Of a stretch of DNA of 64,000 bases, positions 1-64,000 are shown one piece after another; within the stretch, counting starts at the first letter, position 1, and each line of letters begins with the position of its first letter. Under the pieces are notes generated by a model that made no database searches, had not been told where the DNA came from, and worked only from the letters and a program-made list of their open reading frames with translations. This stretch comes from Methylomonas sp. UP202 (lineage in GTDB: Bacteria; Pseudomonadota; Gammaproteobacteria; Methylococcales; Methylomonadaceae), in NCBI RefSeq assembly GCF_029910655.1, contig NZ_CP123897.1, positions 3,151,547-3,215,546 of the forward strand, written 5' to 3'. The position numbers were made by a program, and so were the translations under genes.

Positions 1-34
1 GAGCGGTTTCTAAACCAAAATCGCTTTGAAGCAT
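1..34 (-). CDS. Start of an unidentified gene downstream of argH (cut by window edge)
   Basis: On the minus strand an ATG at 34-32 is preceded by GGAGGGTGGCA, a strong ribosome binding site. It opens a frame of 11 codons (MLQSDFGLETA) that runs off the window. It lies 61 bases after the argH stop in the same direction. Eleven residues are too few to identify the product. In several gammaproteobacteria argH is followed by AlgZ/AlgR-type regulators or hemC, but nothing here proves that. Confidence 0.5.
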   Translation of the reverse strand, partial: MLQSDFGLETA

Positions 35-95
35 TGCCACCCTCCGAACCAAGACCGTTCGAAAGGGTAGCAGCGAATCAGATAATTACCGCGAT

Positions 96-1487
96 TTAAC
101 TAAGGATTTGCCGGCGCGCGTCACAAATTGCCTGACGCACCGTCTCCGGTGCCGTACCGCCAATATGCTTGCGCAAAGCCACCGACCCTTCTAAGCCGAG
201 GATATCGAACACATCTTCCGCAATGGTTGCCGAGAAACTTTGCAATTCGGTCAGGGTTAATTCCGACAAATCCCGACCGGTCCGCAAACCCAGGCGAACC
301 GCCAAACCGACCACCTCGTGCGCATCGCGGAACGCCATGCCCTTACGGACCAAGTAGTCGGCTAAATCGGTCGCAGTCGCAAACCCGCGTTTGGCGGACT
401 GATACATGTTTTCGCGCTTGGCCTGGACGCGCGGCATCATGTCGGCAAAAGCCCGTAGACTGTTGACGACGGTATCGACGGTATCGAATAACGGCTCCTT
501 GTCTTCCTGATTGTCCTTGTTGTAGGCCAGGGGTTGGCTTTTCATCAACATCAGCAAGGCCATCAAATGCCCGGCCACCCGGCCGGACTTGCCGCGCACC
601 AACTCCGGTACGTCCGGGTTTTTCTTCTGCGGCATGATCGACGATCCCGTGCAAAAGGCGTCCGGAATATCGATGAAGTCGAACTGAGCACTAGCCCAAA
701 GTACCAGCTCTTCGGAAAACCTGGACAAATGCAACATCACTAGGCTGGCGGCGGCGGTAAACTCGATCGCGAAATCGCGATCGCTAACCGAATCCAGCGA
801 ATTGTTGGACGGCCGGGAAAAACCCAGTAATTCCGCAGTCAAGAAACGATCCAGCGGATAACTGGTACCGGCCAGCGCCGCCGCTCCCAGCGGCATCACA
901 TTGATGCGCTTGCGGCAATCCTGGAAGCGCTCGGCGTCGCGGCTCAGCATCTCGAACCAGGCCATCAAATGGTGGCCGAAGGTCACCGGCTGGGCCACCT
1001 GCAAATGGGTGAAACCGGGCATGATCGTCGCGGCCTCGCGTTCTGCCAGATCCAGCAACGCGGTTTGCAGACGCCGCAATTGCCCCAGAATGACGTCGAC
1101 TTCGTCGCGCAAATACAAACGAATGTCGGTGGCGACCTGATCGTTACGCGAACGTCCGGTGTGCAGTTTTTTGCCGGCGATACCGATCAGGTCGGTCAAG
1201 CGCGCTTCGATATTCATGTGAACATCTTCCTGCTTTATCGACCAGACGAACTCGCCGCGTTCGATTTCACCGCGAATTTGCGCCAGCCCGCTACGGATGT
1301 CGGCCAGCTCCTGTTCGGTCAAAATCCCAATCTTATGGAGCATCGTCGCGTGCGCCAACGAACCCTGAATATCCTGCAGGGCCATGCGTTGATCGAAACC
1401 GACCGAGGCGGTGAATTCCTCGACGAAGGCGTCGGTGGCTTCGGCGAAGCGGGCGCTGGAGAGTTTTTCGGAGTTTACATTTGACAT
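96..1487 (-). CDS. argH: Argininosuccinate lyase
   Basis: This cytoplasmic enzyme splits argininosuccinate into arginine and fumarate, the last step of arginine synthesis. The 463 residues are close to the usual length of about 460. The fumarase/aspartase-superfamily signature [11 protein letters not shown] is present in the C-terminal half, and HTGRSRNDQ and [11 protein letters not shown] match conserved ArgH blocks. The frame is open about 19 codons further upstream, but [11 protein letters not shown] aligns best with family N-termini, so the start is placed at 1487. A divergent lipoprotein gene lies upstream and another gene begins just downstream. Nothing is unusual. Confidence 0.97.
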
Positions 1488-1618
1488 AGGCAACGATCGC
1501 AAGCGGCAAAAAACGCCGATTATACCGTCGACGACCGGAATCAAAATTAGGATTTGCGATATTCAGCCGGCCATGCTTCGGGCATAATCGGCCAAAACCG
1601 ACACTCAGGAGATCACCA

Positions 1619-1966
1619 ATGACATTCAAATCAGCCATTTTGGCCGGCGCGTTAATCCTACTCGCCGGTTGCGGACACGGTTACGAAGGCGAATACCGGG
1701 CCGAAGGCGGCTCGGAAAACCAGTTCATCGACGCCGTCGCGAAAATCATCGGCGACCAAACCTTGGTCATTGGCAAAAACTACCTGGATTCCAACGGCGA
1801 ACGCACCGAATTCGCCGACATTTTCGTCCGCGAATCCGGTAGTCAGTCGTATTTGGTATTCAAGAAAGCCGACGGCTCGGAAGAGGCCTGGAAAATCGTC
1901 GACCAAGACACATTGGAACGTGGCGGCGACTTGGTATCGATCAGGATGAAACGGGTTAAATCCTGA
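1619..1966 (+). CDS. Small lipoprotein of unknown function
   Basis: The protein has 115 residues. The N-terminus is a lipoprotein signal peptide with a short hydrophobic core and lipobox LAGC, so the mature protein should begin at Cys18 and be lipid-anchored. The rest is soluble, mixed-charge sequence with no motif I recognise. AGGAG eight bases before the ATG sets the start. It is transcribed divergently from argH. Its fold resembles other short envelope lipoproteins only in general terms, so no function is given. Confidence 0.8.
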   Translation: MTFKSAILAGALILLAGCGHGYEGEYRAEGGSENQFIDAVAKIIGDQTLVIGKNYLDSNGERTEFADIFVRESGSQSYLVFKKADGSEEAWKIVDQDTLERGGDLVSIRMKRVKS

Positions 1967-1979
1967 GATGATCACCAAT

Positions 1980-2201
1980 TCAGATTTTACCGCTACGTTC
2001 CAATTTGGTCTGGCAGGGCAAACAATAACGACAGGCAATCGCGCTCCGGCGCGCCTCGGGGATGGGTTCGCCGCATTCGTCGCAATGCGTCGCCGACTCC
2101 CCGGCATACATCGAGCGGCGAGTTTGTTCGACGAATAATTCAGTCATTTGATCCAAGCGTTCGACAATGGCGTCGGTACCGCCGGCCCATGCGGTGGACA
2201 T
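1980..2201 (-). CDS. Short DksA/TraR-type C4 zinc-finger protein
   Basis: The 73-residue protein carries the TraR/DksA zinc finger, CDEC then 18 residues then CLPC, in its C-terminal half after a short helical N-terminal part. Proteins of this size (TraR, YbiI-like) lack the long coiled coil of DksA. Known members bind RNA polymerase through the secondary channel. It sits just downstream of the hydrogenase protease gene on the same strand, but the 42-base gap leaves co-transcription open. The family is clear from the cysteine spacing; the regulatory role is inferred. Confidence 0.8.
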   Translation of the reverse strand: MSTAWAGGTDAIVERLDQMTELFVEQTRRSMYAGESATHCDECGEPIPEARRSAIACRYCLPCQTKLERSGKI

Positions 2202-2243
2202 ACGGGTAATCCTGTGAAAAATTGGAAAAGTCGCTGGCGCCGC

Positions 2244-2756
2244 TCAAGCCGGAACTGGGAGGTCTAAAGGCGGAACGACTTTGATGGCGGCGGCTAATAT
2301 ATCCTCCGCCGACCCGCTCAGCAAGCGACAGGCGAATTCGACAGCCAGCGCCAGGTTTTGCGCGGCGTCAGGGCTGAGCACCTCGCCAAGCTCGAACGAC
2401 AAACCGGCAATGCCCAATAAGAAAGTCGGCGGCGGCGAACCGTACAACGCTTGATAAACGTCCAGCAAGGCCGCCGGACTCATCGCATGGCTGGTGTAAC
2501 TCCGATCGCGTAACGGCATGAGCCGGCTGAATTGGTAGGGCATCTCGGCCTTGACCGACGCATCGACGAATATCGCCACACGCCGCCCCTGTATATCCAG
2601 CGCGTGCTCGATTTGCAACTGAAAATCGACGATGAATTCGACGGTGTTGGTGCCGACTTGGTTTTCCAGAGCCTCCAATAGCAGAGGTCCGAGGGCATCG
2701 TCACCTCGGCTCGGGTTGCCGTAAGCAAACACCAGAACCGGTTTGAGCGCCGTCAT
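2244..2756 (-). CDS. hoxW: Hydrogenase maturation protease (HoxW-type)
   Basis: This endopeptidase removes the C-terminal tail of the [NiFe] hydrogenase large subunit after nickel insertion. The N-terminus LVFAYGNPSRGDDALG matches the GN..-..DD.-G signature of the HyaD/HoxW family, in which the first Asp binds nickel. At 170 residues the length is normal. Its ATG overlaps the hoxH stop (TGATG), so it is translationally coupled to its substrate. No hyp maturation genes are present in this window, so the rest of the assembly machinery must lie elsewhere. Confidence 0.93.
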   Translation of the reverse strand: MTALKPVLVFAYGNPSRGDDALGPLLLEALENQVGTNTVEFIVDFQLQIEHALDIQGRRVAIFVDASVKAEMPYQFSRLMPLRDRSYTSHAMSPAALLDVYQALYGSPPPTFLLGIAGLSFELGEVLSPDAAQNLALAVEFACRLLSGSAEDILAAAIKVVPPLDLPVPA

Positions 2757-4255
2757 CAGGCCAAACCGTGCTCGAATTCACCGTCACTATGCCGAATCAA
2801 CCGATCAATCACTTGGCCTTCGGCATCCACCAATTCGAGTTGCAACGGCATTTTGCCAACCGCATGGGTGGCGCAAGACAAGCAAGGATCGTAGGCGCGT
2901 ATCGCCACTTCCAGACTGTTCAGCAACGGCTCGGTCAACTCGCGCCCGGACAGGTATTCAGCCGCGACCTGACGTACCGACTCGTTCATGCCCATATTGT
3001 TACTGGTCGTCGAAACGATCAAGTTGGCCTTGGTGACGATGTCGTTGTCATCGATCTGATAGTGGTGAAACAAGGTGCCGCGCGGCGCCTCGATCACGCC
3101 GATACCTTCGTAACGCTTTTCGCCTTGAACCAGCAAATGACTACTCATCACGTCGGAATCGCGCAACAAAATCTTAATGCCTTCGGCGCAATGCAATAAT
3201 TCGATCAACCGCGCCCAATGGAAAGCCAAGGTGCTGTGCACCATGGCCTCCCCACCGTGTTGCTTGAACTCGACCCGCGCTGCTTCGGCCAGCGGCGTAT
3301 CGATGAAATCGCAGTTGTTGACCCGAGCCAAGGGTCCCACCCGATACCAACCGTCGGCCTTGCCCAATGCGGTCAGATACGGGAATTTCATATAACTCCA
3401 GGAGCGCACCTCTTCATGGATCAAATCGGTGTAAGCGCAATAATCGTAGTGGTCGACTATCGTCGTGCCGCTGTCGGTTTTGGCGCGAATCCCACCGTGA
3501 TAAAGCTCCATCGCACCGTTCGGCTTGATCAAGCCCAGATAATTGCTGCGTATCGTCGCAAACTCGTCGTAATACGGCAGGTTGGCGGTATGCACCGATT
3601 TGATCAAGGCCACCGCCGATTCGGCCCAAGCCAGCACCTGATCGATATCCTGCAACAAATAATCCCGCTCGTCTCGGCTCAAAGCCTTGTTCATGCCGCC
3701 GGGTATCGCGCCGGTACCATGTACCCTTTTGCCGGACACCATCCGTATGACTTCCTGGCCGTACTTGCGCAGCTTAACGCCTTGCAGGCCGATCTCGGGG
3801 TATTCCGCCAGCACCGCGATGACGTTACGCTTGGCGATGTCGCTATCGAAACCAAACAGCAAGTCCGGGCTGGAAAGATGAAAAAAGTGCAGAGCATGCG
3901 ATTGTAAAACCTGACCGAAATGCAGCAGACGGCGCAATTTGTCGGCGGCCGGCGTTAAGTCGGCAGGATCGACACCCACCAATTGATCGATGGCCTTGGC
4001 CGCCGCCAGATGGTGACTAACCGGGCAAATGCCGCAGAGCCGTTGCACCAACACCGGCAACTCCCAATACGGCCGGCCCTGAATGAATTTTTCGAAGCCG
4101 CGAAATTCGACGATGTGCAGCCGGGCTTGCTGGACCCGATTCTCGGCGTCCAGCAACAACGTAACTTTTCCATGACCCTCGACGCGAGAGACGGGATCGA
4201 CCACGACCCGCTTCAGGCCGGCGGGATTGACGGCGGTTTCAAGATGCTCGTACAT
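2756..4255 (-). CDS. hoxH: NAD-reducing [NiFe] hydrogenase, large subunit
   Basis: This is the nickel-iron catalytic subunit of a soluble NAD+-reducing hydrogenase. Active-site cysteines are in RLCGICPVSH (Cys74, Cys77) near the N-terminus and DPCLSCATH (Cys458, Cys461) near the C-terminus. Thirty-five residues follow His464. They match the tail cleaved during maturation in this family, and the protease gene hoxW follows directly. I chose MYEHLE at 4255 because AAAGAGAGAA lies just upstream; the frame is open for 15 more codons. The mature part is near the usual HoxH length. It is the fourth gene of hoxFUYHW. Confidence 0.96.
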   Translation of the reverse strand: MYEHLETAVNPAGLKRVVVDPVSRVEGHGKVTLLLDAENRVQQARLHIVEFRGFEKFIQGRPYWELPVLVQRLCGICPVSHHLAAAKAIDQLVGVDPADLTPAADKLRRLLHFGQVLQSHALHFFHLSSPDLLFGFDSDIAKRNVIAVLAEYPEIGLQGVKLRKYGQEVIRMVSGKRVHGTGAIPGGMNKALSRDERDYLLQDIDQVLAWAESAVALIKSVHTANLPYYDEFATIRSNYLGLIKPNGAMELYHGGIRAKTDSGTTIVDHYDYCAYTDLIHEEVRSWSYMKFPYLTALGKADGWYRVGPLARVNNCDFIDTPLAEAARVEFKQHGGEAMVHSTLAFHWARLIELLHCAEGIKILLRDSDVMSSHLLVQGEKRYEGIGVIEAPRGTLFHHYQIDDNDIVTKANLIVSTTSNNMGMNESVRQVAAEYLSGRELTEPLLNSLEVAIRAYDPCLSCATHAVGKMPLQLELVDAEGQVIDRLIRHSDGEFEHGLA

Positions 4256-4332
4256 AAATATTCTCTCTTTAACGGGACGGCGGGCCGCGCTCGACGTCAT
4301 TTACTCGGACCGACGCCAAACGGGCGCGAGGC

Positions 4333-4872
4333 TCAATCGTAATGCACCAATTCGTAAGGCAGGCTGGGTTCTCGGCCCTCGACCAACGCGGTCAGGAAGG
4401 TCCAGAACACGTCGGCGGACGGCGGGCAACCGGGCAGGAAATAGTCGATTTTGACGATTTCGTGGATTGGATGCACCTGGTTCAGTAACAACGGCAATTC
4501 CGGATCGCTGGGAATTTGCGGATTTTCAACGCCGATGCCGTCTCGATACGCTTCCAGCAAACAATCTTCCAGATCGATGTGGTTGCGCATCGCCGGTAAG
4601 CCGCCGTTGATCGCACAAGCGCCAACCGCCACCAGGATCTTGCAGTTCTTCCGAAATTCGCGCAATACATGCACGTTTTCCGAATTGCAGACGCCGCCTT
4701 CGATCAAACCGATGTCGCAGGGACCGCAGTGCTCGATGTCGGTGATCGGCGAACGGTCGAATTCGGCGACTTCGGCCAAGGTCAACAGGCGTTCGTCGAT
4801 GTCCAGAAACGACATGTGGCAACCGAAGCAACCCGCCAACGAGGTGGTCGCGACCTTAATTTTATTGCTCAT
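4333..4872 (-). CDS. hoxY: NAD-reducing [NiFe] hydrogenase, small subunit
   Basis: This short-type hydrogenase small subunit has 179 residues and is related to the 20 kDa subunit of complex I. The ligands of the proximal [4Fe-4S] cluster are visible as Cys15 and Cys18 (GCFGC), Cys86 (VGACA) and Cys149 (PGCPP). There is no twin-arginine signal, which fits a cytoplasmic enzyme. It passes electrons from HoxH to the HoxFU diaphorase. Its start overlaps the end of hoxU by 11 bases and hoxH follows after 77 bases. Confidence 0.96.
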   Translation of the reverse strand: MSNKIKVATTSLAGCFGCHMSFLDIDERLLTLAEVAEFDRSPITDIEHCGPCDIGLIEGGVCNSENVHVLREFRKNCKILVAVGACAINGGLPAMRNHIDLEDCLLEAYRDGIGVENPQIPSDPELPLLLNQVHPIHEIVKIDYFLPGCPPSADVFWTFLTALVEGREPSLPYELVHYD

Positions 4873-5578
4873 GACTTCCCTCCGCGAACAGCGCCACTTC
4901 GCTGATTTGGCGATGATCGTAAATACGTTGCCCGATGGGGACTTGATAACCGGTGCGCTTGATCAACAACGCCCCGGTCGGGCACACGTGCACCGCGCTG
5001 TCGTCGATGCTGACGTCACTGTCCTTCAACAGCCCGCTGACCGAATTGACAACCAAACGCTTATTGATGCCGCGACCGGCGATCGCAAACACGTTTTTGC
5101 CGTCTTTTTCCTTACTCGCCCGCACGCAGAGATTGCAAAAAATGCACCGGTTGTGATCGATCAAAATGTCCGGATGCGAAGCATCCATTTCCCGGTGCGC
5201 GAAAAAGTGCGGGAAGTGGTTGTCCGTCATATTCAAATAGTAAGCGACGCCCTGTAATTGGCAGTTACCGGTTTTCTCGCAAGACGGACACAGGTGGTTG
5301 CCCTCGACGAACAGCATCTGCGTGATGCGGCGGCGGTCTTGCTGCAGCTCGGCGCTATTGTTTATCACGGTTTGGCCGTCAACAGCCGGAAAGGTGCAAG
5401 CCGAGCAGTTCCGACCGTTGACGTTGACCGTGCATAATTTGCAACTGCCGTGGGGCGTGTAGCCGGGCTTGTGGCAGAGATGCGGAATGTAGATGCCGGC
5501 CGCGGTGGCGGCTTCGATGATGGTTTGTCCTGCTTGGAACGGGACGATTTGCCCGTTGATGGTGATGGTACCTGTCAT
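4862..5578 (-). CDS. hoxU: NAD-reducing hydrogenase diaphorase subunit with three Fe-S sites
   Basis: The protein resembles the N-terminal part of complex I NuoG and wires HoxY to HoxF. In order I see a plant-type [2Fe-2S] domain (Cys35, Cys46, Cys49, Cys61), a His/Cys3 [4Fe-4S] site (His95, Cys97, Cys100, Cys106) and a ferredoxin-like [4Fe-4S] site (Cys145, Cys148, Cys151, Cys199). I start at MTGTITING, two bases after the hoxF stop, giving 238 residues as expected. The longer open frame upstream lies inside hoxF. It overlaps hoxY by 11 bases. Confidence 0.96.
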   Translation of the reverse strand: MTGTITINGQIVPFQAGQTIIEAATAAGIYIPHLCHKPGYTPHGSCKLCTVNVNGRNCSACTFPAVDGQTVINNSAELQQDRRRITQMLFVEGNHLCPSCEKTGNCQLQGVAYYLNMTDNHFPHFFAHREMDASHPDILIDHNRCIFCNLCVRASKEKDGKNVFAIAGRGINKRLVVNSVSGLLKDSDVSIDDSAVHVCPTGALLIKRTGYQVPIGQRIYDHRQISEVALFAEGSHEQ

Positions 5579-5580
5579 GC

Positions 5581-7359
5581 TCAATCCTCCAGTTGCGACA
5601 AATGCGCGGCCGCGTCGTCGCGATGCGCCATGCGGCGGGCAATCGCCAACGCGCCGTCCAAATCGAACCCAGGTTCGTAACTGATCTGCTTCAATTGTTT
5701 TTCGTAGACGTCGGGGTAGCGTTCCAATGTGCTCAAGATCGGGTTGGCCGCGGTTTGTCCCAGGCCGCAATGGCTGTGGTGTTTCACTAACTGACAAAGA
5801 TTTTCCAGCTCGACGACATCGCCGGCCGAACCATGACCGTCGACGATTTTATCCAACTGCTTTTTCAACAACGAGGTCCCAACCCGGCATGGCGTGCAAA
5901 ATCCGCAACTCTCGTGAGCGAAGAAATGGGTGAAATTTTGAACGATCCTTAGGATGTCCCGACTGCAGTTAAAGACAATGAAGGAACCGCCGGTGGCTAG
6001 ATCTTCGAAGGCTAAGGCCCGGTCCAGTTCCCGATTGGAAATGAACGTACCCGATGGTCCGCCGATCTGAACTCCCAATACGTCAACGGCGCCGCAGTCT
6101 TCCAGCACCTGGCGAATACGAGTACCGAACGGGTACTCGTAGATGCCCGGCCGTGCACAATCGCCGCTAATGCTGAGAATCTTGGTGCCGGCGGATTTTT
6201 CGGTGCCGACCGCGGCAAACCAAGCGCCGCCGCGTACGGCTATGTGAGCGGCGGCCAAAAAGGTTTCGACGTTATTGACGATCGTCGGTTTATTCAAATA
6301 GCCGCTGGTCACCGGATAAGGCGGCCGATTGCGGGGTATGCCGGGCTTACCTTCCAACGATTCGATCAGCGCCGATTCCTCGCCGCAAATATACGCGCCA
6401 GCGCCGAGACGGATTTCGATATCGAAGTTCAATCCCAGGCCGAGGATATTCTCGCCCAGCAAGCCGGACGCGCGGCGCTCGGTCAATACACCCTGCAATT
6501 GTTCGTGCAGATGCAAATATTCGCCACGCAGGTACAAAAACCCTTGTTGGGCGCCAATCAGCGCTGCCGCCAGCGTCATACCTTCGAAAACTTGACTGGC
6601 ATAGCTGTTTAGCAACACCCGGTCTTTGAAGGTACCGGGCTCGCCCTCGTCGGCGTTGCAGACCACGAAACGGGTGTCGGCCGGCTCATCGGCGCAAAAC
6701 CGCCATTTCACCACCGTTTTGAAGCCCGCGCCACCGCGGCCGCGCAGACCGGAGCGGTCGAGTTCCTCCAACGTTTCCGGCAGACCGCGTCCAAACGCCG
6801 CCCGTAACGCATCGCCAGCGACCAAGGGTTCGCTAAGCAATAGTCCAGGTCTATGAATGTTATCGGCGACCGCAAACAATGTCGCCGGCCACTGCGACAG
6901 CGGCGTTTGCTGATTCACCAACTCGACGATTTCCTCGAGCCGAGCTATATCCAGGCTCGTTAAAGCCAATCCGTTGACCAAGCCGGCCGGCCCTTGATCG
7001 CACATACCGGTACACGAAGTACGATTTAAACTCACCAAGCCATCCGCCCGGACCTGACCGACCTGAACCGCCAAACGCTCGGCAAGATAATCCAACACAA
7101 ACTGGTTACCCAACATCCGATCGGTGATCGAATCGCTGATTAACAAGTCATAACGACCTTGCGGGGTTATATGCAAGAAGCTGTAAAACTCGGCGACACC
7201 GAGAATTTGCGTACGCGGAATAGACAAGCCTTCCGCCAGCAATTCAATAGCTTCCTCGGGAATATGCTGGTAGCGGGCTTGGACGGCTCTTAGGATTTGC
7301 AGCAGATTAACCGCTCGAGCATCGGCTTCCGCCAGCACGGTCTGAATAAACGTCTTCAT
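5581..7359 (-). CDS. hoxF: NAD-reducing hydrogenase, FMN and NAD-binding subunit
   Basis: This NuoE-NuoF fusion of 592 residues is the diaphorase subunit that reduces NAD+. The N-terminal 165 residues are NuoE-like. Of the four cysteines that hold the NuoE [2Fe-2S] cluster only Cys116 and Cys120 are present, so this domain probably carries no cluster. That is my understanding of other HoxF proteins too. The NuoF part has the glycine-rich GRGGAGF FMN/NAD region and a [4Fe-4S] set at Cys485, Cys488, Cys491 and Cys531. It is the first gene of the operon; no HoxE or HoxI gene is adjacent. Confidence 0.96.
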   Translation of the reverse strand: MKTFIQTVLAEADARAVNLLQILRAVQARYQHIPEEAIELLAEGLSIPRTQILGVAEFYSFLHITPQGRYDLLISDSITDRMLGNQFVLDYLAERLAVQVGQVRADGLVSLNRTSCTGMCDQGPAGLVNGLALTSLDIARLEEIVELVNQQTPLSQWPATLFAVADNIHRPGLLLSEPLVAGDALRAAFGRGLPETLEELDRSGLRGRGGAGFKTVVKWRFCADEPADTRFVVCNADEGEPGTFKDRVLLNSYASQVFEGMTLAAALIGAQQGFLYLRGEYLHLHEQLQGVLTERRASGLLGENILGLGLNFDIEIRLGAGAYICGEESALIESLEGKPGIPRNRPPYPVTSGYLNKPTIVNNVETFLAAAHIAVRGGAWFAAVGTEKSAGTKILSISGDCARPGIYEYPFGTRIRQVLEDCGAVDVLGVQIGGPSGTFISNRELDRALAFEDLATGGSFIVFNCSRDILRIVQNFTHFFAHESCGFCTPCRVGTSLLKKQLDKIVDGHGSAGDVVELENLCQLVKHHSHCGLGQTAANPILSTLERYPDVYEKQLKQISYEPGFDLDGALAIARRMAHRDDAAAHLSQLED

Positions 7360-7901
7360 CGTTTCGCACCGTTTGGTTGGGCAAGAAATTTAGCAACTGC
7401 CCGGAAAACGCCAGGACCAAGGCTTTCGAAACATGAAACTACCTGGCGAAACTAAGCAATCAATCTGCGTTAATACTAGACAATTTGTGAGGACTATTCG
7501 GCAAATTTTTCAAAACGACCGGCGTTTTACTCCAAAACGTCCCGCAAACCCAAGTAAACCCAACGGTCTCGACCTTTCAAGGAGCTCACCAATCCAATTT
7601 GATCAGGCCGGGGACACCAGCATACGAAATCTACCGAGCGGCAAGGGTATTTTCATCTGAAATTCGACAAGCCGTTAACCGGCTTCGGTGGATTGACTTA
7701 CGGAACGCCGAACAACACAAAGCTGACCTGCCGCCCCCCTAGGTCGGCCAGGCCAGACGTAAATTGGTGCGAACTTGACGTACCAAACCATTCGTCACAA
7801 ATCCGGTCCAAAAAACCGGGCGAACTGCAAAGTAACGAACAGAGGGAGAACTGCTCCGGATCCCGGAGCGAAGCACTAAAACATCAACACTAAGGCCGCT
7901 G
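7360..7901. other. Non-coding stretch upstream of the hox operon
   Basis: This 542-base region holds no convincing gene; the short frames in it lack ribosome binding sites and protein-like composition. It should contain the hox promoter. A weak sigma-54-like match (TGGC, then GGGCA, with GG-N10-GC spacing) lies at 7413-7398 on the minus strand but is too poor to call. Confidence 0.5.
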
Positions 7902-8234
7902 TTACAGCAAATCCTTAACGCATTGCCGAGCGAAGGTTCGAATCGGCATGGATTCGCTTAAATATTGGTTGTACAAACTGTTGATCGCCAACGGGTTTAG
8001 ATACACGTAGACACCGCATCCGGTCATCGACACAAATTGATGACTTAGCATTTCGATGAAATCAGTCCGGGTATCGCCAAACTCGAGATTATCGTTTGAA
8101 AAAGTTTCCATGACATTCACCCCTGGGTTTATAGAACTCCTTGAATATCCAGCAGATGTCGCGCCAAGTATTTCATCATTTCCATTCAACAAGTTAGATT
8201 CCATGGTCATGCTATGCGCCGCGTTGTCGGACAT
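7902..8234 (-). CDS. Doubtful hypothetical protein
   Basis: This is an open frame of 110 residues if started at the ATG at 8234. A better ribosome binding site (CAGGGGTG) precedes an internal ATG at 8111, which would give 69 residues. The C-terminal half looks protein-like, with mixed hydrophobic and charged residues, but I recognise no domain. The DNA is visibly more AT-rich than its neighbours. It lies alone between the hox operon and a divergent four-gene operon. It may be a remnant or a false call. Confidence 0.3.
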   Translation of the reverse strand: MSDNAAHSMTMESNLLNGNDEILGATSAGYSRSSINPGVNVMETFSNDNLEFGDTRTDFIEMLSHQFVSMTGCGVYVYLNPLAINSLYNQYLSESMPIRTFARQCVKDLL

Positions 8235-8548
8235 GTTTGTCAGTTTCGAGTCAGTATTGTCAGCGCGAACAGGTAGCGGCAACTCGGTTTGGATTGGCGC
8301 TACGATGCCGCGACTAGATTTCGGCGATCAGTCTACAAGGCCATTATGACAAACCGATTTCAACCGCTTCCTTATGATTCCTGGCAAGCCGATGGAAATG
8401 ACGATCTTACAATGCCTCTCCCCGATTTGCCTGCGCGGCGGACGCCAATCCCAACACTTGCCGATATACCTCGATCCCACAAACACGAATTCCGGGAGTA
8501 CAATCAAAAAAACTGAGTCTTGGTTGTGATTCACGTCAAGGAAATTGT
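8235..8548. other. Intergenic region upstream of the OmpA-like gene
   Basis: I see no supportable gene in these 314 bases. The last bases (AAGGA at 8538-8542) form the ribosome binding site of the OmpA-like gene. The promoter of the four-gene operon is expected here, but no clear -35/-10 pair stands out. Confidence 0.45.
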
Positions 8549-9292
8549 ATGAAAAAACATCGATCACTCGATCTCGACGGCTTGGACGGCATTCTTCGTC
8601 CCGCCGCCGAATCGCGCCCGCCGGCGAGCCGGACCTGGATCGTTTGGAGCTTGCTGTTGTTAGTGATCGCAGCAATCGGCGTGTACTGGATAGGCAACCA
8701 TCCGCTACCGAAGTTGGAATGGCCGGAGACGCCAGACCGTTCCAGCAATGCCGCTCCGGCTCAACCTGTTCCGCCCCCTCCGCCAACCGAGCAGGCGGAA
8801 GTCGTTGCCAAGCAGCAGCCGACCAATGACGCCGCGCCAACGGCACCGGCGGAGAGCAAGACGGAATCGGTCGCCGCCTCACCAGCCCCGGTCGCCGAAG
8901 CGCAAACCGAGCTCAAGCTGCCAACCGAACCCACCGCCGCCGGCCCGGCGCCAGCCAACACCGATCCGGTTTACACAGTGTATTTCAAGTTCAATTCCAC
9001 TAAGCCGATTCGACTGTCCGGGGCCGAGAAAAACCGTCTGCTCGAACAAGTCAAACAATGCGATCAGGGTACCCGAATCGTCGGGCATACCTGCAATCTG
9101 GGCAACGACGCGTCCAACCGCCAACTCGGCCAAGCGCGCGCGGAAGCCCTACAAAAGTGGCTGACCGCACAAGGTATTGCCGCGCCCATCGAAACCGCCA
9201 CGGAAGGTTGGAACAGACCGGCGGCTTCCAACGACACGCCGGACGGCCAAAAGTTGAACCGGCGCGCCGAAGTACACTGTTTGACGCCCTAA
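8549..9292 (+). CDS. Inner-membrane-anchored OmpA-C-like protein
   Basis: The protein has 247 residues: a short charged N-terminus, one transmembrane helix at about residues 28-49, a Pro/Ala-rich linker to about residue 130, then an OmpA C-terminal (peptidoglycan-binding type) domain. The domain shows VYFKFNSTKPI, a helix rich in AEALQKWL, and NRRAEVHC at the end. The likely topology is a periplasmic OmpA domain tethered to the inner membrane. AAGGA precedes the ATG. It is the first gene of an operon with a V4R protein and two roadblock-type proteins, so it may link the cell wall to a cytoplasmic sensing module. That link is inference. Confidence 0.85.
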   Translation: MKKHRSLDLDGLDGILRPAAESRPPASRTWIVWSLLLLVIAAIGVYWIGNHPLPKLEWPETPDRSSNAAPAQPVPPPPPTEQAEVVAKQQPTNDAAPTAPAESKTESVAASPAPVAEAQTELKLPTEPTAAGPAPANTDPVYTVYFKFNSTKPIRLSGAEKNRLLEQVKQCDQGTRIVGHTCNLGNDASNRQLGQARAEALQKWLTAQGIAAPIETATEGWNRPAASNDTPDGQKLNRRAEVHCLTP

Positions 9293-9316
9293 ACGCACCC
9301 CCCAAGAGGACAAGGC

Positions 9317-9865
9317 ATGCTAACCAATAACAAAACCGACTACCAACTGGCGCAACAACAAATTCTCGAGGGTATTTTGTCCGGGGAATTCGGAATCGAA
9401 AACCGCAACGACCTCGGTCCGCTCATCCCGATTCGCCTGTTTCAGGTGTTGCGGATGGTGGCACTGGGCTCCAACGTCGAGGACATCCTCGGCCAGGGCG
9501 CACCGTCGCTGGTATACCACTCCGGACAAAGCCTCGGCAGTACGCTGGGCCAAATCGTCGCGGCCAACGTCGACAAGGATCTGGAAACCTATGTCGGCAA
9601 AATCCAGCAATTGTGCCGGCAACTTTGCATCGGCTTGGTGGTGCCCGACAAGGTCGATCTATCCAGTGGATTGTTGGAATTGCGGGTGGACGAATGCGTC
9701 TCCTGCGCCGGCATCCATAACGTGGCGGCGCCGATTTGCCATTTCGAGGCCGGCATGGTCGGCGGCATCGTCAAGGCATTTTTCAAGCGCAACGTCAAAG
9801 CCACCGAAACCAAGTGCAACGCCCTGGGCGACAAAACCTGCCTGATCCGGGTCGACCTACTGTAA
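9317..9865 (+). CDS. V4R (4-vinyl reductase-type) domain protein
   Basis: The protein has 182 residues and is soluble. The C-terminal two thirds match the V4R domain: DECVSCAG (Cys127, Cys130), PICHFEAG (Cys141, His142) and ETKCNALGDKTC (Cys167, Cys175). In known families this alpha/beta domain binds small hydrophobic ligands, and the conserved cysteines suggest a metal. The N-terminal 40 residues are family-specific. The ribosome binding site is GAGGAC. It lies 24 bases after the OmpA-like gene and 25 before a roadblock gene. V4R and roadblock domains also occur together elsewhere in signalling contexts. The ligand here is unknown. Confidence 0.85.
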   Translation: MLTNNKTDYQLAQQQILEGILSGEFGIENRNDLGPLIPIRLFQVLRMVALGSNVEDILGQGAPSLVYHSGQSLGSTLGQIVAANVDKDLETYVGKIQQLCRQLCIGLVVPDKVDLSSGLLELRVDECVSCAGIHNVAAPICHFEAGMVGGIVKAFFKRNVKATETKCNALGDKTCLIRVDLL

Positions 9866-9890
9866 TTATGACGACACATTGGAGCGTATC

Positions 9891-10304
9891 ATGAACAGCA
9901 ACATCCACGCTTTGGAGCCCAGAGCCTCGCAATCGGCGGAAATCGAATCGATTCTGCGGAATTTGATGAGCATACAGGGAGTTTCCGCTGCGGCCATCGT
10001 CGACAGCGACGGATTCGTCACCCACATCCACCGCGATTACGAGATCAATACCGACGCCATCGGCGCCTCGGTGCAAGTGGTATTCGGCGCCGCGTCCAAA
10101 GCCGCCGGACATGTCGGCCATCATCAAACCCAAATGGTGATCTGCGAAAACGCCGAGGGCTATATTCTGTCGACGCCGATCGAAGCCGGTTTCATGCTGG
10201 CGTTGGTGACCAAACGCGACGCTTTGTTGGGCAGGGTCCGCTTCGAACTGAAGGAAACCGTGCCGATGCTGAAAAAACTGTTTTCCAGCTACCTATTCAA
10301 ATAA
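9891..10304 (+). CDS. Roadblock/LC7 domain protein
   Basis: The protein has 137 residues and consists almost entirely of a roadblock/LC7 fold: ILRNLMSIQGVSAAAIVDSDGF at the N-terminal end, then alternating strands and a C-terminal helix. Bacterial relatives (MglB type) regulate small Ras-like GTPases, but no GTPase gene is present here. A TTG 12 bases upstream is in frame, but GGAG at 9881-9884 is correctly spaced for the ATG at 9891, so that start was chosen. It is the third gene of the OmpA/V4R/roadblock operon. Confidence 0.86.
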   Translation: MNSNIHALEPRASQSAEIESILRNLMSIQGVSAAAIVDSDGFVTHIHRDYEINTDAIGASVQVVFGAASKAAGHVGHHQTQMVICENAEGYILSTPIEAGFMLALVTKRDALLGRVRFELKETVPMLKKLFSSYLFK

Positions 10305-10321
10305 CCCGACGCACCGCAGCC

Positions 10322-10777
10322 ATGCATTGGTTCGAATCGCAACTCGCCGAGCTCGATCGCTTGGCGGCGGCCTACTCGGCGGCCCAACGCCAGCCATCGG
10401 ACGATCTAGTCAGTACCAGCGCCTCCCTGCGCACCAAGCGCGGCGAATTCATCGCCGCATTGCAAACACTGGTCGATGGCGTGGTGCGGATCAAAGGCAT
10501 CGACGCCTGCGCCGCTTACCACGAGGGCTTGATTCTGGCCAGTGCCGGTCAACTGCCGCACGCCGACGCACTGGGCGCGTTGATCGAAGACAGCATCGGC
10601 GTCGCCCGCGACAGTTCGACGATTTTAAAGTTGGGCGACATCGAGCAACTGGTCATCGTCGGCTCGGCCAGCAAAGTGGCGGTGCTCAATATCGGCCCGG
10701 TGGTGCTATGTATCGCTTGCCCCAAGACCACCAACCTGGCCGCCGCCCTCAGTGAACCGGTAAAGGCCAAGCGCTAA
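10322..10777 (+). CDS. Second, divergent roadblock/LC7-like protein
   Basis: The 151-residue protein has about 50 residues of helical N-terminal extension followed by a roadblock-like core: LVDGVVRIKGIDACAAYHEGL, then GDIEQLVIVGSASKVAVLNI and ending PVVLCIAC. It is clearly different in sequence from the preceding roadblock protein but has the same strand/helix order, so the two could form a heterodimer. The gap to the preceding gene is 17 bases. The assignment rests on pattern rather than strong motif identity. Confidence 0.68.
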   Translation: MHWFESQLAELDRLAAAYSAAQRQPSDDLVSTSASLRTKRGEFIAALQTLVDGVVRIKGIDACAAYHEGLILASAGQLPHADALGALIEDSIGVARDSSTILKLGDIEQLVIVGSASKVAVLNIGPVVLCIACPKTTNLAAALSEPVKAKR

Positions 10778-10790
10778 AGTGCCGCCAAAC

Positions 10791-11015
10791 TTACGGACCG
10801 GCCGGCTTGTCCTCGGGTACGTAGACGAACGAACCGTCGTCTTTTAGTCGATAGGTCACGCCGGCTTTCATACCCTCGCCCTGACCGATTTTGCCGGTCG
10901 ATTGGTATTTCTCCATTTTCTCGCCGTCCTTGATCATCATTTCCCTATTCGCTTCACCCGGATTCTTAACGACAATCACCTTGTCGCTGTTAAACGGATT
11001 CAGTGGGATTTCCAT
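10791..11015 (-). CDS. Small hypothetical protein
   Basis: The 74-residue protein is charged, without signal peptide or transmembrane segment. It contains the segment NPGEANREMMIKDGEKMEKY and ends in a short Pro-rich tail. It converges on the preceding operon with only a 13-base gap and is divergent from the HIT gene. The sequence looks protein-like but I recognise no family. Confidence 0.55.
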   Translation of the reverse strand: MEIPLNPFNSDKVIVVKNPGEANREMMIKDGEKMEKYQSTGKIGQGEGMKAGVTYRLKDDGSFVYVPEDKPAGP

Positions 11016-11112
11016 GGCATGGGAAATGTCTTGGCTTTCATTGACCTATCGCTAGCCGTTATCATGGTGAAGTCTGAAAACCGTCCGTCAATCATCTTTA
11101 GTCGAGAAGCCC

Positions 11113-11535
11113 ATGTCCTCGTTCCACCTCCACCCGCAATTGCGACAAGATTGCCACGAAGTCGGCCGGTTCGAGCTGAGCCTGCTGCTGATGATGAACG
11201 ACAGCGCCTATCCCTGGTTTATTTTGGTACCGCAACGCGGCGGCTTGACGGAGTTATATCAACTGAACGATCGAGACCGGTCTTTGTGGCTAGCGGAGTC
11301 TTGCCTATTGGCGGAAACGATGGCGGCGATGTTTCGGCCCGACAAACTCAACGTCGCGGCGATCGGCAATCTGGTACCGCAACTGCATATTCATCATATC
11401 GCCCGCTATCGGACCGATCCGGCCTGGCCGGCGCCCGTCTGGGGGAAGTTTCCGCCGCAACCCTATGCCGGCGATCAGGCGGAACGGCGCATCGAGCAAA
11501 TGCGCCAAGCTTTGCGAGCACAGTTACTGGATTAG
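11113..11535 (+). CDS. HIT-family nucleotide hydrolase
   Basis: The protein has 140 residues and is cytoplasmic. The block PWFILVP, then LNVAAIGN and PQLHIHHIAR, is typical of a proteobacterial HIT subgroup. The histidine triad reads H-I-H-H rather than the textbook H-x-H-x-H, which I believe is normal for this subgroup. HIT proteins hydrolyse or transfer nucleotide phosphates such as Ap4A or AMP conjugates; the substrate here is unknown. The 3' end overlaps the convergent FliL-like gene by 12 bases. Confidence 0.85.
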   Translation: MSSFHLHPQLRQDCHEVGRFELSLLLMMNDSAYPWFILVPQRGGLTELYQLNDRDRSLWLAESCLLAETMAAMFRPDKLNVAAIGNLVPQLHIHHIARYRTDPAWPAPVWGKFPPQPYAGDQAERRIEQMRQALRAQLLD

Positions 11536-11931
11536 GAATTCGGAGAAGAACACGTCGCGGAAGCCATCCGGATTTTGAATTTTCGTCAACAAACCGGTGA
11601 TCATTTCCTTGGTTTTCAACCGCAGACCTTCGCGTTGTTCCATCGTTTGCAAGTCGGCGGCATGCAAGCCACTCAACATCATAATCATTTCATGGCGCAG
11701 CAACGGCATGTGTTTTTTGATTTTTTCGACCGGCTCGGCCCCTTCCACCAGCAACTGCACGTTCAACAACAGGTATTTTTTCGGCTCGGCCAGATTGACG
11801 GTAAAGGCCGGCTTCATCTCCAAATACTCGATGACCGGGCCGGCGCTTTCATCGGCTTTTTTTTCGCCGGAGTTGGCGGCGGACAAACCGGGTAACAGCA
11901 ACAAACTGATCAACAAAACCAAAGTACGCAC
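11524..11931 (-). CDS. FliL-like exported protein
   Basis: The 135-residue protein has an N-terminal signal peptide ending near SAANS, then a FliL-type core: FTVNLAEPKKYLLLNVQL, a region HMPLLRHEMIMMLSG and EGLRLKTKEM. FliL normally associates with the flagellar stator in the inner membrane through an N-terminal helix. Here the hydrophobic stretch looks cleavable and no flagellar genes are nearby. It is therefore best described as FliL-like. It is divergent from nagZ. Confidence 0.75.
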   Translation of the reverse strand: MRTLVLLISLLLLPGLSAANSGEKKADESAGPVIEYLEMKPAFTVNLAEPKKYLLLNVQLLVEGAEPVEKIKKHMPLLRHEMIMMLSGLHAADLQTMEQREGLRLKTKEMITGLLTKIQNPDGFRDVFFSEFLIQ

Positions 11932-11997
11932 GGGGATTCCTCATATAATGTCGGGTTCAAGCTCCAGAAGTATATTCCAATTTAGACATTTATCACC

Positions 11998-13014
11998 ATG
12001 AAACCACAAGCCATCGGTCCGGTCATGATAGACATCGACGGGCTCAGCCTGACGGCGGCGGATCGGGAAAAAATCGCCCATCCCAATACCGGCGCGTTGA
12101 TATTGTTCGCTCGCAATTTCGATCATCCGGCGCAAGTCGAGGCATTGATTGCCGACATACGCAAGGCACGTAGCAGCGACATTTTAATTGCCGTCGATCA
12201 GGAAGGCGGCCGAGTTCAGCGCTTTCAGAACGGATTTACCCGCCTGCCCGCAGCGGCCAAGTACGCCGACAAACCGGAATTGGCTGAAGCAGCCGGTTGG
12301 TTGATGGCCGCCGAATTGCTCGCCATCGACGTAGACTTCAGCTTCGCGCCAGTGCTGGATGTCGATCGCGGCGTTAGCGAAATCATCGGCAATCGTTCGT
12401 TTTCCGGCGATCCGACCCTAGCGGCCCAACTGGCTGGAGCCTTCCGTACCGGCATGCGCGCGGCCGGCATGGCCGCGACCGGCAAGCATTTTCCCGGCCA
12501 CGGCGCCGTCGCGCTAGACTCGCACTTGACCCTACCGATCGACGATCGCGATCTGGCAAGCATACGCGCCGAGGATTTGGTGCCGTTTAAAGCGTTGATC
12601 GAACAAGGCCTGGAAGCCGTGATGCCGGCCCATGTGGTGTATCCACGCATCGACCGCTTGCCGGCGGGTTTTTCCGGCGTTTGGCTGCAAGACATATTGC
12701 GCGGCGAGCTGGGTTTTAACGGCGCGATATTTAGCGACGATTTGAGCATGAACGGCGCCGCCGGTATCGGAGACTACACCGATCGGGCGCGTTTAGCGCT
12801 GGAAGCCGGCTGCGACATGGTGTTGGTGTGCAACAATTCGGCGGCGGCCGAGCAAGTCTTAGACGATCTGCCGGTTCGCGAACGCCGTGCCGGCGAAGCG
12901 CGTTTGCAAGCCATGCGCGGCCAGCCCAAATTCACCCGAGAACAGCTGCAACAACTGCCGAAATGGCAACAAATTTCCAAACAACTCCAAGAGCTTTATG
13001 AATCCCATGCTTGA
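11998..13014 (+). CDS. nagZ: Beta-N-acetylhexosaminidase (peptidoglycan recycling)
   Basis: This glycoside hydrolase family 3 enzyme cleaves N-acetylglucosamine from cytoplasmic muropeptides. The 338 residues match NagZ length. Diagnostic motifs are VDQEGGRVQRF, the KHFPGHG loop carrying the catalytic histidine and FSDDLSM with the nucleophile Asp. The gene overlaps the following phosphoribosyltransferase gene by 17 bases. I recall the same nagZ - phosphoribosyltransferase - thioinosine phosphorylase order in pseudomonads. Confidence 0.96.
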   Translation: MKPQAIGPVMIDIDGLSLTAADREKIAHPNTGALILFARNFDHPAQVEALIADIRKARSSDILIAVDQEGGRVQRFQNGFTRLPAAAKYADKPELAEAAGWLMAAELLAIDVDFSFAPVLDVDRGVSEIIGNRSFSGDPTLAAQLAGAFRTGMRAAGMAATGKHFPGHGAVALDSHLTLPIDDRDLASIRAEDLVPFKALIEQGLEAVMPAHVVYPRIDRLPAGFSGVWLQDILRGELGFNGAIFSDDLSMNGAAGIGDYTDRARLALEAGCDMVLVCNNSAAAEQVLDDLPVRERRAGEARLQAMRGQPKFTREQLQQLPKWQQISKQLQELYESHA

Positions 13015-13552
13015 AGAAATCGATCAAGTCCAACGGCACGCGCGACAACTGCACGCCGCCGCCGAAGTCGAGTCCGCACTGGACTTGATGGCCGCCAATA
13101 TCACCGCCGCGCTGCGAGACCGCAATCCGCTGCTATTGTGCGTGATTAACGGCGGCATCATCGCCACCGGCAAACTGTTGCCGCGCCTGGACTTTCCGCT
13201 GATGTTGGACAGCATCCACGCTAGCCGCTACCGGAACGCCACCTCCGGCAGCGAGATTCACTGGCTGTTCAAGCCGACCACGCCGTTGGCGGGACGGACG
13301 GTGCTAGTGATTGACGACATCCTCGACGAAGGCCATACCTTGCGCGCCATCGTCAATTACTGCCAACAGCAAGGCGCCGAAGCCGTTTTCACGGCGGCGC
13401 TTTTTGACAAACAACTCGATGAGCCCAAACCGATCGCATTGGATTTTGTCGGTTTGAACGTGGAAAACCATTATTTATTCGGCTACGGCATGGATTACAA
13501 GGGTTATCTCAGAAACGCCGCGGGCGTCTATGCCTGCAAGGAAGTATTATGA
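12998..13552 (+). CDS. Hypoxanthine-guanine phosphoribosyltransferase
   Basis: The enzyme converts hypoxanthine (and probably guanine) plus PRPP to the nucleotide. The PRPP-binding signature VLVIDDILDEGHTL is clear and LLCVINGGIIATG is the N-terminal pyrophosphate loop. The start at 12998 gives 184 residues; an ATG three codons later is also possible. The start lies inside nagZ, and the stop overlaps the next start as ATGA. That partner produces hypoxanthine directly, so the two genes form a salvage route from methylthioinosine to IMP. Confidence 0.92.
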   Translation: MNPMLEEIDQVQRHARQLHAAAEVESALDLMAANITAALRDRNPLLLCVINGGIIATGKLLPRLDFPLMLDSIHASRYRNATSGSEIHWLFKPTTPLAGRTVLVIDDILDEGHTLRAIVNYCQQQGAEAVFTAALFDKQLDEPKPIALDFVGLNVENHYLFGYGMDYKGYLRNAAGVYACKEVL

Positions 13553-14283
13553 CCTTGGCTATTATCGGCGGCACCGGCCTGACCCAAATCCCGGACCTGC
13601 TTATCACCGGCGAACAAAGCCTCGATACGCCGTTCGGCGCGCCGTCGGCCGCTTACGTATTCGGCGAGCTCGACGGCCGTAAACTGGTGTTTTTAGCCCG
13701 GCATGGCAACCCACATCGAATACCGCCGCATAAAATCAATTACCGAGCCAATATCTGGGGTCTGCAGTCGTTGGGTGTAACCGAAATTGTCGCGGTCGCG
13801 GCGGTTGGCGGCATTGGCCGCGAGATGGCACCGGCGGTCATCGCGATTCCCGATCAATTGATCGATTACAGCTACAGCCGCGAACATACCTTTTTTGCCG
13901 ACGATCTGGAACAAGTCACTCACATCGATTTCAGCGAACCCTACACACCAGCCTTACGGGCACGTATCATCGTCGCCGCCGCGCAAGCCGGCATCGCCAC
14001 CGTAAACCACGGCACCTACGGCTGCACGCAAGGACCTCGTCTGGAAACGCCGGCTGAAATCAAACGCATGGCGAACGACGGCTGCGATTTGGTCGGCATG
14101 ACCGGCATGCCGGAGGCGGCACTGGCTCGCGAATTGGGCATCGCTTACGCTAATGTTTCGGTGGTTGCCAATTGGGCGGCTGGCGTCGTCGCCGGCGAAA
14201 TCACGATGGCGGAAATCGAAAAAAACCTGCACCAAGGCATGAATCAGGCGATCATGTTGCTAACAGCCGTGGCACAGGCTTGA
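13549..14283 (+). CDS. S-methyl-5'-thioinosine phosphorylase
   Basis: The enzyme phosphorolyses methylthioinosine to hypoxanthine and 5-methylthioribose 1-phosphate. It belongs to the MTAP/PNP family: IGGTGL at the N-terminus, FLARHGNPHRIPPHKINYRA phosphate/ribose region, and CDLVGMTGMPEAALARELG near the C-terminus. The assignment to the thioinosine branch rather than methylthioadenosine phosphorylase rests on the coupled hypoxanthine phosphoribosyltransferase and on my memory of the Pseudomonas arrangement. The length of 244 residues is normal. It overlaps the previous gene by four bases. Confidence 0.9.
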   Translation: MTLAIIGGTGLTQIPDLLITGEQSLDTPFGAPSAAYVFGELDGRKLVFLARHGNPHRIPPHKINYRANIWGLQSLGVTEIVAVAAVGGIGREMAPAVIAIPDQLIDYSYSREHTFFADDLEQVTHIDFSEPYTPALRARIIVAAAQAGIATVNHGTYGCTQGPRLETPAEIKRMANDGCDLVGMTGMPEAALARELGIAYANVSVVANWAAGVVAGEITMAEIEKNLHQGMNQAIMLLTAVAQA

Positions 14284-14307
14284 GGTAGGCAGAAACATAT
14301 TCGGGAA

Positions 14308-14343
14308 GGGTTTTGCCGAAGCCCGGACACCTCGGCAAAACCC
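14308..14343. repeat. 12-bp perfect inverted repeat after the salvage operon
   Basis: GGGTTTTGCCGA at 14308-14319 is repeated inverted at 14332-14343 around a 12-base loop. It has no T-tract of its own but stands directly before a conventional terminator hairpin. Confidence 0.7.
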
Positions 14344-14350
14344 CAATTGA

Positions 14351-14372
14351 AAGAAACCACGGTTTCTTTTTA
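14351..14372 (+). terminator. Rho-independent terminator of the nagZ-salvage operon
   Basis: A GAAAC / GTTTC stem extended by flanking A:T pairs is followed by TTTTTAT. It lies 68 bases after the phosphorylase stop. Confidence 0.75.
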
Positions 14373-14467
14373 TAGCGGGACCTAACGCAGTTTCCCTGTC
14401 ACCGCCGCAAACCCACAAGTGGATAGGAGAATGCAGTTCGCGACGTCTCCATTAAATCGTAACGGCC

Positions 14468-14662
14468 TTATTTGGTCAGACCGTTTTTGTGCAGCACATC
14501 CGAACGATAAGCAGAGTTGGACGAATCTTCGGCGATGTTTTTAGCGGCGGTAGCGTATTTATCGTGCTCCGCGTTTTTCACCATGAAAACCGCACCAGCG
14601 ACCATAACGACGGCCAGAGCGATGTAGAGCCAAAAATTGTCTTTTTCTTGAACTTCATTCAT
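14468..14662 (-). CDS. Small single-span membrane protein, probably FNR-controlled
   Basis: The 64-residue protein has a charged N-terminus (MNEVQEKDN), one transmembrane helix at about residues 11-29 and a hydrophilic C-terminal tail. AGGAAGG before the ATG at 14662 fixes the start; the frame extends upstream without a ribosome site. A perfect FNR/Anr-type box centred at 14752 lies where a class II activator site would sit, if the -10 element is GTTATC at 14726-14721. The family is unknown to me. The placement suggests a role under low oxygen. Confidence 0.72.
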   Translation of the reverse strand: MNEVQEKDNFWLYIALAVVMVAGAVFMVKNAEHDKYATAAKNIAEDSSNSAYRSDVLHKNGLTK

Positions 14663-14745
14663 TTTGTACCTTCCTGTATGTTGTTGTAGATGGTGCTGAA
14701 ACAATTTCAACGGTGCTAACGATAACAAACCGAAATCGAAAAATT

Positions 14746-14759
14746 TTGATATACATCAA
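14746..14759. promoter_or_regulatory. FNR/Anr-type operator
   Basis: TTGATATACATCAA is a perfect match to the FNR consensus TTGAT-N4-ATCAA. It lies between the divergent small membrane protein gene (start 14662) and soxY (start 14781). The spacing suits activation of the membrane protein gene. It lies only 21 bases from the soxY start, so toward soxYZ it could only overlap the promoter or leader. Confidence 0.75.
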
Positions 14760-14780
14760 AAAAAGCAAGGTTATTTGGGC

Positions 14781-15242
14781 ATGACTTATGACCGCCGCAC
14801 TTTCCTGACAACATTCGGCCTAAGCCTGAGCGCTTGCGCGCTCACAACCGACATCAAGCCCGCCCTAGCCGACTCGGCGGCCGGATCGTCGCCGACCAAG
14901 ACCCGGCTGGAAGAGATCTTGGCGATATTGTCCGATACCGGAATCCAAGATACCCCAACGTTGGAATTGACCTTACCGGCCGTTGCCGAAAACGGCGCTT
15001 TCGTGCCGATCACCGTCGCCAGCTCTTTGGAAGAGATTGAGCGGTTCGTCATCTATGTGGCTCACAATCCCAACCCACTGGTCGCCGAAATCGAACTCTC
15101 GCCGACGGCCTTGGCCTTCGTGAGTACGCAAATCAAAATGGCGGGGTCCGGAGAGGTGGTGGTCCTGGCCAAGCGCGGCGCGGCTTGGCTACGCAATCGG
15201 CGTAGTGTGGAAGTCAGCGTGGGCGGATGCGGAACCGGCTGA
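14781..15242 (+). CDS. soxY: Sulfur carrier protein SoxY
   Basis: This periplasmic carrier holds thiosulfate-derived sulfur on a C-terminal cysteine. The N-terminus DRRTFLTTFG is a twin-arginine signal, as is normal for SoxY. The protein ends VSVGGCGTG, a variant of the canonical GGCGG swinging arm with the reactive cysteine present. The start is ATG 14781; an in-frame TTG six bases earlier is an alternative. The stop overlaps the soxZ start (TGATG). No soxAX, soxB or soxCD is in the window. Confidence 0.92.
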   Translation: MTYDRRTFLTTFGLSLSACALTTDIKPALADSAAGSSPTKTRLEEILAILSDTGIQDTPTLELTLPAVAENGAFVPITVASSLEEIERFVIYVAHNPNPLVAEIELSPTALAFVSTQIKMAGSGEVVVLAKRGAAWLRNRRSVEVSVGGCGTG

Positions 15243-15559
15243 TGAGTACGATTAAAATTAGAAGTCGAGCGCTGGCGGGATTTTGGGAAATTCGGATTTT
15301 GAATCAACATCCGATGGAAAACGGCCGTAACCGCGACACCGATGGCGCACTCATTCCGGCTCACTATATTCAAACCCTGACCTTGACTTTAAACGGCACG
15401 CCGACCCTTTCGGTCAACATGGCCGGCAGCGTTTCCAAGAATCCGTTTTTCGTATTTCGGCTGCGTGCTAGTGTCGGTGATCGAATCAGCGTGATGTGGT
15501 TGGACAACCTCGGCAATCAAGACCGGATAGAACACCAACTCGTCGAACGCGACGACTAA
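15242..15559 (+). CDS. soxZ: Sulfur carrier partner SoxZ
   Basis: The 105-residue immunoglobulin-like subunit forms a heterodimer with SoxY. It contains HPMENGR near the N-terminus, the central HYIQTLTLTLNG and the C-terminal SVSKNPFFVFRLRA and DRISVMWLDN, all typical of SoxZ. There is no signal peptide, consistent with co-export with SoxY through Tat. The end overlaps the convergent beta-RFAP synthase gene by four bases. Confidence 0.93.
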   Translation: MSTIKIRSRALAGFWEIRILNQHPMENGRNRDTDGALIPAHYIQTLTLTLNGTPTLSVNMAGSVSKNPFFVFRLRASVGDRISVMWLDNLGNQDRIEHQLVERDD

Positions 15560-16524
15560 GCAAGCTCGTCGGAAATCAAGCAGGCCGGGTGGTTGCGCGC
15601 ACTGGCTACTAAGAAGCTAAGCGGCGATTGAGCGAACTGCGACTCCAGGGCTTGAACCAACTCGGCGGCTCGCCGAGGGGACTCGACCGCGCAGAAACCG
15701 GTCGGCCCCCAGGACGTCTGGCCGATCGCCACGGCGCCGGCCTTCTCCAACATCGTCATCGCCGCCGCCACGTCCGGGCTGGTGAAAATTCCACCCTGCA
15801 CCGGCGCGAAATGCTCGCCGACCGCCCGTTGCAACTCGGTAATCACCGCGCCGAACCTCGGCAAATCTTGTTCCGCCAACGCCGGCAGGCCCTGCATCAA
15901 CAACAAATAACACAATCGCTCGGCACTGGCTTGCGGAAACGGCGGCAGCCGGCTGAACGCGCTAATCTCCTGTTCGCCGTGCAAACCTTGACCACGCTGA
16001 TCGAACACCAGGATAAACCGCCAATGGTCCGGAATCGGCATTTGCGCTATCAGCGGCGGCGTTTTGGTCTCAGGACCGCGGCCGCCATCGACAACCAAAC
16101 CGCCTTTTTCGAAAATCCCGATACCTATTCCGGAGCGGGCGCCGCGTTCGGACAGCAACGCAATATCGCGTACCGTCAAACCCAGACCGTAAAATCGGCT
16201 TAACGCGGCGCCGACCGCCAGCGACATCTGCGTGCCGGAGCCCAAGCCGATATGCTCCGGAATCACGGTTTCCAACGCCAGCCGCAGCCGATCGGAAACC
16301 CCCAAACGCGCGCACAATTGTCCAAGACAACGGCCGGCCCGCTCGGTCTCCGGACCGACCACGGTCAGCGTCTCGGCGGCGCTCAGCGTCAAGCGAGTGT
16401 TGATTTCCTCTACCGCCAAACCGATGCTGCCGAAATGCCGCCCCAAACCACCGCTCAAATCGATGAAGCCCATGTGTAATCGGGCTGGCGCCACCACCGT
16501 GACCGTTTCGAACTGCGCTTTCAC
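15556..16524 (-). CDS. Beta-ribofuranosylaminobenzene 5'-phosphate synthase
   Basis: This GHMP-superfamily enzyme condenses p-hydroxybenzoate or p-aminobenzoate with PRPP in the first committed step of tetrahydromethanopterin synthesis. It is characteristic of methylotrophs and methanogens. The ATP-loop-like motif GLGSGTQMSLAVG and the N-terminal VVAPARLHMGFIDL are diagnostic. A GTG at 16524 fits the family N-terminus and gives 322 residues. The frame is open 42 codons further, and the adjacent GTG at 16527 is equally possible. It follows the HAD gene by 34 bases. Confidence 0.88.
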   Translation of the reverse strand: MKAQFETVTVVAPARLHMGFIDLSGGLGRHFGSIGLAVEEINTRLTLSAAETLTVVGPETERAGRCLGQLCARLGVSDRLRLALETVIPEHIGLGSGTQMSLAVGAALSRFYGLGLTVRDIALLSERGARSGIGIGIFEKGGLVVDGGRGPETKTPPLIAQMPIPDHWRFILVFDQRGQGLHGEQEISAFSRLPPFPQASAERLCYLLLMQGLPALAEQDLPRFGAVITELQRAVGEHFAPVQGGIFTSPDVAAAMTMLEKAGAVAIGQTSWGPTGFCAVESPRRAAELVQALESQFAQSPLSFLVASARNHPACLISDELA

Positions 16525-16558
16525 CACCGGGATTCCAAGACCAAAAAACGAGGCGGCA

Positions 16559-17233
16559 TTATAACGGAAGCGGCCGGGCGGCCGAGATAAAATCGGCGGC
16601 TTCCCGTAAGTCGGCCAGTACCCGCTCGGCCTGCCGACCGGCCAGCGCATCGACCGGATAGCTCGAAGGTACCAGCCAACAGCGGATGCCGGCCGCTACC
16701 GCCGCCGCCACGCCGACCGGCGAGTCTTCCAACGCCAGACAAGCCGAAGCCGGCAATCCCAGCCGCCCGGCCGCCGCCAAATACACGTCGGGCGCCGGCT
16801 TGCCGCGCGCCACGTGATCGACCGCGACAAGTAACGGAAACGTCTCGGCCAGACCGGCATAGGCCAGACTGCGCCGTGCCGCCGCCGCTCGGCTATTAGT
16901 GGCAATACAATAGGGGATGCCGGCGGCTTGAGCAGCCGCCAGCAACTCCGGTAAGCCCGGCTTGACCGCGATACCGTCGGTTTCGACTTGAGCCAACCAA
17001 ATCTCGCCGCTCAACTGGCGAAAGCGCGCTTGATCGAAACCCTCACCGGCCAGATGGGTCAACGCGGCCAGCACATCCGGCCCGGACAAGCCGAGCAAAC
17101 CTGCCCAGTCGGCATCCGAGTATCGATAGCCCATTTCCGCCGCCGCCGCTCGCCAAGCCGCCCGGTACGTCGATTCGCTATCGATCGCCAGGCCGTCCAG
17201 ATCGAGAATCAAGCCGGCAATGGCTCCGGCCAT
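16559..17233 (-). CDS. HAD-superfamily phosphatase (beta-phosphoglucomutase-like)
   Basis: The 224-residue protein has HAD motif I as LDLDGLAIDSE (Asp11 nucleophile, Asp13), motif II TNS, motif III Lys in GKPAPDVY and motif IV LEDSPVGVAAA. A helical cap lies between motifs I and II. The family dephosphorylates sugar phosphates or nucleotides; the substrate is unknown. Its start overlaps the stop of the nucleotidyltransferase gene as TGATG, and it leads into the beta-RFAP synthase gene, so a role in pterin cofactor synthesis is possible but unproven. Confidence 0.85.
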   Translation of the reverse strand: MAGAIAGLILDLDGLAIDSESTYRAAWRAAAAEMGYRYSDADWAGLLGLSGPDVLAALTHLAGEGFDQARFRQLSGEIWLAQVETDGIAVKPGLPELLAAAQAAGIPYCIATNSRAAAARRSLAYAGLAETFPLLVAVDHVARGKPAPDVYLAAAGRLGLPASACLALEDSPVGVAAAVAAGIRCWLVPSSYPVDALAGRQAERVLADLREAADFISAARPLPL

Positions 17234-18159
17234 CAGCGCAATACCTGGATATATTCGCCGAGCGCCTCGCGGTTGGAACCGACCACAACCCGCCGTCGGC
17301 CGGTATCGTCGACTTCCAGCAAGCCGGCAACCGCTACGACTTCGCCGGTTTGCGCCTGCCCGCAGTAGGTCGCGGTATAACAGACTATGCTGTCCGCTTG
17401 CGGATGGTCTATCGAAAACACCGCCGGATAATCGAAGGCGTGAAAATCGTCGCTGATTCTGGCTTGCAGCTCGATAGCGCCCAGCTTGCGGTATTCGCGC
17501 GTTTCGCTTTCCAGCATCGGCGCCAGCAAGGTCAGATCGAATTTACGGCCGTTAATCATGGCCTTGTTGTATTTCCGCAATTCGTGCCAAATATATTCGT
17601 CCAATGCGAAATCGCAGGCGCGGCGCCGATAGGCTTCCAGCCAATCCGCATCGTCGAGAACTTGGCAATAGTCCTCGGCTATCAAGCATTGCACGACATT
17701 GCGAGCTCGGTGAAAGATTTCGCGGTCGTAACAGACCAGATCGATATCCGAGCTGTGTTTTTGCATGCCGACCTGCAACGACCCGGTCACGCCGAACTGA
17801 TCCAGGTCCAAGCCGTGGCGGCGGAACAACGCGCACAGGCTCTGCAAATCGGCCACCACCGGGTCGGCGGGTTCGACTTCCAACAAGCCGCGCAGGCTGT
17901 GCCGGGGATGATAATGTCGCGTCACCGCGGTTTCCGGCACCGCGTGCAAGCGAGCATCCAAGCGCGCCGAGTAATGTAGGTATTGCGGATAATGCGCCGC
18001 CAAATGGGCGTTGGCGGTGTCGCTATCGACTTTACGCCAAGCGCCGTCCAGCATCGCGTAGCGCAGGAAACACAGAATACGTCCGGCCTCCAAACCATCG
18101 GCGACCACCGCGAAAATCAGCTGCTCCGCTGTTTCGATGAAATCCTTGGGCCTGAACAT
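17233..18159 (-). CDS. Nucleotidyltransferase-fold protein of unknown substrate
   Basis: The 308-residue protein has a helical N-terminal half and then a polymerase-beta-type nucleotidyltransferase core: GS at residues 126-127 followed by SSDIDL with Asp138 and Asp140, the usual metal-binding pair. The remainder has a region DEYIWHELRKYNKAMINGRKFD and a C-terminal beta-rich part. The start MFRPKD at 18159 is two bases from the preceding gene's stop; the longer frame lies inside that gene. Operon partners suggest a link with methanopterin synthesis, but I do not know the substrate. Confidence 0.75.
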   Translation of the reverse strand: MFRPKDFIETAEQLIFAVVADGLEAGRILCFLRYAMLDGAWRKVDSDTANAHLAAHYPQYLHYSARLDARLHAVPETAVTRHYHPRHSLRGLLEVEPADPVVADLQSLCALFRRHGLDLDQFGVTGSLQVGMQKHSSDIDLVCYDREIFHRARNVVQCLIAEDYCQVLDDADWLEAYRRRACDFALDEYIWHELRKYNKAMINGRKFDLTLLAPMLESETREYRKLGAIELQARISDDFHAFDYPAVFSIDHPQADSIVCYTATYCGQAQTGEVVAVAGLLEVDDTGRRRVVVGSNREALGEYIQVLR

Positions 18160-18161
18160 GT

Positions 18162-19088
18162 TCAACCTATTTCCACCCGATTCCGGCCCAACTGCTTGGC
18201 GCGATAAAGCGCGGCGTCGGCGGCCTTGATCAATTCGTCCGGGGACGAGTATTGGCCGAGGTGCGCGGCCGCGCCGATGCTGAGCGTCACGCGTCCGCAC
18301 TCGGACGAGGCGTGAGCAATGCCCAGAGCCTGGACCGCATGGCGCATCCGTTCGGCCAATTCGCGCGCTTCAACCAACAAGGTCGCCGGCAAGACCGCGA
18401 CAAACTCCTCGCCGCCATACCGACAAATTAGATCGGTACTGCGACGCAACTGATCGGACAAGGCCTTGGCGACCTTGACCAGACATTCATCGCCACGCAC
18501 GTGCCCATGACTGTCGTTGTATTTCTTGAAGTCATCAATGTCGCAAACCAACACCGATAGTACCGAACTATTACGCTGCGCCAGCGCAAATTGCAGGGTC
18601 AATACGCTATCCAAGCGGCGGCGATTCGCCAAACCGGTCAATTGATCGCTCTGCGACAGCCACTCCAGCTCTTGGTTGAGCAACTGCAGCTGTTGGCGGG
18701 ATTTCTGCAATTGTTGGCGCATCAAGTAGATCCGCTCCATTGCCACCATCGTGTACCGCAAACGCAGCGGATTCAGCGGCTTTTGCAAGTACGCGTCGCC
18801 GCCCGCCAGGATGCCTTGACAGAACGAATCGTCGTCGCTTCGCGTGGTCAAGAACACGATCGGGAACCAATCGGATTTTCGCAACTCACGGATGGCCTGA
18901 GTCGCCTCGAAGCCGTTCAAGTGGGGCATCTCGACATCCATCAGCACCAGATCGACCTCCTGTTCGGCAACGTATTGCAGGGCTTCCGCACCGTTCTCGG
19001 CGAAGTCTACTTGATGGCGCAATTCCCGGAGGCACTCCGCCACCAATTGCCGTATCGCCTTGCTATCGTCCACGACTAAAACTTTCAT
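18162..19088 (-). CDS. Response-regulator diguanylate cyclase (REC-GGEEF)
   Basis: The N-terminal receiver domain has the acidic pair Asp7-Asp8, the phosphorylation site Asp51 and Lys103. A short coiled linker leads to a GGDEF domain with an intact GGEEF signature at 225-229. The inhibitory I-site RSTD lies at 216-219, the correct five residues before the signature. The enzyme should therefore make cyclic di-GMP when phosphorylated and be product-inhibited. The 308 residues match this PleD-like two-domain layout. No histidine kinase is adjacent. It is first in a tight run with the nucleotidyltransferase. Confidence 0.93.
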   Translation of the reverse strand: MKVLVVDDSKAIRQLVAECLRELRHQVDFAENGAEALQYVAEQEVDLVLMDVEMPHLNGFEATQAIRELRKSDWFPIVFLTTRSDDDSFCQGILAGGDAYLQKPLNPLRLRYTMVAMERIYLMRQQLQKSRQQLQLLNQELEWLSQSDQLTGLANRRRLDSVLTLQFALAQRNSSVLSVLVCDIDDFKKYNDSHGHVRGDECLVKVAKALSDQLRRSTDLICRYGGEEFVAVLPATLLVEARELAERMRHAVQALGIAHASSECGRVTLSIGAAAHLGQYSSPDELIKAADAALYRAKQLGRNRVEIG

Positions 19089-19181
19089 ACGCTCCGCCTA
19101 TTCCTCCATTTTCGAAGACGATTTTAGTTCAACCTGCCGAAAAGTAAGGTAATAACGGACGAACGGCAATGCTAGACATCG

Positions 19182-19625
19182 CTAATCCTTGGGTTTCGGC
19201 GGCAGCCAAGCGATGATGTGGTCTTCCAAATCGTCGACTTCCGATTCCTTGATCGCGAACCCGGCCACCGAAATGCCGGCCTCCACCACGGTGTCCCGCC
19301 GCCCGGAAACCAGCGGATGCCATTCCGGCAACGCCTCTCCATCCAGCAACAAACGATAGGCGCAAGTGTCGGGCATCCAGTGATACGCGCTGAAATCGTG
19401 TTGTTTCAAGTCCAAACAATCCGGTACCAATGTGCAGCGCTCGGCGTACCGGCTACAAGAACAAGTGTCCAAATCGATCAAATCGCAGACGACGCGAGTC
19501 AGCGCGATCTCGCCGGTATCTTCGTCTTCGAGTTTGTTCAAACAGCACTTGCCGCAACGATCGCACAACGATTCCCACTCTTCGGTGGTCATTTCGGCCA
19601 GCGTCTTAATTTCCCAAAAGCGCAT
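19182..19625 (-). CDS. YcgN/UPF0260 family cysteine-cluster protein
   Basis: The 147-residue protein has the family hallmarks FWEIKTLAEMTTEEWESLCDRCGKCC and further cysteines in CSCSRYAERC, CL and CAYRLL. The start MRFWE at 19625 follows the family; upstream in-frame codons lie in ftsX. It may coordinate a zinc or iron-sulfur site. The biochemical function is not known for the family. It follows ftsX by five bases. Confidence 0.88.
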   Translation of the reverse strand: MRFWEIKTLAEMTTEEWESLCDRCGKCCLNKLEDEDTGEIALTRVVCDLIDLDTCSCSRYAERCTLVPDCLDLKQHDFSAYHWMPDTCAYRLLLDGEALPEWHPLVSGRRDTVVEAGISVAGFAIKESEVDDLEDHIIAWLPPKPKD

Positions 19626-19630
19626 CGCGG

Positions 19631-20593
19631 CTACTCCGGCTTCAGCAAGCGCAATTGATAATGCAACACGACCCAAGCTCCGCAAACGGCCAGAGCCGAA
19701 GAAATCGTCAGCAACAGCAAAAACTCGCCGAAACTCAGAAACAATAATTCGAAGGCGCTGTTATAGAGTACCGACAATTTCTCGACCGGTGACTCCAGGA
19801 TCAACAACATCACCGTCACGATCAACCAGCCCAGAAAGCCGGCGATGAATCCCAACCAAAATCCGGTATAGAGAAACGGCCGCTGAATGAAGGCATTCGT
19901 AGCGCCGACCAATTTGGAAATATAGACTTCGTCCTGACGATTCTGCAACTCCAGACGGATCGTGTTGCCGGTAATAAACGTAACCGCGAAACCCAGCAGC
20001 AAACTGACCAACATCACGCCGCGGCTGGCAATCGTCATGATGGTCTGTAAGCGGGCCACCCATTGCATATCCACTTGCACGAAATCGACTTGCGGCAATT
20101 GTTTGAACTCCGCCATCAGCGTTTCGATGTCGGCGTTGGATTCCAGGGTGTGCTTGGGCTGAACTTGGATCACGCTGGGCAGCGGATTTTGTTCCAAGGC
20201 ATTCAACGCGTCGCCGAAACCGCTATTGGCCTTGAACTCATCCAAAGCCTGCTGCTTGGTGATTAACTTAACCGCATCCACGCTGGGATTTTGCCGCAGT
20301 TGTTCGACCAGCTTCTGACCGGCGGCGTCGGTGACGTTGTCGTGTAAAAACAGCGACATTTGATTGCTGCTCTCCAAATTCCCGGTCAATTGCTGAATGT
20401 TGGCGACGCCGATGTAAAAACCGCCGGACAACGACACCGCGATCGCCAGTACCAGCACCGTCATCGCCGACGTGAACGGCGAACGGGTCAAGCGGCCGAG
20501 ACTGGAAAACAGACCGTGGGCATGATTCAGCAAATACGCCTGGAAACGGTCGTTCAAGCGCTGACCGAAATGTTTTCGCTGTACTTGTCTCAT
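19631..20593 (-). CDS. ftsX: Cell division protein FtsX
   Basis: FtsX is the membrane subunit of the FtsEX complex that drives amidase activation at the septum. The 320 residues have a cytoplasmic N-terminus, TM1 at about 43-64, a large periplasmic domain to about 170, and three further transmembrane helices. The ATG at 20593 was chosen; an in-frame TTG two codons upstream overlaps the ftsE stop. It is the last gene of an ftsY-ftsE-ftsX run, the standard proteobacterial order. Confidence 0.95.
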   Translation of the reverse strand: MRQVQRKHFGQRLNDRFQAYLLNHAHGLFSSLGRLTRSPFTSAMTVLVLAIAVSLSGGFYIGVANIQQLTGNLESSNQMSLFLHDNVTDAAGQKLVEQLRQNPSVDAVKLITKQQALDEFKANSGFGDALNALEQNPLPSVIQVQPKHTLESNADIETLMAEFKQLPQVDFVQVDMQWVARLQTIMTIASRGVMLVSLLLGFAVTFITGNTIRLELQNRQDEVYISKLVGATNAFIQRPFLYTGFWLGFIAGFLGWLIVTVMLLILESPVEKLSVLYNSAFELLFLSFGEFLLLLTISSALAVCGAWVVLHYQLRLLKPE

Positions 20594-20595
20594 CG

Positions 20596-21252
20596 TCAAC
20601 TCGCCACCAAATGGCCTTTGTCCAAAGTCAGGACCCGATAGCCGAGCACGTGAACCAGCTCGATATCGTGAGTGGCGATCAACACCGAAACCCCGACTTG
20701 CTTGAACTGCTCGAACATATGCATGACTTCGGCCGACAGATCCGGGTCCAGGTTGCCGGTCGGCTCGTCGGCGATAATCAGCTTGGGTTTGTTGACGATG
20801 GCCCTGGCGATGCCGACCCGTTGTTGTTCGCCGCCGGACAAGGCCAGCGGATATTTACGCTCCTTGCCCAGCAGCCCGACTTTGTCCAGCGACGCCCTCA
20901 CCCGCCTCGCCACTTCATTGGTCTGATAGCCGGACACCACCAACGGCAACGCCACGTTATCGAACACGGTCCTATCGTTTAGCAGTTTATAGTCCTGAAA
21001 GATCAGACCGAGTCCGCGCCGCAAATACGGCACTTTACGCTCGCTGACCCGGTTGATGAGTTGGCCGTCCAGGAAAATGTTACCGCGCGTGCATTGCTCC
21101 ATCATCGCGATCAATTTTAGCAATGTGCTTTTGCCGGCGCCGGAGCGGCCGGTCAGAAACGCCATTTCGCCTTTTTGCAGATGAAAGCTGACGTCGATCA
21201 AAGCCTCGCCGGCGTCGGGGTAACGTTTGCTGACGTGTTCGAACTTGAGCAT
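20596..21252 (-). CDS. ftsE: Cell division ATP-binding protein FtsE
   Basis: FtsE is the ABC ATPase partner of FtsX. Walker A is GRSGAGKST at 35-43, the signature is LSGGEQQR, Walker B is [10 protein letters not shown] and the H-loop is ATHD. The start [11 protein letters not shown] gives 218 residues, close to the standard size of about 220. It lies four bases after the stop of the CtaA-FtsY frame and two bases before ftsX, so all three are almost certainly co-transcribed. Confidence 0.96.
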
Positions 21253-21256
21253 GGCG

Positions 21257-23275
21257 TTAGTCTTTAGCGAACAAGGCCTCGACGAACTGCTCGGCATCGA
21301 AATCCTGCAAATCGTCGATGCTCTCGCCGACGCCGATGAAGCGGATCGGGATGTGCAATTGATTAGCCAATGCGAAAATGATGCCGCCCTTGGCGGTGCC
21401 GTCCAGTTTGGTCAAGGCCAGACCGGTCAAGCCAACCGCTTCGTTGAATATTTTAGCCTGCGACAGCGCATTCTGGCCGGTGCCGGCATCCAGAATCAAC
21501 AACACTTCATGCGGCGCACTGTCGTCCAATTTGGCGATGATCCGCTTGATCTTTTTCAACTCGTCCATCAAATTGGACTTGGTATGCAAACGACCGGCGG
21601 TATCCGCGATCAACACATCCACGCCTTTGGATTTGGCCGACTGCAGCGCGTCGAAGATCACCGATGCCGAATCGGCGCCGGTGTGCTGCGCCACAACCGC
21701 CACATTATTACGCTCGCCCCAGGTCTGCAACTGCTCGACCGCCGCCGCCCGGAAAGTATCGCCGGCCGCCAGCATCACGCTATGCCCTTGTTGCTGCAAA
21801 CGCTTGGCCAATTTACCTATCGACGTGGTTTTGCCGACGCCGTTGACGCCGACTACCAGAATCACGAACGGTCCATCCCGTTCCGGAATTTTCAGCGCTT
21901 GCGAGCAGGGTTTCAGTATCGTCAGCAGTTGCTGCTTTAGCGCATCGAGCAAGGCATCGCCGTCGGCCAGCTGTTCGCTCTCCAAGGTTTTTTGCAAATG
22001 TTCGATCAATTGGGTCGTCGTTTCGATGCCGAGGTCGGCCATCAGCAAACTCGCCTCCAAATCGACCAGCAAACCCTTGGTCACCGCTTTCTTGCCGAAT
22101 GCCAAGCTGCCCAGCACCGATCCGAAACCGCCGCGGGTTTTTTGCAGTTGATTACTCAAGCGTTGGAACAGACTCTCCGCCACCGGCACTTCGACGGGCA
22201 CCGGTGCCAAAGCCACCTCACCGACCGTTGCCGGAATCGCCGCTTCGCCGGCAGGGACCTCGGCTTCGGCTTCGGCTTCGGCTTCGGCTTCGGCTTCGGC
22301 TTCGGCTTCGGGAAAACCGTAACGGCTGTAAAAGGCAATGGCCAATAACGGCACCATCAACAAAGCCGCCACCGCGTTATGCGCAACCGCCAATCCCAGC
22401 GGCAGACTATATTTGACGCTGAAGATCCCTAGTACGATTTGCAGCAGCAAAACCAGGCTGACCAGGTTACCTGCCAAGCGTACCGGTTTGGGATAGCGGT
22501 CGCCGGTCGCTACCAGCATCAACGCGCTCACGACCAAGAAGGTAAGGCCGGCCGCCAGCCGGTGAACGGTGTGAACAGCCGCTAGCGCGGCGGCGCTCAA
22601 CAACTGCCCTTCCGGACGGAACGGATTCAATGCATCCCAGTAGTCGGCCGCCGGCAGCCAAACCCCTTGGCAACGCGGGAAATCGTCGCACGCTAGCCCA
22701 GCGTAGTTGCTGCTGACCCATCCCCCCAACGCAATCTGCGCCAGCACCACGCACATCGCCAATCCGGTTAGCCACATCGGCCCGGAACTGACCGAACGCC
22801 GGCTCAGAGCCGGATCCAAGCGCAGATAAGCCCAAACCAGCGCCCAAAAGGTCATGAATCCCAATAACAAATGTCCGGTAACGACCGCCGGGGTCAGCTT
22901 GGCGGCCACGGTCCACATGCCCAACGCCGCCTGGCTGGCAATCAGCGATACGATAACCAGGGTCCAGCCGACCGCGAGGCCGCGTTTTTGCTCGCGCCAA
23001 GCGAACGGCAGGGCCAGCAACACCAAGACCGTCAGCGCGCCTGCTAAATAACGATGGGCCATTTCCTTCCAGGCCTTGGCGACATCAACCGCTTGCCCGC
23101 CGAACGCGGCCGCCGCATCGGCCTTGAATTGGTCGGTATCGGCGACGACGGCTTTGCCGTAACAACCGGGCCAGTCCGGACAACCCAAGCCGGCGTGGCC
23201 GAGGCGGACATAGGCGCCGACCACGATGACCAGCAGCGCCAGGATGGCTCCGCACAATAATAATCTTCTGAACAT
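21257..23275 (-). CDS. ctaA-ftsY: Heme A synthase (CtaA) fused in frame to the SRP receptor FtsY
   Basis: One uninterrupted 672-codon frame encodes two normally separate proteins. Residues 1-321 are a complete CtaA/COX15-type heme A synthase: eight transmembrane helices, histidines in EMAHRYLAG, TGHLLLGF, VHTVHRLAAG and AVAHNAVAAL, and paired loop cysteines in GLGCPDWPGC and LACDDFPRC. Pro322 leads into an alternating Glu-Ala run (323-339). Residues from about 366 to 672 are an FtsY NG GTPase with GVNGVGKTT (476-484), DTFRAA (506-511), DTAGR (558-562) and TKLDG (622-626). An even number of CtaA helices puts FtsY in the cytoplasm, as required. No separate start with a ribosome site is visible for FtsY; ATG at residue 307 is the only nearby candidate. 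ftsE and ftsX follow. Confidence 0.85.
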   Translation of the reverse strand: MFRRLLLCGAILALLVIVVGAYVRLGHAGLGCPDWPGCYGKAVVADTDQFKADAAAAFGGQAVDVAKAWKEMAHRYLAGALTVLVLLALPFAWREQKRGLAVGWTLVIVSLIASQAALGMWTVAAKLTPAVVTGHLLLGFMTFWALVWAYLRLDPALSRRSVSSGPMWLTGLAMCVVLAQIALGGWVSSNYAGLACDDFPRCQGVWLPAADYWDALNPFRPEGQLLSAAALAAVHTVHRLAAGLTFLVVSALMLVATGDRYPKPVRLAGNLVSLVLLLQIVLGIFSVKYSLPLGLAVAHNAVAALLMVPLLAIAFYSRYGFPEAEAEAEAEAEAEAEAEVPAGEAAIPATVGEVALAPVPVEVPVAESLFQRLSNQLQKTRGGFGSVLGSLAFGKKAVTKGLLVDLEASLLMADLGIETTTQLIEHLQKTLESEQLADGDALLDALKQQLLTILKPCSQALKIPERDGPFVILVVGVNGVGKTTSIGKLAKRLQQQGHSVMLAAGDTFRAAAVEQLQTWGERNNVAVVAQHTGADSASVIFDALQSAKSKGVDVLIADTAGRLHTKSNLMDELKKIKRIIAKLDDSAPHEVLLILDAGTGQNALSQAKIFNEAVGLTGLALTKLDGTAKGGIIFALANQLHIPIRFIGVGESIDDLQDFDAEQFVEALFAKD
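22261..22308. repeat. Eight-copy hexanucleotide repeat at the CtaA-FtsY junction
   Basis: CGGCTT is repeated eight times perfectly on the plus strand. On the coding strand this is (GAAGCC)n, encoding Glu-Ala repeats. Because the unit is six bases, copy-number change would lengthen or shorten the linker without shifting frame. Confidence 0.95.
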
Positions 23276-23280
23276 GTTTA

Positions 23281-23871
23281 TTAACCGATTTGGGAAATTC
23301 TGAGGAGTTTGCTTAAGTCGTCTCTGACTTGATAGGGATCGAATCCGGGCGGGTATTTCATCATCAGATTGCCGAGAGGGTCCATGATGATCAAGGCACC
23401 CTCGACCGGGGCTTGGCCGGCGATCCCGGATAATCCCGACCGCAAGCCATCGGCCGGCAGCGCTTTCAGCAGGCGCGCATCCTCGCGCCATTGGCCGGGC
23501 AGCGCGACTTGTCCGTCGCTTAGCAAAGCCAAGCGCCGCACTCGGGCGATGTCCTTGCCTATCATCAGACCGATCTGCCGGGATTTATGCAGGGCATCGG
23601 CGCACACTTGCGAGCACGCGCCGAATACCGGATTAATGAGTACCCAGTGCCCCTTCAACTCCCCGATATTTTCTTGGGAAAACGTATCTGCACCGACAAA
23701 ACTGACCGGTTCGGTCTGAAGCGGCGGTTGAATCAACTCGCCATGATTGGTCCCCAATCTGACGGTGTCCGGATGCGCCGCCAAATACCAAGCGATGCTG
23801 AATGGAATCGCCGTCATGGCGAAGATTCCTAAAATGGTGAGACGATTTATTTTTAATTGTTGTTTACTCAC
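23281..23871 (-). CDS. SCO1/thioredoxin-like cytochrome oxidase assembly protein
   Basis: The 196-residue protein has one N-terminal transmembrane helix (about residues 12-30) and a periplasmic thioredoxin-like domain with CSQVC, a C-x3-C copper site as in SCO proteins. It ends with a typical helix, RDDLSKLLR. It sits between SURF1 and ctaA, the usual place for this accessory protein, and probably helps build the copper A site. It starts eight bases inside the SURF1 gene, and the CtaA start follows five bases after its stop. Confidence 0.85.
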   Translation of the reverse strand: MSKQQLKINRLTILGIFAMTAIPFSIAWYLAAHPDTVRLGTNHGELIQPPLQTEPVSFVGADTFSQENIGELKGHWVLINPVFGACSQVCADALHKSRQIGLMIGKDIARVRRLALLSDGQVALPGQWREDARLLKALPADGLRSGLSGIAGQAPVEGALIIMDPLGNLMMKYPPGFDPYQVRDDLSKLLRISQIG

Positions 23872-24610
23872 GACGTTTACGAAGACTGTTCCAAAACATT
23901 AGGGTGCTTAGCGTTAGCGCTAAACCGAACCATTGTACTGCATAGGCCCGGTGTTTTTCCGGCGGAATGACCACGTTGATGCGCCAATCCCGAAGATAGC
24001 CGGCGGGTTGATCCGTATCCAATTCCAGTTGGAACGGCGCCAGCGCGTAGCCGAATTTGACGCCGAGTGCAGCCAAATCGACGTACTGAGTGCGAACCGG
24101 CCAGCCTTCGCCCGGCGTCCCGCCGCCAGCCAGCCGAATGCCGACGTCGGGAAAACGGTTGATGCGGCCGCGCAACTGTTCGACCGGCGTATCGATGCTT
24201 AAATCGGGGACTACTCGCCTATCTCGGCCCAGCGGCAACCAGCCGCGATTGACCAAGACCGCGGCTTGGCCGTTGGCGGGCAAAAACGGCGTGAACACCA
24301 AATATCCGGGCCGGCCGTCGTGTACCTGATTGTCGAGCAATAATTGATGGGCGTCGTCGTAATGCCCTTGTAAAGTCGCCTTGCGATACCGAATCGCCTC
24401 GAGCTCCGGCTCGCCCGGTATCCGCTGGTTCAAATCCAGTGCAACCGACATTTGGGCTGCATATTGCGCGTCGAGCAAGGCTTGCTTTTCATCCGCGCGG
24501 CGCAATTGCCAGAATCCCAGGTTGCATAGCAACACCATCATTGCAAGATAACCTACCAATAGGGCCGGCGACCAGCGCCACTCCATGCGAAACAGCCGAA
24601 ATTTAATCAT
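23864..24610 (-). CDS. SURF1 family cytochrome oxidase assembly protein
   Basis: The 248-residue protein has N- and C-terminal transmembrane helices flanking a periplasmic domain, as in SURF1/SHY1. NLGFWQLRRADEKQALL after helix 1 and VLVNRGWLPLGRDRR in the loop are family signatures. SURF1 assists heme a insertion into subunit I. It starts the second half of the oxidase gene group, after the divergent DUF2909 gene and terminator, so this part needs its own promoter in 24611-24683. Confidence 0.92.
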   Translation of the reverse strand: MIKFRLFRMEWRWSPALLVGYLAMMVLLCNLGFWQLRRADEKQALLDAQYAAQMSVALDLNQRIPGEPELEAIRYRKATLQGHYDDAHQLLLDNQVHDGRPGYLVFTPFLPANGQAAVLVNRGWLPLGRDRRVVPDLSIDTPVEQLRGRINRFPDVGIRLAGGGTPGEGWPVRTQYVDLAALGVKFGYALAPFQLELDTDQPAGYLRDWRINVVIPPEKHRAYAVQWFGLALTLSTLMFWNSLRKRRE

Positions 24611-24683
24611 CTAAAACCGCCCTAAGTATTGGCAAGCCATTGGGAATCGTCGAGAATGGCGCTTTTGCGCCGACTTTCCCGCC

Positions 24684-24953
24684 ATGCCGATCAAAATATT
24701 CGTTATTGTCGCTTTTCTCGCCATTTTAGTCAGCCTGGGCTCGGCGCTGTTTCATTTGGTCAGACACAAAAGCGACGAAGATTCGCGTAAAACCGCCAAA
24801 GCCCTGACGTTTAGAATTGGCTTGTCGCTGGGCTTGTTTATTTTGTTGGTGCTGGCCTTGGCCACCGGCCTGATTCAACCGCACGGCCTGGGCGCCAGAA
24901 TGCACGCCGACCAAAAACCGGCGTCATCCGCTCCGCAAAATCCCGGCCGCTAA
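24684..24953 (+). CDS. DUF2909-type twin-transmembrane protein
   Basis: The 89-residue protein has two transmembrane helices (about 5-24 and 46-66) joined by a basic loop RHKSDEDSRKTAKALTFRIG. This resembles the small DUF2909 proteins that accompany cox genes in many proteobacteria. The C-terminal tail is longer than usual and Pro/Ala-rich. It is on the opposite strand to the oxidase genes and shares a bidirectional terminator with ctaE. Confidence 0.8.
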   Translation: MPIKIFVIVAFLAILVSLGSALFHLVRHKSDEDSRKTAKALTFRIGLSLGLFILLVLALATGLIQPHGLGARMHADQKPASSAPQNPGR

Positions 24954-24961
24954 ACGCCGGC

Positions 24962-24999
24962 AAAAAAAAAGCGCGCTCGTCGCCGAGCGCGCTTTTTTT
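24962..24999. terminator. Bidirectional intrinsic terminator
   Basis: A ten-base-pair stem, AGCGCGCTCG / CGAGCGCGCT with a TCGC loop, is flanked by a nine-base A-tract on the left and a T-tract on the right. It can terminate both the DUF2909 gene (plus) and the ctaC-ctaE operon (minus). Confidence 0.92.
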
Positions 25000-25018
25000 C
25001 GTTAACGAAAGCAGGCGT

Positions 25019-25897
25019 TTACATCAAGTAAACGAAGACAAACAAGCCCAACCAGACCACGTCGACAAAGTGCCAATACCATGCCGCCGCTTCGAAAGCG
25101 AAATGATTTTCCGGCGTAAAATGGCCTTTCCAGCTTCGGAACAGCACCACCGACAGAATGATCGCACCGACGCAGACGTGGAAACCGTGGAAACCGGTCA
25201 ACATGAAAAAGGTTGAACCGTAGATCCCGGAACCCAGCGTCAAACCCATCTCGTGATAGGCTTCGTAGTACTCGGTAGCTTGGCAAGCGACAAACAAAAA
25301 GCCCAAGCCGACGGTAGCCAACAGGCCTTTGATCAGCTGGCCGCGATGCTTGGCCAACAAGCCGTGATGCGCCCAGGTGCAGGTAACGCCGCTGGATAAC
25401 AGCAACAAGGTGTTGATCAACGGTAAACCAAAGGCGCCCATCGGCTCGAAATCGCCGCCGACCTTACCGGGACCGTTGGTCGGCCAAGTCGAGCTAAAGC
25501 CGTCCCACAGCGTAAAGGTCGAACGACCCGGACCGCTGACGAACGCGCCGTCGGTCGCGCCCAACCAGGGCACCGACAGATTGCGGGTGTACCAGAGCGC
25601 GCCGAAGAACACCGCGAAGAACATCACTTCGGAGAAAATAAACCACATCATGCCCATCCGGTAAGAAATACCGACGCCGTGGTTGTACATGCCGGACTCG
25701 CTTTCGGTTGCTTGCAACGCAAACCACGCGCCCAACATCACCAGAAACACCACGAAACCGGCCAACATCATGCCGGAGCCGATCGAGTTGCCGTTCAAAT
25801 GGTTTGCAAAGCCCGCCAGCGTCAGCATCAAACCGGCGGTGGCCATCACCGGCCAAGTGGCTTTATGCGGGATGTAATAAGCTGTGTTTGTAGACAT
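25019..25897 (-). CDS. ctaE: Cytochrome c oxidase subunit III
   Basis: This is membrane subunit III of an aa3-type oxidase, 292 residues with about seven transmembrane helices. FIFSEVMFFAVFFGALWY carries the conserved glutamate, and the C-terminal HFVDVVWLGLFVFVYLM is a family signature, as is FHGFHVCVGA. It is the last gene of the ctaC-ctaD-small protein-ctaG-ctaE run. Confidence 0.96.
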   Translation of the reverse strand: MSTNTAYYIPHKATWPVMATAGLMLTLAGFANHLNGNSIGSGMMLAGFVVFLVMLGAWFALQATESESGMYNHGVGISYRMGMMWFIFSEVMFFAVFFGALWYTRNLSVPWLGATDGAFVSGPGRSTFTLWDGFSSTWPTNGPGKVGGDFEPMGAFGLPLINTLLLLSSGVTCTWAHHGLLAKHRGQLIKGLLATVGLGFLFVACQATEYYEAYHEMGLTLGSGIYGSTFFMLTGFHGFHVCVGAIILSVVLFRSWKGHFTPENHFAFEAAAWYWHFVDVVWLGLFVFVYLM

Positions 25898-25911
25898 AAC
25901 CTTCCCCTTCG

Positions 25912-26457
25912 TTAATTTTCAGATTTTTCAGTAATTTCAAAAAAAGTGTAAGACAGCGTAATGTTTTTATAGCGCTCGGGCAGTTTCGGATCGACAACCA
26001 AACGAACCGTCATGTTCTTCTCTTCGTTCGGATCGAATATCTGTTCCAACTCGCAAAAACAAATCACCTTGGTGACGTATTCCTTGACCAAGCCCGGCGT
26101 GTAAGTCGCTACCGCGCGTACCTTAATCCTGCGATCGCTCAAGTTTTTCGCGTGAAATCCCACCGAATAATATTGGCCGGGATGAATCTTCAGACTGGGC
26201 GTTTCCACCTTAAAGTCCATCGGCACCGCACGATTCAGCGACGTCAAAAACTCCATCGTGATTTCCCGCGACTCGTCAACCTTGAACTCGGATTCGGTCT
26301 TGGCGACGCTTTCCAGCGTGGCGTTTTGTCCGGTGAGTTCGCAAAGCACGTCGTAAAGCGGTACCAGCGCATAACCGAAACCAAACATCAGCACCGCCAC
26401 GCCGATCAGTTTCGCGGCCAGTCTGCGGTTTTTACCACGCAACTCTTCGCCGCTCAT
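25912..26457 (-). CDS. ctaG: Cytochrome c oxidase assembly protein CtaG (Cox11)
   Basis: This copper chaperone for the CuB site of subunit I has 181 residues: one N-terminal transmembrane helix (about 15-32) and a periplasmic immunoglobulin-like domain. The copper ligands are in ICFCELEQ, and IFDPN follows as usual. Its ATG overlaps the TGA of the tiny upstream gene (ATGA). It is 14 bases upstream of ctaE. Confidence 0.95.
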   Translation of the reverse strand: MSGEELRGKNRRLAAKLIGVAVLMFGFGYALVPLYDVLCELTGQNATLESVAKTESEFKVDESREITMEFLTSLNRAVPMDFKVETPSLKIHPGQYYSVGFHAKNLSDRRIKVRAVATYTPGLVKEYVTKVICFCELEQIFDPNEEKNMTVRLVVDPKLPERYKNITLSYTFFEITEKSEN

Positions 26458-26552
26458 TGCGACATGGCCTTCATCACCGCGAACACATAAATCGTCAACG
26501 CAACCGCGACCAAGGCCAGCGCGGTCAAAATATTTTTAGTCTTGATATTCAT
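26454..26552 (-). CDS. Tiny cytochrome oxidase assembly protein (32 residues)
   Basis: A 33-codon frame begins at ATG 26552 after a good ribosome site (GAGGATAGAG). It encodes a short basic N-terminus (MNIKTKN), one transmembrane helix (ILTALALVAVALTIYVFAV) and a tail KAMSQ. The TGA overlaps the ctaG start, so the two are translationally coupled. Position and layout match the small oxidase-assembly proteins found between ctaD and ctaG in other proteobacteria. It is short enough to be missed by standard gene calling. Confidence 0.82.
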   Translation of the reverse strand: MNIKTKNILTALALVAVALTIYVFAVMKAMSQ

Positions 26553-26622
26553 CTCTATCCTCGCGCCCTCCTGTCGGCTCGTACCGACAGGAAGGCCGCC
26601 GTCCAAGCCGCCCGCCTAGCGA

Positions 26623-28239
26623 TTAAAAATGCTCTGTCGGAATTTTTTCCGGCGGGGTGGCAAACGTGTGATAAGGCGCGGGAGACGCCACGGTCCACTC
26701 CAAGCTGTGCTTGCTGGCGTCTTCCCACACTTCGTCGGTGACTTTCTCGCCGGTACCGCCGCGAATCGTATCGATGACGATGTAAACGAACAGCAATTGA
26801 CTGAAGCCATAGATGAACGCGCCGATACTGGACACCATGTTCCAATCCGCGAATTGAATCGCATAGTCCGGAATACGGCGCGGCATGCCGGCCAGACCCA
26901 GGAAATGCTGCGGGAAAAACAGGATGTTGACCGAAATCGCCGACAACCAGAAATGCAGTTTGCCGATTTTCTCGTTGTACATATGCCCGGTCCATTTAGG
27001 CAGCCAAAAATAACCGGCGGCCATCAGAATGAAAACCGAAGCGGGTACCAAGGTGTAATGAAAATGCGCCACGATGAAATAAGTATCGTGATATTGAAAA
27101 TCGACCGGCGCGACCGACATCATCAAACCGGTGAAACCGCCCATCGTAAACAACACCACGAACGCGATCGCGAACAACATCGGCGTTTCGAAGGTCATCG
27201 AGCCTTTCCACATCGTCGCGGTCCAGTTGAATACTTTCACGCCGGTCGGAATCGCAATCAGCATCGTCGCGTACATAAAGTACAGCTCGCCGGCAATCGG
27301 CAGACCGACCGTGAACATGTGATGGCACCAAACGATGAACGACAGGAACGCAATCGCGCCGGTCGCGTAGACCATCGAAGCGTAACCGAACAACGGTTTG
27401 CGAGCGAACACCGGAATGATGGTCGAAGCCACGCCGAAGGTCGGCAGAATCATCACATACACTTCGGGATGACCGAAAAACCAAAAGATATGTTGATACA
27501 ACACCGGGTCGCCGCCGCCGGCCGCGTCGAAGAAGCTGGTGCCGAAGAAACGGTCGGTCAACAGCATCGTCACCGCACCGGCGAAAACCGGCATGATCGC
27601 GATCAACAGGAATGCGGTGATCAGCCAGGTCCAGACGAACAGCGGCATTTTCATCAAGGTCATTGCCGGGGCGCGCATGTTGAAAATGGTCGCGATCACG
27701 TTGATCGCACCCATGATCGACGACACACCCAGCAAGTGAACCGCGAAGATCGCGAACGGCAAGGCTTTTCCGGTTTGCAATACCAGTGGCGGATACAGCG
27801 TCCAACCAGCCGAAGGCGCGCCGCCCTCCATGAACAGGGTACTGGCGATCAGCAACACGCCGGCCACCAACATCCAGAAGCTCATGTTGTTCATCCGCGG
27901 CAGCGCCATGTCCGGCGCGCCGATCATCATCGGAATCATCCAGTTGGCCAGACCGACGAAAGCCGGCATCACCGCCCCGAAGACCATCACCAGCGCGTGC
28001 ATCGTGGTCATCGAGTTGAAGAAGTTGGGATCGACGAATTGCAATCCCGGCTCGAACAATTCCGAGCGGATAATCAAAGCCATGCTACCGCCGACGAAAA
28101 ACATCGCCAGCGAGAACACCAGATACATCGTGCCGATGTCTTTATGGTTGGTGGTAATTATCCAGCGCAGAATACCCTTATCCGGGCCGTGATCGTGGTG
28201 ATCGTGATGATCATCATGTTCAGCTACGACAGCAGTCAT
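26623..28239 (-). CDS. ctaD: Cytochrome c oxidase subunit I
   Basis: This is the catalytic heme-copper subunit, 538 residues and twelve transmembrane helices. Heme and CuB ligands lie in TMHALVMVFG, FWFFGHPEVYV (His-Tyr cross-link region), WCHHMFTVG and AHFHYTLV. The helix VI glutamate GHPEVY marks an A-type oxidase. The N-terminus has a His-rich stretch (EHDDHHDHHDHG) before helix I. It lies between ctaC and the small assembly gene. A long open frame on the opposite strand is a codon-bias shadow. Confidence 0.97.
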   Translation of the reverse strand: MTAVVAEHDDHHDHHDHGPDKGILRWIITTNHKDIGTMYLVFSLAMFFVGGSMALIIRSELFEPGLQFVDPNFFNSMTTMHALVMVFGAVMPAFVGLANWMIPMMIGAPDMALPRMNNMSFWMLVAGVLLIASTLFMEGGAPSAGWTLYPPLVLQTGKALPFAIFAVHLLGVSSIMGAINVIATIFNMRAPAMTLMKMPLFVWTWLITAFLLIAIMPVFAGAVTMLLTDRFFGTSFFDAAGGGDPVLYQHIFWFFGHPEVYVMILPTFGVASTIIPVFARKPLFGYASMVYATGAIAFLSFIVWCHHMFTVGLPIAGELYFMYATMLIAIPTGVKVFNWTATMWKGSMTFETPMLFAIAFVVLFTMGGFTGLMMSVAPVDFQYHDTYFIVAHFHYTLVPASVFILMAAGYFWLPKWTGHMYNEKIGKLHFWLSAISVNILFFPQHFLGLAGMPRRIPDYAIQFADWNMVSSIGAFIYGFSQLLFVYIVIDTIRGGTGEKVTDEVWEDASKHSLEWTVASPAPYHTFATPPEKIPTEHF

Positions 28240-28296
28240 ACGTAATACCTCAAGAAATAATAGATAGTGAGTTCAACCCTATAAAACCGGTTCCAA

Positions 28297-29517
28297 TCAA
28301 GAGCCGACTTTGTTCTCGGCGACAACCTTGGGTTTGACTTCGCCGTTCTCTTTACATTGTTGAGCCGCATCGTCGATATCCGGATACAAATCGTCGAAAT
28401 CGTCGAGCGTCAAGGCCTGACAAGGTTGGAACTCATCGCCGACATTGTTGCCCAGATTCGGAGAATTCCGCAGATAGGTCACCAATTCGGCCAATTCGTC
28501 GGCAGGCAATTTCTTGAACGCCGGCATTTTGCTGGTACCGGCTTGCACGAAACCGATCAGTTGATCGACATTGCCGGTCACTTTCGCGCTGGCGCTCAGC
28601 GCTGGATACCAACCGCTGATGCCCTTGCCGTCGATTTGATGGCAAGCCACGCAGTTTTTCAAGTAAACCGATTCGCCCTTAATCAGCAGCGAAGACCGGG
28701 TCAGCTTGCTCAAATCCGGCGCTTGTTTTTGTTTTTCCAGCGTGGATTTCACCCAGGCGTCGTACTGCTCCTGTTCCATCGCGATGACGACGATAGGCAT
28801 GAAGCCGTGGTCGCGCCCGCACAGCTCGGTGCATTGGCCGCGATAGACGCCGGGCTTGTCGACTTGGGTCCATGCTTCGTTGACGAAACCGGGATTGGCG
28901 TCTTTTTTCCAGCCTAGATCGGGCACCCACCAGGAGTGAATCACGTCGGCGGCGGTGAACAGGAAGCGGATTTTCTTACCGACCGGAATCACCAACGGTT
29001 TGTCGACGTTCAGCAGGTAGTTGGGTACCGCGCGCGGGTCCATCGTGCTGACCCGGTGGGTTTTTTCGCTGGCTTCGTCCAAATGGCTTTCGAAGTGAAC
29101 GCCGGAATCCAGGTACTCGTAATCCCAATACCACTGTTTCCCGGTCACCTTGATGCTCATCTCGGATTCCTGGGTTCCGTCCAGATCGACCACGGCCTTG
29201 GTAGCCGGAATCGCCATACCGATCAGAATCAGCGTGGGAATAATGGTCCAGATGATCTCGACCGTCGTATTTTCATGAAACTGCGAAGCTTCGTGACCTT
29301 TTGATTTTCGATGATGGAAAATCGAGTAAAACATCGTACCGAACACCGCGACACCGATGAATACGCATATCCAAAGGATCAGCATGTGCAAATCGTACAG
29401 CTCATGACTGAGTTGTGTCACACCTTGCACAAGATTGAGTGTGTAGTCCGCGTGTGCCGCCTCCAGGCCCCAGGCCATCAAAACCAGACACGCGAGCAGT
29501 TGCTTTGTTTTCTTCAC
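28297..29517 (-). CDS. ctaC: Cytochrome c oxidase subunit II with C-terminal cytochrome c domain
   Basis: The 406-residue protein has a signal peptide, two transmembrane helices, a periplasmic cupredoxin domain with the CuA site (GQCTELCGRDHGFM) and a C-terminal class I cytochrome c domain with heme motif CVACH and a later Met in SKMPAF. It is therefore a caa3-type subunit II that carries its own electron donor. It is first in the operon, 181 bases from a terminator belonging to the hemerythrin gene. Confidence 0.96.
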   Translation of the reverse strand: MKKTKQLLACLVLMAWGLEAAHADYTLNLVQGVTQLSHELYDLHMLILWICVFIGVAVFGTMFYSIFHHRKSKGHEASQFHENTTVEIIWTIIPTLILIGMAIPATKAVVDLDGTQESEMSIKVTGKQWYWDYEYLDSGVHFESHLDEASEKTHRVSTMDPRAVPNYLLNVDKPLVIPVGKKIRFLFTAADVIHSWWVPDLGWKKDANPGFVNEAWTQVDKPGVYRGQCTELCGRDHGFMPIVVIAMEQEQYDAWVKSTLEKQKQAPDLSKLTRSSLLIKGESVYLKNCVACHQIDGKGISGWYPALSASAKVTGNVDQLIGFVQAGTSKMPAFKKLPADELAELVTYLRNSPNLGNNVGDEFQPCQALTLDDFDDLYPDIDDAAQQCKENGEVKPKVVAENKVGS

Positions 29518-29698
29518 GGAGCAGCCTCCCCACTAGTAGTTATAAACTTGTATGCGTTATATCTTCTGTAACATTGCGCACCCAACCGGCGAGGCCCGCG
29601 GTTCCCTTTACAGATAATTGTCTTAAATAAACTGAGCAATTTTACCCCATCGCAGAGCAGCAAACCAGAAGAGGTTTTCCCGTTTCGGCAATTTACGC

Positions 29699-29737
29699 GT
29701 AAAAAAGGCTTGCGAACATTGCTGCTCGCAAGCCTTT
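29699..29737 (-). terminator. Rho-independent terminator of the hemerythrin gene
   Basis: Twelve-base arms AAAGGCTTGCGA (29704-29715) and TCGCAAGCCTTT (29726-29737) form a perfect stem. On the minus strand the stem is followed by a run of T. It lies 30 bases after the hemerythrin stop. Confidence 0.9.
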
Positions 29738-29766
29738 GTGACCGCTTTAGCCTGTCGGCTTGGGAC

Positions 29767-30162
29767 TTATTTCAGCGTATCGGAGTACGACATATCGAAG
29801 GTAGGAATATGGCTATCCAACCAGCCTTTGACCAATTGCCCGACTTCCTCGGTCACTTCGGCTTGACCCGCGTGAAATTTCTTTTGCAAATCCGCGCAAA
29901 TACCGACCATGGCTTCGTGCTCGGCTTTATGGCGATCGTAACCGCCAAAACCCTTGGCCAGCATTTCCCGTTCTTCATGAGCAAAATGATCGACCACATA
30001 AGCGATCAAAGCATCCAAGGAAGCGCCGATCGTCGCGCGCGCCGCGCCGCCGGTTGCCTCGTCGTACAGTTTGTTCAACAAACCGAACAAAGTCTGATGC
30101 TCCGAATCGGCAAAGCCCACGCCGGTGCCATACTGATCCGCGGTCCAAGTAATTAAAGCCAT
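29767..30162 (-). CDS. Bacteriohemerythrin
   Basis: This single-domain, non-heme di-iron oxygen carrier has 131 residues. Iron ligands follow the family pattern: His22, His59, His62-x3-Glu66, His78, His82, and His118-x4-Asp123. The start MALITW at 30162 has GGAGG upstream; the frame is open further but without a ribosome site. In methanotrophs such proteins are abundant and have been linked to oxygen supply to particulate methane monooxygenase. A possible FNR-type site lies upstream, inside the end of bioD. Confidence 0.94.
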   Translation of the reverse strand: MALITWTADQYGTGVGFADSEHQTLFGLLNKLYDEATGGAARATIGASLDALIAYVVDHFAHEEREMLAKGFGGYDRHKAEHEAMVGICADLQKKFHAGQAEVTEEVGQLVKGWLDSHIPTFDMSYSDTLK

Positions 30163-30365
30163 AAAACGCCTCCAGGTTGTTTTTTTATTTAGGATGCGCC
30201 GCGCGAATTCGTCCCGGATTCCGCCAGCGGCAATCAGTCCATACGGACTTTTTAAGTTCAGGCCGCCGGCCCTTCGAACCGGCGCCACCATCGTCTCCTT
30301 GCGCCGAGAGGCCCGGCCGGTCGCCGCGCCCTCGGATGGTGGCCGCCATTGTCGTCATCCCCGCT

Positions 30366-31061
30366 TTAAAAATTTTGACGCAAATCAAACATTTGCCAGT
30401 TTGGTGGGCATAGATGTTGCCCCAGCTCGGTGAAATCCGGCTCGAGCCGGTAAGGTAAAACCCCCAATAGCGGGGCAGACAAATGGGTTTGCAAATAGGC
30501 TAGATTGCCTTCGAAACCCGGCATCGCCTCGCTCAAGCGGACCGCGAGCCAACCGGCGCAACGCAGCCCGGTCCGCTCGACCGCCGCGACCGTCAAGCGC
30601 GCGTGATTGATGCATCCCAAGCGCATGCCGACCACGACCACAACCGGCAATCCCAGCCGACGCGCCAAACCGGCGTTGTCCAACGCGGCGTCCAGCGGCG
30701 AATACCACCCGCCGGCGCCTTCGACCACCAACCAGTCGGCGGTCGCATGCAATGCGGCGGCCAGCGCGGCGATACGCTCCGGATCGACCAAGGTATCGCC
30801 GCAGGCCAGATGCGGCGACATCGCCGCCTCGAACGCGTAGGGATTGATGGCCGCATAGTCTGCCGGCGAAGAACACGCCGCCTGGATCAGCAAGGCGTCG
30901 CGATTATAGAATCGGCCGTCGCGCCGCTCGCAGCCCGCCGCCACCGGCTTCATGCCGGCCACCGTGTAGCCGTCCGCACGCAGGCGGCGTATCCAGGCCA
31001 GCGTCGCCCAGGTTTTGCCGACGTCGGTATCGGTGCCGGTGATAAACACGCCGGCTTTCAT
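30366..31061 (-). CDS. bioD: Dethiobiotin synthetase
   Basis: This ATP-dependent enzyme closes the ureido ring of dethiobiotin. The P-loop GTDTDVGKT at the N-terminus is diagnostic, with KPVAAGCERRDGR and VEGAGGWYSPL following as expected. The start MKAGVF at 31061 overlaps the bioC stop as ATGA and gives 231 residues. It is the last gene of bioBFHCD. Confidence 0.96.
   Translation of the reverse strand: MKAGVFITGTDTDVGKTWATLAWIRRLRADGYTVAGMKPVAAGCERRDGRFYNRDALLIQAACSSPADYAAINPYAFEAAMSPHLACGDTLVDPERIAALAAALHATADWLVVEGAGGWYSPLDAALDNAGLARRLGLPVVVVVGMRLGCINHARLTVAAVERTGLRCAGWLAVRLSEAMPGFEGNLAYLQTHLSAPLLGVLPYRLEPDFTELGQHLCPPNWQMFDLRQNF
30375..30388 (-). promoter_or_regulatory. FNR-like box upstream of bacteriohemerythrin
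   Basis: On the plus strand TTGACGCAAATCAA differs from the FNR consensus at one position. It overlaps the last codons of bioD. On the minus strand a GACAAT (30353-30348) lies 21 bases downstream, the spacing of a class II site, which would give a leader of roughly 180 bases before the hemerythrin gene. Confidence 0.35.
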
Positions 31062-31840
31062 CGAAACGCCCTGATGAACAGAATCTCCCAACTGGCAAGA
31101 ATCCGCGCGTCGGGCATTAAAGCCTGATAAGCGGCGATCATGTCCCGCAATTGCCGGCGCGTGGTCGGCCCGCGCTTGCGATCGGCGTTGAGATTATGCG
31201 CGCCGATGCCCTTCAGTTCCCGCATCAGATCGGCGACCGCCGCATATTCGGTCGAATACGTCCGCGAGACGATGTCGCCATCGTGCCAACCGGCTACCGC
31301 CAACTGGTCGCGTATCTCGGCCCCGGACACGAACGCATTCACGTGCCGGTAATCGTCGACTTCGGCCCAAGCCGCCTTCAACTCCACCAGGGTACCCGGT
31401 CCGAAGGTCGCGAACGCCAATTGCCCGCCCGGCGCCAGCACCCGCCGGCAATCGCCGAACAGCGCCGGCAAATCCGCGCACCACTGCAAAGCCAGATTGG
31501 AATAGATTTGACCGAGACCGGCATCGGCCAGCGGCAAACGCTCGGCGTCCGCGCACACATACCGCACGCCGGCCGGCCATTTGACCCTGGCCGCTTGCAG
31601 CATCGGCAGCGCGATGTCCAGCGCATACACCGGCCGATCGGCGGCCCGGCCCAGCAACAAACCGGTCAAAAACCCGGTGCCGCAACCCAGATCGGCGATA
31701 GCGCCGGCCGCCGGCGACACGTCGAAGCGGGCCAGCAATTCGGCCCCGACCCGACGCTGCAAGGCCGCCACGCTATCGTAACCGGCCGCCGCCGCGCCGA
31801 ACGAACGGCGAATATCGCGTTTGGCTATCGCGGCATTCAT
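31058..31840 (-). CDS. bioC: Malonyl-ACP O-methyltransferase
   Basis: BioC methylates malonyl-ACP to start pimelate synthesis on the fatty acid cycle. The SAM-binding motif DLGCGTGFLTGLLL and the N-terminal KRDIRRSFGAAAAGYDSVAALQ, cut here for length, are typical. The start at 31840 overlaps the bioH stop by four bases; the product has 260 residues. It lies fourth in a tightly overlapped biotin operon. Confidence 0.94.
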   Translation of the reverse strand: MNAAIAKRDIRRSFGAAAAGYDSVAALQRRVGAELLARFDVSPAAGAIADLGCGTGFLTGLLLGRAADRPVYALDIALPMLQAARVKWPAGVRYVCADAERLPLADAGLGQIYSNLALQWCADLPALFGDCRRVLAPGGQLAFATFGPGTLVELKAAWAEVDDYRHVNAFVSGAEIRDQLAVAGWHDGDIVSRTYSTEYAAVADLMRELKGIGAHNLNADRKRGPTTRRQLRDMIAAYQALMPDARILASWEILFIRAFR

Positions 31841-32598
31841 TCGCGCGCCCGCAACAACGCCATCACCTGCTCGGGATGGCTCAGAAACGGCAAGTGGCCG
31901 GCCGCATCGAGACAATACACGCCGGCATCCGGCCTTAAATCGGCCAGCGCTTTAGCGGCGGCGACCGGTACCAGCATATCCCTGCCGCCGAAAATGGCCG
32001 AGGCCGGACAGCGCACATGCCGCCATTGTTCGCGCAAATCGGCGGTTTTCAAGATGTCCAGCCCGCCGCGCAACGCCGCTTCGGCTGGCGGCGGCGCATC
32101 CGCGACCGTTTGCCGCAACTGCGCCAACAACGCCCGTTGCTCGGGCAAGCCTTGCACTTGCAGGGCCAGAAAGCGTTGCAGCGTGGTTTTGGCATCGGCC
32201 AGCAACAGCTCGGCAAAGCCGTCCAGCACCGCCGGACGCATGCCCGGCCAAGCGCCGTCGCCGACGAATTTAGGATTGCTGGCCAGCAAGGTCAACTGCT
32301 CGACCCGCTCCGGGTAGCGCGCGGCGATGTCCAGCGCGAAAGCGCCGCCCAAGGACCAACCCAGCAACGCGAACCGGCGAACCGGCAGCGCCGCGACCAA
32401 GGCATCGCCGACCGCCGCCAGCTCGAATGGCATCAGCGCGCCGCTACGGCCGTGTCCGGGCAAATCCGCGACGATGGTTTGATATTGGCCGGCCAAGCGC
32501 TCGGCGAAGCCGCGCAACACGCCGCCGTGCATGGCCCAGCCGTGCAACATCAGCAGCGGCGGCCCGCCGCCGCGCCTGTCCAGATGAATGAACGTCAT
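31837..32598 (-). CDS. bioH: Pimeloyl-ACP methyl ester carboxylesterase
   Basis: This alpha/beta hydrolase releases pimeloyl-ACP. [10 protein letters not shown] is the oxyanion region, [12 protein letters not shown] carries the nucleophile Ser, and DMLVPV and [10 protein letters not shown] contain the other triad residues. The start [10 protein letters not shown] at 32598 overlaps the bioF stop by four bases. The product has 253 residues, the normal length. Confidence 0.95.
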
Positions 32599-33752
32599 GC
32601 GCCCAGCTCGCTCAAAGCCTCCAGCAAGGCATCGATTTGCGCGTCGTCGTGCAGAGCCGTCAAGGTCACCCGTAAACGGGCGGTGCCGGCCGGCACCGTC
32701 GGCGGCCGAATCGCGCCGACCCAAAAGCCCCGCTCGGCCAACGCTTTACTCAATGCGACCGCGCGCTCGCTGTCGCCGGTCGGCAGCGGTTGGATCGCGG
32801 TTTCGGAAGCCATCAACGGCAAACCCAGTTGCTCGGCGCCTTGCCGGAAACGCGCGATCAGCTCGCGCAAGCGCTCGCGCCGCCAGGTTTCGTCGCGCAC
32901 GATGCGCAACGCGGTACGCGTGGCCTCGGCGACCGCCGGCGGCATCGCCGTCGTGAACACATAGCTGCGGGCTTTTTGAATCAACAGCTCGATCAGGTCG
33001 TCGGAACCGGCGACAAAGGCGCCGAAGGTGCCGAAGGCCTTGCCCAAGGTACCGATCAAGATCGGCACCTGTTCGGCGCTCAAGCCGAAATGCTCGACGA
33101 TGCCGCCGCCGCGCGCGCCAAGCACGCCGAAGCCGTGGGCATCGTCGATCAACAAGCCGGCATCGTGGCGGCCGACCAATGCCGCCAATGCCGGCAGCGG
33201 CGCCAAATCGCCGTCCATGCTGAACACCCCGTCGCTGACCACCAAGACCTTGCCCGATCCGGTCGCCAGTTTCGCGGCCAGATCGGCGGGGTCGGCGTGA
33301 TGGTAGCGGCGAAACCGGGCACCGGCCAGCAAACCGCCGTCCAGCAGCGATGCGTGATTCAGCCGATCTTCCAGCACCGTATCGCCGCGCCCCAGCAAAG
33401 CCGAAATCGTCCCGACGTTAGCCATGTAACCGGTCGAAAACAGCAACGCCCGCCGCCGGCTGGTGAACTCGGCCAATGCGTCCTCCAACGCGTGATGCGC
33501 GGCACTATGCCCGCAAATTAAATGCGCGGAGCCGCTGCCGACGCCGTAGCGTTCCGCGCCGCGCTGAAAGGCATCGACCAGGCGCGGGTCGGCGGCCAGG
33601 CCCAGATAGTCGTTGCTGCAAAAATTGACCATCCGCCGCCCGTCCACGTTCAGCAGCACGCCTTGCGGGCCGTCCACGACCCGGCGGCGCCGGTACAAAC
33701 CTTGTTGCTCCAGCCGGCCCAGCTCGCCGCTAAAATCGTAAAAACCGGCCAT
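32595..33752 (-). CDS. bioF: 8-amino-7-oxononanoate synthase
   Basis: This PLP enzyme joins pimeloyl-ACP and alanine. [10 protein letters not shown] near the N-terminus, [10 protein letters not shown] and the lysine region [14 protein letters not shown] are diagnostic. The ATG at 33752 overlaps the bioB stop (TGATG); a TTG one codon upstream is less likely. The product has 385 residues. Confidence 0.96.
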
Positions 33753-34741
33753 CAAGCGTAACTGGAGCCGCCCATCCGCACGCCCAAGCGCTGAAACAAT
33801 TGCCGGTCGTGGCTGGTCATCGGATTGTCGGTGGTCAGCAGTTTATCGCCGTAGAAAATCGAGTTGGCCCCGGCCAGAAAGCACAAGGCCTGCATCTCGT
33901 CGCTCATCGCGGTCCGGCCGGCCGACAAGCGAACCCGCGATTCCGGCATCATGATCCTGGCCACCGCCACGGTGCGCACGAACACCAGCGGGTCCAGCGT
34001 AGCGGTGCCGTGCAGCGGCGTCCCTTCGACTTGCACCAGCATATTGATCGGCACGCTCTCCGGATGCTTGGGCAGATTCGCCAATTGCAGCAATAATTTG
34101 GCTCGATCGACCTCCGACTCGCCCATGCCGACGATGCCGCCGCAGCAGACATTGATGCCGGCCTCGCGCACCCGCTCCAGCGTATCCAACCGGTCCTGAT
34201 AGGTCCGGGTGGTGATGATTTCCGAGTAATAGTCCTCGGAGGTATCGAGATTGTGGTTGTAATAATCCAGGCCGCCGTCCTTCAAGGCTTGGGTTTGCCG
34301 GTCGGTCAGCATGCCCAAGGTCACGCAGGTTTCCATGCCCAGCGCCTTGACGCCCTTGACCATCTCGACGACCCGCTCGATGTCTCTATCCTTCGGGCTG
34401 CGCCAGGCGGCGCCCATGCAAAACCGCGAAGCACCCTGTGCCTGCGCTTGTTGCGCGGCTTGCAAGACCGCTTCGACCGGCATCAGCGCCTCCGGCGTCA
34501 GATCGGAATCGTAGCGGGCGCTTTGCGGGCAATAGCCGCAATCTTCCGAGCAGGAACCGGTCTTGATGCTCAACAGGCTGCTAACCTGAATCTCGTTGGG
34601 ATCGAAGAACGCCCGATGCGCGGTCTGGGCCTGAAAAATCAAATCGTTGAACGGCAATGCGAACAAGGTCTCGACCTCGGCCAATTGCCAATCGTGACGA
34701 AGGTTGGCGACGTGGTTCGAAGGTTTCTGGCTGGCGGACAT
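33752..34741 (-). CDS. bioB: Biotin synthase
   Basis: This radical SAM enzyme inserts sulfur into dethiobiotin. The [10 protein letters not shown] motif provides the C-x3-C-x2-C ligands of the [4Fe-4S] cluster. NHNLDTS and RVRLSAGR are further family blocks. The start MSASQKPSN at 34741 follows GGGAGAG; the product has 329 residues. It is first in the operon and divergent from comF, with the promoter in the 72-base gap. Confidence 0.96.
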
Positions 34742-34813
34742 TCTGCTACTCTCCCATGCTCGGCGGCGGCGCAAGCGGTGAGCGGGACCGCTTATCAACC
34801 TGTTTAAAGAAAA

Positions 34814-35515
34814 ATGGTAAACCATTGGCTAAACATTATACAGAATTTGCTATTACCGCCGCGCTGCGTATTATGCGGCGCGCCCGGCCATGCCGGCCTG
34901 GACTTGTGCGCCGGCTGCCTGGACGACCTGCCCCGTAACGTTTCCTGCTGCTACCGCTGCGGCGAACCGTTCGAAACCCGCCATCCTCAACCGGTGCTGT
35001 GCGGGCGCTGCCTGAGCAAAACGCCGGCCTTCGACGAGACCTACGCGCCGTTTTTGTACCGCAGTCATTTACGCTTTTTGGTGAGCCGTCTGAAATTCCA
35101 GCGCGACTACAAGAATGCCCGAGTGCTGGCCGGCTTGCTGGCGGCCCACGCCGGAACCCAGGCCGAACGGCCGGAATGCCTGATCCCGGTGCCGCTGCAT
35201 CGCGGACGCTACCGCGAACGCGGCTTCAACCAGGCCATCGAAATCGCCCGGCATTTATCAAACGAATTGAAGATTCCGCTGGATTCGCGGAGCTGCCAAC
35301 GAGTGCGGGATACCGGCCATCAAATCGCGTTGCCGGCTAAGCAGCGCCGCAAGAATCTGCGCAACGCCTTCCGCGCCACGCGGCCGTTACCTTACCGCCA
35401 CGTCGCCATCGTCGATGACGTGATGACCACCGGCGCCACCGTCGCCGCGCTGGCAACAGCATTGAAGCGAGCCGGCGTCGGCCGGGTGGATGTCTGGGTC
35501 TGCGCCCGAGCCTAA
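34814..35515 (+). CDS. comF: ComF/GntX family phosphoribosyltransferase-like protein
   Basis: The 233-residue protein has N-terminal cysteine pairs (CVLCG, CAGC, CYRCG, CGRC) suggesting a zinc site, then a type I phosphoribosyltransferase fold with [18 protein letters not shown] and the PRPP loop [13 protein letters not shown]. ComF homologues take part in DNA uptake in some bacteria; the enzymatic role is unsettled. The bioB-comF divergent arrangement is common in gammaproteobacteria. Confidence 0.92.
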
Positions 35516-35531
35516 TGACCCACTGAAATAA

Positions 35532-35557
35532 ATCGGGCCGGTATTCACCGGCCCGAT
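35532..35557. terminator. Terminator-like hairpin after comF
   Basis: Eleven-base arms ATCGGGCCGGT and ACCGGCCCGAT enclose the loop ATTC. The stem is strong but no clear T-tract follows on either strand, so termination may be inefficient. Confidence 0.55.
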
Positions 35558-35584
35558 CGCTACTGCCCCTATCGATACCCGCAT

Positions 35585-35755
35585 CTAAGCGTATGTATCG
35601 ATGTTTCTACCTTTACTACCGTCGTTATCCCCATCGGCATCTTTCGCGACCGGTTGCACCGGTTGCGGCGCGGGCTGCCGATTCTCTAAGGGCGGCTTCG
35701 CTTGATTGACGAGAGGAACGTACGGCGTGGAGCCCACTCCCGATATGGATGACAT
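35585..35755 (-). CDS. Small hypothetical protein
   Basis: The 56-residue protein starts at MSSISGVGS (35755). It is Pro/Gln-rich in the middle and ends in an acidic tail KDADGDNDGSKGRNIDTYA. Short proteins with this kind of Asp/Gly tail recur in proteobacteria, but I know of no function. The Asp-rich part resembles a calcium-binding loop. The frame is open 16 codons upstream without a ribosome site. Confidence 0.5.
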   Translation of the reverse strand: MSSISGVGSTPYVPLVNQAKPPLENRQPAPQPVQPVAKDADGDNDGSKGRNIDTYA

Positions 35756-35849
35756 GTCGATCTCCCATGGATTGAACACTGTCCGCCCGACTGGACGGAC
35801 CACCGGGTTATCGGCCGAGCCGGCGAAAGCTTGAGCGTAAAATCAGCGC

Positions 35850-36818
35850 TCAGCGCAGCGAACCCGCGCCCTGCGCCGCTGGCTCGGCCGGACCGAACAA
35901 CGACCCTCCGCCTCGACCGGCCACATCAACCCATAAATGCGGCAGATTCAGCTGCTCCAACCACTCGACGCCGTCGCCTTCCTTCAGCATCGCGATCGTC
36001 GAAGCGCTACCGGCCACCACGCAAAAATCGCCGACCACCGTCACCGCCGCCAAATGCCGTACCGGCCAGCCGGTCTTCGGGTTCAAAATATGCCCGTACC
36101 GCACCTGGTCGATGACCATGCAGCGCTCGTAATCGCCGCTGCTGGCCACCGCGCCCTCGTACAAGTTCAAGGTATCCAGCAAGCCGCCCCGCCGGCGCGG
36201 ATCGCGAATACCCACCCGCCAGGGACTGCCGTCGCCGCGCGGACCGATCACCCGAATATCGCCGCCCAAATTCACGACCCCGCGCTGAACCCCGTGCTTG
36301 CGGCAGATCGTCGCCGCGCAATCGGCGGCGTATTCCTTGACGACGCCGCCGAAATCGATTTCCATGCCGGCGACCGAAAACGTCAATTCCGGCCGGCGCC
36401 AGCACAGCCGGTGCCAGCCCACCTTCTCCAGCAACGCCGCCAGCATGGCCGGCTCGGGCAAACGGCCGGCATCGAATTTCCAGGCCCGGCGCAAAATTCC
36501 GGAGGTCACGTCGAACAAGCCCTCGCTTTGCTCGTAGCAGGTCAGCGCATAATCCAGCAAGCTGGCGGTTTCGTCGTCCACCGCGATCGAACCGCCAAGC
36601 GCCGCAGTCCGGTTGATCTCCGATAAAAAACTATCGTCCCGGTAACGGGAATAGCGTGCCTCCAGGCGCCGCACATCCGCGATCGCCGCATCCGCCGCCG
36701 CGCCGGCCGCCGCCGCGCTGCTCGCGAACAATTGAATTTCGCACGGCGTTCCCATCGCTTGGAATTCGCGGCGGTAAAACGTTAACGGACGGCGTTTGCT
36801 GGGTTTTTTCGGTTTCAT
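35850..36818 (-). CDS. apbE: FAD:protein FMN transferase (ApbE-like)
   Basis: ApbE enzymes attach FMN covalently to threonines of target flavoproteins such as RnfG/NqrC-type subunits. The 322 residues contain MGTPCEIQLF, EARYSRYRDDSFLSEIN, DFGGVVKEYAAD and NLGGDIRVIG, all family blocks; HILNPKTGWPV is near the C-terminus. There is no lipobox or signal peptide, so it should be cytoplasmic. The next gene downstream on the same strand is a separate short protein. Confidence 0.92.
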   Translation of the reverse strand: MKPKKPSKRRPLTFYRREFQAMGTPCEIQLFASSAAAAGAAADAAIADVRRLEARYSRYRDDSFLSEINRTAALGGSIAVDDETASLLDYALTCYEQSEGLFDVTSGILRRAWKFDAGRLPEPAMLAALLEKVGWHRLCWRRPELTFSVAGMEIDFGGVVKEYAADCAATICRKHGVQRGVVNLGGDIRVIGPRGDGSPWRVGIRDPRRRGGLLDTLNLYEGAVASSGDYERCMVIDQVRYGHILNPKTGWPVRHLAAVTVVGDFCVVAGSASTIAMLKEGDGVEWLEQLNLPHLWVDVAGRGGGSLFGPAEPAAQGAGSLR

Positions 36819-36922
36819 GGCGGGTTAATGCGAAACGAATGGCGATGGTCGACGGCCGGTCGGGTGTTTCCTAGGGCATAAAAGCTTAGTGTAACCCGAC
36901 TATCGCCGATCCCCACCCTCGC

Positions 36923-37468
36923 CTACAAGCTGGCCGGCTCGGCCAGCAATTGCTTGAGGACGCCTTGCAATTCGTCCACCTCGCCGGACCGGAAACCCTT
37001 ATGGATGTAGCGCAGCTTGCCCTGGCGGTCGATCAAAAACGACGACGGCATGGCCTCCACCGCAAAGTCCTTGGCGCACTGCCTGCTCGCATCGGCGGCC
37101 ACCGCGAAACCGGGGCGGACCTTGGTCAAAAACGCCTGGGCATCGGCGGCGGCGTCGTCCAGATTGACCGCGACCACTTGCAAGCCCTGGGCGCCGTGTT
37201 GGCGCTGCAACTCGTTCATAAACGGAAACGATTGCATGCACGGCCCGCACCAGGACGCCCAAAAATCGACATACACGACTTGATTCTTGAACTGTTGCAA
37301 GTGCAAGGCCTTGCCGTCCGCCATGCCCTGTAACGCGCAAGCCGGCGCGGCCCGATCGACCGCCGCCGCGTCGGCTTGCGCGGCCGTCATCCCCAAACCG
37401 AACGCCAGCGCCCAGGCCGCCGGCCGGTGCTTAAACCACATCAAATCCTTTAGCAATGCATTGCTCAT
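36923..37468 (-). CDS. TlpA/ResA-like periplasmic thioredoxin
   Basis: The 181-residue protein has an N-terminal signal segment (WALAFGLGMTAAQADA) and a thioredoxin fold with the active site FWASWCGPCMQSFP and the cis-proline region MPSSFLID. Such proteins reduce apocytochromes or other periplasmic targets. The start MSNALLK at 37468 has GGGAGAG upstream. It precedes apbE with a 104-base gap; a functional link is not established. Confidence 0.88.
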   Translation of the reverse strand: MSNALLKDLMWFKHRPAAWALAFGLGMTAAQADAAAVDRAAPACALQGMADGKALHLQQFKNQVVYVDFWASWCGPCMQSFPFMNELQRQHGAQGLQVVAVNLDDAAADAQAFLTKVRPGFAVAADASRQCAKDFAVEAMPSSFLIDRQGKLRYIHKGFRSGEVDELQGVLKQLLAEPASL

Positions 37469-38180
37469 CGTCAAACTCTCCCAACACAAAAATGCGTCGG
37501 CCAACGGCCGACCGTTAAAAAATCCGCCCGCGCCCGGCGCCCGGTGCCCATCCGGTCCGGAACATCGGACGGAGGAATTTAAGCCCCCGCCCTAGCCCCG
37601 TCTAAGGCACGCCGGCCTGGGCTTAGCCAAACTCAACCCGAACGGAATACCGGTGATCGATAGGACCGGATTTAAACAGAAGCCCGGTATGACGGCGCCA
37701 AACCGGCCAACCGCGAAACGGCCGGTTGGTCCGATGCCGCGATCGCCTACCAGCGTTCCGTCAGTTTTTACCCCGGCGATACTCGGCGTCGAGTCTTTTT
37801 GTCCGACGTCGAACCAACGATACCCGGCGCCGAGCCGGCGATACCCGGTTTTGCCCGGCGTCAGCCTGACCGACCTCAACTGGCCGGCGCCGGCTTAGCG
37901 CTGGAACCGCCGGGAAAACGGGTCCGCAAATCATCGAACAAGGTTTGGGCATTCGGCCGGCCGCGCTTGGTCACTTCGCGCTCGCTATGCTAGTAGGCCA
38001 AAGATGAACCCGGCCCGATTGATCGCGGGCATTCGGTTCGGGCCGGGCGAAGACTATTTTTCAATTGCCGCCCCCGCTTCATCGTCGCGTCACAAACACG
38101 CTTTAGGCTGCCGCATGCCGTCCCTTCATCGCGATGGCGCAACCCTACCCTTGATGCATTCGAATTTGGAGCGATCGTCC
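37469..38180. other. Non-coding stretch with degenerate short repeats
   Basis: Over these 712 bases I find no convincing gene. Between about 37780 and 37870 the motif CGGCGATACCCGG and close variants recur several times in both contexts CGGCGTCGAG and CGGCGCCGAG. Near 37620-37640 the sequence gives the spurious peptide FGLSLAKP, typical of a dispersed intergenic repeat. The last part should contain the phosphoesterase promoter. Confidence 0.5.
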
Positions 38181-39980
38181 ATGCAAACCACGAAATTCCA
38201 CACTCTCTATCCGCTGACGACGGCTATCGCGTCGGCGTTAATGCTTAGCGCCCCGGCGCAAGCGCAAGACGAACATAAAACCGCCACGCCGATCAAACAC
38301 GTGATCGTCATCGTTGGCGAAAACCACACCTTCGACAACCTGTTCGGCGCCTACCAACCCAAACGCGGCCAACATATCGACAACCTGCTCAGCAAAGGCA
38401 TCATCACCGCCGACGGCGAACCCGGCCCCCGCTTCGATCTGGCCAAGCAACGGGTCGGCAGCGCCACCGACCGCTACCGGGTCGTCACCGAATCCATCGG
38501 CGATTACGACCTCGGCCTACCGCAACCCTACACCACCTACGCCATCGGCCAAACCGCCGGCATCTTGGATAACCGCTTTCCCAGCAACCTGCCCAACGGC
38601 CCCTATCAAATCAGCAAATACGCGCCTTACAACGAATACACCGGCGACCCGGTGCATCGGTTCTTTCAAATGTGGCAAGACCTGGACGGCGGCAAACACG
38701 ACAAATTCGTATGGGTCGAAGAAAGCATCGGTACCGGCTCCGACGGCAAACCCTACCCGGCGGGCGGCTTCAATCCGATGGAAGGCGCCATTTCGATGGG
38801 CTTTTACAATATGAATACCGGCGACGCGCCGATCTTCAAAGCCCTCGCCGACACCTACGCCATCAGCGACAACTACCATCAATCGGTCCAGGGCGGTACC
38901 GGCGCCAATTTCCTGGCCCTGGTGACCGGCCACGCGGCCTATTTCACCCATCCGACCAAGCTCGACGGCAGTGCCGCCAAACCTTGGGCCAACCAAATCG
39001 AAAACCCCAATCCGGTGGCCGGCAGCAACAACTACTACACCCAGGACGGTTACGGCGGCGGCTCCTACGTCAATTGCGCCGATTCGGCCCAACCGGGCGT
39101 CGCGGCCGTCAACGCCGAGCTGATCCGCCAAGGCCTGCGCAAAAACAATTGCGAAAAAGACCATTACTATCTGGTCAACAACTACAACTTGTATTGGAAC
39201 CAAACCAGCGCCAGCCCCCGCTCGCTCGGCGCCGACCAATTCACGCTGCCGCCGCAAAGCCTGCGTACCATTGCCGACGTACTGACCGCTCATAACGTCT
39301 CCTGGAAATATTACAGTGCCGACCGGGGCGACGACGCCACCACCTTTGCCGGCGGCGTCAACGGCATACCGTTGCTGTTCCACGCCTACTGCGGCATCTG
39401 CGACCCGCTGACCGGATTCAGCAGCATCATGAAAAACCCGGCGGAAGAAGCCAAGCTGCAAAACTACTCCGCCTTCCTGACCGACGTTGCCAACGGCACC
39501 TTGCCGGCGGTGTCTTACGTACGCCCCTTCGAAGCCCTGGCCGGCCATCCCGCCGACTCCACCGCCGATCAATACGAAATGTTCTTGCAAGACCTGATCG
39601 CTCAAGTCAAGAGCAACCCGGCGCTGTGGGCATCCACCGCCATCGTCGTCACCACCGACGAAGGCGGCGGCTATTACGACTCCGGCTATGTGCAAGCCGT
39701 CGATTTCTTCGGCGACGGCACCCGGATTCCGCTACTGGTGGTATCGCCCTACGCCAAGAAAGGCCACGTCGACCATACCTACAACGATCATGCGTCGATC
39801 TTGAAATTCATCGAACGCAACTGGCACTTGCCGACGATTTCGCCGCGTAGCCGCGACAATCTGCCCAATCCGCTGGCGCGCGCCGAAAACCCTTACCGGC
39901 CCGTGAACGGCCCGGCGATCGGCGACTTGATGACGCTGTTCGACTTCGACCGGGACGACCGCCACCACGACCGCGACTAG
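38181..39980 (+). CDS. Exported phosphoesterase (phospholipase C / acid phosphatase family)
   Basis: The 599-residue protein belongs to the PF04185-type phosphoesterases. The mature N-terminus has IKHVIVIVGENHTFDNLFGAY with the metal-binding Glu and Asn and the nucleophile Thr. DEGGGYYDS and VSPYAKKGHVDHTYNDHAS near the C-terminus give the second metal site. A Sec signal peptide ends near APAQAQ when started at ATG 38181, preceded by GGAG; the frame is open 59 codons upstream without such features. Relatives cleave phospholipids or phosphate esters. No adjacent gene explains its substrate. Confidence 0.88.
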   Translation: MQTTKFHTLYPLTTAIASALMLSAPAQAQDEHKTATPIKHVIVIVGENHTFDNLFGAYQPKRGQHIDNLLSKGIITADGEPGPRFDLAKQRVGSATDRYRVVTESIGDYDLGLPQPYTTYAIGQTAGILDNRFPSNLPNGPYQISKYAPYNEYTGDPVHRFFQMWQDLDGGKHDKFVWVEESIGTGSDGKPYPAGGFNPMEGAISMGFYNMNTGDAPIFKALADTYAISDNYHQSVQGGTGANFLALVTGHAAYFTHPTKLDGSAAKPWANQIENPNPVAGSNNYYTQDGYGGGSYVNCADSAQPGVAAVNAELIRQGLRKNNCEKDHYYLVNNYNLYWNQTSASPRSLGADQFTLPPQSLRTIADVLTAHNVSWKYYSADRGDDATTFAGGVNGIPLLFHAYCGICDPLTGFSSIMKNPAEEAKLQNYSAFLTDVANGTLPAVSYVRPFEALAGHPADSTADQYEMFLQDLIAQVKSNPALWASTAIVVTTDEGGGYYDSGYVQAVDFFGDGTRIPLLVVSPYAKKGHVDHTYNDHASILKFIERNWHLPTISPRSRDNLPNPLARAENPYRPVNGPAIGDLMTLFDFDRDDRHHDRD

Positions 39981-40656
39981 CTTAGAAACCGCAGGCCCGC
40001 ACGCCCCTTCGACTCCGCTCAGGTAGCGTGCGGACCTAACCGTTCCCTGAGCGAAGGCGAAGGGAACCCAACCAACCGCCCAGAGCGAAGCCGACATTCC
40101 GGATCAAAGCCGTCAGCCCAAATACATAGAAAATACATTGATTTGTACATCCTAGCCCGAATGCCTTGCTGACATCCGTCTAAACCTGCAACTCCAGGTC
40201 GCGGTCGAGCCGGCAGCCATTGACGTTGGGGTACAAGGGCCGCGTAGTTGCGGGGTCCATCTTGGGAACCTCTATTGCCCGCGTGGATAGGACGATGGGG
40301 CTACCGTGGTTACCAACGCCGTGAAGTAAAAAGCTCACCATCAAAGTAAGCCGGCGGCTAGAAAGAGTCTACCCGCTCTGGCTGAGGCGGAACCACGGTA
40401 ACCCGCCGGCTGCGTTGAGCCGAATTAACCCGCCGGCTGAGCGGAGTCGAAGCCAGCAGTCTCGCTGAGATTCCACTACAGTGGTCGGAGCGGAACGAGG
40501 CCCGCGACATGCAAACCCGGTGGCTAAGTCAAGGCAAACTATCTTCGAGAGCCGGTCGCGACGCCGAAGCACACCGCCAGCTTGGAGGAAAGGACAATGA
40601 TCGGTGCTGTCGGCGCTCCGATGACGGCGCGCCGAACAAGGTCAAACCGACAGCGG
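39981..40656. other. Long intergenic region with dispersed-repeat remnants
   Basis: No supportable gene is seen. At 40000-40060 CCTTCGACTCCGCTCAGG and its near-inverse CCTGAGCGAAGGCGAAGGG form a common palindromic intergenic repeat. A second variant (GGCTGAGCGGAGTCGAAGCC) lies near 40435-40455. Between 40190 and 40370 the sequence looks structured (for example GCCGTGAAGTAAAAAGCTC), loosely like the right end of an IS200/IS605-type element, but no transposase remains. Confidence 0.4.
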
Positions 40657-40684
40657 CCCCAACCGGCGCCGCTGCCGGTTGGGG
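40657..40684. repeat. 11-bp inverted repeat directly after the RTX gene
   Basis: CCCCAACCGGC at 40657-40667 is inverted at 40674-40684 around a six-base loop. It lies one base beyond the stop of the RTX-type gene. It could act as a terminator or mRNA-stabilising hairpin, though no T-tract follows. Confidence 0.6.
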
Positions 40685-40685
40685 T

Positions 40686-41645
40686 TTAGCTATGCTCGCA
40701 TTCCAGCTCGGTTTCGCCGTTCTTTTTGGTGGTCAGCACGCAAGCCTGATTGGCGCCGTGCTCGTGTACGTCCTGCTCCGGGCCATGCTCGCATTCCTGC
40801 TCGACTTCGCCGTTAGCTTCGGTTTTCAGCACGCACGTGTCGGCGCCCTTGCCACTGTCCAAGTTAACGTCGTCGGTGTCGTAACTCACGGTATCCTTGC
40901 CGTTGCCGCCAAGCAGATTGTCTTCGTTCAGACCGCCGTCGAGGCTGTCCTTGCCGTTTTGACCGTATAGATTATCGCTGCCGGGGCCGCCATTCAGGTC
41001 GTCGTTGCCGTTGCCGCCCCACAAGCTATCGTCGCCGCTGGTGCCGGCATCCACGCTGGTGTCGTCGTCGGTGTCTGACGCATCGTCGTCGACGCCGTCC
41101 TTGTTGCGATCGCGCAGGTTGTTGTCTTCGCCGTACAGGCCGTCGTTGCCGTTATCGCCGTTTAACGTATCCCGGCCGGCATTGCCTTGCAGGGTGTCGT
41201 TGCCGTTACTGCCGCTCAGGCTGTCATCCCCGGATCCGCCGTTGAGTTGGTCGTTACCGTTACCGCCGCTCAGCGTGTCGTTACCGTCTCCGCCCCACAA
41301 GCTGTCATGCCCGTTACCGCCGATCAGGTTGTCGTTACCGGTGCCGCCATCCAATTGATCGTTACCGTGATTGCCTTTCAGCGTGTCGTCTCCGCCGCCG
41401 CCGCAGATCAAGTCGTTACCCTTGCCGCCGTCGATGATGTCGTTAGCGGCGGTACCCATGATGACGTCGTCGCCCTTGGTGCCCATCACGACTTCTTTAC
41501 CTTGTTTGTCGATTTTTTTGATCGCGGTTTCGGCATGAATGGTCACCGTGGCGCCCAAACAGGTGTCTTCGGCGCCGGCGGTTTGCATGAATGCGGCGGC
41601 GATGGTCAGGCCGAGTAAGGTTTTAGCGAATGTAATTTGACTCAT
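40686..41645 (-). CDS. Sec-exported RTX-repeat calcium-binding protein with Cys/His tail
   Basis: The 319-residue protein has a classical Sec signal peptide (ending TAGAED), unlike type I secreted RTX proteins. About fourteen GGxGNDxLxG nonapeptides (residues 57-250) should form a calcium-loaded beta-roll, interrupted by an acidic linker (RDRNKDGVDDDASDTDDD). The last 65 residues hold two copies of CVL-T-x5-E-x-ECEH separated by a His-containing spacer, giving four cysteines and several histidines. The protein is probably periplasmic or surface-exposed. The function is unknown; calcium or metal storage is a guess. Confidence 0.85.
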   Translation of the reverse strand: MSQITFAKTLLGLTIAAAFMQTAGAEDTCLGATVTIHAETAIKKIDKQGKEVVMGTKGDDVIMGTAANDIIDGGKGNDLICGGGGDDTLKGNHGNDQLDGGTGNDNLIGGNGHDSLWGGDGNDTLSGGNGNDQLNGGSGDDSLSGSNGNDTLQGNAGRDTLNGDNGNDGLYGEDNNLRDRNKDGVDDDASDTDDDTSVDAGTSGDDSLWGGNGNDDLNGGPGSDNLYGQNGKDSLDGGLNEDNLLGGNGKDTVSYDTDDVNLDSGKGADTCVLKTEANGEVEQECEHGPEQDVHEHGANQACVLTTKKNGETELECEHS

Positions 41646-42113
41646 GATATTTCCTGGATAAATTAAGTTTTATACGCGGATCGAATGCTTCGCCGCACAT
41701 TCGATCGACCGGATTGCGCCGAACCGGCATCAACGCCGAAACGTCGGCCGTCGATCGCAATCGTTTATGAATACCGGAACCAGTAGTGAAAGTTCAATCG
41801 GGGGTGATGTCGCATCGAAACTGGAACGGGATGTTTCGGTCGATGCGGCTACGACGCGACTGGAGCCGCTCCGACGGCAAGGGTTCTAGCGGATCGAACG
41901 CAAGTCCTGAATTCTACTTTGTCAGCTTACTCAATAAGCATCGTCATTCCGGCATGGATGGCCTGGCCCGTTAGAGCACGGAGCGAATTCAGACGTCATA
42001 GACGGATTTAAGCCATACCATCCGTGGTACTGGATGCCCGCGTCCCGGCGGGCATGACGGTCCTAAACAAATCCGACAAAGTAGAATAAAACGGCGTCAG
42101 GATTTGCCCATCC
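41646..42113. other. Intergenic region with dispersed repeats
   Basis: No gene is supported. The left part is the RTX upstream region. The segment 41940-42060 contains ATTCCGGCATGGATGGCC and GGATGCCCGCGTCCCGGCG, members of the GGAAT/CCGGCATGG class of dispersed repeats that also occur near 50640. It is enclosed by a 13-bp inverted repeat. Confidence 0.5.
41911..42087. mobile_element. MITE-like element with 13-bp terminal inverted repeats
   Basis: ATTCTACTTTGTC at 41911-41923 is perfectly inverted at 42075-42087. The 177-base interval has no coding capacity and encloses palindromic repeat pieces. I see no clear target-site duplication, so mobile origin is a suggestion. Confidence 0.4.
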
Positions 42114-43061
42114 TCAAGCGCCGAACAAGGCCGAGCTTAAATAGCGTTCGCCGGAATCCGGCAGCATGACGACGAAGCTTAGTCCGGCGTAATCGGGCAA
42201 CGCGGCCAAGCGCATCGTCACGGCCAACGCGGCGCCGCTGGACAAGCCGGCCAGTATTCCCTCTTCCTTGGCCAAACGACGGGCGTATTCGACGGCCTCG
42301 GTTTCGCTGGCGGTTTCGATTCGATCGATCAGGTCCAGGTCGAGTATCGCCGGCACGAAGCCGGCACCTATGCCTTGAATGCCGTGGGCACCGGGCTGTA
42401 AGACCTGTCCGGCGCGGGTTTGGCTCAGCACCGGGCTGGCGGCCGGTTCCACCGCCACGGTTTCGATCCGCTTGCCCTGGCGCTTTAGAAAGCGTCCGCT
42501 GCCGGTGATGGTGCCGCCGGTGCCGACCCCGGCGACGAACACATCGACCGCGCCGGCGCTGTCTTGCCAGATTTCCGGGCCGGTGGTTTGTTCGTGTATC
42601 GCCGGATTGGCCGGATTTTTAAATTGCTCCAGCAGCAAATAGCGATCGGGATCGGCCGCGGCCAGCCGTTCAGCCGCTTCTACCGCGCCGCGCATGCCCA
42701 GTCTGCCGTCGGTCAACAACAGTTTGGCACCGTAGGCGCCCAGCAACACCCGGCGTTCGCGGCTCATCGTATCCGGCATCGTCAGCGTGATCGGAATGCC
42801 GCGCGCGGCGGCCACTGCCGCCAATGCGATGCCGGAATTGCCGCTGGTGGCTTCGATCAAGGTCACGCCGGGCTTGAGCAAGCCCTGCCGTTCGGCGGCC
42901 CAAACCATCGCCGCGCCGACCCGGCATTTCACCGAATAGGCCGGATTGCGGCTTTCGATTTTGGCGAAGATCGTCGCCGGCAGCTCGCGGCCGATCCGAT
43001 TCAGCCGGACCAGCGGCGTGCGGCCTATCGAAGCGGAATTGTCGGTAAACCAGTTAGCCAT
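42114..43061 (-). CDS. cysK: Cysteine synthase (O-acetylserine sulfhydrylase)
   Basis: This PLP enzyme makes cysteine from O-acetylserine and sulfide. The lysine region NPAYSVKCR, the substrate loop [12 protein letters not shown], the phosphate loop [10 protein letters not shown] and the CysK-type block [15 protein letters not shown] are present. I start at [13 protein letters not shown] (43061), which aligns with family N-termini and has GGGGAC upstream; ATG 43073 is the alternative. The product has 315 residues. A terminator separates it from the EAL gene, so it has its own promoter. Confidence 0.95.
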
Positions 43062-43090
43062 ATCGGTCCCCATCAGGGCTGACGCAATGC

Positions 43091-43115
43091 AAAAAAAAGC
43101 CGCCTTGACGGCGGC
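43091..43115 (-). terminator. Rho-independent terminator between the EAL gene and cysK
   Basis: On the minus strand GCCGCC-GTCAA-GGCGGC is followed by eight T. It lies after the EAL stop and before the cysK start, ending the sulfate-uptake transcript. Confidence 0.9.
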
Positions 43116-43182
43116 GCGAGCAAGATGCCACGAGAAAGAACATCACCATGAAACAGTATGGCAGCGCATCGCGGGTTCCGCC

Positions 43183-44085
43183 TTACATGCCGTATTGGGC
43201 GGAGACGCTGAAACTGCCGAAATGATGCGGCGCGCCCGGCATCAACGGGTTTTCCCGGCGCGCCGCCTTGACTTGGTGCCAGGCGGCGGCCGGCGCGGGC
43301 CGGCCCAAATAATAACCTTGCAACAATTTGCCGCCGGCATCCAGCGCGATGTCGAGCTGGATTTCGTTTTCGATGCCTTCGATGACCGGCTGAGCGCCCA
43401 AGGCCTGGACCACCTCGATCAACTTCGGCAACACCCGGCGGATTTTACCGCCGCGCTCGGCTTCCCGAATGATGCCGGCGTCGAATTTGACGTAATCCGG
43501 TGCCAAATGCCAGAGCCGGTCCAGGTTGGAGTGGCGGCTGCCGAAGTGGTCGATGGCGATCTTGAAACCACGGTCGCGATAATTGTCCACCGCTTCGGCC
43601 AAGGCCCGATCGGCCTCGACCGCGTTTTCCATGATTTCCAACACCACTTGGGTGGTCGGCACCGAATGCAGATGCAGAATATGTTCGAACACCTTGCCGT
43701 GAGTATTGACGCTGACCAACAGCTTGGGATGGACGTTCAAAAACAATTGGCCGCGCTCCTCGGGCAACTCCAGATAATTGAGCATGTGCAAGGTGCGCGC
43801 CACCCGGTCCAACTTCACCAATTTATCTTGATTATCGGCCCAACCGAATGCGAAGTCCGGCGACACCGCTTCGATGCCGGTCGAAGGCCTAAGCAGGGCT
43901 TCGTATCCCAACAAGCCCTCCGAGGTCGAGGTATCGTAGATCGGTTGAAACTCGCTACGCAAGCGCAGACCGATGTAACGGCTCAGCACTTGCGCCGCTT
44001 CCACTTCCAGTTTGAATTCGTCCAGGTCCAGATATAGTACCCGTTCCAGGTCGTCCCGTATCGCTTCGATCGTGGTTTGCACCAT
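43183..44085 (-). CDS. Degenerate EAL-domain protein in the sulfate-uptake group
   Basis: The 300-residue protein is an EAL domain with a short N-terminal extension and no sensor domain. EALLR (Glu62), Asn117, Glu150, Lys200, Glu237 and QGYYLGRP are conserved. The loop-6 motif DDFGTG reads DHFGSR, so the second metal-binding Asp is His180. It may have weak or no phosphodiesterase activity and act as a cyclic-di-GMP-responsive adaptor. The start at 44085 has AGGAGGG upstream. It follows sbp by 29 bases, so it is probably co-transcribed with sulfate-uptake genes. Confidence 0.85.
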   Translation of the reverse strand: MVQTTIEAIRDDLERVLYLDLDEFKLEVEAAQVLSRYIGLRLRSEFQPIYDTSTSEGLLGYEALLRPSTGIEAVSPDFAFGWADNQDKLVKLDRVARTLHMLNYLELPEERGQLFLNVHPKLLVSVNTHGKVFEHILHLHSVPTTQVVLEIMENAVEADRALAEAVDNYRDRGFKIAIDHFGSRHSNLDRLWHLAPDYVKFDAGIIREAERGGKIRRVLPKLIEVVQALGAQPVIEGIENEIQLDIALDAGGKLLQGYYLGRPAPAAAWHQVKAARRENPLMPGAPHHFGSFSVSAQYGM

Positions 44086-44114
44086 CCCGTCACCCTCCTT
44101 CGTTTCGGCCGCGA

Positions 44115-45113
44115 TCAGCGTCCGTAAATCTTGTCGAATATGCCGTCGTCGGCGAAGTGTTTCGCTTGGTTCTCCGGCCAACCGCCCAACTGCGCGATCG
44201 TCACTAACTCCAGCGCCGGGAATTGTTTGGCGTATTTGGCCGCCACGTCCTTATCGATCGGGCGGTAGAAGTTTTTCGCGATGATTTCCTGGCCTTCCTT
44301 GCCGTACAAATATTTCAGGTATTCGGTCGCAACTTCGGTGGTGCCGTGTTTGCGGGCCACGTCTTCGACGACGGTCACCGGCGGTTCGGCCAGGATGCTG
44401 AAGCTCGGCGTGACGACTTCGTATTTGTCGGCGCCGAATTCCTTCAATACCAAATAGGCTTCGTTTTCCCAGGTAATCAACACGTCGCCAATGTCGCGCT
44501 CGGCAAAGGTGGTGGTGGAACCGCGCGCGCCGGTATCCAGTACCGAAGTGTTCTTGAACAATTTGCCGACGAAGTCCTTGGCCGCTTCTTCGCTATTGTT
44601 GTTATGTTTCAGGGCATAGGCCCAGGCCGCCATGTAATTCCAACGCGCGCCGCCGGAGGTTTTCGGATTCGGCGTGACCACGCTGAGGCCGGGCTTGATC
44701 AAGTCGCTCCAATCTTTAATATGCTGCGGATTGCCCTTGCGCACCACGAACACGATGGTCGAGGTATAGGGCGAGCTGTTGTTGGGCAATTGGCTTTGCC
44801 ACTTTTCCGGAATCAGGTTGCGGCGCGCCAATTGGTCGATGTCCGCCGAAATCGCCAGCGTGACGACGTCCGCCTCCAGACCGTCCAACACCGCCCTGGC
44901 CTGCTTGCCGCCGCCGCCGTGCGACTGGTTGACAGTCACGTTGTCGCCGGCTTTGCCTTTCCAGTATTTGGCGAAAGCTTGGTTGTATTCTTTATAGAAT
45001 TCGCGGGTCGGATCGTAGGACACGTTCAACAAGGTCACGTCCGCCGCGAAGGTCTTGCTTGCCGCCGCCGTCAATAGGGTGACGGCAATCAAACCGAATA
45101 ATCTGTTCTTCAT
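44115..45113 (-). CDS. sbp: Periplasmic sulfate-binding protein
   Basis: The protein is the substrate-binding component of a sulfate/thiosulfate ABC transporter. It has 332 residues with a signal peptide ending near [49 protein letters not shown] and [20 protein letters not shown] are hallmark Sbp/CysP blocks (the longer ones trimmed here). The permease and ATPase genes are not in the window. It lies between the porin and the EAL gene. Confidence 0.93.
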
Positions 45114-45249
45114 AAGTGATCTCTCAAAAGCTGTTTTGGTGAAATGGTTGCCATGTCCGCATCCGTGCGACTATCCGTGGGTCTAGCCTCAACCTAGCCC
45201 CCCGTCCTGGGAGCAGCGGAACCGGCTTCCTGCCGCAATGACGAATCCG

Positions 45250-46815
45250 TTAAAACGCCAATTGGAAGCGGGTGCCGAATACGTTCTCCGACGGACGATT
45301 GGTGAATGCCGCGGCCGATAATCCCGCACCACCGTCGAAGTAGGTTTGCTCGTAATCGGCCATGATTCGGGCATTTTGGTTTAGGAACCAGTTGAAACCC
45401 ACCGCCCAGGCCGTGGCGTGTTTGGCCGACTTAGCCGGATTCAAATAATTGAACGCGGTGGCGTCGACATTTAATTCGCTCCAGCGCGCCGCCACTTGCA
45501 AGGCGCCCCAACTACCTTCCAACGGATTGAACGGCCGAATCGGCTTGACGCTTTGGAAGGTGTTGTCTTCGCCGGTCAGCACGTAGGAAAGCTGCACTTG
45601 CCACGCCGTATTGTTGAGTTGGCTACGCACGCCGGGGATGCTTTGACCTGCCCGAGTGGCGATGACTTCCTGAGCCGACAACACGTATTCGCCCATGATG
45701 CCGAACGGACCGGCATACCAATAGGCTTGCGGGTAAACCCGGTAATGCACGCCATCGGCCTGTAGAGTACCGGTATAGGCGCTTCGCAAACTGTTGTAAT
45801 TCAAGAACGTTGATCGCCCTATCGGCGTGCCCTGATTTTTCAAGGCTTGCAAGCTGGGCCGCTCCCAAGTACCGGCAACGCCTAAGCCCAAACCTTCCAG
45901 CCAGCTGTTACCGCCGTGTTGGAACGGATGTACCCATAAGCGGCCGACAAATTCCTTGTCGTCGTCGGTATCCGGCGAGTTTTTATCGATGCTGCCGTCG
46001 TCGCCGGAACCGTTAAAGACGCCGACTTGATAGCTGACGAAGTTGCGAAAATCCACCGGGCCCGCGTAATCCGCCTTGTAACCCGGGGTGGCGAACGACC
46101 CGTGCAACATCACGCCGACGTCCCGGTTGCTGGCCAGATAGGTCGGGAACGCGCGTTCCAGAAACATGCCGTCCGAGTCGCCTTGCAAACGCTCCAAACT
46201 CAGCGGCGTTTTTTGTTTACCGACGCTCAAGCTGGCGTAGGGCAAATAGGCGTAATCCAGGTAGGCGTCCGGCAGGATATTGGTGGCCGCGAAATCCGGC
46301 ATGATTTTGAAGTACAAGCTGTCCCAGAATTTACCTTCCAACCAAATCCGGGCTTGCTTCAACTCGAACTTGTCAGTCTCCGCGCCGCCGCTGATACCAT
46401 TGGCGGCGGTCGCCCCGGTCCAACTACCGCCGGTGAAAAAGCGCGCGTCGGTTTGTACCGCGCCGCGAATCCGGACTTGATGCTTACCGTCGGCCGAGGA
46501 AATCCGAAAGCCGTCGCTGCCGCCCTCGACTTTAGGCGCGCGGCTGGCGGCGCTGGCGGCCACTTCCTTGTCCACTTCCAATTTGCGTTCCAGCGTATTG
46601 ATCTTGCGATTGAGCTTTTCGACTTCCGGATTCGACTGCGCGACCGGTGCGACAGCGGTCGGCGCGGCGGCCGCTTTCTCGAAGCGTTCCAGTCTGGCTT
46701 CCAGTTCGCGAATGCGCTGCTCCAGCGCTTGGGCGTCGGCGGCCTGGGCATCGGCGGCGCCGAATAGCGCCGAGCCGATCGCGCCCACCAATAGGCGGCG
46801 TTTAACATGAGTCAT
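45250..46815 (-). CDS. OprO/OprP-type outer-membrane porin
   Basis: The 521-residue protein has a signal peptide, then a coiled coil at about residues 28-85 (ALEQRIRELEARLERFEKA and a second heptad stretch) that could trimerise at the peptidoglycan, then a 16-strand-type porin barrel ending in the outer-membrane signature FGTRFQLAF. The family includes phosphate- and pyrophosphate-selective porins. Its place between a YezD-type gene and sbp suggests sulfate or another sulfur-containing anion as substrate here. Confidence 0.88.
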   Translation of the reverse strand: MTHVKRRLLVGAIGSALFGAADAQAADAQALEQRIRELEARLERFEKAAAAPTAVAPVAQSNPEVEKLNRKINTLERKLEVDKEVAASAASRAPKVEGGSDGFRISSADGKHQVRIRGAVQTDARFFTGGSWTGATAANGISGGAETDKFELKQARIWLEGKFWDSLYFKIMPDFAATNILPDAYLDYAYLPYASLSVGKQKTPLSLERLQGDSDGMFLERAFPTYLASNRDVGVMLHGSFATPGYKADYAGPVDFRNFVSYQVGVFNGSGDDGSIDKNSPDTDDDKEFVGRLWVHPFQHGGNSWLEGLGLGVAGTWERPSLQALKNQGTPIGRSTFLNYNSLRSAYTGTLQADGVHYRVYPQAYWYAGPFGIMGEYVLSAQEVIATRAGQSIPGVRSQLNNTAWQVQLSYVLTGEDNTFQSVKPIRPFNPLEGSWGALQVAARWSELNVDATAFNYLNPAKSAKHATAWAVGFNWFLNQNARIMADYEQTYFDGGAGLSAAAFTNRPSENVFGTRFQLAF

Positions 46816-46932
46816 GTGGTGTTTTCCTGTTATCGCTTGCTTCCGGCGTTCCGGTCAGAAGGTCGTTATTGTTATTTGGCTGGCGTCTCCGGCGATCCGG
46901 TCGAATCGAATAAGTGCTTGAAAGCAACCGGA

Positions 46933-47118
46933 TCAAATCGGTACTTTTGGGTCGGCTACTCGGAATCTTTCGCGCTTGTCGATTTGCACGACCCGGCCGT
47001 CGTGAATGACGACCTCGATGGAACCAAAGCGGATGTCTCGCAGAATCTCCGCGATCTGTAGGGCAATCTCGTTATGATTGCCCGGCTTAAACGAACGGTT
47101 ATTGGTTTCGGTTGCCAT
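46933..47118 (-). CDS. YezD-type (DUF2292) small protein
   Basis: The 61-residue protein contains the core EILRDIRFGSIEVVIHDGRV then VQIDKRERFR, matching the DUF2292/YezD family. Members often sit beside sulfate or sulfonate acquisition genes; the biochemical role is unknown. GGGGAGG precedes the ATG. It heads the sulfur group on this strand, upstream of the porin by 117 bases. Confidence 0.87.
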   Translation of the reverse strand: MATETNNRSFKPGNHNEIALQIAEILRDIRFGSIEVVIHDGRVVQIDKRERFRVADPKVPI

Positions 47119-47204
47119 ATCGCCTCCCCGAGGTGGTGGACTGGGACGTTATTGAGTCGCTCCGTTGCCGGACCCGGCCGGCGACGTTGGGGAGATGATA
47201 AGAG

Positions 47205-47275
47205 GCTCGTTATTCGATGAAAAACGATATAAATTGAAATACAAATCTATAAATAAGATATGCATGTTGCCGGGC
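47205..47275 (-). promoter_or_regulatory. AT-rich candidate promoter of the sulfur group
   Basis: This stretch is strikingly AT-rich (for example ATATAAATTGAAATACAAAT) in otherwise GC-rich DNA, about 90-160 bases upstream of the YezD start. CysB-type regulators bind AT-rich sites in such promoters in other bacteria. I cannot define the operator or the exact -10. Confidence 0.3.
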
Positions 47276-47403
47276 TGCTGAAAAACCAGCATGAATAGTC
47301 GATATTCCAACCACTTGGCAGCAGCGCGTGTCTCGGCGACAGCAAAGATACCCTTGCCCTACGGCGACTTGATTCAATTTCGCGACCGCGACGTTCGGCG
47401 TGA

Positions 47404-47520
47404 TTTAAACGATCGCATGACGGTCAAGCCGTTACCCTGTGGCGGTACGTTGCGTATCAGGGCTATGCGCATCCGCATCAGCGTTATTTTGCCTATGCTC
47501 GGCGAGAGGGCGAGCAATAG
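47404..47520 (+). pseudogene. Possible protein-coding remnant
   Basis: A 38-codon stretch open between a TGA and a TAG reads as plausible protein (for example LWRYVAYQGYAHPHQRYFAY then ARREGEQ). It has no start or ribosome site. It may be the end of a decayed gene, perhaps of a mobile element, but I cannot name it. Confidence 0.2.
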
Positions 47521-47774
47521 CGAGAGGACGCGGGATTTTCGGGCTTAGCCCATCAAGAGGGATCAATCAGTCAACCTTTTGCCAGCGTTTGTTGGCGATT
47601 GGCTGAAGGCTATTAGGCTGGTTCACAGGGGGTTTTGCCGTCCTCGCCAGGCGTTTGAGCGTGAGTGCAAGTCTGAATAGCCTCGCGGTTCAAGCTATAA
47701 GGTGTGCAGTCCATCATCCATCCTAACGCTCATGAAGGCTTGGCAATCGCCCCGGCAAATCAAAGGCTTCCGTA

Positions 47775-47828
47775 GGAGCGACGCATAGTCGCGATGCATC
47801 GTTTTAATTCGCGACTATGCGTCGCTCC
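47775..47828. repeat. REP-like element with 19-bp perfect arms
   Basis: GGAGCGACGCATAGTCGCG (47775-47793) is perfectly inverted at 47810-47828 around a 16-base AT-rich loop. This is the form of dispersed REP elements in gammaproteobacteria. No terminator T-tract follows and it is over 200 bases from either gene. Confidence 0.75.
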
Positions 47829-48040
47829 CACCTGACTTACAGAGTAAAATTAGGCCGGACACAGCCTGTCCGTCTCGGGATTGGATTCAATTGATTGCCA
47901 TAAATCGAGCTGGGGCTGGGCGACTAAACCGACCTTTGCCCCAGCAATGCCAGCATTCCTCACATCCTCGTGCAACATGATCGGCATACGGCGGAACGCT
48001 TGCCGGCTTCCGCCATACGCGGGTTAAAAATTATGAAAAC

Positions 48041-50485
48041 TCAATACTCAACCTTAACCGACCCAATAAAAGTACGAGGAGCACCTGGATTTAAAAATGA
48101 GTTACTATTATCAGTCGCCGAATAATATTTGTGATCTAGCAAATTCTCCACGTTAAACTGCAAAGTAGTTTTTGCCTTTACGATAGGCAATTGATATATC
48201 AGTAGAGCGTCTACCTTGCCGTAACCAGGCAATTGAAAGCTATTACTGTTATCGCCTTGCCGTTCGCTCTGGAAATAAACGCCAGCACCAACACTAAGGC
48301 CATGTAATGCCGATTCCTGAATATCATATTTTGCCCACAAACTGCCCGAGTTTCTGGGAATATTCCATAATCGATTTCCTGCGTTATCACCGCTCAAAAT
48401 ATTGGCATCGGTATATGCATAAGTTGCAATCAAATTCAATCCATCGGCAACTTGTCCTGAAATATCAATTTCGACGCCTCGACTACGTGCTTCACCAATT
48501 GTTTGCGCAAACCTTGTTCCCGCGATTGGTACACTTATGTTCTGTTTGGTTAACTGATAAAACGCCACTGATGAATTTAACCGTTTATTTAAAAATTCGG
48601 TTTTAAAACCCGCCTCGAATTGCTCTGCAGACTCTGGCGCAAGTATATTTCCACCTACGCCTGGACTAGTATTAGAGGCACCTAACGACTCAACAAAATT
48701 ACCGTACAACGAAAGCCATTGCCAAGGTTGATATAGCAACCCTACTCTTGGGCTGAATTTTTGATTTTCAATATCCGAATAACTTGAGGTTGCGTCACTT
48801 AGCGAAACTGAAGAGGAGCCGCTTCCTCTATTTGCCCAGTCGTAGCGTCCGCCTCCAAGGATGTGTAGTTTTTCAAACAGAGTCATCTGATCTTGAAAAT
48901 AAACACCATTCCAGCTTAAGCGTTGATCCGAAAAATCATTTTTGGGGATACTAGCCAGGTCAACACCTGATTGACCATATTGAGGATTGTAAATATTTAT
49001 TGAATTAACTTGCCCGTCAAATATAGCGGGAGGCAAAAACCAACCATTAAAGGAACTTCTCATTTCGTAATAGTCCCATCCTACCAATACACTATGCTTT
49101 ATATCCCACGTTGCGAATTTACCGGTAATATTAAGGATGCCACCTAAAACATCTTGAGTTCCTGGGCCGCAGCAGAATGCTCTTGCAAGTTCTCCTGTAG
49201 CTATATTAATTATTCCTGGCGCCGCGTGTTGAAGATCCAAAACATCGCGGTTAATATGCTTAAATTGTGCATTTACTTTCCAATTTTCCGAAATCTCATG
49301 ATTCAGAGTTAAGCCTGTACTAAATAGTTCTGTATTGCTTTTATCTATAGACGGCTCCCCTAAGTATCTGGATATTGGAATATCAAGCGGTCTTCGAGTC
49401 ACGGAGGATGCAACGACCCCGTGGTCTTCTAATGTATCTTCGTTTGAATAAATAAAGTCCAAATCAAGTTGGGTGCGATCACTAATTTTCCAGGTCAAAG
49501 ATGGTGCAACGTAGGTGCGCTCCGTAAATGCAAAGTCACGAAATGAGTTTTTATCCAAATATTCAAAATTAATTCGATACAGCAAGGAACCTTCTTGATT
49601 AATAGCCCCCGTCGAATCTGCAAGGGTTTGATATAAATCGTATGAGCCAAACCGTTGTTCTAACGAATAATAGGGTTTCTCTTGAGGTCTTTTCGTAACC
49701 ACATTAATCATGCCACCTGGTTCTATGCGCCCATATAAGTTTGCGGCGGCACCTTTTACGACTTCAATTTTCTCTGCATTTGCCAATGGAACTCTGCTGA
49801 CCGGCCATCTCATTCCATCTACATAATTGGCATAATTAGTATTGAAACCTCGAATCATAAATTGCTCGGAGAATCCTCCAAATGTAAAACCTTGGAACAC
49901 GCCGCTAACATTTTTAATTGCATCACCGACTTGAATCGCTTGTTGGTCATGCATAACAGCTTTAGTCACAACTTGTATCGATAATGGAGTCTCCATAATT
50001 GGAGTGTCCGTCTTGGTTGCGGTGGAAGCATTCGGCAAACTGTAATCCGGATTATAGGGATCGGTCGAATCGTAAGTAGCTTTGCCAACGACCTGCACCG
50101 CCGGCATGGTCTGCGGCCCCAGATTGTTGTGCAGCTCCGCCGCTCGCGGCTGCAAGGTGATAGCCCCGTCGCCGGTCGTCACGGCCTGTAACGGCGCATC
50201 GCCCAATAAAATCCTGATCGCTTCGTCGGCGGTGTAGTCGCCTTGTAGGGCGCGGCTGCGCAGATTATCGGCAATATCGGTGCCGTACATCAGTTGTTGC
50301 TGGCTTTGTCTGCCGAACATCAGCAAGGCTTGGTTCAGCGACTGGGCGGGAATGTCGAAATGATGTTTACCGGCGGCATCGCCGTGGGCGGTTTGCGAGA
50401 TCAGTACCGCGAGTAACGCGGCTTTGGCGACATGGCGCCGGCCGTTGCCGGCTGAGAAAGGTTTGCAATGCTTTGCGTTGGACAT
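48041..50485 (-). CDS. TonB-dependent siderophore receptor with N-terminal signalling domain
   Basis: The 814-residue outer-membrane receptor starts with a signal peptide, then an STN signalling domain (about 40-115) as in FecA/FpvA, a TonB-box-like MPAVQVVGK, a plug (METPLSIQVV, DGMRWPVSR, IEVVKGAAANLYG, GGMINVVTKRP) and a 22-strand barrel ending in FIGSVKVEY. The fecI/fecR pair upstream fits ligand-induced surface signalling. DNA coding for residues after about 150 is clearly AT-richer than the 5' part: one line at 49081-49140 is 38% GC, while 50161-50220 is 62%. That suggests a transferred plug-barrel joined to a resident STN domain. The siderophore is unknown. Confidence 0.93.
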   Translation of the reverse strand: MSNAKHCKPFSAGNGRRHVAKAALLAVLISQTAHGDAAGKHHFDIPAQSLNQALLMFGRQSQQQLMYGTDIADNLRSRALQGDYTADEAIRILLGDAPLQAVTTGDGAITLQPRAAELHNNLGPQTMPAVQVVGKATYDSTDPYNPDYSLPNASTATKTDTPIMETPLSIQVVTKAVMHDQQAIQVGDAIKNVSGVFQGFTFGGFSEQFMIRGFNTNYANYVDGMRWPVSRVPLANAEKIEVVKGAAANLYGRIEPGGMINVVTKRPQEKPYYSLEQRFGSYDLYQTLADSTGAINQEGSLLYRINFEYLDKNSFRDFAFTERTYVAPSLTWKISDRTQLDLDFIYSNEDTLEDHGVVASSVTRRPLDIPISRYLGEPSIDKSNTELFSTGLTLNHEISENWKVNAQFKHINRDVLDLQHAAPGIINIATGELARAFCCGPGTQDVLGGILNITGKFATWDIKHSVLVGWDYYEMRSSFNGWFLPPAIFDGQVNSINIYNPQYGQSGVDLASIPKNDFSDQRLSWNGVYFQDQMTLFEKLHILGGGRYDWANRGSGSSSVSLSDATSSYSDIENQKFSPRVGLLYQPWQWLSLYGNFVESLGASNTSPGVGGNILAPESAEQFEAGFKTEFLNKRLNSSVAFYQLTKQNISVPIAGTRFAQTIGEARSRGVEIDISGQVADGLNLIATYAYTDANILSGDNAGNRLWNIPRNSGSLWAKYDIQESALHGLSVGAGVYFQSERQGDNSNSFQLPGYGKVDALLIYQLPIVKAKTTLQFNVENLLDHKYYSATDNSNSFLNPGAPRTFIGSVKVEY

Positions 50486-50635
50486 GGATACTCCTAATTT
50501 CGGTCTGGTTACACGGCAGCAATTGGGCTGGTGTTAGTTAAGACGGAAACTTTTTGAAAACCCACATCGGGCGGTCATGGATTTTTTGTTGGGAGAGTTC
50601 GGAATGGACAGTTCGCGTTTATCGTTGGCGTCGCC

Positions 50636-50721
50636 CCGGCATGGATTGCCGGGGCCCAGAAGCCACGGATGGCAAAGTTTCAACACATCCTTGTGCCATG
50701 GATCCCGGCAATCCATGCCGG
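50636..50721. repeat. Inverted pair of CCGGCATGG palindromes
   Basis: CCGGCATGGATTGCCGG at 50636-50652 is perfectly inverted at 50705-50721. Each arm is itself partly palindromic (CCGGCA / TGCCGG). The 52-base middle contains further imperfect pairing, so the whole can fold into a long hairpin. Related sequence occurs near 41950. Confidence 0.75.
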
Positions 50722-50842
50722 ATGACAGCTTCGATCTGATTCAACCATTAACGCGAACAAAGCCTTAATACTTGGGGTGTCGTGGTGGACTTGGAAAATG
50801 ATTTGAGGCGGGAATAAATTCTCGATGATGGGTTTCACTGCG

Positions 50843-50986
50843 CTCTCGGCAACTGCTCCATGCGTTGCTCTAGCTCCTGCATCCATGCAGTCGTACCCAT
50901 CCGGCTCCGTTGTTTTAACTCTCATCACCCTACCCTCTCGGCAACTGCTGCCAGCGTTGCCCTACCTCCTGCATCCCTGCAGTCGT
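50843..50986. repeat. Two direct copies of a 52-base double-hairpin repeat
   Basis: Copies at 50843-50894 and 50935-50986 differ at six positions. Each contains two small stem-loops: GGCAAC...GTTGCC (imperfect in copy 1) and CTGCA...TGCAG. Copy 2 is itself set inside the arms CCCTCTC / GAGAGGG of another common palindrome, as if it had been inserted there. Confidence 0.7.
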
Positions 50987-51040
50987 CCAGCAAGAGAGGG
51001 TTTTTGTGCGTCGGGAGAAGGTGCGGGGTGTGAACAGCGC

Positions 51041-52318
51041 CTAACGCAACACCACCAGATAGGGCGTGATGCTGACTATTTGCAGCGCCGGGATGGCGGC
51101 TTTTAAACTGGCGATGGCTTGGTCCAGCGCGTCCAAGCGAAACAGGCCGCTGATCCGCTTGTCGGCCAGCGCGGTATTCAGCAACACGACGCGGCCGGGA
51201 CGGTATTGGTTGATTTGGGCAATCGCGTCGCGCAGCGGCAAGCCGTCGAATTGCAGATAGCCGGCCCGCCACAGCGCCATGCCGTCCGGTTGGCCGGCGT
51301 TTTTTAAAGTGATGCCGGTGGCGCCTATCGACGCCGACTGTCCCGCCGTCAGGCGTTCTTGGTGTTGCTGCCCCGCGTCTTGTATTTCAACTATCCCTTC
51401 GACCAGTTCGACGTCGGTCTGCTCGGGTTGTCGCTTTACCGCGAAGGCGGTGCCCACCGCCCGCACTTCGCTGCCGGCGGCAGTGACCACGAACGGCCGT
51501 TGCGGATTTTTAGCCACGTCAAAAAACGCTTCGCCGGCTAATAACTCCACCCGGCGCGTGCCGGCGTCGAAGTGGATGGCCAGGGCCGTGGCGGTGTTAA
51601 GCATCACCCGCGAGCCGTCGGCCAAAGTCACGCTGCGCCGCTCGCCCTTACCGGTCGAGTAGTCCGCGCGCCAGAATGCCGGCGGATACAGCACGCTCAA
51701 CGTGGTAGCCAGCAATGCACAGCAGGCTACCGCCAAACCTAACGACCGGCCACGGCGTCGGCGGTGCGTTCTGTTGTCAACGTTGTCTTTAAAATCCCTG
51801 AGGCTGTCATTTCCGCGCAGACGGGAATCCAGCATGGCAACCGGACTTGCAGCCACCACATCCGCTGCCTTCGCTTGCCTGCCACCTTGCCTTGGAGACT
51901 GTCGTAACAGCTCGCTTTCTTCTCGGGGCGACTGCATCGATACAGAAGATAGGGTAATGTCGGGATCGATTACCGAGAGGGTTGGAGCGAGGGAATCAAA
52001 ATGCGTCAAAGCGTTAGTTTGCATCCCCTCACCCTGCCCTCTCCCAGAGGGAGAGGGTTGTATTTTGGCTTGTAAGCTCCCTTCCCCCGGCAACGGTTGC
52101 GCACCGGGAATGATGCGGCGGCCGCGCAGTTGCCCCAAGCCCGCCCACAGCGTTTCGGCGCGTTGCCAGGCTTGTTCGTGGGCGCTGTCGGCGGCGCGCC
52201 AGGCGTTCAGCTCTTGCCGCGCGGACACGGGAAATTCACCCGAATGCAGTCTACTTAACCAAGCGCAAGCCTGTTCCAGCAAACGCTCGGCATCATCCGG
52301 CATCGGTTCGGTGGACAT
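51041..52318 (-). CDS. FecR-type anti-sigma / sigma regulator with a repeat-derived insert
   Basis: This inner-membrane regulator relays the signal from the receptor's STN domain to the ECF sigma factor. Residues 1-68 are the cytoplasmic DUF4880-type domain (EQACAWLSRLHSGEFP, WRAADSAHEQAWQRAE). A transmembrane helix lies at about 193-212. The periplasmic FecR domain follows (RSVTLADGSRVMLNTATAL, VELLAGEAFFDVAK), with a C-terminal STN-interacting domain. Residues 69-182 do not look like FecR and contain translated dispersed repeats. The total of 425 residues is about 100 more than usual. The start MSTEPMPDD at 52318 was chosen over the longer open frame. Confidence 0.9.
   Translation of the reverse strand: MSTEPMPDDAERLLEQACAWLSRLHSGEFPVSARQELNAWRAADSAHEQAWQRAETLWAGLGQLRGRRIIPGAQPLPGEGSLQAKIQPSPSGRGQGEGMQTNALTHFDSLAPTLSVIDPDITLSSVSMQSPREESELLRQSPRQGGRQAKAADVVAASPVAMLDSRLRGNDSLRDFKDNVDNRTHRRRRGRSLGLAVACCALLATTLSVLYPPAFWRADYSTGKGERRSVTLADGSRVMLNTATALAIHFDAGTRRVELLAGEAFFDVAKNPQRPFVVTAAGSEVRAVGTAFAVKRQPEQTDVELVEGIVEIQDAGQQHQERLTAGQSASIGATGITLKNAGQPDGMALWRAGYLQFDGLPLRDAIAQINQYRPGRVVLLNTALADKRISGLFRLDALDQAIASLKAAIPALQIVSITPYLVVLR
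51773..52114. repeat. Repeat-derived insert inside the fecR-type gene
   Basis: Within the coding frame lie CCCTCTCCCAGAGGGAGAGGG-type palindromic sequence near 52035-52057 (peptide PSPSGRGQGEG) and a GTCATTTCC...GGGAATCCAGC-type repeat near 51810-51836 (peptide LDSRLRGND). Both peptides are familiar products of translated intergenic repeats. The block is a multiple of three in effect, since the frame continues through it. Confidence 0.7.
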
Positions 52319-52389
52319 GGTCAATTCCTGGTTGAACGGTGGGGGAGATATATCATAGACGAGGCCCAAGCCCGGAACCACATGACCGG

Positions 52390-52902
52390 CTAGGACTGAT
52401 CCAGGGTTTTGGCGCAATGCAGCAGCGCCTTTTTGACGTTCTCTTCGACAGTGCGAACCGAGATATTCAGGGTTTCGGCGATTTCGCGCTGCTTCATGCC
52501 CTCGAAGCGGTTTAAATAAAAAATCCGCTGGCATAAAGGCGACAAGCTGGTCATGGCTTCGATCAGCCTATCCAAATCCTGCTCCGCCAGCGCGACGGTC
52601 TCGGCGCAACGCGGATCTTCGGCTTCCGGCGGCTCGTGTTCCGGCCAATCGACGATCGCGTTATTGCGTACGGTCTGGCTGCGGTAATGGTCGAACAGCA
52701 GATTCTGCGCTGTACGGAATAAATAGGCTTTCAGATTGCCGACATTACCCAGATCGTCGCTGCGGCATAAACGGACAAAGGCTTCCTGGCAAAGGTCGGC
52801 GGCGGTTTCCCGGCAACGCACGCGCGAAAACAGCACGGCTTCCAGCTCGCCGTGGCAACTGACGTACAGCTCTTGCAACGATTGATGCGGGTGAAATGAC
52901 AT
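52390..52902 (-). CDS. FecI-type ECF RNA polymerase sigma factor
   Basis: The 170-residue protein has sigma region 2 (ADLCQEAFVRLCR, LKAYLFRTAQNLLFDHYR) and region 4 (LSPLCQRIFYLNRFEGMKQREIA trimmed, then LNISVRTVEENVKKAL). It belongs to the iron-starvation sigma factors that transcribe TonB receptor genes. The fecR-type gene follows after 71 bases. It should direct transcription of the receptor at 48041-50485 when the receptor binds its ligand. Confidence 0.95.
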   Translation of the reverse strand: MSFHPHQSLQELYVSCHGELEAVLFSRVRCRETAADLCQEAFVRLCRSDDLGNVGNLKAYLFRTAQNLLFDHYRSQTVRNNAIVDWPEHEPPEAEDPRCAETVALAEQDLDRLIEAMTSLSPLCQRIFYLNRFEGMKQREIAETLNISVRTVEENVKKALLHCAKTLDQS

Positions 52903-53079
52903 GGGTCGCCGGTTTTGATTACGTCCGAATGGGCAGCTGAACCGAATCGGCCAGCAAAATTAACGCCGTAAGCTAAAATTTTTTTAGAATCAAAAGGCTG
53001 TCGATAGGCCGAACTCGCGCATTGCGGCCTCCCGCTATTGAACTATGTTAAATCACTACATCATTCGACGGCACGAGGA

Positions 53080-54726
53080 TCAGACGTAACCGAAGGCCTT
53101 GAGATAGGGCTCCAGCATGGGCAGGATGGTTTGAAATTGGCTTTGGTAACCGCGCCAACGGGCGACGGCGCTACGGTAAATCGGCCGAGACACTGCCCCA
53201 AAGCTGGGCGTGGCCACGTAACGGCCGGCCGAACGCTCGTGGAAGCGTTGCACTTCCGGGCGCCACTCGACGCCCAACAACTCGAACACCCGCCGAAAGC
53301 TGGTTTCGAAATCGTCGACCACATCCTCGTAGCGCAATTCCAGATAGACCGGGGCGATCCGATCGCGCAGGCTCAGCCACAAATCCATCACCGCCGCATA
53401 CTGGCGGGCGATGCCTTGCCAGGACAGCAGATTGACGGTGGACGGCGCCAACGCGAACGATTGCATCGCGCAACTCAAACACACATCGCGCGGATCGCGG
53501 AGCGCGAACAGAATTTTTGCTTCCGGAAACAAAGTGGCGATCAGGCCGGTTTCGATACTGTTTAGCGCCACCTTGTTGACGAAAGTTTTTTTCAACGCGG
53601 CCGACGTGAATTCCTCCACGGCACGTTGCCAGTAAAACGCCCGCAAGCGACGCGCGCCGGCAATATCCAGGGCCTTCAGCGCGGCCGGCGTATCGCCGGC
53701 GATGCCGGTCGCCGCGGCCAACTCTTGTGCCACTTCCTCGATCAAGTGGTTTTCGTCCGAGGTCAGTACCTCGGGATGCGCGGCCAGCACTTGCTCGGTC
53801 AGCGTGGTACCGGAGCGCAAGAATCCGATCAAGAATGCCGGGACCGGCAAATTGTCGGCAAAGTCGGTTACGCGCCAGCGTCCCAGCAAGGCATCGTCGT
53901 AACCGTGTTTGAACAAGGCGATCCGGTCGAACAGATAATTGGCGTCCACGTTCCGGGCTTCCGGACTAGCCGCCGCCAACGCGCCGGCCCTCGAGAACAT
54001 CTCGAAGGCTTCGGCGTAGCGCTGTTGTTTATCGTAGACCTTGGACAGCTCCAAGCAAGCCCGCGCCAACTGCCCGCCATTTTGCTCGGCGGCAACGACC
54101 CGCTCCAGCCGCCCGCCGGCGTCGTCCATCCGTTTCTTGTCGATTTCCAGCAAGGCCATCAGGATTTGGCAGCCGGCGTCGCTCGGCGCCAATTGCAGGA
54201 CTTTTTGCATCTGGGCGATGGCTTGATCGGTGTGGTTCAAGCGGTGCAGACAGGCGGCGATCGCATATTGCGCCGAGGCGCTGACCGGCATGCGCTTGGC
54301 GGCGGCCCTGGCCAATTGCAACGCCAAGTCGATGTCGCCCCACATTTGCATTTGCTCGGCGAATTCCAGCAAGACCCTAGCGTCGATCTTTTCCGGTTGG
54401 CGCAACATGGCCTTGGTGGCCTTGGCCAGATATTGCTTGCCCTCGGCGAGCCGATGCCGCCAACACAAGCCTTGGCCGACGCCGGCCAAAGCTTCGGCGT
54501 GATTGGGCTTGATCGCCAATACTTGCCGATAAGTCTGTTCGGCGGCGAGAAAGTCGCGGCGTTGATAGGCGTGGTAGCGGGCGGTTTCCAACAATTGCTT
54601 CGGGTCGGATTCGCCGCTCCCGGCCTCGGCCTTCTCGGCGCAGCAATGTTTGAATTTTTTACCGCTGCCGCACGGGCAGGGATCGTTACGACCGGGTCTG
54701 GCCGGGGCGGATATCGTCATCGTCAA
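53080..54726 (-). CDS. SEC-C / TPR / sulfotransferase protein
   Basis: The 548-residue protein has three parts. Residues 10-30 form a SEC-C zinc motif (RNDPCPCGSGKKFKHCC). Residues about 40-265 are tetratricopeptide-like repeats. Residues about 285-548 form a sulfotransferase domain with the PAPS 5'-phosphosulfate loop AFLIGFLRSGTTLTEQ and the 3'-phosphate region LFALRDPRDV. TPR-sulfotransferases are common in proteobacteria, usually with unknown acceptors. The SEC-C motif in front is less usual. The downstream neighbour is fecI; upstream are two exported VPLP-tail proteins. Confidence 0.88.
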   Translation of the reverse strand: MTMTISAPARPGRNDPCPCGSGKKFKHCCAEKAEAGSGESDPKQLLETARYHAYQRRDFLAAEQTYRQVLAIKPNHAEALAGVGQGLCWRHRLAEGKQYLAKATKAMLRQPEKIDARVLLEFAEQMQMWGDIDLALQLARAAAKRMPVSASAQYAIAACLHRLNHTDQAIAQMQKVLQLAPSDAGCQILMALLEIDKKRMDDAGGRLERVVAAEQNGGQLARACLELSKVYDKQQRYAEAFEMFSRAGALAAASPEARNVDANYLFDRIALFKHGYDDALLGRWRVTDFADNLPVPAFLIGFLRSGTTLTEQVLAAHPEVLTSDENHLIEEVAQELAAATGIAGDTPAALKALDIAGARRLRAFYWQRAVEEFTSAALKKTFVNKVALNSIETGLIATLFPEAKILFALRDPRDVCLSCAMQSFALAPSTVNLLSWQGIARQYAAVMDLWLSLRDRIAPVYLELRYEDVVDDFETSFRRVFELLGVEWRPEVQRFHERSAGRYVATPSFGAVSRPIYRSAVARWRGYQSQFQTILPMLEPYLKAFGYV

Positions 54727-54824
54727 TCGTGGTTAACGCGGGAGGCGGCATCATAACCGACAAACACCAAAACGGTAGGGCCTGGCCGGCCGCTCCGGTG
54801 TCGCGGAGCAAGCATCGGCCAATT

Positions 54825-55574
54825 TTAAGCCACCCGCGCCTTGCGCCGAACCGTTACGCCAAAACCGGCCAAAACGCTGCCGAACAACCAGACCGCGCCG
54901 GGTAGCGGCACTTGCGAGACGGTGATGGTGTTGCCGCTGACCGCGAAATGCAAGGTATCCGAGCTGAAAGTGATCCGGTAGTCGCCGTGATCCAAAATCG
55001 GATTGACGAAGCCGGTTGGCGCCGAAAAGCTATCGCCGGAGTTGATGCCGGCCGCCGCTTCGGCGTCGGTCAAGCGATAATCGGACATCACATATTGGTA
55101 GTTACCGGCGGCCAGAGTAATGTCGAAGGCCGGATCGCGACGGAAGTGAATCGAACCGTCCGCCGCGCCCTGCACTTGAGTTCGGCTGACCAAGCTGATC
55201 GTGGGGGTATTGACGGTCGCGCAATTGTTGGCGATGTCGTCGCAACGGGCCAAATGGTTGGCGGCGGTCAAGCCGGCGGAACCGTCGTCCAAATACCAAT
55301 GGGTATCCGGGTCCAGCCAAGTCAGTTCGCCGTCGCCGTTCAGATCGGCCGCGAAATAACCGGCGGTCGCGACGTTGCTTTGCGATGCTTCGTAAGCCAA
55401 CACATCGACACTAAAACTGCCGGCGGTGGTCATGGCGACCTTCCAGGTATCGAAGGTGGTACCGCCGGCTTGCAAGAACAGCGTGCCGTCGACGCTGAGG
55501 GTATTGGCCTGGGCCGAACCGATCGCGGTCAGTGCCAAGCCGGCCGCGATAGCGGTGCGTAATACATGCTTCAT
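54825..55574 (-). CDS. Exported protein with VPLP-type C-terminal sorting tail
   Basis: The 249-residue protein has a signal peptide ending near GSAQA, a beta-rich body and a PEP-CTERM-like tail: VPLPGAVWLFGS, a short hydrophobic helix and the basic end RRKARVA. The VPLP/WLFGS variant is frequent in gammaproteobacteria and is thought to be processed by an exosortase/rhombosortase-type system, no gene for which is here. ADLNGDGELTWLDPDTHW resembles a calcium-binding segment. The role is probably extracellular. Confidence 0.85.
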   Translation of the reverse strand: MKHVLRTAIAAGLALTAIGSAQANTLSVDGTLFLQAGGTTFDTWKVAMTTAGSFSVDVLAYEASQSNVATAGYFAADLNGDGELTWLDPDTHWYLDDGSAGLTAANHLARCDDIANNCATVNTPTISLVSRTQVQGAADGSIHFRRDPAFDITLAAGNYQYVMSDYRLTDAEAAAGINSGDSFSAPTGFVNPILDHGDYRITFSSDTLHFAVSGNTITVSQVPLPGAVWLFGSVLAGFGVTVRRKARVA

Positions 55575-56118
55575 TGTGAAATTCCTTGTGTTTGATATTG
55601 ATTGATAAATGATCGATTAAGCCGTTTTAACTGCAGCCGGCAAATCAATGCCGACATTATGGATACCGCCGCCACGGCGGATTCGCGCGGCGTAACCGCT
55701 TCCACGAGAACCGCGCCTCCAGGCAAACCCGCCGGCTCGCGTCAAACTCGGGCCGCGCCCGCGGCCGGAGTTAGCTCGGCAAAAACCGGACCACAATGTA
55801 ATCCCTCGCTGACACAAGCACTTAGCCGTTACCCAGCGCGCCGGACAAACTTACAAGTTGGGTCATTTCACGCGGATTGCGGGAAATGACCTATTCTCGA
55901 GATCACGCCGACCGCGCTGAAAGCGCCTAAAGCCCGCCTGACCTGGAGGCGCCCAGGCCAGCCCTACACCGGGTTTTGGGCCGCGACTGCCACACGCCGC
56001 GATCGCGGCGAGCTACCCGAATCCTGCCTGACTAGCGAGCCACCCACCCACGCTCAAGGCATAAAAAAGCCCCGGAACGCGGGGCTTTCTCAATGCGAGG
56101 CTCTATCGGTTTCGTCTG
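55575..56118. other. Intergenic region between the two VPLP-tail genes
   Basis: Apart from the terminator at its right end and the presumptive promoter of the smaller VPLP gene on the left, I see no gene in these bases. Short frames on both strands lack ribosome binding sites. Confidence 0.5.
56061..56088 (-). terminator. Terminator of the Gly-rich protein gene
   Basis: On the minus strand AAAGCCCCG / CGGGGCTTT arms with a five-base loop are followed by TTTTTTA. It begins 31 bases after the stop of the 1290-residue gene. Confidence 0.9.
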
Positions 56119-59100
56119 CTAGCTTAATTTACCGCCCGCTCGCGCATACCTGCCTCGGACGAGCGCGCCCAGCAGCGCCGAGCCGAATAGCCATAGGCCG
56201 CTCGGTAACGGCACCGACGCGACCGGGCCCGAGCCCAACGTCGAATTGCCGGCAATCAGATCGAAGTTCAGACCCGTGCCGTAGGTGTGGCTGTGCAGGT
56301 CCAAGTTAAAGGTCAGCGTGAGCGTTTTATCACTGTTACTGACCCAACTGCTCCAGTCGCCGACATCCAGCGTCTTATCGTCGAAAAAATTCGCCGCGCC
56401 CGCCGCATCGGCTGCACTGAAATCATAGCTGGCACTTGAATGAGCGGTGGCGCCAATCACGTCGATGGAGAAGGACAGCGTATCGCCGCCGCTCAAGGCG
56501 GCAATGCCGAACTCGGGGCTAAGTAGACCCAGCAACAGATGTTGAGCCGGCGCATAAGACGAGGCGTCCAGATTTAGCGTAAGACTGGCATGGTAATCGT
56601 GATAAGCGGCGTCGGAACTGGTATTCGACACGCCTAAAGTCCCTTGCAGCCAAACCTGACTGCTACCGCCAATGTCGAAGTCGTGCAACACCGTCGGATT
56701 GCCGGCCAGCAGCGCTGAAACATCGGCGTTTTGAGGCAGTGCGGTGCCGAACGCAACCGCTTGCTTACCGGCTGCATCGGTTTTCGGTGCCGGTACTTGA
56801 CCGATGGCGGCGCGGCTTTCGCTGACGCTCGCAACGCTATCGGCATGGGCCGCCGCCGTCAGCTGAACGCCGGTTTGGCCGGCCGTCGCGTTGGCGGACG
56901 AACCGTTCCCGCCCTGCGCCCACGCGGTGGCGACGATTGGTGAAGTGAAACCGTAACCGCTGCCGCCTGTGGCATTCGCCGCCGCGCTGGCATGGCCGGC
57001 CGTACTCGACGCCAGCGCTTGCGAATTGGCGCCACCACCGGCACCGGCTCTACCACTGCCATGCCCTTGGCCTCCATCGCCGCCATAAGCAAACGAAGTC
57101 ACGGACACCGACTGTGTGCCGGTATTATTGCCGTTAGCCAACGAGCTGGCCGCGCCGCCGTTACCGCCGTTGGTGTCGCCGAACAGATTGACGCCGCCAT
57201 TGCCGCCGCGCGCCTTGTCGCTCACCGTGACAGCGCTATTGCCGGAAGCGGTGCCATAACTGGTACTGATCGCGGAGCCGCCCGCGCCTGCCCGACCGCC
57301 GTAGCTGACGCCGCCTAGGCCGCCCAAGGCATGACCGGAAACTGTAGCGTCGTGGTCGCCGCCGCTGGACGCGACCTTGGCCGTATTGTTGGCCTGACCG
57401 CCCGCGCCGCCGGTCGCGCCATTGTTGGAACTGCCGCCGTCGCCGCCGGTTGCGCTACCCCATGCGTAAACCGAGCCGGCGCTGTTGTCGGCACTGACCA
57501 ACGAGCTACCCACCGCACCGGCACCGGCCGCGCCGTTCGACGCATCATTTAAATTGCCGCCGTTGCCGCCGGTTGCGTAGTTGTACAGCGATAAGGTATT
57601 GACTGCGGCGGATTTGCTTAGCCGGCTGTCGGCACTGCCGGCCGAACCGACTGTGCCGCCATTGCTGCCGCCACCGTTGCCGCCGAAGGCGGTTTGGTTC
57701 AAAATCAAATCGCCGCTGGTTTTGCCGTCGACTTTATTGACCAAGTTGACCGAAGCGCCGTTGCCGCCGGTACCGCCGGCGACCGACGAACCGCCGTTGC
57801 CGCCGCGAACCTCGCCGGCGACTTCGATCGTCCCGTTGCCGGTGGATTCTCCATAGGCGGCTGCCAAGTCCAGACCTAAGCCCGCCAAACCGCCGTTACC
57901 GGCGATACCGGTATTGGAATCGCCGCCGTTACCGCCAATGGCAACCGCACTGGCATTGACGCTGCCGCCGTGAATCAGCGCGATCTCCGCATTGGCGTCG
58001 CCGCCATTGCCGCCATTCCCGTTGCCGGCGGCGCTGGCCAAGCCGCCCGCGCCGCCTTCGGCGCTACTTTTTCCGGTGACCATCCCAGTGCCGTCATCGA
58101 CATTGTTCAGCACCGATTTTGCCTGGCCTCCACTACCGGCTTGGCCTGCGGGATGGTTTTCGATGCCGACACCTAGCGCAAAAATAATGCTGCTGACATT
58201 GCCACCATCACCGCCTTTGGCGTATTGCGTGAAGTTCAATGCACCGCCGGTCGAACCGCTGGTCAGGTTATCGGCAATGGAATCGCCGCCCGCGCCACCG
58301 TCGGCGCCAAGGTAACCCCAGCCGCCATCTCCGCCGCGTTGGTCGAGAGTCACCGCGACATCGCCGTTGCCGGTGGATGTGCCGCTGGCTTGCGCCGAAG
58401 CGGTACCGCCCGCACCGCCTTTGTTGCCCAAACCCTGGCCGGTACCGCCGTCGCCGCCCCAAGCGCGGGTATCCACTTGCACCGCCCCAGTGCCGGCGCC
58501 TTTGGCGCTGGTGGCTGTGGTCGCGGTACCGCCGTTGCCGCCGTTGCCATTGGCATAGCTGGCCCCGCCATGGCCTCCGTAAGCGGTGGCGTCCGCGCTA
58601 ATCTGGCTGTTATTGTGGGTAGCTACGACATTGGCTGAAGAACTCGCCGCGCCGCCAACACCGCCAGTACCGTTTTCCGCTCGGTTCGAGCCGCCGTTTC
58701 CGCCGGTGGCGTCATCATAGGCGTCGGCGTCAGTGGTGCCAACCGCACTACTAACGCTACTGGCCGCGCCGCCGGAACCGCCGCTGCCGCCATAGCTATC
58801 GCCGCCCTTGCCACCGGTCGCGTCGCCGCTGGCAGTCGCACTCTCGCCGGTGGCAGCCGTGTTATTTTGAGCCTTACCGCCCGCGCCGCCGTTGCGCTGA
58901 TTGTTGGAATCACCGCCGTGACCGCCGGTTGCATTACTGCCAGCATCGGTATCGCTATTGTTTCCGACAGCGGTATTGATGCCATTAACCGTCGCGGTGG
59001 CATCCGCCCCAGCGCCGGCCACGCCGCTAACCGCATTGAGCAAATAGCCGCCGTCACCGCCCTGGGCGTTGCTATAGATTTGCAGCGATTTGGAACTGGT

Positions 59101-59991
59101 GTTTCTGCTTAAGCTGCTGTTGGCGCTGCCGGCGAGACCCGCCACGCCACCATGGCTGCCGCCGGCGTTCCCGCCGTGAGCGGTTTGAGTCAATTGCACG
59201 ATCACGGCGGTATCGCCTGAAACTTTGTCGGTCAAGCTGACCGAGGCGCCGTCACCGCCAATGCCGGCACCCCGCGCGTTACCGCCGTTGCCGCCGTTGG
59301 CCGTACCGGTCACCGTGGCCGAAATCAGGGAGTGTCCGTAGAGGGTAAGGATGGGCGAAACGCCAAACACCGCCGCCCCGCCTCTGCCGGCTACGCCTGT
59401 GCCGTAAGAATCGCCGCCGTTACCGCCGGTCGCAGTCCCATCCAGGACTAAAAAGCCGCCGGTACTATCCGCGACCGCGCCGATCACTGCGGTGCCACCG
59501 TTACCGCCGTTACCACCGGCTCCCTCTCCGCCCTCGCCGCTCGCCGAGCCACCCAATCCGCCGTTACCGCCATTTCCGCCGGTAGCGTTCGCGGTGACGT
59601 TGGCCTCGGCATAGCTGGAGATACTAGTGGAGGCCTGCGCAGTGGCGTTACCACCGTTACCGCCGGAACCGCCTTTCCCACCGTTCGAGCCAGCCGGGTT
59701 ACCCGCGCCGCCGTTACCGCCATTTCCGCCGCTACCGCCGGTCGCCGTTGCGCTATTGGCAGTATCGTTATTGACGGGAAAGCCCGCTTTCGCAGTTGCG
59801 CTATCGCCGGCGTTGCCGTTGCCGCCGGCGCTACCGGGATTGCCGGCGGCACCGTCCGCGCCCGACATCCCATTGCTGCCGATCCCTGTGTCGGTTTGCG
59901 CCCAAGCCGGGCAAATTTGCAGTACCAATCCGGCCGCTAAAAATGCGGAGCAGAGCTGGTTCAGTTTCCAATGTTGTGGACCTTGTTTCAT
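56119..59991 (-). CDS. Giant exported Gly/Asn-rich repeat protein with VPLP-type tail
   Basis: The 1290-residue protein starts with a signal peptide (to about residue 32, PAWAQ). Residues 33-1050 are low-complexity sequence with GGNGG or GGDGG blocks every 40-50 residues, recalling mycobacterial PGRS or polyglycine-helix proteins. A segment at about 145-434 is repeated at about 645-933 with a shift near 497 residues; GASVSLTDKVSG (248-259) and GASVNLVNKVDG (745-756) are an example. Residues about 1090-1255 are a normal beta-rich domain, followed by VPLPSGLWLFGS, a hydrophobic helix and a basic end. It probably forms an extended surface or secreted fibre; the function is unknown. Confidence 0.88.
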   Translation of the reverse strand: MKQGPQHWKLNQLCSAFLAAGLVLQICPAWAQTDTGIGSNGMSGADGAAGNPGSAGGNGNAGDSATAKAGFPVNNDTANSATATGGSGGNGGNGGAGNPAGSNGGKGGSGGNGGNATAQASTSISSYAEANVTANATGGNGGNGGLGGSASGEGGEGAGGNGGNGGTAVIGAVADSTGGFLVLDGTATGGNGGDSYGTGVAGRGGAAVFGVSPILTLYGHSLISATVTGTANGGNGGNARGAGIGGDGASVSLTDKVSGDTAVIVQLTQTAHGGNAGGSHGGVAGLAGSANSSLSRNTSSKSLQIYSNAQGGDGGYLLNAVSGVAGAGADATATVNGINTAVGNNSDTDAGSNATGGHGGDSNNQRNGGAGGKAQNNTAATGESATASGDATGGKGGDSYGGSGGSGGAASSVSSAVGTTDADAYDDATGGNGGSNRAENGTGGVGGAASSSANVVATHNNSQISADATAYGGHGGASYANGNGGNGGTATTATSAKGAGTGAVQVDTRAWGGDGGTGQGLGNKGGAGGTASAQASGTSTGNGDVAVTLDQRGGDGGWGYLGADGGAGGDSIADNLTSGSTGGALNFTQYAKGGDGGNVSSIIFALGVGIENHPAGQAGSGGQAKSVLNNVDDGTGMVTGKSSAEGGAGGLASAAGNGNGGNGGDANAEIALIHGGSVNASAVAIGGNGGDSNTGIAGNGGLAGLGLDLAAAYGESTGNGTIEVAGEVRGGNGGSSVAGGTGGNGASVNLVNKVDGKTSGDLILNQTAFGGNGGGSNGGTVGSAGSADSRLSKSAAVNTLSLYNYATGGNGGNLNDASNGAAGAGAVGSSLVSADNSAGSVYAWGSATGGDGGSSNNGATGGAGGQANNTAKVASSGGDHDATVSGHALGGLGGVSYGGRAGAGGSAISTSYGTASGNSAVTVSDKARGGNGGVNLFGDTNGGNGGAASSLANGNNTGTQSVSVTSFAYGGDGGQGHGSGRAGAGGGANSQALASSTAGHASAAANATGGSGYGFTSPIVATAWAQGGNGSSANATAGQTGVQLTAAAHADSVASVSESRAAIGQVPAPKTDAAGKQAVAFGTALPQNADVSALLAGNPTVLHDFDIGGSSQVWLQGTLGVSNTSSDAAYHDYHASLTLNLDASSYAPAQHLLLGLLSPEFGIAALSGGDTLSFSIDVIGATAHSSASYDFSAADAAGAANFFDDKTLDVGDWSSWVSNSDKTLTLTFNLDLHSHTYGTGLNFDLIAGNSTLGSGPVASVPLPSGLWLFGSALLGALVRGRYARAGGKLS

Positions 59992-60369
59992 CGTTATGCC
60001 TTTTATTTTCTAATTGAACTGATGCCGAGTAAGGCGTGGGCAACCGCTTAATTTCGGGCGCGTGCCATGATCAACCCGTAAGCCTAAGACCGCCCGGATC
60101 ATTCGTCTGTGTTCCGTGCTCCGGTGCCGTTCACCTTAGGAATGCCCCGGTTGGCCCGCAAAGCGGGTTCAGTATTAGGCGGCCCCGAAACGTTAGGCTG
60201 GTTCTAGGATAACGACCGAGCCGGTGGGGAAACATCCTCCGCGCGGGGGGTATTTCGAAGCGCAAGGGTTTGAAAATGCTCGCCGCGCGAGCAAGCGATT
60301 GTCCGCTTGCCGGGACAATCGCTCATTTCGGCTATCAAACTGGGCGCCGTCATGCCGATGCGTGCCTGC
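59992..60369. other. Upstream region of the Gly-rich gene
   Basis: No gene is supported in these 378 bases. The Gly-rich gene's promoter should lie in the left part. The right part contains a 10-bp inverted repeat after the 60370-60831 gene. Confidence 0.5.
60295..60322. repeat. 10-bp perfect inverted repeat
   Basis: GCGATTGTCC at 60295-60304 is inverted at 60313-60322 around an eight-base loop. It lies 48 bases after the stop of the neighbouring secreted-protein gene and may help end its transcript, though no T-tract follows. Confidence 0.55.
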
Positions 60370-60831
60370 TCAGTCGTGAGTGGACGGTATCGTGGTAAGG
60401 TCGGTCGTACAATTGATTCGCTCGACCGGACCGCTGAAATAGCCGTGCGAATACTGGCCGTAGGGGCAGTTTGTGGTGCCTTTCAGACACAGTTGAATAT
60501 GATCGACCGCCGCCGTTTCCCCGTTGCCAAAATACGCGGGATCGGTCGAGTGCATCGTCAAGGTCAAAATCACGCCGTCGCTGGAGGTGCACGCACTACC
60601 GCTGGAAGTCAGTACCACCGATGAACCGGTTTTGACGACGCCGGACCAAGTTCCGCACGAGCCGTTGCCCGGTAGCGAGAATCCCTTACCCACGAACGTG
60701 GTGCCACCATTCCCGAATCCGCCGTTGACGGCGATGCAGGCATTGCCGGCCGCATGAGCTTGCGTCGCGGTAAAACTTAAGCCAACCATGACCAATCCAA
60801 CGATTAGCGGCATTGTGCTATTTGCTTTCAT
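60370..60831 (-). CDS. Secreted cysteine-containing protein of unknown function
   Basis: The 153-residue protein has a signal peptide ending near AHAAG. The mature part has six cysteines (for example NACIA, GSCGTW, SACTS, QLCLKG, TNCPYG, INCTT), enough for three disulfides, and a Gly/Ser/Thr-rich beta-type composition. I recognise no family. It is on the same strand as the Gly-rich gene but 378 bases separate them. Confidence 0.65.
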   Translation of the reverse strand: MKANSTMPLIVGLVMVGLSFTATQAHAAGNACIAVNGGFGNGGTTFVGKGFSLPGNGSCGTWSGVVKTGSSVVLTSSGSACTSSDGVILTLTMHSTDPAYFGNGETAAVDHIQLCLKGTTNCPYGQYSHGYFSGPVERINCTTDLTTIPSTHD

Positions 60832-61392
60832 AAAGTTTCTCCAGAAGTTAAGGTTATTTTGGAAGTTGCCGGACTACGATCTCGGGTATCGCGCTTGTAT
60901 TCAGTCGCTGCGACCTGTTGGATTCGATCGAGTTTGTCGCCGGGTCAACCCGGAATTTCGCAACTGGGACAGAGTACCTAACTCGTTGCTGGAAAAATAT
61001 CCTACCCGCAGAGGGCATTTCGGAGAGTGCGCGCGGGTGCGCTAGCGGAAATTAGTGGTGATGGAAGCCTCTTTATCGGTTGAAAAAACGCTATTTTTTC
61101 GCCAGGTTAAAGAGCGTCGGCAGTTATTCGCCGCGACGTCGCGCGCCTGGAGTCATGCAAGCAAGCATGACTTTCGGCACATGCGAGCCAGCCGGGTTTG
61201 ACTTAAACTCCACGGTCTGTCGGGCAAGTGTTAGGGCGTTTTGGGGGCCGCCGCCGGAATCGCGACTAACGTTACCTAACCCAAGATCCTGACGGCTTTG
61301 GCCGAGAAACACGACACGCCGCCGCCTTCTCGCGAATCGCGATTCGGCCTCGACAACTAAAATCAACCCTGAACCGTCACCGAGGAACCCGT
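60832..61392. other. Intergenic region without recognised features
   Basis: These 561 bases separate two divergent genes. I see short palindromes (AGTCATGC / GCATGACT around 61153-61174) but no convincing frame with a ribosome binding site. Confidence 0.5.
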
Positions 61393-61674
61393 ATGCCGTA
61401 TGTCTTGATCATTCACGAAGTCGAAGCCTATCCGGCCTGGAAAACGGTCTTCGACCAAGCAGCGGATATTCGCAAAAATGCCGGCGAACTTCGCTATCAA
61501 TTGCTGCGTCAAGCCGACGACGCCAACCGCGTCGTGCATTTTTCCGAGTGGTCGTCGCTGGACAGCGCCCGGCGCTTTTTCGAATCGGCGGAACTGGTGG
61601 CCATTCGCCGGCAAGCCGGCGTCAAGGCCCCCGAATTCCTGTACCTGGAAGAAATTGAACGCGGCGAGCTGTAA
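61393..61674 (+). CDS. Small dimeric alpha/beta-barrel (ABM-like) protein
   Basis: The 93-residue protein resembles antibiotic-biosynthesis-monooxygenase-like proteins: VLIIHEVEAYPAWKTVFDQ at the start, VVHFSEWSSLDSARRFFES in the middle and a C-terminal strand EFLYLEEIE. Such small ferredoxin-like folds often form dimers and have diverse or unknown activities. It lies 66 bases upstream of a serine hydrolase gene in the same direction. Confidence 0.7.
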   Translation: MPYVLIIHEVEAYPAWKTVFDQAADIRKNAGELRYQLLRQADDANRVVHFSEWSSLDSARRFFESAELVAIRRQAGVKAPEFLYLEEIERGEL

Positions 61675-61740
61675 ACCGCCTAGTCTATCCTTGCCCAAGC
61701 CCGCGTTTCTCAGACCACTTTAATGGAGCAAACCTCAACC

Positions 61741-63507
61741 ATGAAGTCCCGAATTCCCGTATTTCTCGGCTTGTTGATCGTGCTGTCCGCTTGCGCGGGC
61801 GGACCACCGCCCCGGCCGGAGACTTGGCAACGCGGCGATTACCGCTATCTGCGGAGCTATTTGAGTTGGCTGATCGAAACCCAAATGGGCAAACAAGCCA
61901 TCGAAGGCTTGAGTATCGCCATTGTGGATGAGCAGCAAGTGGTGTGGTCGCAAGGCTTTGGTTACGCCGATAAGAAACGCGACGTGCCAGCATCGGCCGA
62001 GACCGTTTATAGAGTCGGCTCGATTTCCAAGTTGTTTACCGATACCTTGGTGATGCAATTGGCCGAGCAAGGCAAACTGGATATCGACCAAGCTCTACAG
62101 CGTTATTTGCCGAACTTTTCGATCAATTCGCGGTTCGCCGATACCGCCGCGATCACGCCGCGCAACATCATGAGCCATCATTCCGGATTGCCCGGCGACA
62201 TCGTCAACGGCATGTGGACGCAACACCCTCGGCCGTTCGGACAATTGGTCGAGCAACTCAAATCCGAATACGTCAGCAACCCGGCCAACACGGTATTTTC
62301 GTATTCCAATCTCGGCGTGACCTTGCTGGGCACGATGCTGGAAACGGTCAGCGCCACGCCGTTCAGCGTCTATGCCGATCGGCAATTACTCAAACCGCTG
62401 GGCATGCGCACCGCTCGATTCGCGCCGGGACTCGAAGGCGAACTGGCGTCGAAATCCTACCGGTTCGGCGACGAAAAACCCGAAGCGCCGCTACGCGACA
62501 TGCCGGCAGGCGGCTTGAATGCTAGTGTGTTGGACCTGAGCCGCTTCATGACGATGGTGTTTGCCGGCGGCGCGTCCGACGGCCGCCAGCTATTGAAACC
62601 GCAAACCGTCGCGGCCATGCTGAAACCGCAAAACGCCGATGTGCCGCTCGATGCCGGCCTAAAGGTCGGTCTGGGCTGGATGTTGCGGGACAACTTAAAC
62701 ATCGGGCCGATTGCCGAACACGGCGGCGCGACGCTGTACCAATTCAGCCTGTTGAGCTTGGCTACCGACCACAAAATCGGCGTCGTCGTGCTCAGCAACT
62801 CGCCCAACCAAGCCTTGCAGAAGATCAACAACGCCGCGCTGAAACTGGCGGTCGCGATCAAAACCGGCCAAGCCTTCCGCGAAACCGAAACACCGGCTAT
62901 CGAAACCCGCGCGCCAAACGCGGCCGAACAAAGCCAATTCGGCGGCCACTACGCGACGATGTTGGGCTACGTCGATGCCGCGAATACCGGTGACGGCATT
63001 TCCGCCGATTTGAACGGCAACTCGTTGGACATCGTGGTCCGCCCGGACGGCAAATTCGGTATTCGCTATTGGCTGCTGGGCTTTATTCCGATCCAACCGG
63101 AGGAACTGGCCGAGGTCGGTCTGTCGCTGAATGAGATTGCCGGCCGCCGGGTGCTGTTGGCTCATACAGAAGGCCAGACTGTTCCAATCGGCGAAAAAAT
63201 CGTCCCGACCGCGATACCGGCGGCTTGGCGGCGGCGCTTGGGCGACTACCGCATCGTCAATCTAGCCGACGGCGAAGCGATCGTTCCGGAGCGCTGCGCC
63301 TTGCGGGAACGCAACGGTTTTCTGGTGTTGGAATACGGGCTACCCAGCTTCGACATTGAAAAACAGACTTGGGCGCTCAAACCCATCGACGACGAGCAGG
63401 CCATTACCCACGGTCTGGGCCGCGGCATGGGCGACACCCTGCGCGTCGTCAAAATGGATGGCCGGGAGCTGATCGCCTATTCCGGCTATTTGTTGCAAAA
63501 GCAATAA
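61741..63507 (+). CDS. Lipoprotein serine hydrolase of the beta-lactamase/esterase family
   Basis: The 588-residue protein has lipobox LSAC (Cys18) after a hydrophobic signal. The penicillin-recognising fold shows the SxxK motif as Ser94-Ile-Ser-Lys97, the YxN motif as Tyr188-Ser-Asn190 and a C-terminal EHGG in place of KTG. About 150 residues at the C-terminus form a separate domain (from about residue 430). The family covers class C beta-lactamases, esterases and D-aminopeptidases, so the substrate is open. The start at 61741 gives a proper lipoprotein signal; an in-frame ATG lies six codons upstream. Confidence 0.85.
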   Translation: MKSRIPVFLGLLIVLSACAGGPPPRPETWQRGDYRYLRSYLSWLIETQMGKQAIEGLSIAIVDEQQVVWSQGFGYADKKRDVPASAETVYRVGSISKLFTDTLVMQLAEQGKLDIDQALQRYLPNFSINSRFADTAAITPRNIMSHHSGLPGDIVNGMWTQHPRPFGQLVEQLKSEYVSNPANTVFSYSNLGVTLLGTMLETVSATPFSVYADRQLLKPLGMRTARFAPGLEGELASKSYRFGDEKPEAPLRDMPAGGLNASVLDLSRFMTMVFAGGASDGRQLLKPQTVAAMLKPQNADVPLDAGLKVGLGWMLRDNLNIGPIAEHGGATLYQFSLLSLATDHKIGVVVLSNSPNQALQKINNAALKLAVAIKTGQAFRETETPAIETRAPNAAEQSQFGGHYATMLGYVDAANTGDGISADLNGNSLDIVVRPDGKFGIRYWLLGFIPIQPEELAEVGLSLNEIAGRRVLLAHTEGQTVPIGEKIVPTAIPAAWRRRLGDYRIVNLADGEAIVPERCALRERNGFLVLEYGLPSFDIEKQTWALKPIDDEQAITHGLGRGMGDTLRVVKMDGRELIAYSGYLLQKQ

Positions 63508-63566
63508 TCAGGCGCCGGCGGGCGCTAGAAAAACCGGATTGCGGTATCGCTATACCGAGGGCTATA

Positions 63567-63597
63567 GTGAATCCGCGCGACTGAGTCGCGGATTCAC
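63567..63597. repeat. 11-bp inverted repeat after the serine hydrolase gene
   Basis: GTGAATCCGCG at 63567-63577 is perfectly inverted at 63587-63597, and the intervening bases can pair further with a two-base bulge. There is no T-tract; it is REP-like or a weak terminator. Confidence 0.6.
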
Positions 63598-63712
63598 TGA
63601 TTGCTGGCGCATCCATTCCTGTTAAGCGCCAAAAGCCGATCGTTTTGGAGTGAAACCGGCCTAAAGCTAGCCCAACGCGCCAAGCAACACCCAACATGCA
63701 GCGGAGATCGTC

Positions 63713-63844
63713 ATGAAAATTCTAAAGCCAGCCAAGCGCATCGACTCACAACCGAGACTTACAAGCATTGACGGCACTTGGATTCCGGAAATCGTGTTCT
63801 TTAGCTTATTTCTGATCGATTGGTACTTGGGTTTTCCGATTTGA
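63713..63844 (+). CDS. Possible 43-residue small protein
   Basis: A 44-codon frame with GGAG upstream of the ATG encodes a basic N-terminus (MKILKPAKRID) and a hydrophobic end (PEIVFFSLFLIDWYLGFPI) that could insert in a membrane. It overlaps the convergent gene's 3' end by 44 bases, which weakens the case. The family is unknown. Confidence 0.4.
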   Translation: MKILKPAKRIDSQPRLTSIDGTWIPEIVFFSLFLIDWYLGFPI

Positions 63845-64000
63845 ACGACGGAGGCGGCGGCGTATCCACCGCGCCCGCCAACTGGTCGATCATCTCGCCA
63901 AACCGACTTAAGGCATCGTTGCCGCCTTGAAGATCGTGTAACAGACACAGAGTCGCGCGCGCCTCCGGCCAACGCTGCTGGCCCAATTGTTCATAAAGCG
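63801..64000 (-). CDS. C-terminal end of a TPR-like protein (cut by window edge)
   Basis: The last 65 residues of a minus-strand gene are visible. LYEQLGQQRWPEARATLCLL resembles a tetratricopeptide helix pair, followed by a Pro/Ser-rich disordered tail ending in EIS. The start lies beyond the window. The product cannot be named from this fragment. Confidence 0.6.
   Translation of the reverse strand, partial: LYEQLGQQRWPEARATLCLLHDLQGGNDALSRFGEMIDQLAGAVDTPPPPSFKSENPSTNRSEIS

Follow-up and report, generated by a model that had tools for sequence, protein, structure and literature searches.

The window, a stretch of 64,000 nucleotides from Methylomonas sp. UP202 (contig NZ_CP123897.1), contains a single open frame that carries a haem A synthase (CtaA) followed by FtsY, the SRP receptor. 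The product is quite probably a polytopic SRP receptor that is permanently anchored in the membrane, the CtaA part having been recruited as the anchor and being intact in the organism of the window. FtsY is usually regarded as a soluble or peripheral protein, and its exchange between cytosol and membrane as part of the targeting mechanism.

The fused gene and its two domains

The frame is free of stops from 21257 to 23275 on the minus strand and gives 672 residues from the ATG that begins MFRR. It is also open further upstream, as a 744-residue ORF from 23491. The MFRR ATG is the likely start of translation, as judged from the sequences, since M1-F2-R3 is invariant across 20 aligned fused proteins and the ATG lies 5 bases past the stop of the preceding gene. 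The features of the gene are as follows.

21257..23275, minus strand: ctaA-ftsY fusion gene, a single frame of 672 codons plus stop; the same frame is found in relatives
22322..23275, minus strand: CtaA (haem A synthase) domain, residues 1-318, eight helices (PF02628 and AlphaFold2 model)
23054..23065, minus strand: E71-x-x-H74, substrate-side catalytic motif (E57/H60 in B. subtilis numbering), by alignment, the motif as given in passages of PMC12808453
22871..22873, minus strand: H135, second substrate-side histidine, by alignment
22670..22690, minus strand: C196...C202, Cys pair of the C-terminal half, by alignment
22562..22564, minus strand: H238, haem b ligand position of the C-terminal half, by alignment
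22379..22381, minus strand: H299, haem b ligand position of the C-terminal half, by alignment
22178..22321, minus strand: acidic linker of variable length, residues 319-366, in the position of the A domain
22260..22311, minus strand: perfect hexanucleotide repeat, 8.7 copies, coding (Ala-Glu)n
22121..22177, minus strand: alpha-N1 lipid-binding helix of FtsY, residues 367-385
21260..22171, minus strand: FtsY NG domain (TIGR00064), the best-matching solved structures being E. coli FtsY

An initial annotation had described a complete CtaA, with eight helices and four conserved histidines, and a complete FtsY NG GTPase in one open frame, and the domain searches and structure prediction bear this out. 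Pfam COX15-CtaA (PF02628) matches residues 4-308 of the window protein with 226 bits, exceeding its cut-off of 29.9, SRP54_N matches residues 393-450, and the SRP54 GTPase matches residues 469-669 with 262.5 bits. The NCBIfam FtsY equivalog TIGR00064 gives 364.5 bits against a cut-off of 260.7, and with the NCBIfam Ffh and FlhF models the protein scores below their cut-offs. In all, 117 distinct fused frames were read, the window's own included, and 5 further frames were read separately; the G1 motif, DTFRAAA, DTAGR (G3) and TKLDG (G4) are present in 117/117. The FtsY part is thus assigned by its sequence to the FtsY class of SRP receptors, and SRP-dependent GTPase and targeting activity is predicted for it.

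AlphaFold2 (mean pLDDT 68.4) places eight long helices inside residues 1-318 and predicts the NG fold at moderate confidence. H74, H135, H238 and H299 are the four histidines. The best 50 Foldseek matches shown for this model are FtsY or Ffh/SRP54 chains only, so that the CtaA assignment rests on sequence and helix count. Hydropathy undercounts the helices relative to the models, giving 8 segments in 66, 7 in 33, 6 in 15 and 5 in 3 of the 117 proteins. The models support eight, an even number, which would place FtsY on the same side of the membrane as the N-terminus. This agrees with the earlier proposal of a permanently anchored FtsY with the correct cytoplasmic topology; the anchoring itself we infer.

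The window genome (G000) has three SRP54-family genes, namely the fusion and two genes of 469 and 477 codons that are far less similar to the FtsY part than the fusion is. The 469-codon gene is read as Ffh from its similarity (33% identity to the FtsY part) and its place, and the 477-codon gene is, at a guess, presumably FlhF. No second match to the FtsY part better than E 1e-60 was found in any of 61 genomes, and the search for a second ftsY leaves the fusion as the sole FtsY-class gene of the window genome.

Distribution, gene order and origin

The same fusion was sought in related genomes. In the window genome and 60 surveyed relatives, it is present in 54/54 genomes of families f1-f6 and in 0/7 genomes of f7 and f8, in which ctaA and ftsY are separate. 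G004, G007 and G009 gave two adjacent matches, which are one frame with both domains, and in G016 the match starts at residue 40, at a contig end. In a survey of 311 genomes of the order, 299 matched at E 1e-60; 34 genomes have weak or missing matches, 3 of them with none at E 1e-30, and in such exceptions the gene is at a contig end or was not found. Named carriers are Methylomonas, Methylotuvimicrobium buryatense 5G, Methylomicrobium sp. wino1, Methyloprofundus MAGs and the methanotrophic symbionts of Bathymodiolus. Isolates are included, and some of the fused sequences lie on complete chromosomes. The window genome itself is close to M. koyamae, with 95% identity in the best segment to the nearest named record.

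The hexanucleotide repeat sits at the junction of the two parts, which could hint at an assembly error or an annotation artefact joining two genes; given the identical single frame in 117 distinct sequences, isolates and complete chromosomes among them, such an origin is improbable in the extreme, and the conservation in all 54 genomes of f1-f6 refutes it. Three MAGs do have the two parts out of one frame, through an in-frame stop (L048, genome G122) or frame changes (L277, G234; L278, G102). These splits are either errors or real fissions and, at one genome each, were not counted as a trend.

A scan of 369 genomes of the class, 365 of them outside the order, gave no domain-spanning match outside the order among the matches listed, down to about E 1e-114; in such a scan a fused gene whose CtaA part had decayed strongly would resemble FtsY alone. 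Eight FtsY frames of 496-944 codons from this sample, one of them partly masked, have no polytopic anchor and carry ordinary acidic N-terminal regions or upstream sequence.

The possession of particulate methane monooxygenase (pMMO) was considered as a trait that might explain the fusion and was rejected. The PF02461 family occurs in 240/311 genomes of the order, and PF02461 (AMO/pMMO-type) genes, distant and with weaker scores, are also present in the unfused families (among the genomes listed, 12 of f7 and the two of f8, e.g. G042, G043 and G056), so that it is not a clean correlate.

The surroundings of the fusion in the window are as follows.

19631..20599, minus strand: ftsX (Pfam FtsX_ECD and FtsX), start codon approximate
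20596..21252, minus strand: ftsE (Pfam ABC_tran), in the order ftsY-ftsE-ftsX
23281..23871, minus strand: gene of a PA0111-like redox protein, a weak NCBIfam match (38.8 bits against a cut-off of 230), no Pfam match
23864..24610, minus strand: SURF1 (PF02104)
25019..29517, minus strand: cox operon (cox3, cox11, cox1, cox2), with the fusion downstream
26623..28239, minus strand: cox1 within this operon (CtaD_CoxA, 680.2 bits)
28297..29517, minus strand: the gene within this operon that we take from its sequence to be cox2

As had been noted, ftsE and ftsX follow the fusion normally, both on its strand. The gene order in fused genomes, in full or in part, is cox2, cox1, cox11, cox3, SURF1, PA0111-like gene, ctaA-ftsY, ftsE, ftsX, all on one strand. 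Where a context includes both SURF1 and ctaA, the PA0111-like gene almost always separates them, whether the context is fused or unfused. On the same strand upstream, cox3 is found in 42/56 fused contexts, a set in which a few genomes are counted twice; the other contexts are cut or have no cox3 in the stretch.

In seven unfused contexts (L136 and L137 from f7, L138 from f8, L074 from Methylohalomonas lacus, and the MAGs L073, L075 and L076) ctaA lies downstream of ftsYEX and is opposed to it in direction, with SURF1 and cox genes behind ctaA in 6/7. No cox genes were found in the stretches covered for the remaining unfused contexts. From this gene order a single inversion is suggested to have put ctaA, the end of the cox operon, in front of ftsYEX, and would in this way have brought it in frame before ftsY. 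In a tree of 75 FtsY NG rows, the 50 fused rows (the stop-split L048 included) fall on one side of a branch with support 83/89, which was recovered in 85% of 200 bootstrap trees, with f8 adjoining at 84/90; L073, L074 and the fused L133 were marked as having long branches. With this moderate support, the fusion probably arose once.

Fate of the haem A synthase part

According to passages of PMC8239418, PMC7327177 and PMC12808453, the N-terminal bundle of CtaA takes the substrate haem, with E57, H60 and H123, and the C-terminal bundle binds haem b, with H216 and H278. By alignment, the window protein has E71-x-x-H74-R, H135, H238, H299 and both Cys pairs (C32/C38 and C196/C202). With all its catalytic residues intact, the CtaA part of the window is probably also an active haem A synthase.

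This is not general. Of the substrate-side residues, E survives in 48 of the 117 and H1 (H74) and H2 (H135) in 79 each; the three are complete together in 41, and at least one is gone in 76. The first Cys pair is kept in 95 and 94. On the haem b side, H3 (H238) is kept in 113 and H4 (H299) in 115, both together in 113, and C196 and C202 in 113 each; one or both of the C-half histidines are lost in four proteins (L143, L191, L197 and L198). Alignment of the decayed N-terminal halves is unsure, and the losses were rechecked without reliance on single columns: 75 of the 76 have no E-x-x-H anywhere in the region, and 28/117 have neither E-x-x-H nor any His in the TM4 window, a state found in 0/41 intact proteins. 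The fused protein of M. buryatense has the E, its substrate-side His being replaced by Arg and Gln, and the AlphaFold2 model of this protein likewise shows the eight helices, at a mean pLDDT of 69.8. Helices 2-3 are deleted, with about 80-100 residues missing, in six proteins from a single genus (L150, L151, L152, L154, L193 and L195; frames of 565-582 codons), and the fusion is retained, as are both C-half His and both Cys. Since an even number of helices is removed, FtsY would stay on the same side. In L142 and L143 (genus g35) the membrane part is hardly recognisable as CtaA, PF02628 giving a single CtaA in each of G270 and G271, yet the hydrophobic segments and the frame persist.

All nine residues are present in 47/47 free CtaA proteins of the same type in unfused lineages, a comparison set that was found by likeness to an intact query and hence favours intact ones. 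The CtaA piece of the stop-split fusion L048 also has all nine. In L163, an additional free CtaA from a genome of a fused family, Asp replaces E; L156 is a frame-changed fusion. Genus g47 has a further CtaA type (L163, L279); in G089 it is free and has Asp in the position of E57, and G090 of this genus gives three CtaA matches. Mapped on the tree (54 scored rows), the losses amount to 23 if irreversible, or 10 changes by parsimony. Loss of these residues does not prove inactivity, since some free CtaA groups are known, from passages of PMC8239418 and PMC12808453, that lack E57 or one His.

The check for a second ctaA in the genome, proposed together with that for ftsY, had the opposite outcome: a second, free CtaA is present in the window genome (L243:5585-6559, at about 1514600 of G000:C1), and it belongs to the class with Asn at the H60 position. 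No cox genes were seen by eye among the ORFs of 11 kb around it. A second, free CtaA was found in 61/63 of the fused-family genomes tested, in frames of 323-718 codons, mostly near 340. The 40 of these that were read are of another class, with Asn at the H60 position in 40/40 and E57, H123, H216 and H278 kept in 40/40. In lineages with damaged fused proteins the free second CtaA would have made the activity of the fused copy dispensable, whereupon its substrate side decayed and the fusion stayed.

There are 234 genomes that are at least 90% complete, 223 of them in fused families, and 13 of the 223 have a single CtaA match. In five of these 13 (G040 and G253-G256; 94-99% complete, 90-300 contigs) only the fused CtaA was found, intact, and it is probably their sole haem A synthase, to judge from its residues. 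In the fragmented MAGs G195 and G252 (550 and 320 contigs; 90 and 92% complete) the fused CtaA is damaged and no other CtaA was found; unless the free gene lies in an assembly gap, these two count against dispensability. In G125, G210, G218 and G263 no FtsY was found, and the single CtaA match is judged to be the free copy. In G271 the free CtaA alone was recognised, with no fused domain, and G270, of the same genus, has one match. All 11 of the f7/f8 genomes that are at least 90% complete have one CtaA each.

The initial annotation had held that the fusion ties co-translational targeting to oxidase biogenesis, in other words that it was selected for coupling haem A synthesis and oxidase assembly to targeting, with CtaA active. 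The position of cox3 upstream in most fused contexts speaks for this, as do the 41/117 proteins with E, H1, H2, H3 and H4 all intact and the intact state of CtaA in the five genomes that have the fused copy only. Against it, the fusion persists in all of the 76/117 proteins that have lost residues of the substrate side, through the repeated losses on the tree, through the deletion of helices 2-3, and in genomes of which 61/63 have a second CtaA. Because the substrate side is lost in 76/117 and the fusion stays, coupling to haem A synthesis fails to explain the conservation of the fusion, and we regard it as unlikely.

Substitution rates indicate what has been retained. In close pairs with both proteins intact (34 pairs), the median dN/dS is 0.059 for the N half, 0.043 for the C half and 0.018 for FtsY; with both damaged (27 pairs) it is 0.212, 0.089 and 0.034, the N half reaching at most 0.66 and the C half 0.29, all of these being plain Nei-Gojobori counts from close pairs that share sequences and not a codon-model test. 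After loss of the substrate side, the CtaA halves evolve faster, still far below neutrality. Within the 76 damaged proteins, H299, H238, C196 and C202 take first or second place in conservation among the 154 columns of the C half (95-97%). Among the 147 columns of the N half, E71 comes 138th and the first Cys pair third and fourth, kept in 71-72%. From dN/dS and column conservation together, the substrate site appears free to drift and the haem b site much less so.

This pattern raises the possibility that the fused CtaA is a regulatory haem b module, with FtsY gated by the C-terminal bundle and its Cys pair according to their haem or redox state. The top ranks of the two His and two Cys in damaged proteins, and their retention in all six proteins without helices 2-3, are in favour. 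According to passages of PMC12808453, the C-terminal Cys pair is not required for haem A synthase activity, so that its conservation calls for another reason. Set against these points, these residues may persist because haem b has a structural role in the bundle, four of the 117 proteins have lost one or both His, and the first Cys pair is likewise kept in most of the damaged group. We put the proposal forward tentatively, as somewhat doubtful; equally tentative is the view that the bis-His bundle and the outer Cys pair were kept by selection after synthesis had moved to the second CtaA. A regulatory module is compatible with a membrane anchor, and the probabilities given to the two are not exclusive.

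Proposed attachment of FtsY to the membrane

The initial annotation had remarked that FtsY normally begins with its own acidic A domain. The long A domain is indeed absent: the fusion has no N-terminal acidic A domain with alpha-A1, its place being taken by a short acidic linker, and what does remain is this acidic stretch and alpha-N1. The A domain is usual in proteobacterial FtsY and does not define it, since chloroplast FtsY is without one. Residues 330-396 of the window protein are under pLDDT 50 in the AlphaFold2 model, and the linkers are hypervariable, with a median length of 33 residues, and net acidic in 107/117 fused proteins. In a near relative, M. koyamae R-45383 (L040), the same hexamer array has 15 copies and the frame is still single; gain or loss of whole copies preserves the frame, and such changes might tune the length of the linker between strains. 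In alpha-N1, residues R372, L373 and L377 are present in 117/117 fused proteins.

As described in passages of PMC5533587, E. coli FtsY binds the membrane in two steps, a dynamic one aided by alpha-A1 and a stable, SRP-triggered one through alpha-N1, and artificially tethered NG with alpha-N1 retained selectivity better than the form without it. A permanently membrane-tethered FtsY is functional in E. coli, as stated in a passage of PMC2780400 citing Zelazny 1997. The proposed mechanism is that CtaA helices 1-8 keep the chain in the cytoplasmic membrane, that helix 8 ends in the cytoplasm, and that the flexible acidic linker there presents the NG GTPase, which would dock SRP-ribosome complexes like any FtsY. 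With alpha-A1 missing and alpha-N1 kept in every fused protein, we infer that the CtaA anchor substitutes for the first, reversible contact, made by alpha-A1 and the A domain in an ordinary FtsY, and that the second, SRP-triggered contact through alpha-N1 is unchanged. Translation as one uncleaved chain, an anchoring role for the CtaA part and a dispensable haem A synthesis by the fused copy are presumed in this proposal. The persistence of the fusion may be partly passive, because stops cannot arise in a frame that precedes an essential domain.

The anchor would have its limit in cleavage of the linker, which could free FtsY. E. coli FtsY is clipped near the border of its A and N domains, and the linker here is of low confidence in the model and hypervariable, all of which would suit a merely genetic fusion, from which linker proteolysis or an internal start yields a soluble or peripheral FtsY. 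Internal starts are scarce: an in-frame ATG in the linker plus 20 codons is present in 12/117 fused genes and in 339/351 control windows in NG, and SD-like internal starts are present in 13/117 and 97/351 respectively, the control windows being crude in that they contain a conserved Met. An internal start for FtsY was accordingly rejected, and any free FtsY could arise mainly by cleavage, since internal starts are seldom present. The transmembrane halves remain under purifying selection after substrate-side loss, and a leader that is thrown away would not need the near-invariant haem b ligand positions. A merely genetic fusion is therefore improbable, and permanent anchoring through CtaA, which is consistent with all the observations, remains the preferred reading.

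The anchored receptor resembles several known systems. It shares with E. coli-type FtsY the full NG GTPase with its G motifs, alpha-N1, the status of single FtsY-class gene and ftsE-ftsX downstream, and differs in having no FtsY start of its own, no alpha-A1 and no long A domain, and in having an eight-helix membrane anchor. The tethering principle is that of the engineered fusion of FtsY NG to an unrelated membrane protein (Zelazny et al. 1997) mentioned in PMC2780400, whereas here the fusion is natural, is spread over six families of an order and has an enzyme as partner. Passages of the same paper mention some Gram-positives or archaea whose FtsY has a true transmembrane helix; integral attachment is shared, but there it is by one helix, here by eight, and no enzyme domain is present there. 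The CtaA part is like CtaA/Cox15 of class B or type 1B, as set out in passages of PMC12808453, in its two four-helix halves, E-x-x-H-R, four His and two Cys pairs, and is unlike it in carrying a C-terminal GTPase and in its often damaged substrate side. With eukaryotic SR-alpha/SR-beta, the fusion has in common a receptor GTPase that is permanently at the membrane, although the anchors are unrelated. In SR-alpha/SR-beta the anchoring subunit is separate, according to a passage of PMC2780400. The CtaA fusions named in passages of PMC8239418 and PMC12808453 are with CtaB/haem O synthase and not with FtsY. In agreement with the earlier remark that no described CtaA-FtsY fusion was known to its author, no published description was found in the titles, abstracts and listings examined for open-licence PMC papers; genome annotation pipelines may already display both domains. 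For annotation, caution is advisable, as in many genomes the fused CtaA is probably no longer a haem A synthase.

Six families of one order thus appear to carry out SRP targeting with a receptor that is unable to leave the membrane. The fusion would be a natural counterpart of the engineered E. coli experiment, and with a receptor confined to the membrane the old question of what role, if any, a free FtsY pool has would become directly testable in tractable strains. Among the methane oxidisers of this order, an enzyme seems to have been turned into an anchor while one of its haem sites was kept. It is conceivable, if rather less than probable, that the SRP receptor of the order is a haem b protein, through which haem supply, redox state or oxygen tunes the insertion of membrane proteins; if so, the proteins affected would include the methane monooxygenase of the internal membranes.
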